A stretch of DNA of 64,000 nt, taken from positions 1,240,001 to 1,304,000 of the forward strand of contig NZ_CP082269.1 in NCBI RefSeq assembly GCF_019880405.1, written 5' to 3'. The stretch is from Enterobacter sp. C2. GTDB lineage: Bacteria > Pseudomonadota > Gammaproteobacteria > Enterobacterales > Enterobacteriaceae. Numbering within the stretch: position 1 is the first letter of the stretch; each line of letters opens with the position of its first letter. The notes under the pieces are model-generated. The model was not told the DNA's origin. It ran no database searches and was given only the letters and a program-made list of their open reading frames with translations. Position numbers and translations under genes: made by a program. Below, piece by piece: positions 1 through 64,000 of the stretch.

Positions 1-527
1 CAGAGCGATGAGCGCTAGCAGGCAAACATTAAAATACCGTGAAAAATCAGCAAATCAGCCTTTTTAACAGTCCGAATTTGTCAAACCTATCTATCACTAA
101 TAACTGTCCTGATAACGGCGGTCAATCCTTCTCACTGTTACATAACTAATTCTCAGGTGAAAGAGAGACCCCATAACTTTTACGAATTATATGACTTTTC
201 CGCTGACGTTTGTAACAATAATGTTTAAGTTTTGTCAAATCTCATGGTTAAAAATTAAAAATATGTTGGTATCGTGATGGAGCTCACTGTTCAGCATAAA
301 ACCCGACAAAGTGTATGTAGGTTAATTGTAATGATTTTGTGAACATCCTATACTGCCGCCAGGTCTCCGGAATACCCTGCCGTCCCGAGCCACCAGCGTT
401 GTAATGCGTCGTTTAGCCTACGAAAGCATGAAATTTTGCATGACGAGCAGTTATACAAATGGACGCTGTCTGACCCGCCTGCAGACCGGAGGAAGGAAAC
501 TATAAGAACAGCATGTGGGCGTTATTC
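1..527 (+). promoter_or_regulatory. sdh leader and promoter region (probable gltA-sdhC intergenic)
   Basis: No gene is visible in this AT-rich stretch. In E. coli the divergent gltA lies just left of sdhC, so this is probably the gltA-sdhC intergenic region; gltA itself is outside the window. A good sigma-70 promoter can be read with -35 TTGTAA at 326-331, a 17-base spacer and -10 TATACT at 349-354, giving a leader of about 170 bases. A near-consensus CRP site (GTGA-N6-TCAC) lies at 273-288. A purine-rich ribosome site (GGAGGAAGGAAAC) at 488-500 precedes sdhC. In E. coli this region is also controlled by ArcA and its leader by small RNAs; those sites were not resolved here. Confidence 0.75.
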
Positions 528-917
528 ATGATAAAAAATGCTAAGAAACAAAGACCTGTCAATCTGGATCTCACTACGATCCGGTTCCCTGTTACGGCTA
601 TAGCGTCCATCCTCCACCGCGTGTCCGGCGTCATCACCTTCGTGGCGATCGGCATTCTGCTGTGGCTGCTGGGCCTGTCGCTCTCCTCTCAAGAGGGCTT
701 CCAGCACGCCTCTGCCGTCATGGATAGCTTTTTCGTTAAGTTCATCATGTGGGGCATTCTCACCGCGCTGGCCTATCACGCCGTGGGTGGCATCCGCCAC
801 ATGCTGATGGATGTCGGCTATCTGGAAGAGACGTTCGCAGCAGGTCAACGTTCTGCCTATATTGCTATTGCAATTACTGTCGTGCTTTCAATTCTCGCAG
901 GAGTCCTCGTATGGTAA
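528..917 (+). CDS. sdhC: succinate dehydrogenase cytochrome b556 subunit SdhC
   Basis: Large membrane anchor of complex II, which passes electrons from succinate oxidation to ubiquinone in the inner membrane. The 129-residue product has three hydrophobic segments. The haem b ligand His84 and the quinone-site residues Ser27 and Arg31 are all present at the E. coli positions. The start at 528 (MIKNAKKQ) matches the E. coli protein; an in-frame ATG at 513 would add five residues and sits closer to the GGAGGAAGG ribosome site, so the start carries some doubt. First gene of sdhCDAB-sucABCD; its end overlaps sdhD by 7 bases, which suggests translational coupling. Confidence 0.97.
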
Positions 918-1258
918 GCAACGCCTCCGCATTAGGACGCAACGGCGTACATGACTTCATTCTGGTCCGCGCTACCGCTATCGTTCTGACGCTGTACATC
1001 ATCTATATGGTTGGTTTTTTCGCCATCACTGGCGATGTCACCTATGAAGCCTGGACGGGCTTTTTCTCCTCCGCCTTTACCAAAGTGTTCACCTTGCTGG
1101 CGCTCGTTTCCACGTTGATCCACACCTGGATTGGCATGTGGCAGGTGTTTACTGACTACGTAAAATCCACGGCGCTGCGCCTTGGGTTACAGCTGCTCAC
1201 CGTTGTGGCGCTGCTGGTATACGTTATTTATGGATTCGTTGTGGTGTGGGGTGTGTAA
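911..1258 (+). CDS. sdhD: succinate dehydrogenase hydrophobic anchor SdhD
   Basis: Small membrane anchor of succinate dehydrogenase, pairing with SdhC to bind haem b and ubiquinone. The product has 115 residues, the E. coli length, with three predicted membrane helices. His71 (haem ligand) and the Asp82-Tyr83 pair of the quinone site are present. It overlaps sdhC by 7 bases at its start and shares one base with the sdhA start (TAATG), so the three genes are tightly coupled. Confidence 0.97.
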
Positions 1259-3024
1259 TGAAACTGCCAGTCAGAGAATTTGATGCGGTTGTAATTGGTG
1301 CTGGTGGCGCAGGTATGCGCGCGGCGCTGCAAATTTCCCAAAGCGGCCAGAGCTGTGCGCTGCTGTCTAAAGTTTTCCCAACCCGTTCCCATACGGTCTC
1401 TGCGCAGGGCGGTATCACCGTGGCGCTGGGCAATACCCATGAAGACAACTGGGAATGGCACATGTATGACACGGTGAAAGGCTCCGACTATATCGGGGAT
1501 CAGGACGCCATTGAATATATGTGTAAAACCGGCCCGGAAGCGATTCTGGAGCTGGATCATATGGGCCTGCCGTTCTCCCGTCTGGAGAATGGCACCATTT
1601 ATCAGCGTCCGTTTGGCGGCCAGTCGAAAGATTTCGGCGGCGAGCAGGCGGCACGTACCGCGGCGGCGGCGGACCGTACCGGTCACGCCCTGCTGCATAC
1701 CCTTTATCAGCAGAACCTGAAAAACAAGACCACCATTTTCTCTGAGTGGTATGCGCTGGATCTGGTGAAAAACGCAGATGGCGCGGTGGTCGGCTGTACC
1801 GCCCTGTGTATCGAAACCGGGGAAGTGGTTTACTTCAAAGCGCGTGCAACGGTGCTGGCCACCGGCGGCGCGGGCCGTATCTACCAGTCCACCACCAACG
1901 CCCACATCAACACCGGTGACGGTGTCGGCATGGCGCTCCGCGCAGGCGTGCCGGTGCAGGATATGGAGATGTGGCAGTTCCACCCAACCGGTATCGCCGG
2001 TGCGGGCGTTCTGGTCACCGAGGGCTGCCGCGGTGAAGGCGGCTACCTGCTGAACAAGCACGGCGAACGCTTTATGGAACGTTACGCGCCGAACGCCAAA
2101 GATCTGGCGGGCCGCGACGTGGTAGCACGCTCTATCATGATCGAGATCCGTGAAGGCCGCGGCTGCGACGGTCCGTGGGGTCCGCATGCCAAGCTGAAGC
2201 TTGACCACCTCGGTAAAGAGGTTCTTGAATCTCGCCTGCCGGGCATCCTTGAGCTCTCCCGTACCTTTGCCCACGTCGATCCGGTGAAAGAGCCAATTCC
2301 GGTCATCCCGACCTGTCACTATATGATGGGCGGTATCCCAACCAAAGTGACCGGCCAGGCGCTGACCGTAAACGCCCAGGGCGAAGACGTAGTCATCCCG
2401 GGTCTGTTTGCGGTGGGTGAGATCGCCTGCGTATCGGTACACGGTGCTAACCGCCTCGGCGGTAACTCGCTGCTAGACCTGGTGGTCTTTGGTCGTGCAG
2501 TAGGTCTGCATCTGCAGGAGTCTATCGCCGAGCAGGGCGCACTGCGTGATGCGACCGACGACGAAATTGACGCCTCGCTGGCGCGCCTGAACCGCTGGAA
2601 CAACAACCGCGATGGTGAAGATCCGGTGGCGATCCGTAAAGCATTGCAGGAGTGCATGCAGCACAACTTCTCGGTATTCCGCGAAGGCGATGCGATGGCG
2701 AAGGGTCTGGAGCAGCTGAAGGCCATCCGCGAGCGCCTGAAAAACGCCCGCCTGGACGACACCTCCAGCGAGTTCAACACCCAGCGCGTCGAGTGTCTGG
2801 AGCTGGATAACCTGATGGAGACCGCCTTTGCTACGGCGGTGTCGGCCAACTTCCGTACCGAGAGCCGTGGGGCACACAGCCGCTTCGACTTCCCGGACCG
2901 CGACGACGAGAACTGGCTCTGCCACTCTCTGTATCTCCCTGAATCGGAATCCATGACGCGCCGCAGCGTGAACATGGAGCCTAAACTGCGTCCGGCGTTC
3001 CCGCCGAAGATTCGTACTTACTAA
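1258..3024 (+). CDS. sdhA: succinate dehydrogenase flavoprotein subunit SdhA
   Basis: Catalytic subunit that oxidises succinate to fumarate on a covalently bound FAD, on the cytoplasmic face of the inner membrane. The 588 residues equal the E. coli length. An N-terminal dinucleotide-binding motif (GAGGAG, about residues 14-19) precedes the FAD-linked His45 in SHTVSAQGG, and the substrate-site HPTG motif follows. The start at 1258 overlaps the sdhD stop by one base; a longer reading from 1246 adds residues absent from the family. Only 14 bases separate it from sdhB. Confidence 0.98.
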
Positions 3025-3038
3025 GCGGAGACCGGAAA

Positions 3039-3755
3039 ATGAGAATCGAATTTTCAATCTATCGTTATAACCCGGATGTCGACGACGCCCCGCGTATGCA
3101 GGACTACACCCTGGAAGGGGAAGAGGGTCGGGATATGATGCTGCTGGATGCGTTAATCCAGCTGAAAGAGAAGGATCCGACCCTGGCGTTCCGCCGCTCC
3201 TGTCGAGAGGGGGTTTGCGGTTCCGACGGCCTGAACATGAACGGCAAAAACGGCCTGGCCTGCATCACACCGATCTCGGCGCTGGGCAACGGCACCAAGA
3301 AAATTGTTATCCGTCCTCTGCCTGGATTACCGGTTGTACGCGATCTGGTGGTAGACATGGGGCAATTCTATGCACAATATGAGAAGATTAAGCCTTACTT
3401 ATTGAATAATGGGCAAAATCCACCCGCTCGCGAGCACTTACAGGCTCCTGAGCAGCGTGAGAAACTCGATGGGCTCTATGAGTGCATTCTTTGCGCCTGC
3501 TGTTCCACCTCCTGTCCGTCATTCTGGTGGAACCCGGACAAGTTCATCGGCCCAGCCGGCCTGCTGGCAGCGTATCGTTTCCTGATCGACAGCCGCGATA
3601 CCGAAACCGAGAGCCGTCTCGACGGGCTGAGCGATGCTTTCAGCGTATTCCGCTGTCATAGCATCATGAACTGCGTCAGCGTGTGTCCGAAGGGGCTGAA
3701 CCCAACGCGCGCTATCGGCCATATTAAGTCGATGCTTTTACAGCGCAGTGCATAA
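3039..3755 (+). CDS. sdhB: succinate dehydrogenase iron-sulfur subunit SdhB
   Basis: Electron-transfer subunit carrying the [2Fe-2S], [4Fe-4S] and [3Fe-4S] clusters between SdhA and the membrane quinone site. The 238-residue product has the plant-type ferredoxin cysteines (Cys55, Cys60 and Cys75, with Asp in place of the fourth as in E. coli) and the C-terminal cysteine motifs beginning CILCACC. The only clear departure from E. coli is a few residues around position 83. It is followed by a 198-base gap with two strong hairpins before sucA. Confidence 0.98.
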   Translation: MRIEFSIYRYNPDVDDAPRMQDYTLEGEEGRDMMLLDALIQLKEKDPTLAFRRSCREGVCGSDGLNMNGKNGLACITPISALGNGTKKIVIRPLPGLPVVRDLVVDMGQFYAQYEKIKPYLLNNGQNPPAREHLQAPEQREKLDGLYECILCACCSTSCPSFWWNPDKFIGPAGLLAAYRFLIDSRDTETESRLDGLSDAFSVFRCHSIMNCVSVCPKGLNPTRAIGHIKSMLLQRSA

Positions 3756-3764
3756 GTAAGTCGT

Positions 3765-3842
3765 TTTGCCTGCTGTTGCTACGGCAGCAGGCAAATAACA
3801 TGCAGGAGATCTTTAAAAACTGCCTGACAGACAGTTTTTAAA
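3765..3842 (+). other. two consecutive hairpins between sdhB and sucA
   Basis: Two perfect 11-base-pair stems with 9-base loops lie in tandem: 3765-3775 pairs with 3785-3795 (TTTGCCTGCTG and its complement), and 3812-3822 pairs with 3832-3842 (TTTAAAAACTG and its complement). Neither is followed directly by a T-run, so they are more likely mRNA stability or processing elements, or attenuators, than complete terminators. They sit between the sdh and suc halves of the transcript. Confidence 0.6.
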
Positions 3843-3953
3843 GGTTCCTTAGCGGGCCAGAGAGCTCGCTTGTGAACCCCGGTACGTGCGCTATACGGTG
3901 TACGTTGTAGTTATCCACGGCGAAGTAAGCATACAAATGCTTAAGGGATCACG

Positions 3954-6761
3954 ATGCAGAACGGCGCAATGAAAGCCTGGCTGGACTCTTCTTACCTCTC
4001 TGGGTCTAACCAGAGCTGGATAGAACAGCTCTATGAAGACTTCTTAACCGATCCTGATTCGGTAGACGCAAACTGGCGTTCCATGTTCCAGGAGCTGCCT
4101 GGCACCGGCGTTAAACCGGATCAATTTCATTCCAAAACACGTGATTATTTTCGTCGTCTGGCGAAGGATGCCTCACGTTACACCTCCTCACTTTCCGACC
4201 CTGATACCAACGTTAAGCAGGTAAAAGTCCTGCAGCTCATCAACGCCTACCGCTTCCGCGGTCACCAGCAGGCGAACCTCGATCCGCTGGGACTGTGGCA
4301 ACAGGAGCGCGTTGCCGATCTCGATCCGGCTTATCACGACCTGACCGAAGCGGATCTGCAGCAGAGCTTTAACATCGGCTCCTTTGCCTTTGGCAAAGAC
4401 ACGATGCCGCTGGGCGAACTGATCGATGCCCTGAAGCAGACCTACTGCGGCTCTATCGGTGCTGAGTATATGCACATCACCAGCACCGACGAGAAGCGTT
4501 GGATCCAGCAGCGCATTGAGTCCGTAGCGGGCCGCGCGGCCTTTAGCGCTGAAGAGAAAAAACGTTTTCTCAGCGAGCTGACGGCAGCCGAAGGGATGGA
4601 GCGCTATCTGGGGGCGAAATTCCCAGGGGCGAAACGCTTCTCGCTGGAGGGCGGTGATGCCCTGGTCCCGATGCTGAAAGAGATGATCCGCCACGCCGGC
4701 AAGAGCGGCACCCGTGAAGTGGTGCTGGGTATGGCCCACCGTGGTCGTCTCAACGTTCTGATTAACGTGTTGGGTAAAAAGACTCAGGATCTGTTTGACG
4801 AGTTTGCAGGCAAGCATAAAGAGCACCTTGGCACCGGCGACGTGAAGTACCACATGGGCTTCTCGTCTGATATCGAAACCGAGGGCGGTTTGGTTCACCT
4901 GGCGCTGGCGTTTAACCCGTCGCATCTGGAGATCGTTAGCCCGGTAGTAATGGGCTCCGTGCGTGCACGTATCGACCGCCTTGATGAGCCAAGCAGCAGC
5001 AAAGTCCTGCCGATCACCATTCACGGCGATGCGGCGGTAGCCGGACAGGGCGTGGTGCAGGAAACGCTGAACATGTCCAAAGCCCGCGGCTACGAAGTGG
5101 GCGGCACGGTGCGTATCGTCATCAACAACCAGGTAGGCTTCACCACCTCTAACCCGCTTGATGCGCGCTCTACGCCGTACTGCACCGATATCGGTAAAAT
5201 GGTGCAGGCACCGATCTTCCACGTTAACGCTGACGATCCGGAAGCAGTGGCCTTTGTTACCCGCCTCGCGCTGGATTTCCGTAACACCTTTAAGCGCGAC
5301 GTCTTTATTGACCTGGTATGCTACCGCCGTCACGGCCACAACGAAGCCGACGAGCCAAGCGCAACCCAGCCGCTGATGTACCAGAAGATCAAAAAGCACC
5401 CGACGCCGCGTAAAATCTACGCTGACCGCCTGGAGCAGGAGAAGGTCGCCTCTCTGGAAGATGCCACCGAGATGGTCAACCTCTACCGCGACATGCTCGA
5501 TGCCGGTGAGTGCGTAGTAAAAGAGTGGCGTCCAATGAACATGCACTCCTTTACCTGGTCACCGTACCTGAACCACGAGTGGGACGAGAGCTACCCGAAC
5601 AAGGTAGAGATGAAGCGCGTCCAGGAGCTGGCGAAGCGTATCAGTACCGTACCAGACGCTATCGAAATGCAGTCGCGCGTAGCGAAAATCTACGGTGACC
5701 GCCAGGCGATGGCCGCAGGCGAGAAGCTCTTTGACTGGGGCGGCGCGGAAAACCTGGCCTACGCTACGCTGGTAGACGAAGGGATTGCGGTACGTCTGTC
5801 TGGGGAAGACAGCGGTCGTGGCACCTTCTTCCACCGTCATGCGGTGATCCATAACCAGGCTAACGGCTCTACCTACACGCCACTGCACCACGTTCACAAT
5901 TCGCAGGGCACCTTCCGCGTCTGGGACTCCGTGCTCTCTGAAGAGGCGGTACTGGCGTTCGAGTATGGCTATGCCACCGCCGAGCCGCGCACCCTGACCA
6001 TCTGGGAAGCGCAGTTTGGTGACTTCGCTAACGGTGCGCAGGTGGTGATCGACCAGTTCATCTCCTCCGGCGAGCAGAAGTGGGGCCGTATGTGCGGTCT
6101 GGTGATGCTGCTGCCGCACGGCTACGAAGGCCAGGGTCCGGAGCACTCCTCCGCCCGTCTGGAGCGCTATCTGCAACTCTGCGCTGAGCAGAACATGCAG
6201 GTTTGCGTGCCGTCCACGCCAGCGCAGGTTTACCACATGATCCGCCGTCAGGCGCTGCGCGGTATGCGCCGTCCGCTGGTGGTGATGTCGCCGAAGTCTC
6301 TGCTGCGCCATCCGCTGGCAGTATCGACGCTCGACGAGCTGGCAAACGGCACCTTCATGCCGGCCATCGGTGAGGTTGACGATCTTGATCCGCAAGGCGT
6401 TAAGCGCGTTGTCCTCTGTTCTGGTAAGGTTTATTACGACCTGCTTGAGCAGCGCCGTAAGAACGACCAGAAAGATGTCGCCATTGTGCGTATCGAACAG
6501 CTGTATCCGTTCCCGCATCAGTCGGTGCAGGAAGCGTTAAAACCTTATGCCCACGTACATGATTTTGTCTGGTGCCAGGAAGAGCCGCTGAACCAGGGCG
6601 CATGGTACTGTAGCCAGCATCATTTCCGTGAAGTGATTCCGTTTGGGTCCGCTCTGCGTTATGCAGGTCGCCCGGCCTCTGCCTCTCCGGCGGTAGGCTA
6701 TATGTCCGTTCACCAGAAGCAGCAGCAAGATCTGGTCAACGACGCGCTGAACGTCGATTAA
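3954..6761 (+). CDS. sucA: 2-oxoglutarate dehydrogenase E1 component SucA
   Basis: Thiamine-diphosphate enzyme that decarboxylates 2-oxoglutarate and transfers the succinyl group to the lipoyl arm of SucB. The 935-residue product is close to the 933 of E. coli; the extra residues fall near position 193. The diphosphate-binding block runs from GDAAVAGQG to VINNQ, with the surrounding GMAHRGRLNVL and HLEIVSPVV blocks typical of the family. It is transcribed with sdhCDAB and sucBCD; the 14-base gap to sucB contains the SucB ribosome site. Confidence 0.98.
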   Translation: MQNGAMKAWLDSSYLSGSNQSWIEQLYEDFLTDPDSVDANWRSMFQELPGTGVKPDQFHSKTRDYFRRLAKDASRYTSSLSDPDTNVKQVKVLQLINAYRFRGHQQANLDPLGLWQQERVADLDPAYHDLTEADLQQSFNIGSFAFGKDTMPLGELIDALKQTYCGSIGAEYMHITSTDEKRWIQQRIESVAGRAAFSAEEKKRFLSELTAAEGMERYLGAKFPGAKRFSLEGGDALVPMLKEMIRHAGKSGTREVVLGMAHRGRLNVLINVLGKKTQDLFDEFAGKHKEHLGTGDVKYHMGFSSDIETEGGLVHLALAFNPSHLEIVSPVVMGSVRARIDRLDEPSSSKVLPITIHGDAAVAGQGVVQETLNMSKARGYEVGGTVRIVINNQVGFTTSNPLDARSTPYCTDIGKMVQAPIFHVNADDPEAVAFVTRLALDFRNTFKRDVFIDLVCYRRHGHNEADEPSATQPLMYQKIKKHPTPRKIYADRLEQEKVASLEDATEMVNLYRDMLDAGECVVKEWRPMNMHSFTWSPYLNHEWDESYPNKVEMKRVQELAKRISTVPDAIEMQSRVAKIYGDRQAMAAGEKLFDWGGAENLAYATLVDEGIAVRLSGEDSGRGTFFHRHAVIHNQANGSTYTPLHHVHNSQGTFRVWDSVLSEEAVLAFEYGYATAEPRTLTIWEAQFGDFANGAQVVIDQFISSGEQKWGRMCGLVMLLPHGYEGQGPEHSSARLERYLQLCAEQNMQVCVPSTPAQVYHMIRRQALRGMRRPLVVMSPKSLLRHPLAVSTLDELANGTFMPAIGEVDDLDPQGVKRVVLCSGKVYYDLLEQRRKNDQKDVAIVRIEQLYPFPHQSVQEALKPYAHVHDFVWCQEEPLNQGAWYCSQHHFREVIPFGSALRYAGRPASASPAVGYMSVHQKQQQDLVNDALNVD

Positions 6762-6775
6762 TTAAAGGATAAATA

Positions 6776-8011
6776 ATGAGTAGCGTAGATATTCTTGTTC
6801 CTGACCTGCCTGAGTCCGTAGCCGATGCGACCGTGGCCACCTGGCATAAAAAACCGGGCGATAGCGTCCAACGTGATGAAGTTCTGGTAGAGATCGAAAC
6901 TGATAAAGTGGTACTGGAAGTACCGGCGTCAGCGGACGGCATCCTGGATGCCGTATTGGAAGAGGAGGGCACCACGGTGACCTCTCGCCAGATCCTTGGC
7001 CGCCTGCGTGAAGGCAACAGCAACGGTAAAGAGAGCAGCGCGAAATCTGAAAGCAAAGAGTCGACTCCGGCTCAGCGTCAGCAGGCGTCTCTCGAAGAGC
7101 AGAGCAACGAAGCGTTAAGCCCGGCGATCCGTCGTCTGCTGGCTGAGCACACCCTTGATGCCAACGCCATTAAAGGCACCGGCGTCGGCGGCCGCCTGAC
7201 CCGTGAAGACGTTGAGAAACATCTGGCGAAATCGTCAACGGCAACCGCAACCGAAGAGAAAGCGCCGGCTACTGCCGCTGCCGCCCCTTCTGTTACCCCG
7301 GTAGCGGGCAACCGTTCCGAGAAACGCGTGCCGATGACCCGTCTGCGCAAGCGCGTAGCCGAGCGTCTGCTGGAGGCAAAAAACTCCACCGCGATGCTGA
7401 CCACATTCAACGAAGTGAACATGAAGCCAATCATGGATCTGCGCAAGCAGTACGGCGACGCCTTCGAGAAGCGTCACGGTATCCGTCTGGGCTTTATGTC
7501 TTTCTACGTGAAAGCCGTTGTTGAAGCGCTGAAACGCTATCCGGAAGTGAACGCCTCTATCGATGGTGAAGATGTGGTCTACCACAACTACTTCGACGTC
7601 AGCATGGCGGTCTCTACCCCGCGTGGCCTGGTGACCCCGGTGCTGCGTGACGTCGATGCGCTGGGCATGGCCGACATCGAGAAGCGCATCAAAGAGCTGG
7701 CGATCAAAGGCCGTGACGGCAAGCTGACCGTTGAAGATCTGACTGGCGGTAACTTCACCATCACCAACGGCGGCGTCTTCGGCTCGCTGATGTCTACGCC
7801 GATTATCAACCCGCCGCAGAGCGCCATTCTTGGCATGCACGCAATCAAAGATCGCCCGATGGCGGTGGATGGCAAAGTAGAGATCCTGCCGATGATGTAC
7901 CTGGCGCTCTCCTACGATCACCGTCTGATTGATGGCCGTGAATCGGTAGGCTTCCTCGTGGCCATCAAAGAGCTGCTGGAAGATCCGACCCGTCTGCTGC
8001 TGGACGTGTAG
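6776..8011 (+). CDS. sucB: dihydrolipoyl succinyltransferase (2-oxoglutarate dehydrogenase E2) SucB
   Basis: Core of the 2-oxoglutarate dehydrogenase complex, making succinyl-CoA from the lipoyl-bound succinyl group. The order is an N-terminal lipoyl domain with the lipoylated Lys44 in ETDKVVLEV, a charged Ser/Glu/Lys linker, a peripheral-subunit-binding domain (about 112-150), an Ala/Pro-rich linker and the catalytic domain with His382 and Asp386 in YDHRLIDG. At 411 residues it is slightly longer than the E. coli protein (405), the difference lying in the second linker. Confidence 0.98.
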
Positions 8012-8024
8012 TTTTCGCACGCTT

Positions 8025-8050
8025 GCCCGGCGGCGCATAGTTCGCCGGGC
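8025..8050 (+). repeat. REP-like hairpin between sucB and sucC
   Basis: GCCCGGCG at 8025-8032 pairs with CGCCGGGC at 8043-8050 around a 10-base loop. Composition and shape fit an enterobacterial REP element in an intergenic mRNA stretch, where such hairpins commonly slow 3'-to-5' decay of the upstream transcript. Confidence 0.6.
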
Positions 8051-8096
8051 CGATAAAATCATGACCTGACGATTACCTGAAAAATGGACGGAACAG

Positions 8097-9263
8097 ATGA
8101 ACTTACATGAATACCAGGCAAAACAGCTGTTTGCCCGCTACGGTTTACCCGCGCCGGTAGGCTATGCCTGCAATACGCCACGCGAAGCAGAAGAAGCCGC
8201 CTCAAAAATCGGCAGCGGCCCGTGGGTAGTCAAGTGCCAGGTACACGCCGGTGGCCGCGGTAAAGCGGGCGGCGTTAAAGTCGTTCACAGCAAAGAAGAG
8301 ATCCGTGCGTTTGCTGAGCACTGGCTGGGCAAGCGTCTGGTGACCTACCAAACGGATGCCAACGGCCAGCCGGTTAACCAGATCCTGGTAGAAGCTGCGA
8401 CCGATATCGATAAAGAGCTCTATCTGGGCGCGGTTGTTGACCGCAGCTCTCGTCGCGTAGTGTTCATGGCCTCTACCGAAGGCGGCGTGGAAATTGAAAA
8501 AGTGGCGGAAGAGACGCCGCACCTGATCCACAAAGTCGCTCTCGATCCGCTGGCCGGCCCAATGCCGTACCAGGGACGCGAGCTGGCATTTAAACTGGGC
8601 CTGGAAGGTAAGCAGGTTCAGCAGTTCACCAAAATCTTTATGGGTCTGGCGACCATCTTCCTTGAGCGCGACCTCGCGCTGATCGAGATCAACCCGCTGG
8701 TGATCACCAAGCAGGGCGACCTGATCTGCCTCGACGGCAAACTGGGCGCTGACGGCAATGCGCTGTTCCGCCAGCCGGATCTGCGCCAGATGCGCGACCA
8801 CTCTCAGGAAGATGCCCGTGAATCACAGGCGGCACAGTGGGAGCTGAACTATGTTGCCCTGGACGGCAACATCGGCTGCATGGTTAACGGTGCGGGCCTG
8901 GCAATGGGCACCATGGACATCGTTAAGCTGCACGGCGGCGAACCGGCTAACTTCCTTGACGTGGGCGGCGGCGCAACCAAAGAGCGCGTTACCGAAGCGT
9001 TCAAAATCATTCTCTCCGACGATAAAGTGAAAGCCGTACTGGTTAACATTTTCGGCGGTATCGTGCGCTGCGACCTGATTGCCGACGGCATCATTGGTGC
9101 GGTGGAAGAGGTAGGCGTTAACGTTCCGGTCGTGGTTCGTCTGGAAGGGAACAACGCCGAACTGGGCGCACAAAAACTGGCTGACAGCGGCCTGAACATT
9201 ATCGCAGCGAAAAGTCTGACGGACGCAGCACAGCAGGTTGTTGCCGCAGTGGAGGGGAAATAA
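8097..9263 (+). CDS. sucC: succinyl-CoA synthetase beta subunit SucC
   Basis: Nucleotide-binding subunit of succinyl-CoA synthetase, which couples succinyl-CoA cleavage to ATP formation. The product has 388 residues, identical in length to E. coli, with an N-terminal ATP-grasp domain (starting [12 protein letters not shown]) and a C-terminal CoA-ligase domain with the GGGAT and [10 protein letters not shown] motifs. Its stop shares one base with the sucD start (TAATG), consistent with equimolar subunit production. Confidence 0.98.
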
Positions 9264-10132
9264 TGTCCATTCTGATCGACAAAAATACAAAGGTAATCTG
9301 CCAGGGCTTCACCGGTAGCCAGGGGACCTTCCACTCAGAGCAGGCTATCGCCTATGGTACGCAGATGGTTGGCGGTGTGACCCCAGGCAAGGGCGGCACC
9401 ACGCACCTCGGTCTGCCGGTGTTCAACACCGTGCGTGAAGCCGTTGAAGCCACTGGTGCAACTGCTACTGTGATCTATGTTCCGGCTCCGTTCTGTAAAG
9501 ACTCGATTCTGGAAGCTATCGATGCAGGCATTAAGCTCATCATCACCATTACCGAAGGTATCCCGACTCTGGATATGCTGACGGTAAAAGTGAAGCTGGA
9601 TGAAGCGGGCGTGCGGATGATCGGTCCAAACTGCCCGGGTGTGATCACCCCAGGCGAGTGCAAAATCGGCATCATGCCGGGCCACATCCACCAGCCGGGT
9701 AAAGTGGGCATCGTTTCCCGCTCCGGTACGCTGACCTATGAAGCGGTTAAGCAGACCACCGACTACGGCTTCGGCCAGTCTACCTGCGTTGGTATCGGTG
9801 GTGACCCGATCCCAGGCTCTAACTTTATCGATATTCTGAAGCTGTTCGAAGCTGACCCGCAGACCGAAGCGATTGTTATGATCGGTGAGATTGGTGGCAG
9901 TGCAGAAGAAGAAGCGGCTGCTTATATCAAAGATCATGTGACCAAACCGGTTGTCGGCTACATTGCCGGCGTGACCGCGCCAAAAGGCAAGCGTATGGGT
10001 CACGCAGGGGCGATCATTGCCGGTGGTAAAGGCACAGCAGACGAGAAGTTTGCCGCGCTGGAAGCCGCAGGGGTGAAAACCGTGCGTAGCCTGGCTGATA
10101 TTGGCGAAGCGCTGAAATCTATTATTAAGTAA
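9263..10132 (+). CDS. sucD: succinyl-CoA synthetase alpha subunit SucD
   Basis: CoA-binding and catalytic subunit of succinyl-CoA synthetase. The 289-residue product has an N-terminal Rossmann CoA-binding domain ([10 protein letters not shown]) and the phosphohistidine loop GHAGAII near residue 247, where the phosphoryl group is carried during catalysis. Last gene of the sdh-suc transcript, followed by a clear intrinsic terminator. Confidence 0.98.
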
Positions 10133-10180
10133 ATAAAAAAATCTCGACATGGTTGGCCACCGCAAGGTGGCCTTTTTTAT
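10133..10180 (+). ncRNA. sdhX: candidate SdhX (RybD)-type 3'-UTR small RNA
   Basis: In E. coli the 3' end of the sdh-suc transcript is processed into the Hfq-binding sRNA SdhX, which represses ackA. This 3' UTR has the right location and form: a short AT-rich single-stranded segment (AAAAAAATCTCGACATGG) and a stable terminator with a U-tail. The sRNA itself is inferred from position; the 5' processing site cannot be fixed from sequence. Confidence 0.45.
10155..10180 (+). terminator. intrinsic terminator of sdhCDAB-sucABCD
   Basis: GGCCACC at 10155-10161 pairs with GGTGGCC at 10166-10172 around a GCAA tetraloop and is followed by six T residues. This is a textbook intrinsic terminator 22 bases after the sucD stop. 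Confidence 0.92.
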
Positions 10181-10258
10181 TGCCCGCACAAATATTTTCC
10201 CAAATTTCATATCCCTCTTAAATAATTATTGAGAAATAGGCGATAGCGATCACGATAT

Positions 10259-10274
10259 AGCGAATATTCTCGCT
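10259..10274. promoter_or_regulatory. inverted repeat upstream of the LysR-type regulator gene
   Basis: AGCGA at 10259-10263 and TCGCT at 10270-10274 form an inverted repeat with a 6-base AT-rich centre, 63 bases ahead of the regulator start. Size and spacing fit a LysR-type operator, possibly autoregulatory. Several further GCGAT motifs lie just upstream (about 10240-10258). Binding is inferred. Nothing else is recognised in the intergenic stretch 10181-10336. Confidence 0.35.
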
Positions 10275-10336
10275 GACAATGCGGGTGTCGTAATGAGGAG
10301 TGATAGGATATTGCCCAAAAGTACCAGGGAGGCAGT

Positions 10337-11248
10337 ATGCGAGGGAAATTACCGAAAACAGAACTACTCATCACCTTTGAGGCCGTGGCACGCCATGAGA
10401 GCTATACCCGTGCCGCAGAGGAGCTGGCCTTGACCCAAAGCGCAGTGTTTCGCCAGATGGCGTCGCTTGAAGATTTTTTGAATACCGAGCTGTTCAGTCA
10501 TGCCAAAAAACGTATTTTCCTCAACGACGCGGGGAAATACTATCTCGACATGGTCAAAGATACATTAAATAAATTTGAGCGTGATACCCATGCTATTATG
10601 ACCTGGCAGCCGACGTCACGAATTGTTGAGCTGGCCGTTAACCCCACGCTGAGCACCCACTGGCTTATTCCCAAGCTTGGCGAGTTTACTAAATGCTATC
10701 CCGATATCGTGGTGAATATTAACTCACTGGCAAGCGTCGGGGATTTTCTTAATCGCGGCTACGATGCGGCTATAATGCGGGAGGATTTCTGCGCGCCCCT
10801 GGCGCGGGTCGACTCTCTGTTTGAAGAGGAGCTTCTGCCCGTGTGCAGCAGGACGTTGCCTGGCTACACCGGGAAGAAGATAAAGGTGGAGCGGCTGCTG
10901 GATAACTTTACGCTGCTGCATCAGAGCACGCGTATTGAGGGCTGGGCCGAATGGTTCTCCCTCTCCGGTATCAGCAGCCCGAAGGTGAAGCTTGGCCCGC
11001 GTTTCGACCTTATCTCGATGCTGATTGCGGCCGTCCGTTCGAAGCTGGGCGTCGCGCTGCTGCCACGTTTTTCCGTCCAGCACGATCTCGATAACGGCAG
11101 CATGGTCATTCCCTGTGACGTGCCCATGCGTACCGGCAATCGCTTTATACTGACGTGGCGGGACGACGGGGTGGCGTCGGGCGGAATGCTGCTCTTCCGC
11201 GACTGGCTGCTAAAAAAGTCAGCGGCCGAGCAGCACGCGCTATTTTAG
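10337..11248 (+). CDS. LysR-family transcriptional regulator (GcvA-like)
   Basis: A 303-residue LysR-type regulator: winged helix-turn-helix at about residues 9-68 ([19 protein letters not shown] as recognition region) and a periplasmic-binding-protein-like effector domain at about 95-295. The ATG at 10337 follows a good ribosome site (GGGAGG). It is oriented towards the glutamate/methylaspartate genes and ends inside the last of them, overlapping the fumarase 3' end by 9 bases on the opposite strand. By position it probably controls that locus; the inducer is unknown, with glutamate, methylaspartate or mesaconate as reasonable candidates. Confidence 0.8.
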
Positions 11249-12898
11249 ACTCTGTGACGAGCAGAGGTTACAGCCGTGACGCTGTTCAAACTGCTGGTAA
11301 AAGTTATTACCTTTGTCATCCACCAGGATAAACGCAGGCATATCTTTTACCTCCATCATCCATACCGCCTCCATGCCCAGTTCGGCATACTCCAGGCAGC
11401 GCAGGCTGCGGACATAGTCCTGCGCCAGCAGGGCCGCTGCGCCACCGATGCTACCGAGGTTAAACCCGCCGTGTCTGGCGCAGGCGTCGGTCACCTGCTG
11501 GCTGCGGTTGCCTTTTGACAGCATCATCAGGCTCCCGCCAGCGGCTTGAAAGGCATCTACATAACCATCCATCCGGCCACCGGTCGTGGGGCCCAGCGAT
11601 CCCGCAATGCCACCTTCCGGCGTTTTAGCCGGGCCAGCGTAATAAACAACATAGTGCTTCATGTAGTCCGGCAGAGCCACACCCGCATCCAGCCTGGCCT
11701 TGAGCCTGGCATGGGCGATATCCCGGGCAACAACCAGCGGGCCGCTTAAAGAGAGGCGCGTGCCCACTGGATAGCGCGATAGCTCGTGCATAACCTCGCG
11801 TAGCGGTCGGTTGAGGTCGATTCTGACACCCACGCTGTCGCCAGGCATACGCAGTTTCTCAGGAATAAACCGTCCTGGGTCGTGCTCCAGTTTCTCCAGC
11901 CAGATCCCATGACGATTGATTTTTCCCTTGATGTTGCGGTCGGCGGAGCAGGAGAGGGCGAGTGCAATCGGGCAGGAGCCGCCGTGCCGCGGCAGACGTA
12001 TTACCCGCATGTCGTGAGCAAAATACTTACCGCCAAACTGAGCGCCAATGCCCAACTCCCGGCTGGCGTTAAGCAGCGTTGACTCCAGGTGCAGATCGCG
12101 AAACGCCTGGCCAAGCTCGTTACCACTGGTGGGCAGCGTATCGTAATACTTCGTCGATGCCAGTTTTGCTACTTTCATGGCCTGCTCGGGGGACGTTCCG
12201 CCAATGACGAAAGCAATATGGTACGGCGGACAGGCAGCGGTACCGAGTGTCTGCATTTTCGCTATCAAAAAGGGGACCAGCTTCTCTGGATCAAGAATGG
12301 ATTTGGTCTCCTGAAACAGCGCCGCTTTATTAGCCGAGCCGCCACCTTTGTTAATAAACAGAAATTTATAGTCGTCCCCTGGCGTTGCCGCAATATCAAT
12401 CTGCGCGGGCAGATTCGTGCCGGTGTTCACCTCAGTGTACATATCCAGCGGTGCGTTTTGTGAGTAGCGCAGGCTATGTTCCTGAAAGGTTTCGTAGATG
12501 CCCAGACTTAACGCCTCGGCATCGTTACAGCCGGTCCAGATTGACTGCCCTTTTTCGGCTACGATGGTCGCAGTGCCGGTATCCTGACAGTAGGGCAGAA
12601 CACCCTTGGCCGCGACCTCGGCATTACGCAGCAGCTGCAGGGCAACGTAGCGATCGTTTGCACTGGCCTCGCGATCGTGAAGGATAGATGCCACCTGTTT
12701 AATATGGGCGGTGCGTAAGAAAAAGGAGGCCTCGTAAAAAGCCAATTTGGCCAGCAGCGTTAATCCTTTTGGATCCACGGTAATTAGCGTTCTGTTATCT
12801 TCTTCGTTAACCGAAACATACTGGTCGCTAAGCAGATAATATTCAGTTGGGTCTTTATCATGCGGAAAAGGATCTTGTCAGATAAAAGGTTTATTCAT
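11240..12898 (-). CDS. class I fumarase/mesaconase with in-frame TGA at codon 7
   Basis: Class I iron-sulfur fumarase of the FumA/FumB type. The three cluster cysteine contexts ([24 protein letters not shown]) and the C-terminal domain ([21 protein letters not shown]) are present. Next to methylaspartate ammonia-lyase it is most likely the mesaconase that hydrates mesaconate to citramalate, like FumD in the E. coli O157:H7 methylaspartate locus. The reading frame matches FumA from its first residues, with an ATG at 12896-12898 (MNKPFI), but codon 7 is TGA (12878-12880), where FumA has Tyr; the frame then resumes with [16 protein letters not shown]. The next standard start is GTG at 12776-12778, which would lose about 40 residues and give 512. 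It is thus either a recent nonsense mutant, a read-through gene or a GTG-started shortened enzyme. It lies 24 bases after the symporter gene. Confidence 0.8.
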
Positions 12899-12922
12899 AA
12901 TAGTTTCTCGTTACTCTGTTTA

Positions 12923-14194
12923 TTACAACCGCGCAAGCTGCGATGCTTTCCCACGACAGCCTTCGCCAAAGTGTTCCCCCTCCCAGCGGCTGACCAGCGC
13001 AGCGCCCATGGCGTTACTCATCACGTTGGTAGCAGAGCGGCCCATATCAAGGAAGGGATCGACGCCCATCAGTAGAATTAACCCGGCCTCCGGAATATTG
13101 AACTGGTTGAGGGTGGCGGCGATAACCACCAGCGAGGCGCGCGGTACCCCGGCCATGCCTTTTGAGGTCAGCATCAGAATAAGCAGCATGGTGATCTGCT
13201 CTCCTATGCCAAGGTGAATATTGCAGGCTTGGGCGATAAAAAGGGTGGCGAAGGAGCAGTACGCCATTGAACCAACGAGGTTAAAGGAGTAGCCAATCGG
13301 CAGAACGAAGCTGGCAATTTTTGGCGAGACGCCAAACTTTTCCAGCGCCTTCAGCGTGCCGGGAAAGGCCGCTTCCGAGCTGGAGGTGGTAAACGCCAGC
13401 AGGGCAGGCTCGGAGATCCCCCGGGTTAAGCGGAGAATGCAGGGGCCAATAGTCGCGAAAGAGATACCAATTAAGATGACCCATAGCAGCCCAAGGGTCA
13501 TATAAAACTCGCCCATAAAGATCCCGGCGCTGACCAGCACCCCTAGCCCACGCTCTGCAATCATGGCGGAGATGGCGGCAAACACCGTAAAAGGGGCGAA
13601 GAGCATAACGTAGCCGGTAATTTTGAGCATCACCTCCACCAGCGAGTCCAGCACATGAACGATGGGCGCGCCTTTATCGCCAATCGCCGCTAGCCCGCAG
13701 CCTAAGAAGATGGAGAAGACGACGATCTGCAGCACCTCGTTACGGGCCATAGCGTCAACGATGCTGGTGGGAATGGCATGCGAAATAAAAACCTTGAAAG
13801 TAAAAGGTTCGGCCTTTAGCGCGGCGACGCTGGCGGCGTCATGGGCAACAAAGTTAATTCCGGCACCGGGTTGGAAAACATTGACAATAACCAGGCCTAA
13901 AGCAATAGAGATCAGCGAGGCACAGATAAACAGCAACAGGGTTTTAGAGAAAATGCGCCCCAGCGTTTTGGCATCGCCCATTTTTGCGATCCCAACGACC
14001 AGCGTTGAAATAATTAACGGCGCGATGATCATTTTGATCAGCCGCAGAAATATGGCGGTTAAAATTGAGATGTCTTGCGAGTAGGTTTTTGCCGTTTCAA
14101 CCGTGGCTACGGTATTAATAATAAATCCGGCAATGATACCCAGAATAAGACCCGCGATAATCATCGTGGTTAAGCTTTTCGACTTCATTTTCAC
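12923..14194 (-). CDS. dicarboxylate/amino acid:cation symporter (DAACS family, GltP/DctA-like)
   Basis: A 423-residue inner-membrane transporter of the DAACS family, which takes up glutamate, aspartate or C4-dicarboxylates with H+ or Na+. About eight hydrophobic segments are visible, together with the serine-rich hairpin motif (TTSSSEAAFP, near residue 270) and the later TSKGMAGVPRA and NVMSNAMGA blocks that form the substrate site. In this locus it most likely imports glutamate, the substrate of glutamate mutase; the substrate is inferred. It is separated from the upstream DUF4387 gene by 121 bases containing a hairpin (14270-14291), so it may be partly uncoupled from glmS-mal. Confidence 0.85.
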   Translation of the reverse strand: MKMKSKSLTTMIIAGLILGIIAGFIINTVATVETAKTYSQDISILTAIFLRLIKMIIAPLIISTLVVGIAKMGDAKTLGRIFSKTLLLFICASLISIALGLVIVNVFQPGAGINFVAHDAASVAALKAEPFTFKVFISHAIPTSIVDAMARNEVLQIVVFSIFLGCGLAAIGDKGAPIVHVLDSLVEVMLKITGYVMLFAPFTVFAAISAMIAERGLGVLVSAGIFMGEFYMTLGLLWVILIGISFATIGPCILRLTRGISEPALLAFTTSSSEAAFPGTLKALEKFGVSPKIASFVLPIGYSFNLVGSMAYCSFATLFIAQACNIHLGIGEQITMLLILMLTSKGMAGVPRASLVVIAATLNQFNIPEAGLILLMGVDPFLDMGRSATNVMSNAMGAALVSRWEGEHFGEGCRGKASQLARL

Positions 14195-14269
14195 TCCATC
14201 GGATTGAGGCGCTGGTGGCGCAAAGGTTACGTTTTCAATTCTTTCTAATGACCAGCAAGTGTTAGAATA

Positions 14270-14291
14270 GGGGTACGCGATGACGCACCCC
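14270..14291 (-). other. hairpin between the DUF4387 and symporter genes
   Basis: On the minus strand GGGGTGCG pairs with CGTACCCC (one G-T pair) around a 6-base loop. No T-run follows, so a full terminator is unlikely. It may act as a processing or attenuation point that sets the level of the symporter and fumarase genes relative to glmS-mal. Confidence 0.45.
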
Positions 14292-14315
14292 GTAAATGGT
14301 TATGGTTATAGGGCG

Positions 14316-14633
14316 TTAAATATCAAAAACGATGTCTAATAGCGGCGCGTGCTGCTGAGCGCCATACACGTCGTTGTCTCCTCTGTTACCTGAAACAATA
14401 TCCCTCGGTAAAATGGCTTTGACGGCGTTAGCCGGATCGAACCAAACAATTCGGGGAAGCTGCTGCTCCTCAAGGTTATAGAGGCGCGCAATCAGCTGTG
14501 CGGTAAACTGCCCCGAGGCTTTCACCGCCAGATAGTCGCTTTGCTGTTTGAAGAGAATATCCAGCACCAGCTCATAGGGTCCGGCGTTTTTAGATCGGAT
14601 CACCAGGGCCAACGAACGAATGGTCTGTTTCAT
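14316..14633 (-). CDS. DUF4387-family protein
   Basis: A 105-residue soluble protein resembling the DUF4387 family, which is commonly found beside or downstream of AtuA-like (DUF1446) proteins. No signal peptide or membrane segment is seen; the sequence is mixed alpha/beta with no recognisable catalytic motif. Its ATG overlaps the stop of the AtuA-like gene by 4 bases, so the two are translationally coupled and probably form a complex. Its biochemical role is unknown; the neighbourhood suggests a step after mesaconate or citramalate. Confidence 0.75.
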   Translation of the reverse strand: MKQTIRSLALVIRSKNAGPYELVLDILFKQQSDYLAVKASGQFTAQLIARLYNLEEQQLPRIVWFDPANAVKAILPRDIVSGNRGDNDVYGAQQHAPLLDIVFDI

Positions 14634-16000
14634 GCCACTACTCCTTCCGGCGTGACCTGCTCAAGGACGAAGGGAAACTGCAGCGCCTCGCTGGCCTCAA
14701 TAAGGTGGTAGACCGAGAACTCATAGACCGGGCCGCAAGGGACATCCGAGGGCGAAAAGGGGAATGCCAGGTTACCCGCCGTAGCGATCCGGCCTTCGTA
14801 GCCATAGTGCAGCAGCGTTGAGCGCACCAGCGAGCAGACGCTGTTAGCAAGCTGCTGGTCCGGGGCTACCACGTCGAGAACAATCCCCAGTTCGTGTCCG
14901 GCCTGAGGTACAGGCTCATGCTTACCCATCACGCCGTTTTTGCCGTAAAGGTGGAAAGTAATGCGGATCGCTTCCGCGTTGAGGCTCAGGTTGCTGATGA
15001 CGCTGGACTTCACCTCTTCAAGGATGGTTTCAATTCCGGCAATCATAATGGGATCGCGAACGCCAGCGATGGTCAGGCAGCGATATCCCACCCGTCGGGC
15101 ACCCTCCAGCTTTAGTCGGTAGGGCGTTGTCTCGTGGCGAGAGCCGCTGACGTAGACCTCTCTCTCATTAACCGCTTTAAAAGTACAGGCCTGCAAATTG
15201 AGCACGCCGCCGGGACCCGGCAGAAAATAGGGGTCAGACTTTTCATACAGCGTATGGGCCGCCGCAGAGGTTTCGGTAAACTTCCGCTTGGGGTTAAACA
15301 CTTTCAGGGTGAAACCGTGCTCGTCGAGGATCCCCATAGCGCAATCCGATCCCGATCCCGGCGTGGCGGCGATGGCGGCACACTCAAGGATCTTCCCGCA
15401 GTGCAGCGCCAGCCCCTCGTCAAACCCCTGCATAATAGGCAGCGCCGCAAAACAGGCCGGATCGTAAGCGCGTCCGCCTAATACTACCTGTGCCCCGGCT
15501 GCCAGCGCGCGTTGAAAAGGCTCCACGCCCATCTGCGCGACAAGAGAGGTGCTGTCATCAATATCCTGATGGGTTAACGGCGGCACAAAGTCGAGGGCAG
15601 TGATCTTGCCCGCATCCAGCGCCTGGTGAACGATCTGCTTGTCGACATCTGCCGGGATGGTTGCCAGAGTAAATGAGAGCTGCTCTTCACGAGCAATCTC
15701 CAGCACGATCTCACGACACCACGCGAGATGCGGAGCCGCACCCGAGCCGCCTGCCGTGCCGATAACCACCGGGATGCCCTGTTTAACCCCGGCTGAGATC
15801 ATATAGCGCAGGTCACGCTTCACTCCGGCGCGATCGGTAAAAGGCTTTCCTGCGCCGAGATAGTGCGGGCCCGGATCGGACGAACCTGCATCCACGGCGA
15901 TCAGGTTCGGGGATTCAGCCAGCGCGCTTAAAAAGCTCTCTTCTGGAAAGCCGTAGCCGAGGATGGCGGTCGGCGACAGGATCTTAAAGGTCTTAGCCAT
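14630..16000 (-). CDS. AtuA-like acyclic terpene utilisation family protein (DUF1446)
   Basis: A 456-residue cytoplasmic protein of the AtuA/DUF1446 family. Conserved family features include the N-terminal ILSPTAILGYGF, a glycine-rich segment (GTAGGSGAAPH, about 82-92) and a second (VVLGGRAYDPACFAALP, about 171-187). The name comes from the Pseudomonas terpene-degradation gene atuA, whose reaction is not established as far as I know. Here it follows mal with a 3-base gap and overlaps the DUF4387 gene by 4 bases. Together they are the only enzyme-like genes in the locus without an assigned pathway step, so they are candidates for citramalate activation or cleavage. That is inference. Confidence 0.75.
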   Translation of the reverse strand: MAKTFKILSPTAILGYGFPEESFLSALAESPNLIAVDAGSSDPGPHYLGAGKPFTDRAGVKRDLRYMISAGVKQGIPVVIGTAGGSGAAPHLAWCREIVLEIAREEQLSFTLATIPADVDKQIVHQALDAGKITALDFVPPLTHQDIDDSTSLVAQMGVEPFQRALAAGAQVVLGGRAYDPACFAALPIMQGFDEGLALHCGKILECAAIAATPGSGSDCAMGILDEHGFTLKVFNPKRKFTETSAAAHTLYEKSDPYFLPGPGGVLNLQACTFKAVNEREVYVSGSRHETTPYRLKLEGARRVGYRCLTIAGVRDPIMIAGIETILEEVKSSVISNLSLNAEAIRITFHLYGKNGVMGKHEPVPQAGHELGIVLDVVAPDQQLANSVCSLVRSTLLHYGYEGRIATAGNLAFPFSPSDVPCGPVYEFSVYHLIEASEALQFPFVLEQVTPEGVVA

Positions 16001-16003
16001 CGC

Positions 16004-17245
16004 TTATCCCCTTGCCTGCAGGAGCGCAAGGGTGCGCTGCATTTCGTTAAAGACAATATTAAGACCCTCGTCAAATCCCATGCCGGGTTTGACTAGCATG
16101 CGCATGGGGCGGGCGGCGAGGGCAACATGCACGCAGGTTCTGGCGCTCACCTCTGTCTCATTACAGGTGCCGCCCTGGTAGGCCTCCATGCCATGCTTGT
16201 TGCAGTAGAGCACCGCATCAACAATGTTGTGGATGCTGCCCAGATCGGGCGTTTTGATCTGCACCATGTGGCAGCTGCCAGCATCGGTAAAGTCGACAAT
16301 ATCCTGATACGTGTTGCACCACTCGTCGGCAACGATTTTGACCCCAGAGCCAAGCTTCGTCAGCTCACGGGTAATCGCCGTCAGGAGACGGATCTGATCG
16401 GCTTTGTTACCGGCGTCAACCGGTCCCTCAATATAGAGCGGCAGGCCCTGGGTCTCTTTTTCAAGACTGGCGATATAGTGAGCGCAGCGCTGTGGATCCT
16501 GATCGAAGATCAGGCCGATAGTGCCGTAGACGTCAATGTGCAGGGTAGGGTGGTAGCGCGGGCTAGTGCGTAGCGTCATGACACGATTTGCCAGCCAACG
16601 CACATAGTCACGCAGTTTCTCACCGTCGTAGCCCAGCTTCTCTTCCACGTTGTTAATTAGCGCATGGGGCAGAACGTTGATGCCCTTGAGGATCATTTTA
16701 TCAACGGCGATGTAGCGGTCATCTCCGCTCTGGCCAAACAGGGGAATGGGATCGGCAACCGTCGGCAGCTGCCATTCGTCGGCAATAACCTCTGCTTTGA
16801 GTCGGCCCGTTGCCAGCGCGGCGGCGTCCAGCAGCGCCTGCGAGAGGCCATAGCGTACGGCGGTATGCAGCGGTTTACCCTCGATGCGCAGCGTGTCAAA
16901 AAAGCGGGCGTTCGGCAGGAAAGCCTGCACGTCGCGCCCCTCCAGTAGCGGCTTAATATGATCGTTGAGCCACGGAATAAAGGTTGCTGCCAGGAAGAGC
17001 GGGTCGCGCCCACCGGCTCCGGAGTACTGCACCGCCGCACAGTCTCCCACGGCAACGGCACCGTTTTCGAGGATGAGCTGCACGCAAACGCACTCACCGG
17101 CCTGGCGCACCGAGGTAAAGCCTGGCGTTACCGGTTGACCGGTATAGATAAAGCCGTCATGGCCTGCGCCGTTTTTAATGGCCTGCTGATCGTCAAAGTA
17201 GAAGGAGGAGTACCCTGCGGTAAAAAGCGCCTGTTTAATTTTCAT
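16004..17245 (-). CDS. mal: methylaspartate ammonia-lyase
   Basis: Eliminates ammonia from (2S,3S)-3-methylaspartate to give mesaconate. The 413-residue protein belongs to the enolase superfamily. All catalytic residues known from the Clostridium tetanomorphum enzyme are at the same numbers: base Lys331 (MVQIKTPD), His194 (VLPHAL), and the Mg2+ ligands Asp238 (HIDVYG), Glu273 (YIEGP) and Asp307 (VADEW). Its ATG overlaps the glmE stop by 4 bases. The Citrobacter amalonaticus enzyme is a close relative in enterobacteria. Function is assigned with high confidence. Confidence 0.96.
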   Translation of the reverse strand: MKIKQALFTAGYSSFYFDDQQAIKNGAGHDGFIYTGQPVTPGFTSVRQAGECVCVQLILENGAVAVGDCAAVQYSGAGGRDPLFLAATFIPWLNDHIKPLLEGRDVQAFLPNARFFDTLRIEGKPLHTAVRYGLSQALLDAAALATGRLKAEVIADEWQLPTVADPIPLFGQSGDDRYIAVDKMILKGINVLPHALINNVEEKLGYDGEKLRDYVRWLANRVMTLRTSPRYHPTLHIDVYGTIGLIFDQDPQRCAHYIASLEKETQGLPLYIEGPVDAGNKADQIRLLTAITRELTKLGSGVKIVADEWCNTYQDIVDFTDAGSCHMVQIKTPDLGSIHNIVDAVLYCNKHGMEAYQGGTCNETEVSARTCVHVALAARPMRMLVKPGMGFDEGLNIVFNEMQRTLALLQARG

Positions 17246-18690
17246 TCTGGTCTTCCTATTAACTTGCTGTGGGATACGGCATTAATATCGTCAACAACCA
17301 TCTGGAATGAGGCAGGGCGGCGTTCAACGCTGGCGCGTTCGGCAACAAAGTCGTGGTGCATCGCCAGGATGTCATCCGGGAGCGGGACGGCTCCGGCCTC
17401 TAAGATGCGAATAGCGCCTGCGTTATCGCGTACCGGGGTCATCTTGCCGGCGTTACAGGCCGCTGGTGCAAAGGGGATATCCAGCACGCCAGCTTCAAAA
17501 GCCAGCACCGTACCGCGGGCGATATCCCCTTTACCGAGAGCAAAGACGTGGTCTAGTACGGCACGCACTTCGCGTTTGATGAGTTCAACCTCAAGATCGA
17601 CGGCATGACAGGCTGGGAAGGGCTGATCGCGAACCATGTTAAGCATCTGGCGCGACGCCTTAAGCCCCTGGGCATTAGCGGCGGCGGTAGGAATGCCAAA
17701 GGCTTCATGCGGACTTTTGGTAATGACTTTGGTTGCGCCCGCCATGCCGGCGACGGCAGCGCCCCAGGCGATCACGGAAAACGCTTTTGCTTCATCCTCC
17801 GGGAAGCCGCCCATCCACTGATGAAAGACGGTGCTTAGCTCGTAGTCGTCGTAACCCTGCTGACGGAAATAGTCGTGGGACAGTTCACGCAGTGCTTTAA
17901 CCGCAGCAACGTCCTGGGTCAGGCTGCCCACCTGGCCATAGCCAACCGTAATAGAGCGCACGCCCTGTTCCAGCGCCAGTAACCCTTCAATGATGGCAAC
18001 CGCATGCGACATAAACGGCGGGATCAGCGTTCCGGTCAGGGGGCCGAAAGGCTCGCGGTTAATGCGAATGCCATGCTCTTCATACAGGCCAATCAGGCGA
18101 TCGCAGTATTGCCAGTCACGCAGGGATTTTTCGAGCGTGACGCGTTTCGCATAGGGAATGTTGTAAGAGATGCCGCCTCCCTCGTAGCTGGTAAAACCGC
18201 TGGCGAGAGAGATCTCAGCCAGCAGGCGTGCGTCAGGCGTGCCGTGCCGAACCTGGAGCGGTTTTTGCAATGATTCGGTCAGGTGGCGGCAGGCAGCAAC
18301 GCCGTGATTAACCACCGGTAATCCGTTAAGTTTTGAGGTACCTGCCTCAAGAGATTTTTGAATGCCTACTGCGGCATCTTCGTAGCGGTTCAGACGGGTA
18401 TAGGCGTCTATAGTGGTCGGCAGGAGATCGCACTCCTGCTCCAGCACCTTAAGCAGAGCAATATGCTCATCCAGCAGCGCCACGCCCGCGCGGGGTTGGC
18501 TGAGGGTAATACCCTGTTCATCTGCGATACGCAGCGCACGGGCAAAGTTTTTTTCCTCAGGGATGGTCTGCTGGTACTTTACGCCATCTTCGAAATGGGT
18601 AACGTCCTTCCCAGTCGGCCATGTTTCCAGGACACCGTGCCGCTCAGACATGAAATCATCATGGGTTATCTTTTTATTGCTGAGTTCCAT
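17242..18690 (-). CDS. glmE: glutamate mutase (methylaspartate mutase) epsilon subunit GlmE
   Basis: Catalytic TIM-barrel subunit of adenosylcobalamin-dependent glutamate mutase, which rearranges L-glutamate to (2S,3S)-3-methylaspartate together with GlmS. The 482 residues are the family length, with the family blocks YNRLNRYEDA-like, HGTPDARLLAE and EGGGISYNIPY, the last near the substrate arginine region. It lies 6 bases after glmL and overlaps mal by 4. The enzyme needs coenzyme B12, so the host must make or import it. Confidence 0.95.
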   Translation of the reverse strand: MELSNKKITHDDFMSERHGVLETWPTGKDVTHFEDGVKYQQTIPEEKNFARALRIADEQGITLSQPRAGVALLDEHIALLKVLEQECDLLPTTIDAYTRLNRYEDAAVGIQKSLEAGTSKLNGLPVVNHGVAACRHLTESLQKPLQVRHGTPDARLLAEISLASGFTSYEGGGISYNIPYAKRVTLEKSLRDWQYCDRLIGLYEEHGIRINREPFGPLTGTLIPPFMSHAVAIIEGLLALEQGVRSITVGYGQVGSLTQDVAAVKALRELSHDYFRQQGYDDYELSTVFHQWMGGFPEDEAKAFSVIAWGAAVAGMAGATKVITKSPHEAFGIPTAAANAQGLKASRQMLNMVRDQPFPACHAVDLEVELIKREVRAVLDHVFALGKGDIARGTVLAFEAGVLDIPFAPAACNAGKMTPVRDNAGAIRILEAGAVPLPDDILAMHHDFVAERASVERRPASFQMVVDDINAVSHSKLIGRPE

Positions 18691-18696
18691 TCGTTG

Positions 18697-20097
18697 CTAC
18701 CTTGGGTTTGGGGTTAAACAGTGAATGCTGGCAAGCGCAGCCGCCTGGGGATAGAGCCTGGCGGTATTAGCCAGCAGGGGGATCAAGCCGTTCTCATCCC
18801 GGTAGTAGTCGAACCGCGTGGGCAGCAGGATCCGGTTGCCGCGGGCGTCGAGATCGCGGTATTTAAGCCAGCGATGAATATCAAACGTCGCCGCACGGGA
18901 TAGCCAGCCGCCGGAGCCCACCACTTTACGCACCGGGGTGAGGTCACGCCCTATCTGCAGATCGACCGTGCCTGCGCTGGTAGCTACCGCTTTTTTTGTT
19001 CCCGCATGGCGTTCGCTGGCATAGGCCACGCACAGCCCGGCCAGAAGGGCGTCGAAACGGTGCTCTTCAGAGCTAGTGGGCAGTGAGTCGGGGCAGGCAG
19101 CGAGTTTGTTAAGGTAGCGGTAGAACGCGGCGCGCAAGTCGGGCTGCATGGCAAAGAGCGAGTCAATAAGCGCCCGAGTGCTTTCGCCGACCACCGCCGC
19201 AGAGACGCGCATTCCTAAGTCGCCCTCAACGGTGCGTTTTACAAAGGGTTCAGGCAGGCCGTGAAGAACGGTATCCGGAGAGAGAGTATTAGTGCAGGCG
19301 GAGTAGACGTCGGTGGTTGCGCCTCCCATATCAATCAGCATGAACGATTGCCAGGCATCGTCATGCTGGCTCATCAGCTTGACCAGTTCAAAGACCGTCC
19401 ACGGCGTAGGCATGGGGGTTTCACCCGTCTCATCCACAATAACGTCCAGTCCTTTCCCCTTTACAATGCGTGAGAGGAAGATGTCACAGATCGCCTGGCG
19501 AGCGGGGAGGGGGTTAGGTGAATCCAGTTCGGGAAGAATGTTATCCACGACGGTGAGCTGCTTATGGGCCAACAGCTGCTGAACCTCGTGCTGAATATCG
19601 CGGTTTCCGGCGTAGACAATGGCACAATCGAGTTCAGCCGTAGCAAGCAGCCGTGCGTTGTTCAGGCCATAGCGCGTCTCTCCGCCATCGGTTCCGCCAG
19701 CAAACAGCAGAATATCGGGCGGTGATGCCTCAAGCTGGCGAATATCCTGTGGCGTCAGCGCATAAGCATAGTACTGGGCGATTTTTGCTCCTGCCGAATG
19801 CGCAGTAACCTTCGCAGCCTCGAGCGTAATGGAGGGCACCAGACCCATCGCGGCGACGGCCAATCCGCCTTTAGCCGAGGAGGAGTATTTCAGCGTAACG
19901 TCGCCCCGTCTGAGCAGCGGTCTGGCATTGGCGACCTCTAACAGGTGGTGCAGGCAGGTAAAAAAACCTTCAGCAAGATGATGAGTGGTGGTTGGCGTGA
20001 CCGCCTGGTTAAGAAGCCGCAGCCTATTTTCACCTTCAATTTCAAAAAGCGCGGCCTTGGTCCAGGTTGAGCCAATATCAACGGATACCGTACGCAT
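18697..20097 (-). CDS. glmL: glutamate mutase accessory/reactivating protein GlmL (MutL)
   Basis: ASKHA-fold ATPase encoded between the two glutamate mutase subunits, thought to reactivate the enzyme by exchanging damaged cobalamin. The N-terminal phosphate-binding motif VDIGSTWTKAALFE and a second glycine-rich motif (LIDMGGATTDVYSA, near residue 235) are visible. The start at 20097 (MRTVSVDIG) fits the family; the reading frame is open for ten more residues upstream, but those lie inside glmS. One base overlaps the glmS stop. The symbol mutL used in some databases is unrelated to mismatch repair. Confidence 0.92.
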   Translation of the reverse strand: MRTVSVDIGSTWTKAALFEIEGENRLRLLNQAVTPTTTHHLAEGFFTCLHHLLEVANARPLLRRGDVTLKYSSSAKGGLAVAAMGLVPSITLEAAKVTAHSAGAKIAQYYAYALTPQDIRQLEASPPDILLFAGGTDGGETRYGLNNARLLATAELDCAIVYAGNRDIQHEVQQLLAHKQLTVVDNILPELDSPNPLPARQAICDIFLSRIVKGKGLDVIVDETGETPMPTPWTVFELVKLMSQHDDAWQSFMLIDMGGATTDVYSACTNTLSPDTVLHGLPEPFVKRTVEGDLGMRVSAAVVGESTRALIDSLFAMQPDLRAAFYRYLNKLAACPDSLPTSSEEHRFDALLAGLCVAYASERHAGTKKAVATSAGTVDLQIGRDLTPVRKVVGSGGWLSRAATFDIHRWLKYRDLDARGNRILLPTRFDYYRDENGLIPLLANTARLYPQAAALASIHCLTPNPR

Positions 20098-20546
20098 TAC
20101 ACAACCTCTTCCGACTGCGGGCGGCAATTAGTTAATTTATTGTTAATGTCGGTGGCGATTAATTCACAAACGTCTTCCAAATCGTGACTCGGAGAAAAAA
20201 CACGGTCGAAACCCATCTCTTTAAATTTGTGCTCTACTTCAACAAAATCATGTTTGCCGACCACGAGGTTGCCCCCGACATAAAGTAAAATCTCACCGAC
20301 CCCACGCTCGATGCAGCGTTCACGTAAGCCGAGACAGTCAATATCGCCGTGACCGTAAATAGAGGAGACCACAATAGCATCGGCCCCAGTTTCGATAGCG
20401 GCGTCAATGTACTCATCCTGGCTGACCATGACCCCGAGATTGATCACTTGAAAATGGTGGGTGGTAAAAACGCGATCCAGCACTTTGTTGCCGACGGCAT
20501 GACAGTCGGCACCAATTACGCCAATAACGAGCGTTGATTTTTTCAT
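20097..20546 (-). CDS. glmS: glutamate mutase sigma subunit GlmS (B12-binding)
   Basis: Cobalamin-binding subunit of glutamate mutase. The 149-residue product has the flavodoxin-like B12 fold with DxHxxG (residues DCHAVG, supplying the lower axial His) near position 14, VVSSIYGHG and the YVGGNL glycine pair. The start at 20546 (MKKSTLVIG) has an AGAGGATG ribosome site 8 bases upstream; longer in-frame starts lack family support. First gene of the minus-strand operon. This symbol also names the unrelated glucosamine-6-phosphate synthase. Confidence 0.95.
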   Translation of the reverse strand: MKKSTLVIGVIGADCHAVGNKVLDRVFTTHHFQVINLGVMVSQDEYIDAAIETGADAIVVSSIYGHGDIDCLGLRERCIERGVGEILLYVGGNLVVGKHDFVEVEHKFKEMGFDRVFSPSHDLEDVCELIATDINNKLTNCRPQSEEVV

Positions 20547-21392
20547 GGGGCATCCTCTATTCATTTTCGCTAAGATGAGCATCAGTCAGACTGATAAGCA
20601 CAAAGGCTATGCAATAGAGAAAAGTGTGAGGCGAGGGCAGGGGAGAGGCAATTGATCTATTTTCAAAAGCTCTTTCGTTAAAAGATGATTTGTCGTTGAT
20701 TAATAGTTAAACTATTGATGTGAAACGCTTTTATTTGCTTGTCTATGCCTGCTTTGATAATATTTTTAGGGTTTCATATTTTTAGGTTAATTGTAGAGTG
20801 TGACCGGTCTCTAAAAATATAAGCCTGGCTTTCTGAGTAAGTCATTAGTAATGAGTTAAATTCACTGGTGCGTATAATTAAAATATATGTATCCCAGAAA
20901 AAACCAATTAAGCCATGGTTATAAACAGTGAGCTGAATCACCTTAAGACGCTTTTTAACTATCAGACTTTTATTGGAACATATTTTTAACATATCTTTTA
21001 CCATAAGAACCACACCGATACATTCTTAACAATTGCAGTAAAAATTGATTTAGAACAATATTTAAAACATGGAAAAAATTTCTAAAAATCGTTAAATTGT
21101 CGCTGATCAAAATGGTCGAAAAGTTGTAAACTGGCGATAAATTGATCCCCGTCGAAAAACGTAAAAAAGGTTTATTAAAAACCTATTTATTGTAAGGGAT
21201 TTGCGGCGTAATATATCGCGAGATCAATTTGGGATTTTATTAACCTGTCTGTAACTTTTCGTTGCGGTTGGCTCTTTTTTTTGTGACAGCAGCAGTGAAA
21301 AGCAATAGATAATTTTGTATTGGGGCATGTGTGTGAACCCTCTCTAACGGGGTTTGCTCTCGAAGTCTTCATGCGATGCGCAAGGAGTCATG
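20547..21392. promoter_or_regulatory. AT-rich intergenic region between glmS and cydA
   Basis: About 850 bases without a convincing gene. It must hold the glm operon promoter (leftwards) and the cydA promoters (rightwards; ArcA and FNR controlled in E. coli). Visible structure: a 15-base palindrome AATAGTT-A-AACTATT at 20702-20716; two direct copies of ATATTTTTAG (20760-20769 and 20776-20785) plus an inverted copy (20811-20820) next to the palindrome GACCGGTC (20802-20809); and a hairpin AGGTTT/AAACCT at 21178-21194. A 79-codon minus-strand frame at 20774-21013 has no recognisable homologue. The ribosome site AAGGAG (21382-21387) serves cydA. Confidence 0.6.
20702..20716. promoter_or_regulatory. 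15-base palindrome upstream of glmS
   Basis: AATAGTT-A-AACTATT is a perfect odd palindrome about 160 bases before the glmS start. Its size and TA-rich arms fit a LysR-type (T-N11-A) or other dimeric regulator operator. The regulator is not known; the LysR-type gene at the far end of the locus is the obvious candidate. Confidence 0.4.
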
Positions 21393-22994
21393 ATGTTAGA
21401 TATAGTCGAACTGTCACGCTTGCAGTTTGCCTTAACCGCGATGTACCACTTCCTTTTTGTTCCGTTAACGCTCGGTATGGCGTTTTTACTGGCAATCATG
21501 GAAACGGTCTACGTTCTGTCCGGCAAACAAATCTATAAAGATATGACCAAGTTCTGGGGCAAGTTGTTTGGTATCAACTTTGCGCTGGGCGTGGCCACCG
21601 GTCTGACCATGGAGTTCCAGTTCGGGACTAACTGGTCCTATTACTCTCACTACGTAGGCGATATCTTTGGTGCACCGCTGGCCATCGAAGGCCTGATGGC
21701 GTTCTTCCTTGAGTCCACCTTTGTTGGCCTGTTCTTCTTTGGCTGGGATCGCCTGGGCAAAGTGCAGCATATGGCGGTGACCTGGCTGGTTGCGCTGGGC
21801 TCTAACCTCTCGGCTCTGTGGATCCTCGTAGCAAACGGCTGGATGCAGAACCCTATCGCGTCGGATTTCAACTTTGAAACCATGCGTATGGAGATGGTGA
21901 GCTTCTCTGAACTGGTGCTGAACCCGGTTGCCCAGGTGAAGTTCGTTCACACCGTGGCAGCGGGCTACACCTGCGGCGCAATGTTTATCCTTGGCATCAG
22001 CTCCTACTACCTGCTGCGCGGGCGCGATATGGCGTTCGCTAAGCGCTCCTTTGCGATTGCTGCCAGTTTCGGCATGGCTGCGGTGCTCTCTGTTATTGTT
22101 CTGGGCGATGAGTCCGGCTATGAGATGGGCGACGTGCAGAAAACCAAACTGGCTGCTATTGAAGCCGAGTGGGAGACCCAGCCAGCACCGGCAGCGTTTA
22201 CCCTGTTTGGTGTTCCAGATCAGGATAAGCAAGAGAACAATTTTGCCATCCAGATCCCGTATGCGTTGGGCATTATCGCCACGCGCTCGGTTGATACACC
22301 GGTGATCGGTCTGAAAGATCTGATGGTGCAGCATGAAGAGCGTATCCGTAACGGGATGAAAGCGTACCAGCTGCTGGAAGAGTTGCGTGCGGGCTCCACC
22401 GATCAAAACGTGCGCGACCAGTTCAACAGCATGAAGAAAGACCTCGGCTACGGCATGCTGCTGAAACGCTATACGCCTAACGTCACCGATGCGACCGAAG
22501 ATCAGATCAAGCAGGCTACGCAGGACTCCATCCCACGCGTTGCGCCGCTCTACTTTGCCTTCCGTATCATGGTTGCCTGCGGCGTGCTGATGCTGCTTAT
22601 CTTCGCTGTCTCCTTCTGGACCGTTTGCCGTAACCGTATCGGCAGCAAATCCTGGCTGCTGCGCGCTGCGCTATACGGTATTCCGCTGCCGTGGATCGCT
22701 ATCGAGACCGGCTGGTTTGTTGCAGAGTATGGCCGTCAGCCATGGGCGATCGGTGAGGTGCTGCCAACCGCCGTTGCTAACTCCTCGCTGACAGTAGGTG
22801 ACCTGCTGTTCTCTATGATCCTTATCTGCGGCCTCTACACGCTGTTTATGGTGGCGGAAGTCTTCCTGATGTTTAAGTTTGCTCGCCTTGGGCCGAGCAG
22901 TCTGAAAACGGGTCGTTACCACTACGAGCAGGCTAACGTTGAGACCGATACCCAGTATGGGCAGTCCACCGTTGCTTCTCAGCCGGCACGCTAA
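21393..22994 (+). CDS. cydA: cytochrome bd-I ubiquinol oxidase subunit I CydA
   Basis: Quinol-oxidising, haem b558/b595/d-carrying subunit of the high-affinity cytochrome bd oxidase in the inner membrane, used at low oxygen. The 533-residue product has the haem b595 ligand His19 and the conserved VKFVHT histidine (His186 in E. coli), and a long periplasmic Q-loop. The C-terminal tail (about residues 510-533) is longer than the 522-residue E. coli protein. Start at 21393 (MLDIVELS); an adjacent ATG at 21390 is too close to the AAGGAG ribosome site. Confidence 0.97.
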
Positions 22995-23009
22995 GACAGG
23001 AGTCGTCAA

Positions 23010-24149
23010 ATGATCGATTATGAAGTATTACGTTTTATCTGGTGGCTGCTGGTTGGCATTTTGCTGATTGGCTTTGCAGTCACCGACGGCTGGGACATGG
23101 GCGTGGGGATGTTAACCCGCTTCCTGGGTCGTAACGACACCGAACGCCGTATTATGATCAACTCTATTGCGCCGCACTGGGACGGTAACCAGGTGTGGCT
23201 GATCACCGCTGGCGGCGCGCTGTTTGCTGCCTGGCCGATGGTCTACGCCGCTGCCTTCTCTGGCTTCTATGTGGCAATGATCCTGGTGCTGGCCTCGCTG
23301 TTCTTTCGTCCGGTGGGTTTCGACTACCGCTCGAAGATTGAAGATCCGCGCTGGCGCAACATGTGGGACTGGGGCATCTTTATCGGCAGCTTTGTACCGC
23401 CGCTGGTGATTGGTGTGGCCTTCGGTAACCTGCTGCAGGGCGTACCTTTCCATATGGATGAGTACATGCGCCTCTTCTATACCGGCAACTTCTTCCAGCT
23501 GCTGAACCCGTTTGGTCTGCTGGCTGGCGTGGTGAGCGTAGCGATGATCCTGACGCAGGGTGCAACCTACCTGCAGATGCGTACGGCAGGCGAAGTGTAT
23601 GTCCGTTCACGGACGACGACTCAGGTGGCGGCGCTGGTGACTATGGTCTGCTTCGCGCTGGCAGGCGTTTGGGTGATGTTCGGTATCGACGGCTATGTGG
23701 TCACCTCGGCTATCGATCATCACGCGGCGTCTAACCCGCTGACCAAGCAGGTTGCACGTGAGGCGGGAGCCTGGCTGGTGAACTTCAACACCACCCCGAT
23801 CCTGTGGTTGATCCCGGCGCTGGGCGTTGTGCTACCGCTGTTTACCTTTGTTGCGGGTCGTCTGAACAGATCGGCATGGGCGTTCTTCTTCTCGTCCCTG
23901 ACGCTGGCCTGCATCATTCTGACCGCCGGTATTGCGATGTTCCCGTTCATCATGCCGTCCAGCACGGTAATGAACGCTAGCCTGACCATGTGGGATGCAA
24001 CGTCGAGCCAGATGACGCTGAACCTGATGACCTGGGTTGCTGCGGTGTTCGTACCGATTATTCTGCTCTACTCCACGTGGTGCTACTGGAAAATGTTCGG
24101 TCGCATTACCAAAGAGCATATTGAAAGCAACACGCACTCTCTGTACTAA
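23010..24149 (+). CDS. cydB: cytochrome bd-I ubiquinol oxidase subunit II CydB
   Basis: Second large membrane subunit of cytochrome bd oxidase, with about nine membrane helices and structurally related to CydA. The 379 residues equal E. coli. Typical motifs are the N-terminal WWLLVGILLIGFAVTDGWDMG segment, split here as WWLLVGILL and TDGWDMG, and WDGNQVW. It follows cydA by 15 bases and precedes cydX by 14. Confidence 0.98.
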   Translation: MIDYEVLRFIWWLLVGILLIGFAVTDGWDMGVGMLTRFLGRNDTERRIMINSIAPHWDGNQVWLITAGGALFAAWPMVYAAAFSGFYVAMILVLASLFFRPVGFDYRSKIEDPRWRNMWDWGIFIGSFVPPLVIGVAFGNLLQGVPFHMDEYMRLFYTGNFFQLLNPFGLLAGVVSVAMILTQGATYLQMRTAGEVYVRSRTTTQVAALVTMVCFALAGVWVMFGIDGYVVTSAIDHHAASNPLTKQVAREAGAWLVNFNTTPILWLIPALGVVLPLFTFVAGRLNRSAWAFFFSSLTLACIILTAGIAMFPFIMPSSTVMNASLTMWDATSSQMTLNLMTWVAAVFVPIILLYSTWCYWKMFGRITKEHIESNTHSLY

Positions 24150-24163
24150 GTAAGGAGCATACA

Positions 24164-24277
24164 ATGTGGTATTTCGCATGGATTTTAGGAACGCTTCTTG
24201 CCTGTGCATTTGGCGTGATTACCGCCCTGGCGCTTGAGCACGTTGAAGCGACGCAGGCAGGTAAAGAAAAAGCCTGA
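24164..24277 (+). CDS. cydX: cytochrome bd-I accessory subunit CydX
   Basis: A 37-residue single-helix membrane protein (MWYFAWILGTLLAC start) required for a stable, fully active CydAB complex. It lies in the same operon with a strong ribosome site (AAGGAG) 7 bases before the ATG. Only a few C-terminal residues differ from E. coli. Its stop overlaps the ybgE start by one base (TGATG). Confidence 0.96.
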   Translation: MWYFAWILGTLLACAFGVITALALEHVEATQAGKEKA

Positions 24278-24570
24278 TGGTAAGTCTTATCGCAAAACTG
24301 TATGCGGTAATGGATAAGGGCCCGCTCAGGGCCCTTTCACTGGTGATGGCGCTGGTACTGGCAGGCTGTATGTTCTGGGATCCCAGCCGCTTTGCGGCGA
24401 AGACCAGCGACCTGACCGTCTGGCACGGTCTGCTGCTGATGTGGGCCGTCTGTGCAGGCGTGATCCACGGGGTAGGGTTTCGTCCGAAAGCCGTTCACTG
24501 GCAAGGGATCTTCTGCCCGCTCATCGCCGATGTTGTCCTTGCTGCAGGGCTCTTCTTTTTCTTCTTTTGA
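24277..24570 (+). CDS. ybgE: cyd operon protein YbgE
   Basis: A 97-residue inner-membrane protein with about three hydrophobic segments, always found with cydABX in enterobacteria. Its exact role in cytochrome bd function is not established. The start at 24277 overlaps the cydX stop by one base. It ends with a phenylalanine-rich tail and is followed by the operon terminator. Confidence 0.9.
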   Translation: MVSLIAKLYAVMDKGPLRALSLVMALVLAGCMFWDPSRFAAKTSDLTVWHGLLLMWAVCAGVIHGVGFRPKAVHWQGIFCPLIADVVLAAGLFFFFF

Positions 24571-24591
24571 ATAAGAAATGTCCGTTAACGA

Positions 24592-24620
24592 TATGGGCTT
24601 GCATAAGCCCATAAATTTTT
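24592..24620 (+). terminator. intrinsic terminator of cydABX-ybgE
   Basis: TATGGGCTT (24592-24600) pairs with AAGCCCATA (24605-24613) around a GCAT loop and is followed by AATTTTT. This separates the cyd operon from ybgC-tol. Confidence 0.85.
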
Positions 24621-24717
24621 ACGCTGCGTTTACTCCAACCCATTCCAAACCACCTTTCCCCCGCGTATAGTAGCAGCGTTTGAACGCTCTACTTATATTG
24701 CATTACCGGGATGTAAA

Positions 24718-25811
<1,094 letters not shown>

Positions 25812-25814
25812 GCC

Positions 25815-26243
25815 ATGGCCAGAACACGCGGTCGGGGTCGTCGTGAGCTAAAGTCCGAGATCAATATCGTACCCTTGCTCGACGTACTGCTGGTGCTGCT
25901 GCTGATCTTTATGGCGACGGCACCCATCATTACGCAGAGTGTAGAGGTTGATCTGCCGGATGCGACCGAGTCGCAAACCGTCAGCTCTAATGACGATCCG
26001 CCGGTTATCATTGAGGTTTCCGGCGTGGGTCAATATAGCGTGGTAGTGGAAAAAGATCGCATGGATCAGCTACCGCCGGAGCAGGTGATTGCTGAAGCGC
26101 AACGCCGCCTGCAATCCAATCCGAAAACGGTCTTCTTAATCGGTGGCGCGAAAGAAGTGCCTTACGATGAAATAATTAAAGCGCTGAACCTGCTCCATAG
26201 CGCGGGCGTGAAGTCGGTTGGCTTAATGACCCAGCCTATCTAA
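25815..26243 (+). CDS. tolR: Tol-Pal system protein TolR
   Basis: Proton-motive-force transducing subunit homologous to ExbD and MotB. The 142 residues comprise a short cytoplasmic N-terminus, one membrane helix (about 18-38) with the essential Asp23 in NIVPLLDVLLV, and a periplasmic domain. It begins 3 bases after tolQ. Confidence 0.98.
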   Translation: MARTRGRGRRELKSEINIVPLLDVLLVLLLIFMATAPIITQSVEVDLPDATESQTVSSNDDPPVIIEVSGVGQYSVVVEKDRMDQLPPEQVIAEAQRRLQSNPKTVFLIGGAKEVPYDEIIKALNLLHSAGVKSVGLMTQPI

Positions 26244-26282
26244 TCCGCTGCTGAGCAGGCAGACAGTTTTTGGGAACCGAGA

Positions 26283-27620
26283 GTGTCAAAGGCAACCGAA
26301 CAAAACGACAAGCTTAAACGAGCAATCATTATTTCAGCGGTGCTGCACGTCATTCTGTTTGCAGCGCTGATCTGGAGCTCGTTTGATGAGCATATAGATG
26401 CCTCTGCAGGCGGCGGCGGTGGCTCGTCCATTGACGCCGTGATGGTCGATCCCGGCGCGGTAGTGCAGCAGTACAATCGTCAGCAGCAACAGCAGGCGAG
26501 CGCGAAGCGTGCAGAAGAGCAGCGTGAAAAACAGGCGCAACAGCAGGCGGAAGAGCTGCGTGAAAAGCAGGCCGCCGAGCAGGAGCGTCTGAAGCAGCTG
26601 GAAAAAGAGCGTTTGCAGGCGCAGGAGCAGGCCCGCGAGCAGGCCCAGCAGCAGAAACAGGCTGAAGAGGCGGCGAAGCAGGCCCAGGAGAAACAGAAGC
26701 AGGCTGAAGAAGCCGCGGCGAAGGCGGCGGCTGATGCGAAAGCACAGGCCGATGCCCAGGCGAAGGCAGCAGAAGAGGCGGCACAAAAAGCCGCTGCGGA
26801 TGCGAAAGCCAAAGCCGTAGCCGAGGCAAAAGTAGCGGCAGACGCGGCGAAGAAAGCCGCAGCGGACGCCCAGAAGAAAGCTGAAGCCGAAGCGGCGAAG
26901 AAAGCGCAGCAGGACGCCGAGAAGAAAGCCGAAGCCGAGGCCGCTAAGCAGGCAGCGGAGAAAGCTGCAGCTGAAAAAGCGGCTGCTGCTGCCGAGAAGG
27001 CTGCCGCTGCGAAAGCTGCGGCGGCAGAAAAAGCCGCCGCTGAGAAAAAGGCCGCTGCACAGAAGGCTGCGGAAGAGAAAGCTGCTGCGGCCGCAGAAAA
27101 AGCGGCTGCTGCGAAAGCCGCTGCGGCTGAAAAGGCCGCCGCCGATAAGAAAGCGGCTGCCGATAAAGCTGCTGCTGCCAAAGCGGCTGCGGCGAAGAAA
27201 GCGGCCGCAGCAGAGAAAGCCGCTGCGTCAGACGTAGACGATCTGTTTGGCGATCTCAGTTCAGGTAAGAATGCGCCGAAAACCGGCGGTGGCGCGAAAG
27301 GAAATAACGCAGCCCCGGCAGGAAGTGGTAGTACTAAAAACAATGGCGCGTCGGGTGCGGATATCAGCAACTACGCCGGGATGATCAAATCAGCGATTGA
27401 GACTAAGTTTTATGACGCGTCGTCGTATGCAGGGAAAACCTGTACGCTGCGCATAAAACTGGCCCCGGACGGTTTGCTGTTGGATATTCAATCCGAAGGT
27501 GGCGATCCTGCGCTCTGTCAGGCTGCATTAGCGGCAGCACGTCAGGCGAAGATCCCGAAACCGCCGAGCCAGGCCGTTTACGAAGTGTTTAAAAATGCTC
27601 CACTGGACTTTAAACCTTAG
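26283..27620 (+). CDS. tolA: Tol-Pal envelope-spanning protein TolA
   Basis: Links TolQR in the inner membrane to Pal and TolB at the outer membrane; also a receptor for group A colicins and filamentous phages. Domain I is a membrane helix (about 14-34), domain II is a very long Ala/Lys/Glu/Gln-rich helix (about 60-315) built of KAAAAEKAAA-like units, and domain III is a globular C-terminus (about 345-445). It has 445 residues against 421 in E. coli; the extra length lies in the domain II repeats. GTG start at 26283 as in E. coli. Confidence 0.97.
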   Translation: MSKATEQNDKLKRAIIISAVLHVILFAALIWSSFDEHIDASAGGGGGSSIDAVMVDPGAVVQQYNRQQQQQASAKRAEEQREKQAQQQAEELREKQAAEQERLKQLEKERLQAQEQAREQAQQQKQAEEAAKQAQEKQKQAEEAAAKAAADAKAQADAQAKAAEEAAQKAAADAKAKAVAEAKVAADAAKKAAADAQKKAEAEAAKKAQQDAEKKAEAEAAKQAAEKAAAEKAAAAAEKAAAAKAAAAEKAAAEKKAAAQKAAEEKAAAAAEKAAAAKAAAAEKAAADKKAAADKAAAAKAAAAKKAAAAEKAAASDVDDLFGDLSSGKNAPKTGGGAKGNNAAPAGSGSTKNNGASGADISNYAGMIKSAIETKFYDASSYAGKTCTLRIKLAPDGLLLDIQSEGGDPALCQAALAAARQAKIPKPPSQAVYEVFKNAPLDFKP

Positions 27621-27750
27621 GTTACACTTTCCCCACGTAAAGGTGGAAAGGGTACTACTGTTTCCACTGGGCTGTGGTCATTTTGGATATTTAGTTTGTT
27701 AACATTCTGCTAAATTATCGCGGGTTTACCGCCCGGATAAGGGAGATATG

Positions 27751-29043
27751 ATGAAGCAGGCATTACGTGTAGTGTTTGGTTTTTTGGTGCTGTGGGCGGC
27801 CGTGCTGCACGCGGAAGTGCGCATTGAGATTACCCAGGGCGTGGATTCAGCGCGCCCGATTGGCGTTGTTCCTTTCCAGTGGGCGGGGCCTGGCGCTGCG
27901 CCTGAAGATATCGGCGGCATTGTCGGTGCTGACCTGCGCAACAGCGGCAAGTTCAACCCGCTGGATCGCTCTCGTCTGCCGCAGCAGCCGGGCAGCGCTC
28001 AGGAAGTTCAGCCTGCAGCCTGGTCTGCGCTGGGTATTGATGCCGTGGTCGTTGGGCAGGTAACGCCTAACCCGGACGGTGGCTACACCGTGGCGTATCA
28101 GCTGGTGGATACCGGCGGCGCGCCGGGTACCGTGCTGGCTCAGAACTCCTATAAGGTGAACAAGCAGTGGCTGCGCTATGCGGGCCATACTGCCAGTGAT
28201 GAAGTATTCGAGAAGCTGACCGGTATTAAAGGTGCGTTCCGTACGCGTATCGCTTACGTGGTTCAGACTAACGGCGGCCAGTTCCCATACGAACTGCGCG
28301 TCTCTGACTACGACGGCTATAACCAGTTCGTGGTTCACCGTTCACCGCAGCCGTTGATGTCACCGGCATGGTCTCCGGACGGCAGCAAGCTGGCCTACGT
28401 AACCTTTGAGAGCGGTCGTTCTGCACTGGTGATCCAGACGCTGGCTAACCGCGCCGTACGTCAGGTGGCTTCGTTCCCGCGTCACAACGGTGCACCGGCA
28501 TTCTCTCCGGACGGGTCTAAACTGGCGTTCGCACTGTCGAAAACCGGTAGCCTGAACCTCTACGTGATGGATATCGGCTCTGGCCAGATCCGTCAGGTCA
28601 CCGACGGACGTAGCAACAACACCGAGCCGACCTGGTTCCCGGACAGCCAGAACCTGGCCTTTACCTCTGACCAGGCAGGTCGTCCGCAGGTGTATAAAGT
28701 GAATGTAAACGGCGGTGCTCCGCAGCGTATCTCCTGGGAAGGTTCTCAGAACCAGGACGCTGACGTCAGCAGCGACGGCAAGTTTATGGTAATGGTCAGC
28801 TCCAACGGTGGGCAGCAGCACATTGCCAAACAAGATCTGGCAGCGGGTGGCGTACAAGTCTTGTCGTCAACGTTCCTGGATGAAACGCCAAGTCTGGCAC
28901 CTAACGGCACTATGGTAATCTACAGCTCTTCTCAGGGGATGGGATCCGTGCTGAATCTGGTTTCTACAGATGGGCGTTTCAAAGCGCGTCTTCCGGCGAC
29001 TGATGGACAGGTCAAATTCCCTGCCTGGTCTCCGTATCTGTAA
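27751..29043 (+). CDS. tolB: Tol-Pal periplasmic beta-propeller protein TolB
   Basis: Periplasmic protein that binds Pal and TolA. The 430-residue precursor has a signal peptide (MKQALRV to VLHA, cleaved near residue 21), an N-terminal alpha/beta domain and a six-bladed WD40-like propeller with repeated SPDGSKLA motifs. The start at 27751 gives the E. coli length; a second ATG directly upstream at 27748 is possible. The 130-base gap after tolA probably holds a separate promoter. Confidence 0.97.
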
Positions 29044-29053
29044 TAATAATTAA

Positions 29054-29599
<546 letters not shown>

Positions 29600-29608
29600 G
29601 AGAATTGC

Positions 29609-30403
29609 ATGAGCAGTAACTTCAGACATCATCTGTTGAGTCTGTCGTTACTGGTTGGCATAGCGGCCCCCTGGGCCGCTTTTGCGCAAGCGCCAATCAG
29701 TAGTGTCGGCTCAGGCTCGGTTGAAGACCGGGTCACCCAACTTGAGCGCATCTCTAACGCTCACAGCCAGCTTTTAACCCAGCTTCAGCAGCAGCTCTCT
29801 GACAACCAGTCGGATATCGACTCTCTGCGTGGTCAGATCCAGGAGAGCCAGTATCAGCTGAATCAGGTGGTTGAACGCCAGAAACAGATCCTGCTGCAGA
29901 TTGATAGCCTGGGCAGCGGCGGTGCGGCAGCAGCGCAGCCAGCGGCAGGCGATCAGGGTGGGGCGGCTACCGCCACACCTGCACCCGCAGCAGGAGCGGC
30001 AGCGGCCCCCAGCGCGCCGGTACAGAGCGGTGATGCGAATACCGACTACAACGCAGCCATCGCACTGGTGCAGGATAAATCCCGCCAGGACGACGCTATC
30101 GCCGCGTTTAGCAGCTTTGTTAAAAAATACCCGGACTCCACCTACGTTCCTAATGCGAACTACTGGCTGGGTCAGTTGAACTACAACAAGGGTAAAAAAG
30201 ACGATGCGGCATTCTATTTTGCCTCGGTTGTCAAAAACTATCCGAAATCTCCCAAGGCACCGGACGCGATGTTTAAGGTCGGGGTGATCATGCAGGAGAA
30301 AGGGGATACTGCCAAAGCCAAAGCGGTTTATCAGCAGGTTGTAAGCAAATATCCTGGCACCGACGGTGCAAAACAGGCGCAGAAAAAGCTCAGTGCGATG
30401 TAA
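29609..30403 (+). CDS. cpoB: cell division coordinator CpoB (YbgF)
   Basis: Periplasmic protein that coordinates PBP1b-dependent peptidoglycan synthesis with Tol-driven constriction. The 264 residues comprise a signal peptide (cleaved near AFA-QAP, residue 26), an N-terminal trimeric coiled coil (about 35-100), a Gly/Ala/Pro linker (about 105-145) and C-terminal TPR repeats (about 145-262). The linker is richer in alanine and glycine than in E. coli. Last gene of the tol-pal cluster. Confidence 0.95.
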   Translation: MSSNFRHHLLSLSLLVGIAAPWAAFAQAPISSVGSGSVEDRVTQLERISNAHSQLLTQLQQQLSDNQSDIDSLRGQIQESQYQLNQVVERQKQILLQIDSLGSGGAAAAQPAAGDQGGAATATPAPAAGAAAAPSAPVQSGDANTDYNAAIALVQDKSRQDDAIAAFSSFVKKYPDSTYVPNANYWLGQLNYNKGKKDDAAFYFASVVKNYPKSPKAPDAMFKVGVIMQEKGDTAKAKAVYQQVVSKYPGTDGAKQAQKKLSAM

Positions 30404-30415
30404 TGAATGCGGCAT

Positions 30416-30441
30416 GACCAGATATCGCTCTATTTCTGGTC
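30416..30441 (+). terminator. possible weak terminator after cpoB
   Basis: GACCAGA (30416-30422) can pair with TCTGGTC (30435-30441) around a 12-base loop, 12 bases after the cpoB stop. Only TTG follows, so termination strength is doubtful. Confidence 0.4.
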
Positions 30442-30489
30442 TTGTCGGGTGAATCATAAGCAGTTAAGTGATCTCGCTCGAAATTTTAG

Positions 30490-30517
30490 TTGCGCCAACT
30501 TCATAAATCAGTAATAT
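30490..30517 (+). promoter_or_regulatory. promoter of the tRNA operon
   Basis: -35 TTGCGC at 30490-30495, a 16-base spacer and -10 TAATAT at 30512-30517, followed by a GC-rich discriminator (GCCGCCG). A GC-rich discriminator is typical of stringently controlled stable-RNA promoters. The first tRNA begins about 60 bases downstream. Confidence 0.65.
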
Positions 30518-30578
30518 ATGCCGCCGTTGCCACGGGATATCGCACAGCCCGAAAGCAGCGCAAAAGCGGTAAAATAGT

Positions 30579-30654
30579 GGGTCGTTAGCTCAGTTGGTAG
30601 AGCAGTTGACTTTTAATCAATTGGTCGCAGGTTCGAATCCTGCACGACCCACCA
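30579..30654 (+). tRNA. lysT: tRNA-Lys (anticodon TTT)
   Basis: A 76-base gene with encoded CCA. The acceptor GGGTCGT pairs with ACGACCC, the anticodon loop is CTTTTAA, and the T-arm is GCAGG-TTCGAAT-CCTGC. First of five tandem tRNAs after cpoB, matching the lysT position in E. coli. Confidence 0.98.
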
Positions 30655-30681
30655 CTTAAAGCAGTTCCAGCAGTAAAGAGT

Positions 30682-30757
30682 GGGTGATTAGCTCAGTTGG
30701 TAGAGCATCTCCTTTACACGGAGGGGGTCGGCGGTTCGAGCCCGTCATCACCCACCA
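30682..30757 (+). tRNA. valT: tRNA-Val (anticodon TAC)
   Basis: A 76-base gene with encoded CCA. Acceptor GGGTGAT/ATCACCC, anticodon loop with TAC, and T-loop TTCGAGC. The 27-base spacer from the preceding tRNA is short, consistent with one transcript. Confidence 0.98.
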
Positions 30758-30760
30758 CTC

Positions 30761-30836
30761 GGGTCGTTAGCTCAGTTGGTAGAGCAGTTGACTTTTAATC
30801 AATTGGTCGCAGGTTCGAGCCCTGCACGACCCACCA
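30761..30836 (+). tRNA. tRNA-Lys (anticodon TTT), variant T-loop
   Basis: Identical to the other lysine tRNAs here except that the T-loop reads TTCGAGC rather than TTCGAAT. That is the T-loop of the preceding tRNA-Val, suggesting local gene conversion. It lies only 3 bases after tRNA-Val. Confidence 0.98.
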
Positions 30837-30884
30837 CTTTCTGGTGGTACCGAGTAAAATAATCTTCGAAGTCAGCACCCGAAT

Positions 30885-30960
30885 GGGTCGTTAGCTCAGT
30901 TGGTAGAGCAGTTGACTTTTAATCAATTGGTCGCAGGTTCGAATCCTGCACGACCCACCA
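30885..30960 (+). tRNA. tRNA-Lys (anticodon TTT)
   Basis: A 76-base copy identical to the first lysine tRNA, with encoded CCA. It is separated from its neighbours by a 48-base and a 23-base spacer. Confidence 0.98.
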
Positions 30961-30983
30961 CTTCGAAGAGAGTTCCCCAAAAG

Positions 30984-31059
30984 GGGTCGTTAGCTCAGTT
31001 GGTAGAGCAGTTGACTTTTAATCAATTGGTCGCAGGTTCGAATCCTGCACGACCCACCA
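30984..31059 (+). tRNA. tRNA-Lys (anticodon TTT), last of array
   Basis: A 76-base copy identical to the first lysine tRNA. Its last 20 bases plus flank are repeated at 31143-31162, so this gene's 3' end is duplicated downstream. The E. coli array carries seven tRNAs here (with a second Val and two more Lys); this one has five. Confidence 0.98.
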
Positions 31060-31162
31060 ATTTCAACATAAAAAAATAGATGTTGAACGTGAAGGATAAC
31101 GTTGCGTCAGCAACGGCCCGTAGGGCGAGGCGAAGCCGAGTCATCCTGCACGACCCACCAAT
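31042..31162 (+). repeat. duplicated tRNA-Lys 3' end flanking a structured element
   Basis: Twenty bases (31042-31061), the T-arm and acceptor 3' half of the last tRNA-Lys, recur exactly at 31143-31162. The 81 bases between hold an 8-bp hairpin (31062-31069 with 31080-31087) and a cloverleaf-like fold: AGGAT/ATCCT (31093-31097 with 31143-31147) closing three short hairpins at 31100-31115, 31116-31126 and 31129-31137. It could be an attachment-site remnant or a tRNA-linked repeat family. Confidence 0.7.
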
Positions 31163-31164
31163 GC

Positions 31165-31193
31165 AAAAAAGCGCCCTAAAGGCGCTTTTTTGC
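31165..31193 (+). terminator. terminator of the tRNA operon
   Basis: AAAAAAGCGCC (31165-31175) pairs with GGCGCTTTTTT (31181-31191) around CTAAA: a strong intrinsic terminator that works in either direction. It lies immediately after the duplicated tRNA end. Confidence 0.92.
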
Positions 31194-31228
31194 TATCTGC
31201 GATATGCCATTTTCACAGCACTGCTTTT

Positions 31229-31303
31229 GTAGGTCGGGCAAGCACAGCGCCGCCCGACACAGCGACATACTGCCGGGTGGCGCTACGCTTACCCGGCCTA
31301 CGG
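31229..31303. repeat. REP pair (BIME) downstream of the tRNA operon
   Basis: Two REP-type palindromes lie in tandem: TCGGGC/GCCCGA (31234-31257) and GCCGGGT/ACCCGGC (31272-31297), with the usual GTAGG/CCTAC flanks. They separate the tRNA operon from the minus-strand gene pair. Confidence 0.75.
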
Positions 31304-31305
31304 CG

Positions 31306-31758
31306 TCATCGCCGGTCATCTGCCAGCGGCTCATTGTAAGGGCTTCTATATACCTGTACAAAAGTTCCTTTTTCAGACAGTAAGTTAGCAACCGTAACTA
31401 CATCTGTAGTCATGGGGTTTCGCCAGCAATCCGCTTCAACATCACAGGATTTTTGGAGCTTATAGCCTGAGGAGGTTAAGTAGTCCCGAATGGCTTTCGT
31501 TTCTGTCACATTGTAAAACGTTAAGGTAAAAACATGCGCCTCAGGGCCACTAACATTTGAAAAATCAAAGGCATACTGAGTAGAGATTCTGGGCATATTT
31601 TTCAACAGTTCTGGCGTATAAAATTCGTACTCTCTTTTTTCTTGCTCGGTGTAATGCGCAGAACTAGCAAACTCCATTTTCACGTAAGGCCAGCCAATAG
31701 TGAGCACGATAACGCCTAAGAGAACAGCGATAACTAGCCTTATTAAACTCTTCTTCAT
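31306..31758 (-). CDS. uncharacterised membrane-anchored protein, possible immunity partner
   Basis: A 150-residue protein not recognised as a named family. It has one N-terminal hydrophobic segment (about 5-27) with positively charged residues before it, so the remaining 120 residues probably face the periplasm. Two cysteines (CDVEADC, about 105-111) could form a disulfide there. Its ATG overlaps the stop of the upstream gene by 4 bases, so it is made together with that protein. Topology and coupling fit an immunity protein guarding the periplasm, but this is inference. The pair sits next to a tRNA array in a gap not occupied in E. coli K-12. Confidence 0.7.
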   Translation of the reverse strand: MKKSLIRLVIAVLLGVIVLTIGWPYVKMEFASSAHYTEQEKREYEFYTPELLKNMPRISTQYAFDFSNVSGPEAHVFTLTFYNVTETKAIRDYLTSSGYKLQKSCDVEADCWRNPMTTDVVTVANLLSEKGTFVQVYRSPYNEPLADDRR

Positions 31759-32459
31759 AGTCCTTCTCTGTCATTGCTGGCACCTAAAATTGCAAGGGTC
31801 TTGCCATGTTGCGGCATGATCACATTACCTGATTGAAAATCATTATAAGGAGAAACGGTACGCATAAACGGCGGAAGCAGCCCTTTACGTGGGCGTGAAT
31901 GAGGGGATTTGTCTGGATCGGGAAACAGCAGGGGCTGGAAAGTTTCATTTTTCCAGGAGCCAATTTTGCCATAGTAATCCCATCGCTTCAGTGCCTCAGT
32001 CTTACTTACCGGGCGAAGCATGCTGAAGGGGTTTTGAATAGATACCACGCGATAGAATCCCAGCAAGTCAGACACCAAATCTTCGCCGCTGTAGCTACTA
32101 TCAGTCACCCAATTATTGGGAAACTGACCCTGGAAGGCTTCGAATTTCCTCGCTACTGTCATCATCATTGCTAACGCTATACTTTTCTGCTCCCAGTCAG
32201 GCCGTCCATGTTTGATTCTCCATGTAAGCAACTTTCCAGAACGGAAAATACTATATGGAGTAGTCATGCCCTGAGAATACCTTACCTCATAGTACTCTTT
32301 CCCAGATGTTTCTCCTCGACTAAAATTATTGAGCAGCTGCCGAATATCTGCACCCTGGGCATGCCCGAGATCCACCCACCCAAGCACCTCTGTATATATC
32401 AAGCCACTTTTTTGACCCGGTGCATCCTTTCCATCAATTATTTGAGATCGTTTACTCAT
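31755..32459 (-). CDS. uncharacterised protein, DUF4056-like, possible effector
   Basis: A 234-residue protein without signal peptide or membrane helix. Two blocks recall the DUF4056 family: a YTEVLGWVDLGHAQG segment near residue 24 (conserved D..H) and SSYSGEDLVSDLLGFY near residue 120 (S.ED..S..LG). The start at 32459 (MSKRSQIIDG) has GGAG at 9 bases spacing; an upstream ATG at 32474 has its purine run directly adjacent and is less likely. It is coupled by a 4-base overlap to a membrane-anchored partner. An orphan secreted toxin with its immunity protein is one reading; a housekeeping envelope function cannot be excluded. The family match is from memory of motifs. Confidence 0.65.
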   Translation of the reverse strand: MSKRSQIIDGKDAPGQKSGLIYTEVLGWVDLGHAQGADIRQLLNNFSRGETSGKEYYEVRYSQGMTTPYSIFRSGKLLTWRIKHGRPDWEQKSIALAMMMTVARKFEAFQGQFPNNWVTDSSYSGEDLVSDLLGFYRVVSIQNPFSMLRPVSKTEALKRWDYYGKIGSWKNETFQPLLFPDPDKSPHSRPRKGLLPPFMRTVSPYNDFQSGNVIMPQHGKTLAILGASNDREGL

Positions 32460-32717
32460 CCTGATTGTCTCCATCCTCTGCTAAAACCCTTCGCTCTATC
32501 CATCATGCCAATTAGCCGTCCTTATTTACCTACTTTAAGTGCGGTCTTTGGGGGCAGGGCCTTTTATCATTGGAGGGTTTAGCATTGCGCCTAATTGATG
32601 TGACTTTTGCTCTGCGTTCCGCTATCTTGTTTAGTATATAAAACACAAATGCCTCATCCTCCGTCAGACAGCGTAGGTCAGGGTATTATTGTTAAGTCAG
32701 CAAAACGAGAAAGCATG
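32460..32717. promoter_or_regulatory. divergent promoter region, with NadR box ahead of nadA
   Basis: A gene-free stretch between the minus-strand pair and nadA. A NadR-box-like site TGTTTA-N6-AAAACA lies at 32628-32645, one base off the TGTTTA-N6-TAAACA consensus. NadR represses nadA-pnuC and nadB when NAD is plentiful. No other site is recognised. Confidence 0.7.
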
Positions 32718-33758
32718 ATGAGCGTAATGTTCGATCCTGAAGCTACGATTTACCCCTTCCCGCCTAAGCCGCGCCCGCTGAGCCTCGACGAAAAAGCGTT
32801 TTATCGCGAAAAGATCAAAAGGCTACTGAAGGAGCGGGATGCGGTTATGGTGGCCCACTACTATACCGATCCAGAGATCCAGCAGCTTGCCGAGGAGACC
32901 GGCGGCTGTATCTCTGATTCCTTAGAGATGGCGCGCTTTGGGGCGAAGCATCCTGCCTCCACGCTGCTGGTGGCTGGGGTTCGCTTTATGGGCGAGACCG
33001 CTAAAATCCTCAGCCCGGAAAAAACCATTCTTATGCCTACGCTCGATGCCGAGTGCTCCCTCGATCTTGGCTGCCCCATTGAAGCGTTCAGCGCCTTCTG
33101 CGATGCGCACCCGGACCGCACCGTCGTGGTCTACGCCAATACCTCGGCCGCTGTTAAGGCGCGCGCGGACTGGGTCGTGACATCCAGCATCGCCGTTGAG
33201 CTGATTGAGCATCTGGATAGCCTTGGTGAGAAGATCATCTGGGCACCAGATCGCCATCTCGGCAGCTATGTGCAGAAACAGACCGGGGCCGATATCCTCT
33301 GCTGGCAGGGCGCGTGCATCGTCCACGACGAGTTTAAAACCCAGGCGCTGGCGCGCATGAAAGCGCTCTATCCTGACGCGGCTGTTCTGGTTCACCCTGA
33401 GTCACCGCAGGCGGTAGTGGATATGGCTGACGCCGTGGGCTCAACCAGCCAGCTGATCAACGCGGCCAAAACGCTGCCGCATCCGCAGCTTATTGTCGCC
33501 ACCGATCGCGGTATCTTTTACAAAATGCAGCAGGCTGTTCCGGGGAAAGAGCTGCTGGAAGCGCCTACCGCCGGTGAGGGCGCAACCTGTCGCAGCTGCG
33601 CGCACTGCCCGTGGATGGCCATGAACGGCCTTCAGGCTATCGCTGAGGGGCTGGAGAAGGGCGGCGCGCTGCACGAGATCCATGTCGATGCAAAACTGCG
33701 TGAAGGGGCGCTGCTGCCGCTGAATCGCATGCTGGATTTTGCTGCAACGCTGCGTTAA
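32718..33758 (+). CDS. nadA: quinolinate synthase NadA
   Basis: [4Fe-4S] enzyme that condenses iminoaspartate with dihydroxyacetone phosphate to quinolinate, the second step of de novo NAD synthesis. The 346-residue product carries the three cluster cysteines at E. coli positions (Cys113, Cys200 and Cys297 in the CRSCAHC motif). Start at 32718 (MSVMFDPE); an adjacent ATG at 32715 and a longer open frame to 32607 are not supported by homologues. It is followed by pnuC in the same direction. Confidence 0.97.
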
Positions 33759-33824
33759 TTACGTACCGTGCGATAACGGCTATGATTGTTAAGACAATTT
33801 CACTTTTCAATATGCGGGGCAGAA

Positions 33825-34544
33825 ATGGATTTTTTTAGTACGCAGAATATTTTGGTTCACATACCGCTGGGGGCTGGCGGTTACGATCTCTCGTGGATCG
33901 AAGCGGTGGGTACCCTTGCTGGCCTGCTGTGCATCTGGCTCGCCAGCCTGGAGAAGATTAGCAATTACGCCTTTGGTTTAATCAACGTGACGCTGTTTGC
34001 GGTGATCTTTTTCCAGATCCAGCTCTATGCGAGCCTGCTTCTTCAGCTCTTCTTCTTTGCGGCCAACATCTATGGTTGGTATGCCTGGTCGCGGCAAACG
34101 ACGCAGAACGAGGCCGTGCTGCAAATTCGCTGGCTACCGCGCGGCAAGGCGATTGTCTGGCTGGTTGTCTGCGCCCTGGCAATTGCCCTGATGACCCTGT
34201 TTATCGATCCGGTGTTTACCTTCCTGACCCGTATTGCGGTCTCGATTATGCAGGCGCTGGGTTTAAACGTGGCGATGCCTGTGCTACAACCCGATGCCTT
34301 CCCGTTCTGGGACGCCTGCCTGATGGTGCTGTCGATCGTGGCAATGGTGCTGATGACCCGCAAATACGTTGAGAACTGGCTATTGTGGGTTGTGGTAAAC
34401 GTGATTAGCGTAGTGATCTTTGCTCTGCAGGGGGTCTACGCCATGTCGCTGGAGTACCTGATCCTGACCTTTATTGCGCTAAACGGTAGCCGGATGTGGA
34501 TAAACAGCGCGCGGGAACGAGGCTCACGCGCGCTGGTCGGCTAG
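33825..34544 (+). CDS. pnuC: nicotinamide riboside transporter PnuC
   Basis: Inner-membrane facilitator for nicotinamide riboside, acting in NAD salvage. The 239-residue product has about seven membrane helices and is close to E. coli throughout, including [13 protein letters not shown]. The start at 33825 (MDFFSTQN) gives the E. coli length. It lies 66 bases after nadA, so both are probably under NadR. Its last 4 bases overlap the convergent zitB stop. Confidence 0.96.
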
Positions 34545-35485
34545 TGGTGATGATGATGGGCGTGACCGGAGGGCAGGGTATTGAGATCGCACTCCGGTCC
34601 GCTGCAGGGACGGTACTCCATCTGGATCGTCACGTGTGAAATCTCATAGTGATGGATCAGAAAGTGCTGGATGCGTTCCAGGAGCGCATCATGATCGTGC
34701 GGGGGGATCACCTGCACGTGCAGGGTCATCACCGACTTCTCTCCTACCGTCCAGACGTGCACATGGTGCACGTCACGCACTTCCGGGATATCACGGCGCA
34801 GATGGCGGCGCAGCGCGGCAATATCCAGCGATACCGGTGCGCTCTCCAGTAGTTCATTTACGCTCTCTTTAAGCAGCGTCCAGGCGCTACGCAGCACCAG
34901 GCAAGAGACCAGCACCGACAGTATCGGGTCAACCGGCGTCCAGCCTGTCCACAGGATCACCAGCGCAGCCACAATCGCCCCGACGGAGCCGAGCAGATCG
35001 CCTAAAACATGGAGCGCGGCGGCCCGCACGTTCAGGTTTTTCTCTTCACTGCCGCGATGCAGGATCCAGAAAGAGACGATGTTAGCGACGAGTCCCGCTA
35101 TGGCAATGCCCAGCATCGTGAAGCCCGCCACCGGCTGCGGATGATAGAAGCGCACAATCGCTTCCCAGACAATCATAAAGGTGATGACGACCAGCGCCAG
35201 GGCATTAACGAACGCCGCCAGGGTAGTGAGCCGCAGCCAGCCGAAGGTGCGTTGGTCACTCGGGGGACGACGGGCAAAGCGCACGGCGAGCAGAGCAAAG
35301 AGCAGGGCAGCTGCATCGGTAAGCATATGACCCGCGTCTGCCAGCAGCGCCAGCGAGCCGGAGATAAGGCCGCCAACGACTTCGACCACCATAAACAGGG
35401 CAGTGACGCTAAAGGCTAATAGCAAACGACGGGCGTTGCCATCATGGTGTTTAGAAGGAGAAGCGTGTGAGTGGTGATGCGCCAT
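34541..35485 (-). CDS. zitB: zinc efflux transporter ZitB (cation diffusion facilitator)
   Basis: Zn2+/H+ antiporter of the CDF family in the inner membrane. The 314 residues contain six membrane helices, the metal-site motifs [11 protein letters not shown] and [11 protein letters not shown], and a cytoplasmic C-terminal domain. Both ends are histidine-rich ([14 protein letters not shown] and a C-terminal run of His), which probably buffer zinc. Convergent with pnuC. Confidence 0.95.
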
Positions 35486-35551
35486 GAGTTTTATTCCATT
35501 TTATATATTCTCAGCGACTTACATCATTGCAGATTTTTATTTCCTCGCCAC

Positions 35552-35580
35552 AAAAAAATAAGGAGAGCCTTAGCTCTCCT
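35552..35580 (-). terminator. terminator downstream of ybgS
   Basis: AGGAGAG (35561-35567) pairs with CTCTCCT (35574-35580); reading the minus strand, the hairpin is followed by TTATTTTTTT. It lies 20 bases after the ybgS stop. Confidence 0.85.
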
Positions 35581-35599
35581 CATTGTCACATCAGGGTAA

Positions 35600-36049
35600 T
35601 TACTGTGAAGTGCCGTCGGTTTTAGTATCAACGTCATTGTTCATACCATCACCCGTTTCGACTTTTTTATTCACGTCCGGGCAGCGACCGTCTTTACACA
35701 TGCTGTTTTTATGGATGTCATCTTTATCCATATGCTGGCCGTCAGCGCTGGTAGAAGCTCCGCCGTTAGAGTGCAGCATCCCGCCGGTAGAGGTGCCGGT
35801 AGCGCTTCCGGTTGCAGTACCGGTAGTGTTAGTCCCGGTTGAGCCAGTGGCTGCGTTGGTATTACCGGTATTGATATCGTTATTGTTTACGGTATTAGGC
35901 TGCAGATTCTCTTTAGCACCTGGTGCTACGGCCCCGGCGTCTGCGGCAGCGTTAGCTGCACCGTTGCTGTTAGATGCTGCGAGTGCTGCGCCGCTAGCCA
36001 GAGTCAGGGTAGTCGTCAGTAAAATTGTGGCCAGTTTATTCATTTTCAT
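35600..36049 (-). CDS. ybgS: YbgS-family periplasmic protein
   Basis: A small secreted protein of unknown function. The 149-residue precursor has a clear signal peptide (MKMNKLATI to GAALA, about 24 residues). Its C-terminus ([13 protein letters not shown] to KTDGT) is nearly identical to E. coli YbgS. The middle carries an extra low-complexity Thr/Gly/Ser/Ala/Asn stretch (about residues 55-90), making it longer than the 126-residue E. coli protein. Start at 36049 by homology; the frame is open further upstream without support. Confidence 0.88.
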
Positions 36050-36280
36050 AATCGTGCTCCTGTTCTCGTCATTACATTGGATAGCGATATCCAACAGTGC
36101 AGATGCGAAACGGAATATTCGCTCAGTAGTGAAAGATGCCAATTCTTCCTGAAAAGGTAGAGTGGAATCTGGATAAAAAATAAAATCAAAGTGGTTACAG
36201 GTAAAAAGTTTAGCCACGTTGCCAGCGTTCGCTAGCGGCTAACCCTTTTTTATCACTTTTCAGGAATATTCCGTACTGAG

Positions 36281-36298
36281 TGTAAAAGCCCGTTTACA
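36281..36298 (+). promoter_or_regulatory. TyrR box upstream of aroG
   Basis: A perfect TGTAAA-N6-TTTACA palindrome, 72 bases before the aroG start. In E. coli TyrR with phenylalanine represses aroG through such a box. Confidence 0.9.
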
Positions 36299-36369
36299 CT
36301 TCCTGACTGAGCCGTTAGATTGGAGGGATTGCACTCTCTGACATAAGTATGGCGAACGCTGGAACGATC

Positions 36370-37422
36370 ATGAATTATCAGAACGACGATTTACGCATTA
36401 AAGAGATTAATGAACTGTTACCCCCTGTCGCGCTGCTGGAGAAATTCCCGGCGACGGAGACCGCAGCCAATACGGTTTCTCACGCCCGTAAGGCTATCCA
36501 TAAGATCCTCAAAGGCAGCGACGACCGCCTGCTGGTGGTGATCGGGCCATGCTCCATTCATGACCCTGCCGCGGCCAAAGAGTATGCCGCTCGCCTGTTG
36601 ACGCTGCGTGAAGAGCTGAAGGGCGAGCTTGAGATCGTGATGCGCGTCTATTTTGAAAAGCCGCGCACCACCGTGGGCTGGAAAGGGCTGATTAACGATC
36701 CGCACATGGATAACAGCTTCCAGATCAACGACGGTCTGCGCATTGCTCGCAAGCTGCTGCTGGAGATTAACGACAGCGGCCTGCCTGCGGCGGGGGAGTT
36801 CCTTGATATGATCACCCCGCAGTACCTTGCCGATCTGATGAGCTGGGGCGCAATTGGCGCACGCACTACAGAATCTCAGGTGCATCGCGAGCTGGCGTCC
36901 GGGCTATCCTGCCCGGTGGGCTTCAAAAACGGTACCGACGGCACTATTAAGGTGGCGATTGACGCGATTAACGCTGCCGGCGCGCCGCACTGCTTCCTCT
37001 CCGTCACCAAGTGGGGCCACTCGGCGATTGTGAATACCAGCGGCAACGGCGATTGCCATATCATTCTGCGCGGCGGTAAAGAGCCGAACTACAGTGCGAA
37101 GCACGTTGCCGACGTGAAGCAGGGGCTGGAAAAAGCCGGCCTGGCACCGCAGGTGATGATTGACTTCAGCCACGCTAACTCCAGCAAGCAGTTCAAGAAG
37201 CAGATGACCGTGGGTGAAGATGTCTGTCAGCAGATTGCTGGCGGGGAGAAAGCGGTGATTGGCGTGATGATTGAGAGCCATCTGGTTGAAGGCAACCAGA
37301 GCCTGGAGAGCGGTGAGCCGCTGGTCTATGGCAAGAGCGTAACGGATGCCTGTATCGGCTGGGAAGATACCGACGCTATTCTGCGCCAATTGGCCAACGC
37401 GGTGAAAGCGCGTCGCGGTTGA
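36370..37422 (+). CDS. aroG: DAHP synthase, phenylalanine-sensitive AroG
   Basis: Condenses phosphoenolpyruvate and erythrose 4-phosphate to 3-deoxy-D-arabino-heptulosonate 7-phosphate, the first step of aromatic amino acid synthesis; feedback-inhibited by phenylalanine. The 350-residue TIM-barrel protein has the GPCSIHDP and KPRTTVGWKG motifs and is colinear with E. coli AroG. The start at 36370 (MNYQNDDLR) fits the family; the frame is open to 36349. Confidence 0.98.
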   Translation: MNYQNDDLRIKEINELLPPVALLEKFPATETAANTVSHARKAIHKILKGSDDRLLVVIGPCSIHDPAAAKEYAARLLTLREELKGELEIVMRVYFEKPRTTVGWKGLINDPHMDNSFQINDGLRIARKLLLEINDSGLPAAGEFLDMITPQYLADLMSWGAIGARTTESQVHRELASGLSCPVGFKNGTDGTIKVAIDAINAAGAPHCFLSVTKWGHSAIVNTSGNGDCHIILRGGKEPNYSAKHVADVKQGLEKAGLAPQVMIDFSHANSSKQFKKQMTVGEDVCQQIAGGEKAVIGVMIESHLVEGNQSLESGEPLVYGKSVTDACIGWEDTDAILRQLANAVKARRG

Positions 37423-37429
37423 TAATCAT

Positions 37430-37454
37430 GCCCGGCAGCACTATGCCGCCGGGC
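37430..37454. repeat. REP-like hairpin between aroG and gpmA
   Basis: GCCCGGC (37430-37436) pairs with GCCGGGC (37448-37454) in the 41-base gap between the convergent aroG and gpmA. It may stabilise or end both transcripts. Confidence 0.6.
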
Positions 37455-37463
37455 AATCTTGCA

Positions 37464-38216
37464 TTACTTCGCTTTACCCTGGTTTGCTACCGCCGCCGCT
37501 TTTGCAGCGATTTCGTCAGCGTTGCCCAGATAGTAGTGTTTGATCGGCTTGAAGTTTTCGTCAAACTCATACACCAGCGGCACGCCAGTCGGGATGTTCA
37601 GCTCAAGGATCTCATCTTCACCCATATCGTCCAGGTACTTCACCAGCGCACGCAGGGAGTTACCGTGAGCGGCAATGATCACGCGCTCGCCGCTTTTCAG
37701 GCGCGGCAGAATGGTTTCATTCCAGTAAGGGATCACACGGTCGATGGTCAGCGCCAGGCTCTCGGTCAGCGGCAGTTCCTGCTCGGTCAGAGATGCGTAA
37801 CGCGGATCGTGACCCGGGAAGCGCTCGTCGTCTTTGGTCAGCGCCGGCGGAGTCACCGCGAAGCCGCGACGCCACTGCTTAACCTGCTCGTCACCGTACT
37901 TCTCAGCGGTTTCCGCTTTGTTCAGGCCCTGCAGCGCACCGTAGTGACGCTCGTTCAATTTCCAGGATTTCTCTACCGGCAGCCAGGCCTGATCGAGTTC
38001 ATCAAGGACGTTCCACAGGGTGTGGATGGCGCGTTTCAGCACGGAAGTGTAGGCAAAATCAAAGCTGAAGCCTTCTTCTTTCAGCAGCTTACCTGCTGAT
38101 TTTGCTTCGCTCACGCCTTTCTCGGACAGGTCAACATCGTACCAGCCGGTGAAGCGGTTTTCGTTGTTCCACTGGCTTTCGCCATGACGAACCAGAACGA
38201 GCTTAGTAACAGCCAT
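37464..38216 (-). CDS. gpmA: 2,3-bisphosphoglycerate-dependent phosphoglycerate mutase GpmA
   Basis: Glycolytic enzyme interconverting 3- and 2-phosphoglycerate through a phosphohistidine. The 250-residue product has the histidine-phosphatase motif [10 protein letters not shown] with His11 and the second histidine in IAAHGNSLR. Length and sequence match E. coli. A candidate Fur site lies upstream. Confidence 0.98.
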
Positions 38217-38241
38217 ACTCTCTCCTTAATAAACCTGATTG

Positions 38242-38263
38242 AATGATAACAATTCTCATTATA
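38242..38263 (-). promoter_or_regulatory. candidate Fur box upstream of gpmA
   Basis: An AT-rich dyad (AATGATAAC to TCTCATTAT) lies about 30 bases ahead of the gpmA start and resembles the Fur consensus GATAATGATAATCATTATC with mismatches. E. coli gpmA is reported to be iron- and Fur-responsive, which supports the call. Confidence 0.5.
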
Positions 38264-38391
38264 TTGCCGAGGCGACGCCAGCAGCAACGCATAACCATTA
38301 CCATAGCGAAAATAGTGGCGCAGTGTAAGGTGCTTGTGAAATCGGGGTTAGGATTTTGTCGGTAAACGGTGCTTATTTCAGCAGGATGCGC

Positions 38392-38417
38392 AAAAAAAGC
38401 CCCGTTAAAACGGGGCT
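38392..38417 (-). terminator. terminator of the gal operon
   Basis: On the minus strand AGCCCCGTT pairs with AACGGGGCT and is followed by seven T residues, just after the galM stop. Confidence 0.92.
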
Positions 38418-38423
38418 GTACAA

Positions 38424-39464
38424 CTACTGCGGAATAAACTGATATTCGGTAACGCTCACATACTCCGCGCCGGGGTGCAGGGTGACATCAGGCTGCGGAT
38501 ACTCCGGATGGTTCGGGCTGTCCGGCAGGAATTCGCTCTCCAGAGCCAGACCCTGATACGCGCTGTACTCGCCCTGCTCGCGGGCCGGGGTGCCTTCGAG
38601 ATAGTTGCCGGAGTAGAACTGCAGCGCTGGCGCGGTAGTATAGACGCTCATCTGCAGCTTCTTATCCGCCGACCAGAGGTGCGCCGCAGGCTGGCTGAGA
38701 TCGCCCTTCGCCTGGAGCAGGAAGGCGTGATCGTAACCCTTCACCTTCCGCTGATCGTCATCCTGTAAAAAATCATCCGCGATGGTTTTCGGCTGGCGGA
38801 AGTCGAAGCTGGTACCTTCAACCGCTTTCAGCTCCTGGTAAGGAATACCGGTCTCATCCACCGGCAGGTACGCATCGGCCAGCAGCTGCAGCTGATGGTC
38901 TCGCACGTCCGACTGCACGCCATTAAGGTTGAAATAGGCGTGATTGGTCAGGTTTACCGGGCAGGGTTTATCCACGGTGGCGCGGTACTCAATCGCAATG
39001 CGATTATCCTCCGTCAAACGGAAGAGGGCGCTGGCATTCAGGTTGCCAGGATAACCCTGGTCGCCGTCGGGGGATGTCAGGCTCAGCAGCGCTTCGCTGT
39101 CATTCTTACGCACGATGCGCCAGCGGCGCTTATCAAAGCCTTCAGGCCCGCCGTGAAGCTGGTTTTCGCCCTGGCTCGGCAGCAGCGAGTAGCTCTGACC
39201 GTCAAGGGTGAAGCGGCTTTTGGCGATGCGGTTGGCATAGCGGCCAACCGATGCGCCCAGATAGGCGGTCTGCTCCACGTAGCGCTGAGGCGTATTGCAA
39301 CCCAGCAGCGTTTCACGCACCGAGCCGTCGGGCATCGGCACACGGGCAGAGAGCAGGGTCGCGCCCCAGTCCATCAGGGTAACCACTATCCCCGCGTCGT
39401 TGCGCAGGGTGATTAAGCGATATGCCAGCCCGTCAGGGGCCAGCGCAGGGGTTTCGTTTAGCAC
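38424..39464 (-). CDS. galM: galactose mutarotase (aldose 1-epimerase) GalM
   Basis: Interconverts alpha- and beta-D-galactose, feeding the alpha form to GalK. The 346-residue protein has the catalytic histidine context [10 protein letters not shown] and the family GGPEGFDKR motif. Last gene of galETKM; its start overlaps the galK end by 7 bases. Confidence 0.97.
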
Positions 39465-40606
39465 TGTCCGGCCCCCTCTGATGCTTTGCAGACGTAGAAG
39501 GTCTCTTTGATGCCGGTTTTGGCTTCATACTGTGCCGCCACCGCGTCCTGAACCTGGGAAACCAGTGCTTCAGGCACCAGCGCCACAATGCAGCCGCCGA
39601 AGCCACCGCCGGTCATGCGCACGCCGCCTTTGTCGCCAATGGTCTCCTTAACAATCTCAACCAGGGTATCGATTTGGGGCACGGTGATCTCGAAATCATC
39701 GCGCATAGAGGCATGGGAGGCCGCCATCAGCTCGCCCATCCGCTGCAGATCGCCTTTTTCCAGCGCGTCGGCCGCTTCCAGGGTGCGCTGGTTTTCAGTC
39801 AGCACGTGGCGTACGCGTTTGGCGACAAGCGGATCCAGCTCGGCGGCCACGGCGTTGAACTGCTCCAGGGAGACGTCGCGCAGGGCAGGCTGCTGGAAGA
39901 AGCGCGCCCCGGTTTCACACTGCTCGCGGCGGGTGTTGTACTCGCTGCCAACCAGGGTGCGTTTAAAGTTGCTGTTGATGATGATCACCGCCACGCCCTG
40001 CGGCATGGAGACCGCGCGGGTACCCAGCGTGCGACAGTCGAGCAGCAGAGCATGATCTTTTTTGCCGAGGGCAGAGATCAGCTGATCCATGATGCCGCAG
40101 TTGCAGCCCACGAACTGGTTCTCCGCCTCCTGGCCGTTGAGGGCAATCTGCGCTCCGTCCAGCGGCAGGTGATAAAGCTGCTGGAAGACTGTACCCACGG
40201 CAACCTCCAGCGAGGCCGATGAGCTCAAGCCCGCGCCCTGCGGTACGTTGCCGCTGATCACCAGATCTGCGCCGCCAAAGCTCTTATCGCGGTTGAGCAG
40301 GTGCTTCACCACGCCACGCACGTAGTTCGACCACTGTTGGCTGTCGTGAGCGAGGATCGGTGCATCGAGAGAGAACTCGTCGGTCTGGTTGTCGTAGTCG
40401 GCGGCGATAACGCGTACGGTGCGATCCGTACGCGGCGCGGCGCTGATCACCGTCTGGTAGTCGATGGCGCACGGCAGCACGAAGCCGTCGTTGTAGTCGG
40501 TATGCTCGCCGATCAGGTTGACGCGGCCTGGAGCCTGAAACGTATGCGTGGCAGGGTAGCCGAATTTCTCAGCAAACAGAGATTGTGTTTTTTCTTTCAG
40601 ACTCAT
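39458..40606 (-). CDS. galK: galactokinase GalK
   Basis: Phosphorylates alpha-D-galactose to galactose 1-phosphate. The 382-residue GHMP kinase carries the galactokinase signature [15 protein letters not shown] near residue 28, the ATP-binding [11 protein letters not shown] loop and the third motif [10 protein letters not shown]. It follows galT by 2 bases. Confidence 0.98.
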
Positions 40607-40608
40607 GG

Positions 40609-41655
40609 TTAAACTCCTGATTCGCGAAAATGGATATCACTGACCGCCCTTAGGCGCTCGGCGGCCTGTTCCGCCGTCAGATCGCGCTGGGTCTCCGCCA
40701 GCATCTCGTAGCCGACCATAAACTTGCGCACCGTCGCGGAGCGCAGCAGAGGCGGATAGAAGTGGGCGTGCAGCTGCCAGTGTGAATTCTCTTCGCCGTT
40801 AAACGGTGCCCCGTGCCAGCCCATGGAGTAGGGGAAGGAGCACTGGAACAGGTTGTCATAGCGGCTGGTTAACTTTTTCAGGGCCAGAGCAAGGTCGCTG
40901 CGCTGGTCGTCGCTGAGATCGGTAATGCGCAGCACCGGGGCTTTCGGCAGCAGCAGCGTCTCGAACGGCCACGCTGCCCAGTAGGGCACCACCGCCAGCC
41001 AGTGTTCGGTCTCGACCACGGTGCGGCTGCCGTCGGCCAGCTCGCGCTTCACATAGTCCAGCAGCATCGGTGCGCCGTTGGCGGCAAAATAGTCCCGCTG
41101 CAGGCGGTCCTCACGCTCAATTTCGTTGGGCAGGAAGCTGTTGGCCCAGACCTGACCGTGCGGATGGGGGTTAGAGCAGCCCATCGCCGCGCCTTTATTC
41201 TCAAACACCTGCACCCAGGGGTAGGTCTGGCCCAGCTCGGCGGTCTGCGCCTGCCAGGTCTGGACGACCTCTTCCAGCGCCGGGAGGCTCAGTTCCGGCA
41301 GGGTTTTGCTATGATCCGGCGAGAAGCAGATCACCCGGCTAATGCCGCGGGCGCTTTGGCAGCGCATCAGCGGATCGTCGCTCTCAGGCGCATCCGGCGT
41401 GTCGCTCATCAGGGCGGCAAAGTCGTTGGTGAACACGAAGGTGCCACTGTAGTCCGGGTTTTTATCGCCGGTTACCCGAGTATTGCCAGGGCAAAGGAAG
41501 CAGTCCGGATCGTGCGCAGGCAGCGTCTGCTGGGACGGTGTCTCCTGCGCGCCCTGCCACGGACGCTTGGCGCGGTGGGGGGAAACCAGGATCCACTGAC
41601 CGGTCAGCGGATTGTAGCGACGATGGGGGTGATCGACCGGGTTAAACTGTGTCAT
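40609..41655 (-). CDS. galT: galactose-1-phosphate uridylyltransferase GalT
   Basis: Exchanges UMP between UDP-glucose and galactose 1-phosphate through a uridylyl-histidine. The 348-residue product has the HPH motif with nucleophile His166 (SNPHPHGQ) and zinc ligands Cys52 and Cys55. The start at 41655 ([10 protein letters not shown]) has an AAGGAG ribosome site; the open frame extends 24 residues upstream into galE without homology. Confidence 0.98.
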
Positions 41656-41665
41656 AGGATCCTCC

Positions 41666-42682
41666 TTAATCCGCATAGCCCTGCGGGTGACGGGACTGCC
41701 AGCGCCAGGTGTCCTGCGCCATCTCATCGAGAGAGCGGGTAACGCGCCAGTTCAGCTCTTTATCGGCGCGGCTGGCGTCGGCCCAGTAGGCAGGCAGATC
41801 GCCTTCGCGGCGCGGGGCAAAGTGATAGGTAATAGGTTTGCCGCAGGCTTTGCTGAAAGCGTTAACCACGTCCAGCACGCTGCTGCCCACGCCTGCGCCC
41901 AGGTTATAGATATGCACGCCAGCTTTACCGGCCAGCGTCTGCATGGCGGCTACGTGACCGTCGGCCAGGTCCATCACGTGGATATAGTCGCGTACGCCGG
42001 TGCCGTCTTCGGTTGGGTAGTCGTTACCAAAGATAGCCAGCGATTCGCGACGGCCTACCGCCACTTGAGCGATGTAGGGCATCAGGTTATTTGGGATACC
42101 CTGCGGATCTTCACCCATATCGCCCGACGGATGCGCGCCAACCGGGTTGAAGTAGCGCAGCAGGGCAATGCTCCACTCCGGGTCGGCTTTTTGCAGATCG
42201 GTAAGGATCTGCTCCACCATCAGCTTGCTTTTGCCGTAGGGGCTTTGCGGCGTACCGGTGGGAAAGCTCTCAACGTAAGGGATCTTCGGCTGATCGCCGT
42301 AGACGGTAGCCGAGGAGCTGAAGATAAGGTTTTTGACGTTAGCTGCACGCATGGCAGCCACCAGGCGCAGCGTACCGTTGACGTTGTTATCGTAGTACTC
42401 CAGCGGCTTCGCCACGGATTCGCCTACTGCCTTCAGGCCAGCAAAATGGATCACCGTATCGATAGCCTGCTCGCGAAGCACATCGGCCAGCAGCGCTTCG
42501 TTGCGGATATCGCCCTCGATAAAGGTGGCCTCTTTACCGCCCAGGCGGGCGATGACCGGCAGGACACTTTGCTTACTGTTGCAGAGGTTATCGAGAATAA
42601 CGACGTCGTGACCGTTTTGTAGCAGCTGTACGCAGGTATGACTGCCGATGTAACCGCTACCACCTGTAACCAGAACTCGCAT
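41666..42682 (-). CDS. galE: UDP-glucose 4-epimerase GalE
   Basis: Interconverts UDP-galactose and UDP-glucose using bound NAD+. The 338-residue short-chain dehydrogenase-type protein has GGSGYIG at residues 7-13 and the catalytic Ser124, Tyr149 and Lys153. Start at 42682 (MRVLVTGG). First gene of galETKM; the internal Gal operator lies within its first codons. Confidence 0.98.
42648..42663 (-). promoter_or_regulatory. internal Gal operator (OI) inside galE
   Basis: On the minus strand GTGGTAGCGGTTACAT lies within the first codons of galE, as the E. coli internal operator does. With the upstream operator it allows GalR-mediated DNA looping. Confidence 0.8.
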
Positions 42683-42776
42683 GTTTGGCTCCATTAACCA
42701 TATGTTATCTAATAAAGATAGCATAACAGAGATGTAAAAAGTGTGACATGAACGAAAGTAGTGGAATCGCTTACAC
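42683..42776 (-). promoter_or_regulatory. gal promoter with external operator and CRP site
   Basis: On the minus strand a Gal operator GTGTAAGCGATTCCAC (42761-42776) is followed by the CRP half-site CATGTCACAC (about 42740-42750) and -10 element TATGCT (about 42717-42722), in the order known from the E. coli galP1/P2 region. GalR and GalS repression and CRP control are therefore expected. Confidence 0.85.
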
Positions 42777-42874
42777 TAAAAGCGCACAGCGGAAATGGCG
42801 CTTTAAATGCTTTTTAAAATCAAGCAATTAAAGCGCGATCATGAGCATGGTCTGAAAAATATCCGCCAAACGGC

Positions 42875-44347
42875 CTAAGCCGGCTGGTCAATCAGGTAGG
42901 CATAGCTATCATCCTCGGGTACAAAGTGCAGCCGGTGGGTAATACAGGCGGGAGCGTCCTGAGCGTGATGGGAGACGAACAGCAGCTGGGTTTCACCCTG
43001 GCCTATCAGCACGTCAACAAAGCGGCGGATCAGCTGGCGATTAAGCGGATCGAGCCCCTGCAAAGGTTCATCAAGGATCAGCAGGGTAGGATGTTTGACC
43101 AGCGCCCGGACGATCAACGCCAGCCGCTGCTGTCCCCAGGAGAGGCTATGGAAAGGGGCGTCGGCGGTGCGGGCATCGATGCCTAAGATATCTAACCACT
43201 CCTGGACCAGCTTCTGCTGTTTATCCGATACTGCCTGGTAGATGCCAATCGAGTCAAAGTAGCCGGAGAGGATCACGTTACGCACCGTGGTGCTGACCCG
43301 GTACTCCAGATGCAGGCTGCTGCTGACGTAGCCGATATGCTTTTTGATATCCCAGATGGTCTCCCCGCTGCCCCGGCGTATGCCAAACAGGGTCAGGTCG
43401 TTGCTGTAACCCTGCGGATGATCCCCGGTGATCAGGTTAAGCAGGGTCGATTTTCCCGCCCCGTTGGGGCCGATGATCTGCCAGTGTTCGCCGGGGTTCA
43501 CGGTCCAGCTCAGATGGTTAATGATGGGTCGATCGTTATAGGAGACCACGCCATCGTTAAGCACAATGCGCGGGCTATTCGCGGCCAGCAGGTGGTGGGC
43601 GGGGGGCGCATCCGGCGGCGGCAAAGCCACGCCTGCCAGCGTCTCGCTGTGCGCCAGCTGGGCAATCAGGGCCTGCTCCAGCAGGGCCTGCTTCGCGCCG
43701 GTTTCGCTCAGCGTGCAATCCACCAGCACTCCGGCGTTAGCGACAAAATTCGGGATCTCGTCGAAGCGGTTAAGCACCAGCACGAGGGTGATGCCCTGAG
43801 CACTGAGCTGACTCAGCAGATCCGCCAGCTGGACGCGCGAGGCAACGTCCAGCCCGTCAAAAGGCTCGTCCAAAATTAATAGCTCGGGATCGGTCATCAG
43901 CGCCTGGCACAGCAGGGTCTTACGCGTCTCGCCGGTAGAGAGGTATTTAAAGCGGCGATCGAGCAGGGCGCTAATGCCGAAGCGGGCGGCCAGATCGGCG
44001 CAGCGTGCCGGATCCTTGACCTCATCCTGGATAATCTGCGCCGTGGTGCGGCCGGTATCCTCTTCGCCAGGGCTGAGCAGATCGGTGTTGTTCCGCTGCC
44101 ACTCGTCGCTGACCAGCTTCTGCAGCTGCTCAAATGAGAGACGGGTGACGCGGGCGAAGGTGCTCTCCCGCGTGCCTTTTAGCAGGGTAAGCTCACCGGC
44201 CAGCGCTCTGGCGAGGGCCGATTTGCCGCTGCCGTTGGTGCCGACAAAGGCCCAGCTCTCTCCGGCGCGCAGGGTAAGGTCGCTGATAGCGAGCGTGCGT
44301 GTATCGCTAAGACGAAACGTGCCTTGCGAAATATGCAATAACGACAT
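42875..44347 (-). CDS. modF: molybdate-related ABC ATPase ModF
   Basis: A cytoplasmic protein with two fused ABC ATPase domains, encoded beside modE; its exact role in molybdate metabolism is unclear. The 490 residues equal E. coli. Walker A motifs are GTNGSGKSA (first domain) and GPNGAGKST (second), with Walker B LLILDEPFDGL and LLILDEPLQGL. Start at 44347 (MSLLHISQG). The 192-base gap to galE carries no other recognised gene. Confidence 0.93.
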   Translation of the reverse strand: MSLLHISQGTFRLSDTRTLAISDLTLRAGESWAFVGTNGSGKSALARALAGELTLLKGTRESTFARVTRLSFEQLQKLVSDEWQRNNTDLLSPGEEDTGRTTAQIIQDEVKDPARCADLAARFGISALLDRRFKYLSTGETRKTLLCQALMTDPELLILDEPFDGLDVASRVQLADLLSQLSAQGITLVLVLNRFDEIPNFVANAGVLVDCTLSETGAKQALLEQALIAQLAHSETLAGVALPPPDAPPAHHLLAANSPRIVLNDGVVSYNDRPIINHLSWTVNPGEHWQIIGPNGAGKSTLLNLITGDHPQGYSNDLTLFGIRRGSGETIWDIKKHIGYVSSSLHLEYRVSTTVRNVILSGYFDSIGIYQAVSDKQQKLVQEWLDILGIDARTADAPFHSLSWGQQRLALIVRALVKHPTLLILDEPLQGLDPLNRQLIRRFVDVLIGQGETQLLFVSHHAQDAPACITHRLHFVPEDDSYAYLIDQPA

Positions 44348-44419
44348 GACGTATCCCATTTTTTGCAGCAGTAGTGCACAGAAATACGTGCTGCCGACGG
44401 GATTGTCAATGCCAGCGGC

Positions 44420-45208
44420 TTAGCAGAGGGTGGCGACGATAACCCGGTCAGCGCTGAAGTAGGCGATCGCGTCGCTCTCTACCACCAGTTGGTCCGCCTG
44501 CTCCCGCGCGACGGTGGCACACAGCGTCTGCCCGTCCGGCAGGGTCATCAGCACTTCACTCTGCACCTCGCCGTGTTCAATATGGCTGATGCGTCCCGGC
44601 AGCTGGTTATCGGCCCCGGCGGCAGCGGCGCTCTCCTGGGTGATGTTCACCCACGGCGCTTTTAACAGCACCAGCACCTCTTTGCCTTCGTCCAGCCCGA
44701 GACGCTCGCCGCTGCGGGCGGTCAGGGCAACCTTCAGCCGGGTCGTGCCATCCGCCAGCAGAACGCCGACGTGCTGCTGGACGTGGGAATTATCCCGGCC
44801 GGTGACCGTGCCGAACCATTGATTACGGGCGCTGGTCTGCAATGAGAAGCGGGAGATGGCCGCCAGCAGGCTGTTGAGGGGCAGGGCGTCGTCATCACTG
44901 AGCACGTCGAAAGCTTTCTGCTGGATCTGCGCCAGCAGCTCGTAGAGTTGGATCAGTCGCTGGCCGTAGCGTGTCAGCTGCGCGCCGCCGCCGCCTTTAC
45001 CGCCGGTTGCGCGGTCAACCAGCGGCTGCTCGCTGAGCTGGTTCATCTCGTTGATGGCGTCCCAGGCGCTTTTATAGCTGATGCCGGCGTTCTTTGCGCC
45101 CTGGCTTATGGAGCCGGTCTGTTCTATCTGTTTGAGGAGAGCAATGCGTCGGGGATCGGCAAACAGCCGCTGCTGGAGCCGGAGGGTAAGGAGGATTTCA
45201 GCCTGCAT
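44420..45208 (-). CDS. modE: molybdate-responsive transcriptional regulator ModE
   Basis: Molybdate-binding regulator that represses modABC and activates molybdoenzyme genes. The 262-residue protein has an N-terminal winged helix (GSISQGAKNAGISYKSAWDA) and two C-terminal molybdate-binding TOBE-like (MOP) domains, including SARNQWFG. Start at 45208 (MQAEILLTLR); the open frame continues far upstream without homology. Divergent from acrZ and modABC. Confidence 0.97.
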   Translation of the reverse strand: MQAEILLTLRLQQRLFADPRRIALLKQIEQTGSISQGAKNAGISYKSAWDAINEMNQLSEQPLVDRATGGKGGGGAQLTRYGQRLIQLYELLAQIQQKAFDVLSDDDALPLNSLLAAISRFSLQTSARNQWFGTVTGRDNSHVQQHVGVLLADGTTRLKVALTARSGERLGLDEGKEVLVLLKAPWVNITQESAAAAGADNQLPGRISHIEHGEVQSEVLMTLPDGQTLCATVAREQADQLVVESDAIAYFSADRVIVATLC

Positions 45209-45332
45209 AGTCAATCCTTGCAAAAGGGGTATTGTGCCGTAAATGCGCACCGGCGCAATGGGCATCGCACAAAAGGGACGTGTAATTCCGCGCGACCAGG
45301 TTAGAATGATAACTTCACTATATCTGGAGTAG

Positions 45333-45485
<153 letters not shown>

Positions 45486-45491
45486 TTTCTT

Positions 45492-45519
45492 AAAAACGCC
45501 CGCAGCCGCGGGCGTTTTG
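45492..45519 (+). terminator. terminator after acrZ
   Basis: ACGCCCGC pairs with GCGGGCGT around a 4-base loop and is followed by TTTT. It separates acrZ from modABC. Confidence 0.85.
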
Positions 45520-45612
45520 CTATTCAAGCTTTTTTATCCGTTGCCGATATCTGTTTTATACCGGGGTTACCGCTTAAGCGGTACAAATTATCCCTGTAAA
45601 AACCCGAGGGTT

Positions 45613-45640
45613 ATCGTTATATTGTGAAGTATATAACGAT
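45613..45640 (+). promoter_or_regulatory. ModE operator of modABC
   Basis: ATCGTTATAT and ATATAACGAT form an inverted repeat with an 8-base centre, 18 bases ahead of modA. This matches the ModE operator of E. coli modABC, where molybdate-loaded ModE represses transport. Confidence 0.93.
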
Positions 45641-45657
45641 ACTTACAGGAGTCAGAT

Positions 45658-46434
45658 ATGGCACGTTCGGGATTACGCTTGTTAGCAGGCGCAACATTAA
45701 CGCTCACGCTGGCAGGGCAGGCTCTGGCGGATGAGGGGAAAATCACGGTATTTGCTGCCGCGTCGCTGACCAATGCGATGCAGGATATCGCTACCGCCTA
45801 TACGAAAGAGAAAAAAGTTAAGATTGTCTCTTCGTTTGCCTCCTCCTCAACGCTGGCGCGCCAGATTGAGGCCGGTGCGCCTGCCGATCTCTTTATCTCT
45901 GCCGATCAGAAGTGGATGGATTACGCGGTAGAGAAGAAAGCGATTGATGCTGCCAGCCGTGAAACGCTGCTCGGTAACAGTCTGGTGGTGGTCGCCCCAA
46001 AAGCAAGCGCCCAGGGCGAGATCGCAATCAATGATAAAACCAACTGGACCCGCCTGCTGAAGGGGGGTCGTCTGGCGGTAGGCGATCCAGAGCACGTTCC
46101 GGCAGGCATCTACGCCAAAGAGGCGTTACAGAAGCTGGGCGCCTGGGATACGCTGTCGCCGAAGCTCGCTCCGGCAGAGGACGTCCGTGGCGCACTGGCG
46201 CTGGTAGAGCGCAACGAAGCCCCGCTGGGCATTGTCTACGGCTCTGATGCAGTCGCCAGCAAGGGTGTGAAGGTGGTCGGCACCTTCCCGGAAGATTCGC
46301 ATAAAAAGGTGGAATACCCGCTGGCTATCATCGACGGGCATAAAAACGCCACGGTAAGCGCGTTTTATGACTATCTGAAAGGCCCGCAGGCTTCTGAGAT
46401 CTTTAAACGTTACGGATTTACGACGCACGAATGA
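45658..46434 (+). CDS. modA: molybdate ABC transporter substrate-binding protein ModA
   Basis: Periplasmic molybdate/tungstate-binding protein. The 258-residue precursor has a signal peptide (MARSGLRLL to GQALA, about 24 residues) and the ModA anion-site regions FAAASLTNAM and FASSSTLARQIE. It overlaps modB by 4 bases (ATGA). Confidence 0.97.
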   Translation: MARSGLRLLAGATLTLTLAGQALADEGKITVFAAASLTNAMQDIATAYTKEKKVKIVSSFASSSTLARQIEAGAPADLFISADQKWMDYAVEKKAIDAASRETLLGNSLVVVAPKASAQGEIAINDKTNWTRLLKGGRLAVGDPEHVPAGIYAKEALQKLGAWDTLSPKLAPAEDVRGALALVERNEAPLGIVYGSDAVASKGVKVVGTFPEDSHKKVEYPLAIIDGHKNATVSAFYDYLKGPQASEIFKRYGFTTHE

Positions 46435-47120
46435 TATTGACCGATCCCGAATGGCAGGCGGTATTGCTGAGCCTGAAAGTCTCCTCCCTGGCTGTTTTCT
46501 TCAGCTTGCCCTTTGGGATCTTCTTTGCCTGGCTGCTGGTCCGCTGTACGTTTCCAGGCAAAGCCTTGCTCGATAGTCTGCTGCACCTCCCGCTCGTGCT
46601 GCCTCCCGTGGTGGTGGGTTACCTGCTGCTGATTGCGATGGGTCGCCGGGGGGTTATCGGCGAGTGGCTCTACGACTGGTTCGGCCTGACCTTTGCCTTT
46701 AGCTGGCGTGGCGCGGTGCTGGCAGCGGCGGTAATGTCGTTCCCGCTGATGGTGCGGGCTATTCGCCTGGCGCTTGAGGGGGTCGATCTCAAGCTGGAGC
46801 AGGCGGCGCGTACCCTTGGGGCCGGGCGCTGGCGGGTCTTTATGACCATCACCCTGCCGCTCACCCTGCCGGGTATTATTGTCGGGACGGTGCTGGCTTT
46901 TGCTCGCTCCCTCGGCGAGTTTGGTGCAACCATCACCTTTGTCTCTAACATCCCTGGCGAAACGCGCACTATTCCATCGGCGATGTACACCCTGATCCAG
47001 ACCCCGGGCGGCGAAAGCGCGGCGGCGCGGCTCTGCCTGATCTCTATCGTGCTGGCGCTAATTTCGCTGCTGGTGTCCGAGTGGCTGGCGCGGCTTAGCC
47101 GCGAGCGGACGGGGAGATAG
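46431..47120 (+). CDS. modB: molybdate ABC transporter permease ModB
   Basis: Inner-membrane permease of the ModABC importer. The 229-residue product has about five membrane helices and the EAA loop (LEQAARTLGAGRWRVFMTITLP) that docks ModC. Its start overlaps the modA stop by 4 bases. Confidence 0.97.
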   Translation: MILTDPEWQAVLLSLKVSSLAVFFSLPFGIFFAWLLVRCTFPGKALLDSLLHLPLVLPPVVVGYLLLIAMGRRGVIGEWLYDWFGLTFAFSWRGAVLAAAVMSFPLMVRAIRLALEGVDLKLEQAARTLGAGRWRVFMTITLPLTLPGIIVGTVLAFARSLGEFGATITFVSNIPGETRTIPSAMYTLIQTPGGESAAARLCLISIVLALISLLVSEWLARLSRERTGR

Positions 47121-47123
47121 ATC

Positions 47124-48182
47124 ATGTTGGAACTCAATTTTACCCAGACGCTGGGCACGCACCGGCTGCGCGTCGAGGCGAATTTGCCCGCCAGCGGTAT
47201 CACTGCCATCTTTGGCGTCTCCGGGGCGGGGAAAACCTCGCTGATTAACGCCGTCGGCGGCCTGACGCGCCCGCAGCAGGGGCGCATCGTGCTCAATGAG
47301 CGGGTGCTGAACGATACCGAAAAAAACATCTGCCTGCCGCCGGAGAAGCGCCGGATCGGCTACGTCTTTCAGGATGCGCGTCTCTTTCCCCACTACAAGG
47401 TGCTCGGCAACCTACGCTACGGCATGGCGAAAAGCATGACCGGACAGTTTGACCGGCTGGTGACCCTGCTGGGCATCGAGCCGCTGCTCGACAGGCTGCC
47501 GGGGAGCCTCTCCGGCGGGGAGAAACAGCGGGTGGCGATTGGCCGGGCGCTGCTTACCGCCCCCGAGCTGCTGCTGCTCGACGAGCCGCTGGCCTCGCTG
47601 GATATTCCCCGCAAGCGCGAGCTGCTGCCCTACCTGCAACGGCTGGCGCGGGAGATCAATATCCCGATGCTCTACGTGAGTCACTCGCTGGATGAGATCC
47701 TGCATCTTGCTGATAAGGTGATGGTGCTGGAGGCGGGAGAGGTAAAAGCCTTTGGCAACCTCGAGGATATTTGGGGCAGCCGGGTGATGAACCCGTGGCT
47801 GCCGCCGGAGCAGCAGAGCAGCGTGCTGAAGGTCAGCGTGCTGGAGCACCATCCGCACTATGCCATGACTGCGCTGGCGCTGGGGGATCAGCACCTGTGG
47901 GTCAATAAGCTCGATAGCCCATTACAGACGGCGCTGCGCATCCGCATTCAGGCCTCGGACGTGTCGCTGGTATTGCAGCCGCCGGTCAACAGCAGCATCC
48001 GTAATATCCTGCGGGCGAAAGTGGCCCAGTGCTATGACGATCAGGGCCAGGTTGAGGTTCAGCTGGAGGTGGGCAGCCGCACGCTCTGGGCGCGCATCAG
48101 CCCATGGGCCAGGGATGAGCTAGGCATCAAGCCTGGCCTGTGGCTCTACGCGCAGATCAAGAGCGTCTCGATCACCACCTGA
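47124..48182 (+). CDS. modC: molybdate ABC transporter ATPase ModC
   Basis: ATP-hydrolysing subunit of ModABC. The 352 residues contain Walker [10 protein letters not shown] (about 31-39), signature [15 protein letters not shown], Walker [13 protein letters not shown] and a C-terminal MOP/TOBE domain that senses molybdate. Its stop abuts the convergent ybhA stop with no gap. Confidence 0.97.
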
Positions 48183-49001
48183 TCACAGCAGGTGGGTATA
48201 GATAAACTCGGCGATGGTATCAGTGGTATTGTCGCCAATCACCACGTTGGCGTGGGCTTTCACCTCGTCTGCCGCATTACCCATCGCTACGCCAACGCCC
48301 GCCGCCTGCAGCATGCTGATATCATTAAAGTTATCGCCAAAGGCCACCACATCCTGCATTGACAGCCCCTGAGAAGCAACCCACTGGGCCAGGCGCTTGC
48401 CTTTGCTGTTGCCCTGACGGGCAATATCGATCTGATCGTGCCATGAACGCTCACACTCAAGGCCAAGCTGCTGTTCAACCTCAAGGGCGAAGGCGTTAAG
48501 TTTGGCGCTGTCCTCATCGGTAAGGGCAAACTTCCAGACCGCGTTCACCTCGCGGGCGGTCTGCGCCAGCGAACCGACTTGGGTAAAGACCGGGCGCTGC
48601 TCCGGCGGCAGGGACTGCGCCCAGTTCATGGTGCGCAGCACGTGTCCGGTAGGCGTCTCGTACACCATGGCATCATCAACATACATCAGGGCGTGAACCT
48701 TATGCTCATTGAGCATATCAATGAGTTGGAGCGCCTGATCCACCGGAAGCGGATCGGACTCAAGCACCTTTTTTGCCTGATAATCATACAAATAGGTGCC
48801 GTTACAGCAAATTGCAGGTGTATCGAGCGCCAGTGCCTGATAAAAAGGATGAATGGCAACATGGTGTCGGCCGGTCACAATCAGTGGCGTAAAGCCCGCT
48901 TCCCTGGCGCGCGCCAGCGCCTGAAGCGAAGAGGGGAGCAGGGTCTTTGTGGGGGTCAGCAGCGTGCCGTCTAAATCCAGGGCTATAACTCGCGAGGTCA
49001 T
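48183..49001 (-). CDS. ybhA: HAD-family sugar/pyridoxal phosphatase YbhA
   Basis: A Cof-type haloacid dehalogenase-like phosphatase; the E. coli enzyme acts on pyridoxal phosphate and sugar phosphates. The 272 residues include the nucleophile motif DLDGTLL at 8-14, the second-motif VTGR and the metal-site GDNFNDISM. Start at 49001 (MTSRVIALD); the open frame runs 14 residues further without support. Convergent with modC. Confidence 0.95.
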   Translation of the reverse strand: MTSRVIALDLDGTLLTPTKTLLPSSLQALARAREAGFTPLIVTGRHHVAIHPFYQALALDTPAICCNGTYLYDYQAKKVLESDPLPVDQALQLIDMLNEHKVHALMYVDDAMVYETPTGHVLRTMNWAQSLPPEQRPVFTQVGSLAQTAREVNAVWKFALTDEDSAKLNAFALEVEQQLGLECERSWHDQIDIARQGNSKGKRLAQWVASQGLSMQDVVAFGDNFNDISMLQAAGVGVAMGNAADEVKAHANVVIGDNTTDTIAEFIYTHLL

Positions 49002-49154
49002 GTCGGGTTCCAGGTAGAGAATGAAATTCAACTCGTTACGCATGGTACACCGGCATGACGGCCTGGCAAAACGTCGGGCAGAAATAGAGCATTCAGCGCT
49101 AAAAAAGACTATCGTGGTTATCTACTTCACTGCTTTTGCGATCAAGGAGAATTT

Positions 49155-50150
49155 ATGCAGCAAACCGTTTATACCGCCAGCCCCGAGAGCCAGCAGATCC
49201 ACGTCTGGCGTCTGAACGACGAAGGTACGCTGACCCTGGTGCAGGTCGTTGATGTCCCGGGCCAGGTGCAGCCGATGGTGGTTAGCCCAGACAAGCGCTT
49301 TCTCTATGTTGGCGTGCGTCCGGAGTTTCGCGTGCTGGCCTACCGCATCGCACCGGAAGATGGCGCGCTGACCTTCACCGCAGAAGCGCCGCTGTCCGGT
49401 AGCCCGACGCATATCTCCACCGATCGCCAGGGCCGCTTTCTCTTTACCGCCTCCTACAACGCGGGCAGCGTCAGCATTACCCCGCTCAATGACGGCCTGC
49501 CGGGCGAAATTACTGCCCTGGTGGAGGGTCTGGACGGGTGCCACTCGGCCAATATCTCCCCGGATAACGCCACCCTGTGGGTACCGGCACTGAAGCAGGA
49601 TCGTATCTGCCTGTTTACCCTTGGCGATAACGGCCAGCTTACCGCGCAGACACCGGCTGAAGTGACCACCGTTGAAGGGGCCGGTCCGCGCCATATGGCG
49701 TTCCACCCGAACCAGCAGTACGCCTACTGCGTTAACGAACTCAACGGCTCGGTAGACGTGTGGCAGCTTAGCAATGCCCACGGTCAGATCGAGTGCGTGC
49801 AGACCCTGGATATGATGCCTGCCGACTTCGCCGATACCCGCTGGGCGGCGGATATTCATATTACGCCGGACGGGCGTCACCTCTACGCCTGCGACCGTAC
49901 CGCCAGCATCGTGACGATCTTTAGCGTCTCGGAAGATGGTAGCGTGCTGGCCGTGGAAGGCTACCAGCCGACCGAAACCCAGCCGCGCGGCTTTAACATT
50001 GACCACAGCGGTAAGTACCTGATTGCCGCAGGGCAGAAGTCGCACCATATCGCGCTGTATGCGATTCAGGGCGCGCAGGGCCTGCTGGAAGAGAAGGGCC
50101 GCTATGCCGTCGGGCAGGGGCCGATGTGGGTGGTGGTGCACGCACACTAA
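49155..50150 (+). CDS. pgl: 6-phosphogluconolactonase Pgl
   Basis: Hydrolyses 6-phosphogluconolactone in the pentose phosphate pathway. The 331-residue protein is the seven-bladed beta-propeller type (YbhE family), with repeated HxxxxP and DR-x-GRFLF motifs, and equals E. coli in length. Transcribed alone, rightwards, with a REP pair downstream. Confidence 0.97.
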
Positions 50151-50167
50151 CGGGTTAGCACCGTAAC

Positions 50168-50250
50168 GCCGGGCGGCACTGCGTTTGCCCGGCCTACACG
50201 GATGACGCTATTGCGGTTTGGTCGGCCCGGCAAGCGTTGCGCCGCCGGGC
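50168..50250. repeat. REP pair (BIME) between pgl and ybhC
   Basis: Two REP palindromes in opposite orientation: 50168-50193 (GCCGGGC/GCCCGGC) and 50225-50250 (GCCCGGC/GCCGGGC). They fill the gap between the convergent pgl and ybhC genes and likely protect both 3' ends. Confidence 0.85.
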
Positions 50251-50261
50251 GTTAAGGCGGG

Positions 50262-51545
50262 TTACTGCTTCGGTGCTTCGACAACCTGGCTACCTACGCC
50301 GCGGTTGTTGAACTCCCACATGCGGTTAAAGCTGGCGTCGTTCAGGTTACGCGTGACGTTGCCTTTATCGTCCACCGCGCCGGTGTTGCCGGAGAACGGA
50401 CGTTTAGACACGGCGGCATCGCCCCAGGGTTTGGCCATGTTGAAGCCTTCGTTGATCACGCTGTCGCGGATCACCACCTGGCCGTTGGTCGCCTGGTCAA
50501 CGTCCATCGAGCGGCCGAGCTGGGCTACACCGTCACCGGCCGCGGTAAAGCGGCTGTTGGTGGCCAGGAAGCCGTAGAAGATATTAGAGAGCGTTGCCGG
50601 GGCAAAGACGTAGGCTTCCTGCTGGGTGCGGGAGTTCACTACGCGGAAATCGGTGTTATCAAAGACCACCGCGCCACGGCCAGCAACGATATCCACATCG
50701 CCCTCAACGTAGCTGTTGGTGACCAGGGTACGGGTCTGGCGATCGTTACGCAGGGTGTTATCCACGCTGCTGTTGGTCACGAAGAAGGTGTTCTGGCGAC
50801 CCAGAATGTTGACGTTGTTGATCTGTACCTTATCGCCATCGCTGCGCAGGGCCACGGCCTGGTGGTTACCGGCATCAACGCTGTCGCCAAGGTTGTTCTC
50901 GATGGTCAGGTTCTGCAGCTGCAGACCGTTATTCTGCGACCAGAAGACCGCTGAACACATCACGCCTACGCTGGCGCTGCCTTTACGCTGGCAGGTGTCA
51001 AACATATACCACGCCGGTTTACCCGGCATATATTTCCCGCCTGGGTTAACAAGACGACGCCAGCTGTTGCCATCAATTTCGGAATCCACGGCCAGGCCAA
51101 TCTTCACCTCGGCGGCTTTGTCGCCGGTACCGTAAATCGTCAGGCTGCCCGGTGCAGCGGGAACAAATACGGTGCCTTCATACTCACCCGGCAGAACGGC
51201 AATGTACTGGCGCTCGCTGGTGTGCTTGTTGATGGCTGCATCAACCGCCGCCTGGATAGAGGTGTGCGTTACGCCCGCGGTGCCCGCCGGGCCAACAACG
51301 AAGGTCGGCTGTGCAGGCAGACGAATAGCGGACGGGCTCCACGGGGCCGCGTTCTGATCCATCGATGAGAAGTAGTGAGCTGGGACAAAGTTCTGCGCTT
51401 CGTTAGCAGACAGCACCGGACGCGCTGCGTTACCGGGGGCGGCCTGCGTGGAAGGACGCTGATCCGGCGGCGTTGAGCTGCAGGCAGTCAGCGTCACGCC
51501 AAAAGCCAGGGCCAGCGTCAGACGGGAAACCGAAAATGTGTTCAA
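50262..51545 (-). CDS. ybhC: outer-membrane lipoprotein YbhC, pectinesterase-like acyl-CoA thioesterase
   Basis: A lipoprotein with a right-handed beta-helix of the pectin methylesterase family; the E. coli protein lacks pectinesterase activity and shows acyl-CoA thioesterase activity. The 427-residue precursor has a lipobox ending in Cys22 (TLTAC) and the helix repeats (GRQNTFFV, YVEGDVDIVAGRG). Same length as E. coli. Confidence 0.94.
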   Translation of the reverse strand: MNTFSVSRLTLALAFGVTLTACSSTPPDQRPSTQAAPGNAARPVLSANEAQNFVPAHYFSSMDQNAAPWSPSAIRLPAQPTFVVGPAGTAGVTHTSIQAAVDAAINKHTSERQYIAVLPGEYEGTVFVPAAPGSLTIYGTGDKAAEVKIGLAVDSEIDGNSWRRLVNPGGKYMPGKPAWYMFDTCQRKGSASVGVMCSAVFWSQNNGLQLQNLTIENNLGDSVDAGNHQAVALRSDGDKVQINNVNILGRQNTFFVTNSSVDNTLRNDRQTRTLVTNSYVEGDVDIVAGRGAVVFDNTDFRVVNSRTQQEAYVFAPATLSNIFYGFLATNSRFTAAGDGVAQLGRSMDVDQATNGQVVIRDSVINEGFNMAKPWGDAAVSKRPFSGNTGAVDDKGNVTRNLNDASFNRMWEFNNRGVGSQVVEAPKQ

Positions 51546-51589
51546 GAGGTACTCCAGACGTAATAGTTAAATAAGTTGCTATCAAGCCT

Positions 51590-51604
51590 GCTTTTTTATA
51601 CTAA
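51590..51604 (+). other. attB: lambda attB core sequence
   Basis: The 15-base core of the E. coli phage lambda attachment site (GCTTTTTTATACTAA) is present unchanged between ybhC and ybhB, the same position as in E. coli, with matching flanks (GCCT before, and TTGAGCGAAACGGG after one mismatched base). No prophage is inserted. Confidence 0.9.
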
Positions 51605-51619
51605 GTTGAGCGAAACGGG

Positions 51620-51642
51620 AAGCCGATTGTGTGAATCGGCTT
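51620..51642. terminator. hairpin between ybhB and ybhC
   Basis: AAGCCGATT (51620-51628) pairs with AATCGGCTT (51634-51642) around GTGTG, just after the ybhB stop. No strong T-run follows on the minus strand, so termination may be partial. Confidence 0.5.
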
Positions 51643-51656
51643 CAATATCGTGCTGA

Positions 51657-52133
51657 TTAGCTATAAAGGGCGGTGATCGATGCACGATCGAGAGAGTGGA
51701 AGTGGATATTAAATCCAACCATCGCCCCGCTGGCATCGGCATCGACGTCCAGCTTCTCCACGTCCAGGGCGTGAACGGTGAAGATATAGCGGTGGGTTCT
51801 CCCCTTCGGCGGTGCTGCGCCGCCGTATCCGGCCTTACCGTAGTCGGTGCGGGTTTCCAGCGCGCCCTCGGGCAGTGGAACCAGCGACGAGCCGGATCCC
51901 TGCGGCAGCACGCGGGTATCGGCAGGCAGGTTCACCACCACCCAGTGCCACCAGCCGGAGCCGGTAGGCGCATCGGGGTCGTAGCAGGTGACGGCAAAGC
52001 TTTTGCAGCCCGGCGGCACCTCGTCCCATGCCAGATGCGGCGAAATATTGTCGCCTTCGTAGCCCATGCCGTTAAAAACATGGCGATTATGTAGCTTTTC
52101 GCCCTCGCGAATGTCCTGGCTGATAAGTCTCAT
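51657..52133 (-). CDS. ybhB: PEBP/Raf-kinase-inhibitor-like protein YbhB
   Basis: A cytoplasmic phosphatidylethanolamine-binding-protein homologue of unclear function. The 158 residues match E. coli in length and carry the family ligand-site motifs CYDPDAPTGSGWWHW and GGAAPPKG. The start at 52133 (MRLISQD) has a GGAGCAACG ribosome region; the open frame runs upstream into bioA without homology. Same direction as bioA. Confidence 0.93.
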   Translation of the reverse strand: MRLISQDIREGEKLHNRHVFNGMGYEGDNISPHLAWDEVPPGCKSFAVTCYDPDAPTGSGWWHWVVVNLPADTRVLPQGSGSSLVPLPEGALETRTDYGKAGYGGAAPPKGRTHRYIFTVHALDVEKLDVDADASGAMVGFNIHFHSLDRASITALYS

Positions 52134-52185
52134 CGTTGCTCCTCTGTGAGTGGTCAACCCTAAGGCTAGAATAGCCCGTGCGTTC

Positions 52186-53475
52186 TCAGGGCGCAAAATG
52201 TGCGGGATGAGCCACCGCCGCCAGCACCGCGTCCGTTAGCTTACTGAGCTGTTCCGGCGAGATAACGTAGGGCGGCATCAGGTAGATCAGCTTGCCAAAG
52301 GGGCGGATCCAGACGCCCTGCTCGACAAAAAAGCGCTGCAGGGCGGCCATGTTCACCGGCTGGTGGGTTTCGATTACGCCGATAGCCCCCAGCACCCGCA
52401 CGTCGGCCACCGACTCTGCGGCTCTCGCCGGAGCCAGCTCGCGTTTCAGCTGCGCCTCAATGGCGGCAACCTGCACCTGCCACTCGCCGCGCGCCAGCAG
52501 CTCAAGGCTGGCGTTCGCCACTGCGCAGGCCAGCGGATTACCCATAAAGGTTGGGCCGTGCATAAAGCAGCCTGCTTCGCCGTTGCTAATGGTTTCAGCT
52601 ACCTCACGGGTAGTGAGCGTCGCCGACAGGGTCATGGTTCCGCCGGTCAGCGCTTTGCCGAGGCAAAGAATATCCGGAGTAATGTCCGCATGCTCGCAGG
52701 CAAAGAGTTTGCCGGTACGGCCAAAGCCGGTGGCGATCTCATCGGCGATCAGCAGGATCCCCTCCCGGTCGCACATCCGGCGGATGCGCTTAAGCACCTC
52801 TGGATGGTAGAGGCGCATCCCGCCCGCGCCCTGCACAATCGGCTCCAGAATAACGGCGGCAATCTCATGGCGATGGGCAGCCATCAGGCGGGCAAAGCCT
52901 ACGATATCCCGCTCGTCCCACTCGCCGTCGAAGCGGCTCTCCGGCGCGGGGGCAAAGAGGTTGTCCGGCAGGTAGCCTGCCCACAGGCTGTGCATGGAGT
53001 TATCCGGATCGCAGGCCGACATCGCACCAAAGGTATCGCCATGATAGCCCCGGCGGAAGGTCAGAAAGCGACGGCGCGGCTCTCCCTTCGCCTGCCAGTA
53101 TTGCAGGGCCATCTTCATCGAGACCTCTACCGCTACCGAGCCAGAGTCGGCCAGGAAGACGCACTCCAGCGCCTCGGGGGTCATTGCCACCAGCTTGCGG
53201 CAGAGCGACACCGCCGGGGCATGGGTAATGCCGCCAAACATCACGTGCGACATCGCCTCGATCTGCGTTTTCATCGCCGCGTTGAGGTGCGGGTGGTTAT
53301 AGCCGTGGATGGCCGCCCACCACGAAGACATGCCGTCTACCAGCTGCTCACCGGAAGCAAGCTGAAGCTCGCAACCCTGCGCAGACTGCACGGGATAGAC
53401 CGGCAGCGGGGAGGTCATGGAGGTATAGGGGTGCCAGATATGGCGGCGGTCAAAGGCGAGATCATCCTGGGTCAT
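52186..53475 (-). CDS. bioA: adenosylmethionine-8-amino-7-oxononanoate aminotransferase BioA
   Basis: Converts 7-keto-8-aminopelargonate to 7,8-diaminopelargonate using S-adenosylmethionine as amino donor. The 429-residue class III aminotransferase has the PLP lysine Lys274 (CLGKALTGG), Asp245 and Tyr144. Start at 53475 (MTQDDLAF). Divergent from bioBFCD across a shared BirA operator. Confidence 0.97.
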
Positions 53476-53482
53476 AATCGAC

Positions 53483-53516
53483 TTGTAAACCAAATTAAAA
53501 AGATTTAGGTTTACGA
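53483..53516. promoter_or_regulatory. BirA (biotin repressor) operator
   Basis: TTGTAAACC at 53483-53491 and GGTTTACGA at 53508-53516 with a 16-base spacer match the bio operator arrangement (one arm base differs from a perfect repeat). Biotinyl-AMP-bound BirA dimers block both the bioA and bioB promoters here. Confidence 0.93.
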
Positions 53517-53560
53517 TCATAACCCAAACATGAACTCATTTCACCTTTTGGAGAAGCCCC

Positions 53561-54601
53561 ATGGCTCACCACGCACGCTGGACACTGTCGCAAGTTACCG
53601 AGCTGTTTGAAAAACCGCTGCTCGACCTGCTGTTTGAAGCGCAGACCATTCATCGTCAGCACTTCGATCCTCGCCAGGTTCAGGTTAGCACCCTGCTGTC
53701 GATCAAAACCGGGGCCTGTCCGGAAGATTGCAAATACTGCCCGCAAAGTTCGCGCTACAAAACCGGGCTGGAGACGGAGCGCCTGATGGAGGTGGAGCAG
53801 GTACTGGACTCGGCCCGCAAGGCTAAAAACGCCGGGTCGACCCGCTTCTGCATGGGCGCGGCGTGGAAGAACCCGCACGAGCGCGATATGCCTTACCTGG
53901 AGCAGATGGTGCAGGGCGTAAAAGCGATGGGCCTCGAAGCCTGCATGACCCTGGGCACCCTTGACGAAACCCAGGCTCAGCGGCTGGCGTCGGCGGGGCT
54001 GGACTACTACAACCACAACCTCGACACCTCCCCGGAGTTCTACGGCAACATCATTACCACCCGTACCTATCAGGAGCGTCTCGACACCCTCGATAAGGTA
54101 CGCGACGCGGGCATCAAGGTCTGCTCGGGCGGCATCGTCGGCCTGGGTGAAACGGTCAAGGATCGCGCAGGCCTGCTGCTGCAGCTGGCTAACCTGCCGA
54201 CGCCGCCGGAGAGCGTGCCGATCAACATGCTGGTGAAGGTCAAGGGGACCCCGCTGGCGGATAACGACGACGTCGACGCCTTCGACTTTATTCGCACCAT
54301 TGCGGTGGCGCGCATCATGATGCCGACCTCGTTTGTGCGTCTCTCCGCTGGTCGCGAGCAGATGAACGAGCAGACCCAGGCGATGTGCTTTATGGCCGGG
54401 GCCAACTCCATTTTCTACGGCTGCAAGCTGCTCACCACCCCGAACCCGGAAGAGGATAAAGACGTTCAGCTGTTCCGCAAGCTTGGGCTGAACCCGCAGC
54501 AGACTGACGTAATGACCGGCGATAACGAGCAGCAGCAAAAGCTGGAGCAGCAGATCTTTAACGCCGATACCGACCAGTTCTACAACGCGGCGGCGCTATG
54601 A
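53561..54601 (+). CDS. bioB: biotin synthase BioB
   Basis: Radical SAM enzyme that inserts sulfur into dethiobiotin. The 346-residue product has the CxxxCxxC cluster motif (Cys53, Cys57, Cys60) and the further cysteines of the [2Fe-2S] cluster (FCMGAA, EACMTLG, KVCSGG). First gene of bioBFCD; overlaps bioF by 4 bases. Confidence 0.98.
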
Positions 54602-55755
54602 GCTGGCAGCAGCGCATCGATAGTGCCTTAGCGACCCGGCGGGCCGCCGACGCCCTGCGTACGCGCCGGGTGGTCGAGCAGGGCGCGGGGCGCTGGCTGA
54701 CGGTGGGCGACAGCCGCTACTGCAACTTCTCCAGCAATGATTATCTTGGCTTAAGCCAGCACCCGGCTATCGTGCGTGCCTGGCAGCAGGGAGCTGAACA
54801 GTACGGCGTGGGCAGCGGCGGCTCCGGGCACGTCAGCGGCTATACCCGGGCGCATTATGCTCTGGAGAGCGAGCTGGCGGAGTGGCTGGGCTACCCTCGG
54901 GCGCTGCTGTTTATCTCCGGCTTTGCCGCCAACCAGGCGGTAATTGCCGCCCTGACTGGCAAAGAGGATCGCATCGTGGCGGATAAGCTCAGCCACGCTT
55001 CTCTGCTGGAAGCCGCCAGCTTCAGTCCGGCTCAGCTGCGGCGCTTTGCTCATAACGACGTCAGCCAGCTCGCCGCGCTGCTGGATAAACCCTGTGACGG
55101 CCAGCAGCTGGCGGTGACCGAAGGCGTCTTCAGCATGGATGGCGACAGCGCGCCGCTGGCCGCCATTGCCGAGCAGGTACGCCGCGCCGGGGCCTGGCTG
55201 CTGGTAGATGATGCCCACGGCATCGCCGTCACTGGTCACGAAGGGCGCGGTAGCTGTCAGCAGCAGGAGGTGAAGCCCGAGCTGCTGGTGGTCACCTTTG
55301 GCAAAGGCTTCGGCGTCAGCGGCGCGGCGGTGCTGTGCAGCGAGGCGGTTGCCACCTACTTCGAACAGTTTGCTCGCCATCTGATCTACAGCACCTCTAT
55401 GCCTCCCGCTCAGGCCGTGGCCCTCAGCGCCGCGCTGAGCGTGATCCGGGGAGAGGAGGGCGACCAACGCCGGGCGGCGCTCGCCGGGCTCATTCAACGC
55501 TTTCGCCATGGCGCAGCGGCGCTGCCGGGGCGCATCACCCATTCCCAAAGCGCCATCCAGCCGCTGATCGTTGGCGATAACAGCCGGGCGCTGAGCCTGG
55601 CGGAGCGCCTGCGACAGAAAGGGTGCTGGGTGACCGCTATTCGTCCTCCTACCGTCCCCGCAGGCACGGCGCGCCTGCGTCTGACCCTGACGGCGGCTCA
55701 TCAGCCCGAGGACATCGATCGTCTGCTGGAGGTCCTGCATGAGTCTGGTGAATAA
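54598..55755 (+). CDS. bioF: 8-amino-7-oxononanoate synthase BioF
   Basis: PLP enzyme condensing pimeloyl-ACP and alanine to 7-keto-8-aminopelargonate. The 385 residues match the family, with the PLP lysine in [11 protein letters not shown] and the VDDAHG aspartate region. Start overlaps the bioB stop by 4 bases, and its end overlaps bioC by 17. Confidence 0.97.
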
Positions 55756-56494
55756 GCGTGCGGTAGCAGCGGCCTTTGGCCGGGCGGCACAGAGCTACGA
55801 CAGTCATGCTCAGCTGCAGCGCCAGAGCGCGGATCTGCTGCTGGCGAAGCTGGGTGAACGCAGGCCTGCAAGCGTGCTGGACGCGGGCTGTGGGCCGGGC
55901 AGCATGAGCCGCTACTGGCGGGACGCGGGGGCTGAAGTCACCGCCCTCGATCTCTCTCTGCCGATGCTCAGGCAGGCGCAGAGTCAGCAGGCCGCGCAGC
56001 ACTATGTTGCGGCGGATATTGAGGCGCTGCCTCTGGCCGACGCCCGGTTCGATCTCGCCTGGAGCAACCTTGCTGTGCAGTGGTGCAATGATTTAGGCCA
56101 GGCACTGAAGGCGCTGCATCGCGTCGTGCGCCCCGGCGGGGCGGTAGCCTTTACCACCCTGGCGAGCGGATCGCTGCCGGAGCTGCACCAGGCCTGGCGA
56201 GCGGTAGACAGCCGACCTCACGCAAATCGATTTTTAGCAGAGGAGACGCTGGCGGAAACCGTTAGCGCCTGGCGCGGCCGGTGGGGCATTAAGCCTGTCA
56301 CGCTGGCCTTTGACGATGCCCTGGCGGCCATGCGCTCGCTAAAGGGCATCGGCGCGACACACCTGCATGCTGGCAGGCATAACACGCCCCTGACCCGCGG
56401 TCAGCTTCAGCGCCTGCAGCTGGCGTGGCCGCAGCAGCAGGGCAGGTGCCAGCTGACCTATTCACTTTTTTGGGGAGTTATTGAACGTGACTGA
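55739..56494 (+). CDS. bioC: malonyl-ACP O-methyltransferase BioC
   Basis: Methylates malonyl-ACP so that it enters fatty acid synthesis as a pimeloyl precursor. The 251-residue SAM methyltransferase has motif [10 protein letters not shown] (about 46-54) and the VVRPGG post-motif. Its start lies 17 bases inside bioF and its end overlaps bioD by 8, implying translational coupling. Confidence 0.96.
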
Positions 56495-57209
56495 ACGTTA
56501 CTTTGTTACCGGCACGGATACGGAAGTAGGGAAAACGGTAGCCAGCTGTGCGCTGTTGCAGGCCGCCGCCCAGGCAGGATGGCAAACCGCAGGCTACAAA
56601 CCGGTCGCCTCGGGCAGTGAGATGACGCCAGAGGGGCTGCGTAACAGCGACGCGCTGGCCCTGCAGCACAACAGTACCCTGGCCCTGCGCTACGAGGCCG
56701 TGAATCCGTATACCTTTGCTGAGCCCACGTCGCCGCACATCGTCAGCGCCGCCCTCGGACAGCCTATTGAGGCCGAAACGCTCTCGGCTGGGCTGCGCAT
56801 GCTGGAGGCGCAGGCGGAGTGGGTGCTGGTAGAGGGGGCCGGGGGATGGTTTACACCGCTCTCGGAGACCCTGACCTTTGCCGACTGGGCTACTCAGGAG
56901 CAGCTGCCGGTGATTTTAGTGGTGGGCGTTAAGCTTGGCTGCATCAACCATGCGGTACTGACCGCCCAGGCGGTGCTGCAAGCCGGGCTGCGGCTGGCGG
57001 GCTGGGTTGCTAACGACGTGGTACCGCCAGGACAACGCCACACTGAGTATCTGGCAACGCTTAAGCGCATGCTGCCCGCGCCATTCCTCGGGGAGATCCC
57101 GTGGCTGGAGAACGCCGCGCCTGAGAGTGACATCGGCCATTGGCTCGATCTCAGTGCGTTAGGTTCGGCGTCATCCACTGGGAAAGCAGCGGATCGTCCA
57201 GCTGCGTAA
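56487..57209 (+). CDS. bioD: dethiobiotin synthetase BioD with C-terminal extension
   Basis: ATP-dependent enzyme closing the ureido ring of dethiobiotin. The product has the P-loop GTDTEVGKT (about 8-16) and KPVASGSE and VEGAGGW motifs. Start taken at GTG 56487 (GGGGAG 9 bases upstream); TTG at 56481 is too close to the ribosome site. With 240 residues it exceeds the E. coli protein (225): the last 15 or so residues ([15 protein letters not shown]) are not family-like and run 59 bases antisense into the next gene. The original stop seems to have been lost when the downstream gene arrived. Confidence 0.94.
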
Positions 57210-57873
57210 CGCTTCCCTGGGCCACGTTGCGACCCTGATGCAGAAGATAGAAGCGGTCAGCGACGCGGCGCACAAATGTCAGGTGCTGCTCCGCCAGCAG
57301 GATAGTCATGCCGAAGTCCTGGTTCAGGCGCACCAGCAGGTTACCCAGCTTATGGACAAAGGCCTGACCCAGCCCTCGGGTTGGCTCATCCAGGATCAGC
57401 AGGCGCGGGCGGGTCACCAGCGCCCGGGCCAGCGCCAGCTGATGCTGGTTATCCTCTGATAGCCCGGCGCTCTTAACCTGGCGCAGGGCATACAGTTCGG
57501 GAAAGAGATCGTAGATATCCCGTGTCACCGCGCTACGTGGCTCGCCGACCGCCAGCCAGGCGATCTGTAAATTCTCCTCCACCGTAAGCTGGGAAAAGAT
57601 CCGCCTCTCCTGCGATACGCAGGCAATGCCCATCGCCGGACGATCCTCCATTTTTACCTGCAACAGGTTCAGCGGAGCCGCCCCGACCTCCTGCCAGGTC
57701 ATGCTGCCGCTCTCCACAGGCAGATAGCCAGAGATGCAGTTGACCAGCGTGGTTTTCCCCATTCCCGGCAGCCCCATTACGCAGGTGCAGGTGCCCGGGA
57801 TAAGATCGAGATCGACATTCCAAAGCGTATGCCGATCGCCGTAATAATGATTTACTGCACGTAAGCTCAACAT
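57151..57873 (-). CDS. orphan ABC transporter ATP-binding protein, UrtE/LivF-like
   Basis: A 240-residue ABC ATPase most like UrtE (urea) or LivF (branched-chain amino acid) subunits. Walker A GLPGMGKTT at 34-42, Walker B LLILDEP at 158-164 and AEQH near the switch region are intact. The signature reads LSEDN (138-142) instead of LSGGQ, losing both glycines. No permease or binding-protein gene lies nearby. Start at 57873 (MLSLRAVNHYY) has GAGAGG 6 bases upstream; the frame is open 14 residues more. It either serves a transporter encoded elsewhere or is a decaying or repurposed fragment. It overlaps bioD convergently. Confidence 0.8.
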   Translation of the reverse strand: MLSLRAVNHYYGDRHTLWNVDLDLIPGTCTCVMGLPGMGKTTLVNCISGYLPVESGSMTWQEVGAAPLNLLQVKMEDRPAMGIACVSQERRIFSQLTVEENLQIAWLAVGEPRSAVTRDIYDLFPELYALRQVKSAGLSEDNQHQLALARALVTRPRLLILDEPTRGLGQAFVHKLGNLLVRLNQDFGMTILLAEQHLTFVRRVADRFYLLHQGRNVAQGSVTQLDDPLLSQWMTPNLTH

Positions 57874-58165
57874 CGGTTCCTCTCCCGGACCTGGTCTGTA
57901 AATGATATGTTGCAAAAGCCTTGCCAGAAGCGTGTTATGCTCTGTTTTTCAGAGCAGGATGACGAAAAAACGCTAAATTCCTCTTTTCCACCGCTCTGCC
58001 TGATTGCATCTGCACGGTGTTAGTGCTAGATGCAGGCGGATCTGATTTTTGGTGGTGCAGTCGCGTCGGAATGCGATAAAAAATGGTGGGAAAATTTTTT
58101 TACCTGCGTGCCGTTTCGCAAAATGCGATTTTCGCTGAGTCACAGGGGGTACGGGCTGGCGACAG

Positions 58166-58188
58166 TTATCCACTATTCCTGTGGATAA
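58166..58188. promoter_or_regulatory. inverted pair of DnaA boxes upstream of uvrB
   Basis: TTATCCACT (58166-58174) faces TGTGGATAA (58180-58188, the complement of the perfect box TTATCCACA) across 5 bases. E. coli has DnaA boxes in its distal uvrB promoter region, so this is probably a conserved DnaA-binding site. Confidence 0.75.
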
Positions 58189-58491
58189 CCTTGTGCATTA
58201 GAGTTAGAAAACGCGTGCAAAGCGAGAGAACACGCGGCTTAGGCATGAATTGATGCGAAACGCGGCTTTTTAGATAATTATTATAAAATCAATACGTTAA
58301 ATAAAAGCAATGCGTGTAAGAAAAGTGTCACCCACTGACACAAAACTTTCACCACCCGACTTGACAAATGTTAAATCGCAAAAAGTTCTGGGGATAAGAT
58401 ATTTTTTTTAGTTTTTAATTCTGCATCAGGCGCAAATTTTCCTTACGGCACTTGAAATTGCCTTATGTAACACAGATATTCCCATCTGCCA

Positions 58492-58513
58492 CTGGGTTTT
58501 CATCCAGTATAAT
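58492..58513 (+). promoter_or_regulatory. LexA box and -10 element of the uvrB promoter
   Basis: CTG-N10-CAG at 58492-58507 is a LexA (SOS) box and directly abuts the perfect -10 hexamer TATAAT at 58508-58513. This is the arrangement of the SOS-inducible E. coli uvrB P2 promoter. Confidence 0.88.
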
Positions 58514-58585
58514 TTATTGGCAAAATCCGCCGCCGCGAGTAAAATTACTCACCTGCCCGCTCATTCCTTCATCAGGTAGCCATTC

Positions 58586-60607
<2,022 letters not shown>

Positions 60608-60612
60608 TCTGC

Positions 60613-61707
60613 CTAAACGACAGGCGGAAACTGCACCCAGGCCCGTACGCCGGGCCTGGACGTGCGGTTATGCAGGTAGAACTGCGCATCGTGCAGCTGG
60701 GCGATGCGGCTGACGATGCTCAGCCCCAGTCCGATCCCGCCGTAGCGGCTGTCCATCCGCACAAAGGCTTTGCTTAGCTCTTTGCTTTTCGCCTCGTCCA
60801 CGCCGGGGCCTTCATCTTCCACTGCCAGCACCGGCGCAGGCGTCTGCTCAAGTTTGAGGGTAATCACGCTCTTCTCCGGGCTGTAGCGGTGCGCATTCTC
60901 CACCAGGTTTCTGAGCAGCACCCGAAGTTGAACGGCGTCTCCGCGTACCGCCACGTCTTCCTGATCCTCGGGCAGCACCAGCGTCTGCTGGTGAGTGCCC
61001 AGCATCGTCTGTAGCTCATCCTGAAGAGGCAGCATGACGTCGCGGATGAGCATCACCTGCTGGTAGCTGCCCGCCGAGAACGACTGCGCCATGCGCGCCA
61101 GCTGCAGCAGCTGGGAGACGCTCTCCGTCATCTGGTCAATACGTAAGATCAGGCGGCTGACATCAACGGAAGGGTGGCTTTTTGCCAGCAGCTCCAGGTG
61201 CAGACGCAGCCCCGCCAGCGGGGTGCGCAGTTCATGGGCCACGTCGGCTGTGAAGAGCCGCTCGCGATCGAGCGTCAGGTTGAGGCGCGCCACCAGCTGG
61301 TTAATGGCCGAACTGACCGCCTCCACCTCCGCCGAGGGATTATTGAGCACAATCGGCTGCAGGTTATCAGAGGTACGGATCTCCAGCTCCCGCTGCAGAT
61401 CGCGCAGCGGACGGGTGATAAGCTTTACCGCCTGCATGCAGATGAGCAGGGCCATGCCGATAATAAACAGGCTCGGTACCAGCAGGCTAGCAACCGCCTC
61501 ATGCACCTCGCGCTCAATATGCGCATGGTTGTTGTGCTTGTAGATAGCACTCTCCACCAGCAACTGGATCTGCTCCTTGCTCTCATGCCATAGCCAGAAG
61601 ACGCTGATGAGCTGAAACAGCACCAGGATCGAGCCAATAGTCAGCAGCAGGCGTCCGCGGAGGGTCCAGCGGGTAGGGGAGAGCCTCTTTTTTATCTTCT
61701 CTGGCAT
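60613..61707 (-). CDS. pmrB: sensor histidine kinase PmrB (BasS)
   Basis: Inner-membrane sensor for Fe3+, Al3+ and mild acid that controls lipid A modification. The 364 residues have two membrane helices (about 19-40 and 74-96) around a short periplasmic loop with the two iron-binding ExxE motifs (Glu42/45 and Glu67/70). A HAMP domain, the phospho-acceptor His158 (ADVAHELRTPLAG), the N-box LLRNLVENAHRYS and G-boxes DEGPG and GGIGLGL follow. It lies 4 bases after pmrA. In E. coli basSR is elsewhere on the chromosome. Confidence 0.93.
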   Translation of the reverse strand: MPEKIKKRLSPTRWTLRGRLLLTIGSILVLFQLISVFWLWHESKEQIQLLVESAIYKHNNHAHIEREVHEAVASLLVPSLFIIGMALLICMQAVKLITRPLRDLQRELEIRTSDNLQPIVLNNPSAEVEAVSSAINQLVARLNLTLDRERLFTADVAHELRTPLAGLRLHLELLAKSHPSVDVSRLILRIDQMTESVSQLLQLARMAQSFSAGSYQQVMLIRDVMLPLQDELQTMLGTHQQTLVLPEDQEDVAVRGDAVQLRVLLRNLVENAHRYSPEKSVITLKLEQTPAPVLAVEDEGPGVDEAKSKELSKAFVRMDSRYGGIGLGLSIVSRIAQLHDAQFYLHNRTSRPGVRAWVQFPPVV

Positions 61708-61711
61708 AGGG

Positions 61712-62383
61712 TTAGGTTGTCTGCTCCGTTTTAATCAGCTGATAGCCAAAACCACGCACCGTGCGAATGCGATCTTTACCAATCTTATCCCTCAGGTTAT
61801 GGATATGCACCTCAAGGGTGTTGGTGGCCGGCTCGTTATCCCAGTTATAGATGTCATTGTAGAGGATCTCCCGGTGTACCGGGCAGCCCGCCTTGAGCAT
61901 CAGGCGTGACAGCAGGGCATACTCTTTTGGGGTCAGATCCATCGATTGCCCGGCCAACCACACCTGGCGGGTATTGACGTTCAGGCGCAGATCGTCAACG
62001 ACAACTTCACTGTCGCCCTGGTTATTATGGCGACGCAGCAGCGCCCGGATGCGGGCGTTAAGCTCCTCCAGCGCAAAAGGCTTAACCAGATAGTCATCTG
62101 CGCCAGCGTCCAGCCCGGAGATGCGATCCTCCACCGTATCGCGGGCGGTCAGGATCAGCACCGGCAGAGAGATCTTCTCCCGCCGCAGTCGCTGCAACAG
62201 ATGCAGGCCATCTTCATCCGGTAACCCGAGGTCGAGTACAATCAGGCTATAGTGCCCAGACGCCAGGCTGAGCATGGCCTCCCGGCTGGTGCTCACGCCA
62301 TCGCAGGCGTAGCCCTCTGACTGCATGGCCAGCATCAGCCCCTGCAACAGCAGGGTATCATCCTCTACGATTAATATTTTCAT
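61712..62383 (-). CDS. pmrA: response regulator PmrA (BasR)
   Basis: OmpR-family regulator activated by PmrB; in relatives it turns on eptA (pmrC), arnBCADTEF and pmrD-linked genes and so polymyxin resistance. The 223 residues have a receiver domain with acidic pocket Glu7-Asp8-Asp9, phospho-acceptor Asp51 and Lys101, and a C-terminal winged helix (about 125-220) ending in TVRGFGYQL. Three bases separate it from the eptA stop, consistent with a pmrCAB operon. Confidence 0.94.
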
Positions 62384-62386
62384 TCA

Positions 62387-64000
62387 CTATGACTCCCTGC
62401 AGGCGGCCAAAATATCATCGGCTGGCTGGTATACGTGGGTCTGCACGCCCGTGATACCCAGCATGGTTGAAAACAGATTGTCCTGCGAAAAAGACTCGCT
62501 GGCAGCACGTTTTTGCAGGCACGTCTCACTCACCCGGTAGCGCTGCTGGAAATCAGATGATAGCCAGATCAGCATCGGCACATGTTTCTGTGACTCCGGT
62601 GCAATGGCGTAAGGCAGGCCATGCAGATAGACGCCGTCTTCACCTAATGACTCGCCGTGATCGGAGAGATAGACCAGGCTAGTGGTAAATTTATCCTGCT
62701 GCGACTGCAACAACTTTATCGCTTTATCGACGATATAATCGACATACAGTACCGTATTATCATAGGTATTCTTTAGCTGCTCTTGCGAGCAGGTCTGAAT
62801 TTCATTGGTATCGCAGGTCGGAGTAAATTTTTTGAACTGCGGCGGATAGCGTTCGTAATAGGTCGGACCGTGACTGCCGATGGTATGCAGCACAATCAGC
62901 CCGTCGCCCTGTAACGTATCGATGTACTGCGCCAGACCGTGGAACAGAATATCGTCATGGCACTCCCCCGCCTTGCAGAGGTCGGCCAGGTTGAGCTGGG
63001 TGACGTCCTGATGGGGAACCCGGTCGCAGGCCCCTTTACAGCCGCCGTCGTTTTCATTCCACAGCACCTGAACACCCGCGCGCTGGATGATATCTAATAG
63101 CCCTTCCCGGTGGTGAGCAAGCTGCTCATCGTAGTTTTTGCGCGCCATTCCGGAGAACATGCAGGGAACGGAGACCGCCGTCACCGTGCCGCAGGAGCTG
63201 GTTTGTGGGAAATAGACCACGTTATCCTGCTTAAGCCGTGGATTTGTTTCACGCCCGTAGCCAGAGAGGGAAAAATCTTCTGCCCGTGAGGTTTCGCCCA
63301 CCACCAGAATGGTTAAATTCTTCTTCGTGCCCTGATGCATCTGCGGCACCCGCGTGGCATCTTCTCCGAGCTTCACCAGCGGCAGGTTATCCATGCGGTG
63401 GTGCTTATAGTAGGAGTAAGCGGCGGTAATGCTGTTAGATGGCCCAAGGGATTTCACCAGCTCGCGGTTATTACGAAACAGCGAGGCGTAGTCCTTATAG
63501 AAAAAGAGCGCTACCACCAGCACCACGGCGATCGACACGAGAATATTCGCGCCGCGGATCAGCACGCTACGCCAGCCGGAAGGGGATTTTTTGATCCGCA
63601 GCCAGCAGGCCAGTATGGCCATCAGCACCCCGGAGATCCCCACCGTCAGCAGCAGCTGCGGCGTCATCAAGGCAAAGCTTTCAGCGGGCGTGGTATCAAG
63701 AATGTTGGCGATCATCGTCCGGTCAATAATCACGCCGTAGGTCCAGATAAAGAACTGGGTTGCCGCGCAGAGCACAATAAACAGGCAGACCAGTAGCCGA
63801 TCCAGCCAGATAAACGAGGCCAGGGTGGTCAGGATATTGATTACGCAAAAGGTCACGATCGGCATCGATAAAAATACCGCCAGCGACCACGGCGAGTGCA
63901 CTGCCAGCAGCGTCCAGGCCTGACGATAAAAGACAATGTTCAGCGCAACGGCGATATAAAACGAGAACAGGATGGTAAAGGTCATGCGCCCTAAGGCTGG
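62387..64000 (-). CDS. eptA: lipid A phosphoethanolamine transferase EptA (PmrC), 5' end beyond window
   Basis: Inner-membrane enzyme that transfers phosphoethanolamine to lipid A, lowering its negative charge and polymyxin binding. Five N-terminal membrane helices precede a periplasmic catalytic domain with the first zinc-site region VVGETSRAEDFSL, the nucleophile Thr in SCGTVTAVSVPC, and YLSDHGESLGE and YLHGLPY histidines; several cysteines form the expected disulfides. An ATG at 63985 exists, but the frame stays open to the window end (PALGR before it) and relatives have about 15 more N-terminal residues, so the gene is probably cut by the edge. Confidence 0.93.
   Translation of the reverse strand, partial: PALGRMTFTILFSFYIAVALNIVFYRQAWTLLAVHSPWSLAVFLSMPIVTFCVINILTTLASFIWLDRLLVCLFIVLCAATQFFIWTYGVIIDRTMIANILDTTPAESFALMTPQLLLTVGISGVLMAILACWLRIKKSPSGWRSVLIRGANILVSIAVVLVVALFFYKDYASLFRNNRELVKSLGPSNSITAAYSYYKHHRMDNLPLVKLGEDATRVPQMHQGTKKNLTILVVGETSRAEDFSLSGYGRETNPRLKQDNVVYFPQTSSCGTVTAVSVPCMFSGMARKNYDEQLAHHREGLLDIIQRAGVQVLWNENDGGCKGACDRVPHQDVTQLNLADLCKAGECHDDILFHGLAQYIDTLQGDGLIVLHTIGSHGPTYYERYPPQFKKFTPTCDTNEIQTCSQEQLKNTYDNTVLYVDYIVDKAIKLLQSQQDKFTTSLVYLSDHGESLGEDGVYLHGLPYAIAPESQKHVPMLIWLSSDFQQRYRVSETCLQKRAASESFSQDNLFSTMLGITGVQTHVYQPADDILAACRES

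Follow-up and report, generated by a model that had tools for sequence, protein, structure and literature searches.

Genes of the operon

The window, which is the whole 64,000-nucleotide stretch of DNA that was analysed, contains a reverse-strand operon of glutamate mutase and 3-methylaspartate ammonia-lyase genes followed by an AtuA-like/DUF4387 gene pair, and a divergent regulator gene lies at its far end. The genes are as follows (window positions; scores from Pfam and NCBIfam models).

10337-11248, forward strand: divergent LysR-type regulator gene (PF00126 and PF03466)
11240-12898, reverse strand: fumD, class I fumarase/mesaconase gene, interrupted (PF05681/PF05683)
12923-14194, reverse strand: sodium:dicarboxylate/amino-acid symporter, GltP-like (PF00375, 357 bits; GltP equivalog cut-off not reached)
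14316-14633, reverse strand: cmlB, DUF4387 gene, very probably the citramalate lyase small subunit (PF14330; PDB match; 105 aa)
14630-16000, reverse strand: cmlA, AtuA/DUF1446 gene, very probably the citramalate lyase large subunit (PF07287; PDB match; 456 aa)
16004-17245, reverse strand: mal, 3-methylaspartate ammonia-lyase (TIGR01502 equivalog, 543.7 bits, cut-off 286)
17242-18690, reverse strand: glmE, glutamate mutase epsilon subunit (TIGR01503, 802 bits, cut-off 390)
18697-20100, reverse strand: glmL, glutamate mutase reactivation/accessory protein (NF040745, 496.8 bits, cut-off 475)
20097-20546, reverse strand: glmS, glutamate mutase B12-binding subunit (TIGR01501, 234 bits, cut-off 135.8)

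The two open reading frames of the pair that were given in the preliminary description of this DNA are present, and cmlA and cmlB overlap by exactly 4 bases, with cmlA starting 3 bases after mal. Its account of glmS, glmL, glmE, mal, the symporter, the fumarase and the LysR gene also holds, except that fumD is interrupted by an in-frame stop. When this gene was read in three frames against an intact relative, the stop was located at the seventh codon, and the remainder of 512 aa is open from 12778. Intact fumD genes occur in relatives such as Pseudescherichia vulneris, and in the strain itself the reading frames for CmlA, CmlB and Mal are uninterrupted and their products well conserved. A second class I fumarase gene is located at 1,966,011 of the host genome and could take over from the interrupted fumD. 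We presume that the symporter serves substrate uptake and, from its position, that the LysR gene regulates the operon. The closest named relative is the locus of P. vulneris NBRC 102420, one of 80 loci compared, with identities of 99% for Mal, 98% for AtuA and 95% for DUF4387.

A citramalate lyase gene had been described as absent, and our search agrees with this. The Pfam scan of the operon proteins found no CitF (PF04223), CitE or CitD and no CoA-transferase, CoA ligase or carrier protein. The host genome, which is complete (4,258,836 bases in one contig), contains a single AtuA-family gene and one HpcH/HpaI aldolase gene over the cut-off, far off at 549,659, and no CitF; therefore, CmlAB is the only candidate here of a known citramalate lyase kind.

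Identity of the CmlA and CmlB proteins

In the Pfam scan, CmlA scored 79.4 bits against the AtuA family PF07287 (cut-off 22.8) and CmlB scored 121.9 bits against the DUF4387 family PF14330 (cut-off 27), while no NCBIfam model matches either protein. Each protein has one strong sequence match in the PDB, and both matches fall in the same two entries, 9ERQ and 9EVF. CmlA aligned with chain A, "Citramalate lyase, subunit A (cmlA)", at 884 bits, and CmlB with chain B, "Citramalate lyase, subunit B (cmlB)", at 155 bits; each alignment spans the entire protein and is free of gaps. Entry 9EVF, released on 2025-10-08, has the title "Citramalate lyase - ADP - pyruvate complex", and the function of the crystallised proteins is taken here from the depositors' names and titles. 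The two entries together contain four A-type and four B-type chains. The CmlA of E. coli strain 2D is closer to the crystallised protein (973 bits) than the CmlA of the window, and is not identical with it.

The predicted structures agree with these matches. When we superposed the CmlA model (alignment A2, 36 sequences; pLDDT 92.3) on 9EVF_A, the TM-score was 0.97 and the Z-score 56.9, and the CmlB model (alignment A3, 33 sequences; pLDDT 94.6) superposed on 9EVF_B with a TM-score of 0.96 and a Z-score of 19.3. The identities to 9EVF in the structure comparison were 84-85% for CmlA and 71% for CmlB. Besides 9EVF, no PDB entry matched either model with an E-value below 0.001. We also considered remote folds. 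For CmlA, the remaining rows span mostly residues 304-426, the ferredoxin-like C-terminal part, with Z-scores of at most 9.3, and are uninformative on function; for CmlB, all remaining rows have Z-scores of 6.5 or lower.

The 28 invariant positions of CmlA in alignment A2 include K203, E206, C207, H249, Y252, E253, K297 and E299, and those of CmlB in alignment A3 include R13, S14, K15, D25, K72, R77 and D88. Comparison of the two alignments by eye with the 9ERQ chains showed that the eight CmlA residues named and R13, S14, K15, D25, K72 and D88 of CmlB are kept here. Judging from the sequence alignments, these residues may be catalytic. In addition, RSKNAGP and DVYGAQQHAPLL in CmlB are sequence marks that may separate the enzyme from other DUF4387 proteins.

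Probable last step of a glutamate pathway

Based on these observations, we conclude that the AtuA-like and DUF4387 genes very probably encode a two-subunit citramalate lyase, CmlAB, which has no sequence relation to the classical citrate/citramalate lyase with its three parts and splits (S)-citramalate into pyruvate and acetate. Part of the basis comes from others through database titles, according to which orthologous chains of both kinds, named citramalate lyase, were crystallised together with ADP and pyruvate. The other part was obtained here and consists of the orthology of both chains, the matching folds, the fixed pairing, the place after mal and the replacement of other citramalate-cleaving gene sets. 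The proposed pathway would run from glutamate through 3-methylaspartate, mesaconate and (S)-citramalate to pyruvate and acetate, with CmlAB as its last step. The step after citramalate, for which the preliminary description had put the pair forward as a candidate, is thus filled by it according to the PDB names of both chains, and the gene-order data given below agree independently. The substrates suggested there were mesaconate, citramalate and the CoA derivatives of these acids. From this list citramalate is retained, on the grounds of the PDB names, the pyruvate in the title of 9EVF and the gene order, while the CoA esters find no counterpart in the operon, which has no gene for a CoA-transferase, a CoA ligase or a CitE-like protein.

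As for the mechanism, we infer that (S)-citramalate is split in a retro-aldol reaction, at the bond that joins its carbinol carbon to the CH2-COO(-) arm. The cleavage by CmlAB would involve neither a bound ACP arm nor a CoA ester, since CmlAB operons lack the genes for either. Both subunits would be needed, forming one two-subunit enzyme, because the genes are coupled throughout and the chain numbers are equal in the crystals. Since there are no CoA or carrier genes and no similarity to CitD, CitE or CitF, the acetate arm must leave differently from both thioester routes.

The paper by Kronen and Berg (2015, PMC4682846) sets out the question to which this enzyme belongs. As described there, FumD of the E. 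coli O157:H7 cluster hydrates mesaconate to (S)-citramalate, and FumA and FumB of E. coli hydrate mesaconate at 4% and 19% of the efficiency with fumarate. In the same paper, the DUF1446 gene after mal is called a protein of unknown function and the fate of citramalate is left open; extracts of E. coli ATCC 700728 are reported to show no citramalate lyase activity, which counts against the proposed step, although methylaspartate ammonia-lyase was not detectable in them either. This published question is apparently answered in the PDB entries. In the open full-text literature, a scope that leaves most subscription journals outside, we found no paper on the CmlAB citramalate lyase and none that joins the question with the entries.

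A word-11 search matched the mal-cmlA-cmlB stretch in 1,081 of 5,426 complete E. coli genomes, and in 1,080 of these the match covered at least 80% of the stretch. A megablast search of the operon against E. coli gave no match, which reflects a limit of sensitivity, because the word-11 search did find matches. Since the E. coli pair is annotated only as AtuA/DUF4387 among the matches listed, a complete route from glutamate to pyruvate and acetate goes unrecognised in many gut bacteria.

Gene-order survey of mal loci

If CmlAB is the lyase, it is expected where other organisms keep another citramalate-cleaving system. Co-occurrence of the pair with mal, which the preliminary description had named as a point to survey, was found in 110 of 140 mal loci. 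None of these 110 loci also contains CitDEF, while the others contain CitDEF (7 loci), a CoA-transferase with a CitE-like lyase (6), a CoA ligase with a CitE-like lyase (1) or none of these (16). The survey combined two sets, which have no identical Mal protein in common. For the named set, public genomes were scanned with a Mal alignment, 80 of 351 relatives were kept, and the gene classes were checked by Pfam on representatives. CmlAB is present in 68 of the 80 loci, and genes for CitF, CitE-like lyases and class III CoA-transferases are absent from all 68. The 12 loci without CmlAB comprise three with CitDEF (Thermobrachium and two of Caloramator), six with a class III CoA-transferase and a CitE-like lyase, one (L108) with a CoA ligase and a CitE-like lyase, and two (L087 and L110) with none. 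Because much of the named set is enterobacterial, the locus counts are not independent events. For the second set, 348 Bacillota genomes (the phylum of Thermobrachium) yielded 71 Mal places over the cut-off, and in the 60 examined there were 42 with CmlAB, 4 with CitF, 0 with both and 14 with neither. One of the 14, L145, lies on a contig that ends 688 bases past mal. The 14 loci indicate that mal does not always need a lyase next door.

CmlAB follows mal in Pseudomonadota, Spirochaetota, Acidobacteriota, Lentisphaerota and Bacillota, and when the mal-linked label is placed on a tree built from 70 CmlA proteins, 4 changes suffice, compared with 17.6 in shuffles. A CoA-ligase match occurs in 8 of the 68 CmlAB loci of the named set; in one of these eight, L080, the match is on the opposite strand, past the LysR gene and at the place of sucD in E. 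coli, and it was not counted against the exclusion.

Several loci deserve separate mention. In L087, which comes from a metagenome assembly of Enterobacteriaceae, glmS-glmL-glmE-mal and the symporter are retained while cmlAB is missing between them, a natural deletion. The Sedimentisphaerales locus L108 (11271-14280) has genes for a CoA ligase of two subunits and for a CitE-like lyase after mal, apparently one more way of cleaving citramalate, driven by ATP. In the 14 Bacillota loci with neither lyase, the genes after mal often include one whose beginning resembles a 2-hydroxyglutaryl-CoA dehydratase component and one whose beginning resembles a BcrAD/BadFG-type activator; such dehydratase-like and activator-like genes stand after mal, with no CmlAB or CitF, in L149, L150, L153, L159, L167, L173 and L177. 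Relatives of these genes are also found in some CmlAB loci (L146 and L158, Pfam-checked there). Moreover, 55 of the 140 mal loci encode, often directly after cmlB, an uncharacterised protein that is about 310 aa long, contains the Walker A motif GAGKS and has a C-terminal part resembling an alanyl-tRNA editing domain. Examples are L101:12911-13858, L107:5807-6751, L170:13147-14082, L108:14366-15307 and L149:10621-11589, and the protein is absent from the enterobacterial mal loci examined. For its representative from L170, neither Pfam nor NCBIfam gave a match, and nothing in the PDB matched with an E-value better than 0.1.

Genome-level comparison and plasmid copies

We then asked whether CmlAB and CitF exclude each other in whole genomes, and this idea had to be dropped: CitF lies elsewhere in 10 of the 27 CmlAB genomes tested, where it is presumably an ordinary citrate lyase, and the exclusion holds for loci only. 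The other 17 genomes, several of which are metagenome assemblies, have no CitF.

Plasmids carry the pair in more than one setting. Klebsiella plasmids account for 12 of the 49 plasmid records with a CmlA relative, and their pair is 55% identical to the CmlA of the window. In the one Klebsiella plasmid that we opened, the conjugative pM7a (L134:7989-17323), CmlAB is followed by genes for an aldehyde dehydrogenase, a short-chain dehydrogenase (SDR), an alcohol dehydrogenase, an aldehyde dehydrogenase and a class I fumarase, with a LysR gene of its own and without glm or mal. Compared with their counterparts in the Mesorhizobium mal locus L099, the CmlA of this operon has 61% identity and the fumarase 56%. 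The combination of CmlAB with a fumarase that may act as mesaconase, without the glutamate genes, suggests citramalate as the intermediate in common, and the operon possibly serves the oxidation of a C5 compound to mesaconate and then to citramalate. A conjugative Salmonella plasmid (L135:4458-15602) carries the whole operon plus glutaminase and cobO genes.

Alternative explanations

The ADP in 9EVF suggests that a nucleotide may take part in the reaction. In a nucleotide-dependent version, which refines the reading of CmlAB as citramalate lyase and does not oppose it, ATP would phosphorylate the CH2-COO(-) arm of citramalate, the acyl phosphate would give pyruvate and acetyl phosphate, and the phosphate would return to ADP or be lost; the acyl phosphate would thus replace the acetyl thioester of CitDEF. 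Such a version is favoured by the title of 9EVF as a complex of citramalate lyase with ADP and pyruvate, and by the poor quality of free acetate as a leaving group in an operon without ACP or CoA machinery for its activation. However, the ADP may be a crystallisation additive or a mimic, CmlA and CmlB match no kinase or ATP-grasp family in the Pfam scan, and the remote fold matches of CmlA are confined to its ferredoxin-like C-terminal part. Acetate kinase was likewise not found among the recurrent neighbour clusters that were identified, which are part of all clusters. We regard participation of an acyl phosphate as possible but rather unlikely. The same ADP would have another meaning if CmlAB acted on a CoA ester, citramalyl-CoA or mesaconyl-CoA, and the ADP of the crystal occupied the site for the ADP part of CoA. 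One paper indeed assigns a CoA-ester substrate to AtuA of terpene catabolism, but the operon has no CoA-transferase or CoA ligase, and in the named set of 80 the class III CoA-transferase with the CitE-like lyase is confined to mal loci without CmlAB, so that we consider action on a CoA ester improbable. In three Bacillota loci, a weak CoA-transferase match (23-25%) stands beside CmlAB.

Two further explanations were considered. According to Kronen and Berg, FumD-derived citramalate can be used for isoleucine synthesis only after epimerisation, and CmlAB might be the (S)/(R)-citramalate epimerase of the route that they raised. The name of the PDB entries and the pyruvate in the title of 9EVF speak against an epimerase, as does the replacement by CmlAB of C-C lyases in otherwise equal operons, and we give this idea very little credence. 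It is just as hard to believe that the pair serves some unrelated pathway and is only a companion of mal: although most AtuA/DUF4387 pairs in the phylum sample are found elsewhere, several of them beside tricarboxylate or citrate transporters, the pair is kept after mal across at least the phyla named above and in 110 of the 140 loci surveyed. The preferred reading of CmlAB is that of an (S)-citramalate lyase independent of ACP and CoA.

Wider AtuA/DUF4387 family

In other Pseudomonadota genomes, 23 of 24 DUF4387 genes have a full AtuA-like partner, adjoining or fused, and the 24th (L041) has only a fragment match of 92 aa. Most of the pairs in this phylum sample are not beside mal, and therefore the family is wider than the citramalate reaction. 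Pairs adjoin TctABC tricarboxylate transporters in L047-L051 (by clustering; Pfam-checked in L047), the CitMHS citrate transporter in L043 and L046 (Pfam-checked in L043) and aconitase in L040 and L046 (Pfam-checked in L040). These pairs without mal would probably be lyases for other citrate-like hydroxy acids. AtuA itself is listed as an acetate-releasing lyase acting on a tertiary 3-hydroxy acid in the form of a CoA ester (PMC4847356). This assignment serves as a lead only, because a review gives the same step of the terpene pathway to LiuE (PMC4097962).

The probable identity of CmlAB prompts one to ask which substrates other AtuA/DUF4387 pairs split. A speculative answer, to which we give a low probability, is that AtuA/DUF4387 proteins form a superfamily of ACP- and CoA-independent acetate-releasing lyases for tertiary hydroxy acids, in which a bound adenine nucleotide would activate the leaving carboxylate as an acyl phosphate. 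Its members would be CmlAB (citramalate), AtuA (3-hydroxy-3-isohexenylglutaryl-CoA) and the pairs linked to TctABC, CitMHS or aconitase (citrate-like acids). If this were true, acetate could leave in a retro-aldol reaction by a third route, through a nucleotide-linked acyl phosphate, in addition to the two that use ACP and CoA thioesters.

Comparison with known systems

The ACP-type citrate/citramalate lyase CitDEF carries out the same overall reaction as proposed for CmlAB. The clostridial CitDEF is also alike in place, as it sits after mal in the Thermobrachium and Caloramator loci. It differs from CmlAB in having three subunits instead of two, and CmlAB has no carrier subunit with its AGxxES motif. 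We considered whether CmlB is related to the CitD carrier, with which it shares an AG..E...DI-like stretch, and whether CmlA is related to CitF or CitE, and rejected both ideas: the hhalign probabilities were 0.2% for CmlB-CitD, 0.4% for CmlA-CitF and 0.3% for CmlA-CitE. The CitE-like (citramalyl-CoA) lyase that occurs with a class III CoA-transferase belongs to the HpcH/HpaI family and acts on CoA esters. In Alphaproteobacteria, Marinobacter and Glaciecola this gene set takes the same position after mal, while it is absent from the operon of the window. AtuA of acyclic terpene utilisation shares the Pfam family PF07287 with CmlA, but differs in its assigned, disputed CoA-ester substrate and in having no glm or mal, and no Atu partners of the geranyl-CoA carboxylase type were found among the nine operon and regulator proteins scanned.

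Within the enterobacteria, the glm-mal-DUF1446-fumD cluster of E. coli O157:H7 has the same gene set, as judged from text and figure legends (PMC4682846), and the cluster of E. coli strain 2D has the same gene order as the window and adjoins sucD. Some enteric copies of the cluster add glsA and/or cobO, neither of which is in the operon of the window. The closest likeness is to the CmlAB of 9ERQ and 9EVF, to which both chains correspond over the full length without gaps, with the same fold and two subunits of the same lengths, so that the differences are in sequence only. CmlAB of the window is thus a member of a recently named kind of enzyme and not a new kind.

Follow-up and report, generated by a model that had tools for sequence, protein, structure and literature searches.

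What is a second copy of a tRNA 3′ end doing just behind a tRNA-Lys gene, and what do the two copies enclose? We addressed this question in a window of Enterobacter sp. C2 DNA, the whole 64,000-nucleotide stretch that was analyzed, in which a tRNA array in the order Lys-Val-Lys-Lys-Lys (30579-31059) is flanked by cpoB and nadA. The last gene of this operon, a plus-strand tRNA-Lys(UUU) called by ARAGORN and Rfam RF00005, occupies 30984-31059. Its final 18 nt (31042-31059) and the two bases that follow form a 20-nt sequence, ATCCTGCACGACCCACCAAT, that is present exactly at 31042-31061 and again at 31143-31162, reproducing the 20-base recurrence at an offset of 101 nt that had been claimed. The repeat does not extend on its upstream side, and a scan of the whole 64-kb window found no repeated 20-mers outside the tRNA cluster, which excludes a chance origin.

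The enclosed segment is a short-form member of a known family, RtT RNA (RF00391). The unit covers 101 nt of the plus strand (31060-31160), beginning at the base that follows the tRNA CCA and ending with the CCA of a tail that copies the last 18 nt of tRNA-Lys (31143-31160, plus strand), as delimited by the RF00391 match and by alignment with other short units. Its covariance-model score is 59.5 bits against a curated cut-off of 45. It lies 3′ of tRNA-Lys in the same orientation, and its 3′ end, which pairs with a 5′ strand, duplicates that of the preceding tRNA, as is the rule in the family. The Rfam alignment places the 5′ half of the model on the tRNA gene, from 30991 onward, so the reported match is longer than the unit itself; the window copy lacks GATGAG and the first 5′ arms (behind GGAUGAG) of the Rfam consensus, and the model fills this half with tRNA. 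A model built from short units, R1, detected long-form copies in the window genome (E-values of 8e-6 and 1e-4), indicating that the two forms are related, and the 3′ half that they share looks homologous. The original prediction had offered an attachment-site scar, a tRNA-borne repeat family or a processed RNA from the same transcript; the second is correct, and the family is RtT. NCBI/PGAP annotates an “RtT sRNA” at the equivalent site, behind lysQ, in many E. coli. TRIP1 repeats are unrelated.

Downstream of the unit, a repeat search revealed an inverted repeat, GCAAAAAAGCGCC/GGCGCTTTTTTGC (31163-31193, plus strand), which is the probable operon terminator. This hairpin was absent from the output of a rule-based terminator scan, and at sites that carry no unit it stands directly behind the tRNA. 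Closely 3′ of the unit are palindromic REP/BIME-like sequences, TAGGTCGGGCAAGC...GCCGCCCGACA and TGCCGGGTGGCGC...CCCGGCCTACG (31228-31305). Between the unit and nadA there are also two adjoining minus-strand ORFs of 150 and 239 aa (31306-32474) for which no Pfam matches were found; in E. coli K-12 this place is free of annotated genes. Upstream of cpoB the window contains the RNA thermometer CpoB_ybgF (RF02782; 29500-29638).

The complete unit (31060-31160) is predicted to fold with a minimum free energy of -34.2 kcal/mol (z = -3.9), which none of 200 shuffled sequences equaled, and a 72-nt core by itself folds more weakly (z = -2.2). In the predicted fold, a closing stem forms between GTGAAGGAT (31089-31097, plus strand), which is complementary to the tRNA-Lys 3′ end, and the first 9 nt of the tail copy (31143-31151, plus strand), with a single A-G mismatch. 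The stem encloses hairpin 2 (CGTTGC GTCA GCAACG, 31100-31115), hairpin 3 (GCCC GTA GGGC, 31116-31126) and hairpin 4 (GGC GAA GCC, 31129-31137), all on the plus strand, so both the three proposed hairpins and the reuse of the repeated tRNA end in the stem recur here. A further 5′ hairpin that had escaped the earlier reading, TTCAACAT/ATGTTGAA, pairs 31062-31069 with 31080-31087 (plus strand), and many units have a hairpin with compensatory changes at the same place. The proposed likeness to a cloverleaf holds for the three short hairpins in a closed junction but goes no further: the D, anticodon and T arms are missing, and the 3′ overhang is 9 nt compared to 4 in tRNA. Neither ARAGORN nor Rfam RF00005 recognized a tRNA-like gene in the unit, finding only the five tRNA genes of the array, and the resemblance is superficial.

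Comparison of 56 distinct short units showed that the named pairs are intact in 98.8% of cells, falling to about 50% or less in a control in which one side was slid. Hairpin 2 was paired in 100% of cells and hairpin 3 in 95%, while the middle G-C pair of hairpin 4 is replaced on both sides by A-U in 14 units, and the 5′ hairpin keeps its pairing despite many sequence changes. The closing stem is nearly invariant within tRNA-Lys units and varies between tRNA types: it reads GGGAAGGAT/ATCCTTCCC in Tyr units, GGGGGGGAT/ATCCCCCCC in Ser units and GGGAGGAT/ATCCTCCC in Arg units, and where the tRNA-Arg itself reads ATCTTCC, the stem becomes GGGAAGAT/ATCTTCC. In two genomes of about 2.3-2.5 Mb, Tyr units place GCTGGAT or GCTGGGT opposite ATCCAGC. 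When all groups were scored, own-tail pairing of the 5′ part was in most of them stronger than pairing with the majority of other tails; Pro-CGG is a clear exception, with own-tail pairing no better than pairing with other tails. These patterns support a genuine closing stem whose sequence follows that of the tRNA, and the compensatory changes support the predicted fold. In one K-12 copy (behind lysT, positions 431-530 of our locus L008), GGTGG in the spacer is predicted to pair with CCACC in the tail rather than to form a local hairpin.

The tail likewise follows the neighboring tRNA. Among 325 units selected to have at most two tail mismatches, 270 reproduce the final 18 nt of the preceding tRNA exactly, and such tail-copying units were seen for Lys, Arg, Tyr, Pro, Ser and Glu tRNAs. 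Two tRNA-Lys variants, CACGACCC and CACGCCCC, occur in certain genomes, several Citrobacter among them. Units match the variant directly upstream in 101 of 101 cases overall, and mixed operons alone give 16 of 16 (Fisher P 1e-4), although the species are related and the cases are therefore not fully independent. Tail mismatches were distributed as 31 in the stem half and 38 in the acceptor half (P 0.47), giving no significant sign of extra constraint on the stem half. The simplest reading is an ongoing exchange between tail and tRNA.

Other copies beside tRNA genes, for which the original prediction had proposed a search, were found both in this genome and in many relatives. The window genome, whose CpoB is 99% identical to that of Pseudescherichia vulneris, contains seven RtT matches: one behind tRNA-Tyr, two in tandem behind tRNA-Pro, the window unit behind tRNA-Lys and three in tandem behind tRNA-Ser. 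Across the family, 68 of 119 genomes have matches, with up to 18 per genome; the genomes listed without one are mostly small (0.4-2.4 Mb), and other families of the order yield weaker matches. The short form, of about 100 nt, consists of a variable 5′ spacer, often a hairpin, followed by GTGAAGGATAACGTTGCnnnnGCAACGGCCCGnAGGGCGAGGCGAAGCCGAGTC and the tail, and lies directly behind a tRNA and ahead of the next gene or a terminator-like hairpin. A survey of 279 tRNA-Lys genes recognized 78 short units behind them, against none behind the 76 non-Lys genes, mostly Val, in these operons; tRNA-Arg(ACG) genes are followed by the same form. In E. coli K-12 (NC_000913.3), four short units with the core GCCCGNAGGGCGAG, all unannotated, are found in the lysT operon behind lysT, lysW, lysY and lysZ. 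The long form, of about 140-200 nt, has additional 5′ arms, and several of its copies are located behind a terminator-like hairpin that was duplicated together with the unit. Five long units behind the last tRNA-Lys (L018, L059, L072, L076 and L240) contain an extra module (GATTCGACAAAATTGTCGGGAACAATTTTG...GAGTCTCAGGATGAGACGAGT or similar) before the usual core, indicating that RtT units are modular. At two loci, L248 and L260, the tRNA-Ala(GGC) 3′ end is repeated 84-86 nt downstream around a segment without the RtT core, possibly a different tail-copy element; these tails were excluded from the RtT argument.

Strains differ by whole units. The original prediction stood to fall if the element proved to be an isolated copy at an invariant site; instead, variation is strong. 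Twelve E. coli operons form a mosaic of presence and absence at the five sites of the lysT operon, with units at all five sites in K-12, at three in N3 and at none in UTI89 or 4/1-1; FDAARGOS_1291 has two tandem units behind lysQ. At each of the four internal sites, a K-12 spacer shortened by one unit has exactly the length of its UTI89 counterpart, and the remaining bases are identical at 53/53, 67/69, 61/66 and 50/51 positions. A shorter lysQ-nadA span without a unit was observed in 29 of 60 genomes taken at even intervals along the ranking, and in the window's own group the operon of one relative has one unit and that of another has two. Since UTI89 and 4/1-1 contain no operon unit at all, the unit is dispensable in those strains. 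We found no integrase-bounded island at the site: the inspected relatives have the unit only or nothing there. We conclude that RtT is a genuine structured RNA unit that strains gain or lose one at a time, probably through recombination between the tRNA-end copies. In the literature searched, which excluded the primary RtT papers, we met no description of the co-change of a unit's own tail and stem with the tRNA or of single-unit strain variation, so their novelty is not established.

Our results suggest, with a probability of roughly 80%, that short-form RtT is a structured spacer reaching from the CCA of the last tRNA-Lys to the probable terminator and released as an RNA, with recombining tails and a selected stem. 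The closing stem is built from the 5′ strand of the unit itself and the copy of the tRNA 3′ end. The unit would be transcribed together with the tRNAs and freed as a small CCA-ended RNA by the nucleases that mature tRNAs, and the two tail copies may act as sites of recombination or slippage at which units are lost, multiplied and, by conversion, kept identical to the tRNA. Selection on the RNA would preserve the stem from one tRNA type to another. Transcription of the short unit is likely, as it lies ahead of the probable terminator; many long units are instead found behind a terminator-like hairpin, which would limit their transcription. For the window copy, a processed RNA from the same transcript, the third of the origins first offered, is plausible by analogy. 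Later papers (PMC4986893; PMC2965389), citing Bosl and Kersten 1991, describe rtT of the tyrT operon as a stable RNA released from the tRNA transcript, and RtT-family RNAs of Actinobacillus pleuropneumoniae and Pasteurellaceae members were detected on Northern blots (PMC4986893). RNase P processing of the E. coli lysT transcript proceeds from the 3′ end, with terminator removal first (PMC11143913), so a unit located there sits where processing begins. As reported in later papers, rtT has a damping effect on the stringent response; RttR overexpression had no effect in one biofilm and motility screen (PMC4606813).

Among the alternatives, the unit could be neutral debris, a partial tandem duplication of a tRNA end and its spacer that yields an RNA without a role. 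Its dispensability in UTI89 and others, the decay of part of the tails and a VNTR-like copy number (PMC2658671) agree with this view, but hairpin 4 and the 5′ hairpin show compensatory changes and the stem strand changes in step with the tRNA; both observations point to selection on structure, at the RNA or the DNA level, and make neutral debris unlikely. Alternatively, the unit could be a small non-autonomous mobile element whose insertion at the 3′ end of a tRNA gene duplicates that end, without benefit to the cell. This would explain the precise presence or absence with a doubled tRNA end, the many tRNA types, the patchy distribution and the published overlap of RtT with BIME/REP repeats (PMC2965389; PMC12306157). 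We consider this distinctly unlikely: almost every unit stands behind the tRNA whose tail it bears, never behind tRNA-Val in this operon, there is no linked transposase, and site-specific 5′ spacers common to different genera point to descent in place, while recombination accounts for the tracking of the local tRNA variant without transposition. A more speculative and improbable idea is that RtT units are guided by tRNA ends, with pairing of the 5′ stem strand to a tRNA 3′ end directing copying or insertion at matching tRNA genes and capturing the local end, so that a single core, its stem remade each time, would come to stand behind Lys, Arg, Tyr, Pro, Ser and Glu tRNAs.

The attachment-site scar, a doubled end left by the past integration of a tyrosine-recombinase element at the 3′ end of tRNA-Lys, accords with the typical doubled ends and suitable repeat length but is rejected as highly improbable. 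The window contains no integrase gene (the closest one in the genome is ~395 kb off), empty sites differ by exactly one unit, and one and the same structured segment recurs across many genera and behind several tRNA genes of a single genome. Carriage on plasmids was likewise rejected, as both inspected plasmid records have cpoB upstream and are therefore chromosomal contigs. Matches in a phage collection were large Salmonella contigs by name, besides one short, unannotated and unverified phage record, and phage carriage was not accepted.

We compared the window unit with known systems. It shares with rtT/rttR of the E. coli tyrT operon (RF00391) the position behind a tRNA, the tRNA-end tail and the closing stem with the CNACGNCCCGNAGGGCGAG core, but it is short, precedes a terminator-like hairpin rather than following one, and takes its tail and stem from tRNA-Lys instead of tRNA-Tyr. 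Like RtT in its published form, 3′ETS-leuZ and other tRNA transcript spacers that serve as sRNA sponges are small RNAs cut from a tRNA precursor, leuZ-3′ETS being released by RNase E during tRNA processing (PMC5222698), but neither a tail copy nor an RtT fold has been described for them. REP/BIME sequences are also short structured intergenic repeats of enterobacteria; RtT, in contrast, is tied to tRNA genes and carries the local tRNA end, and the BIME-like sequence in the window is a separate neighbor. Attachment-site duplications have a doubled tRNA 3′ end in common with our site, which differs in having no integrase or island and a fixed structured unit of ~100 nt between the copies.

The reach of the Rfam RtT model into the tRNA gene exposes an annotation fault. 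In E. coli RM10466 (positions 820-993 of locus L266), the annotated RtT ncRNA (827-993) overlaps a tRNA-Lys that ARAGORN detects and the record lacks, and the model seems to have displaced this gene from the annotation, as it may be able to do in other genomes. The RtT family has been under-studied since 1991, and our comparison presents it as a widespread unit that keeps the local tRNA end together with a matching stem strand. The co-change of stem and tail with the tRNA and the single-unit variation between strains merit specialist attention, and the single-unit differences at the five sites of the essential lysT operon provide natural strain pairs for asking whether RtT matters at all and what it does in tRNA maturation.
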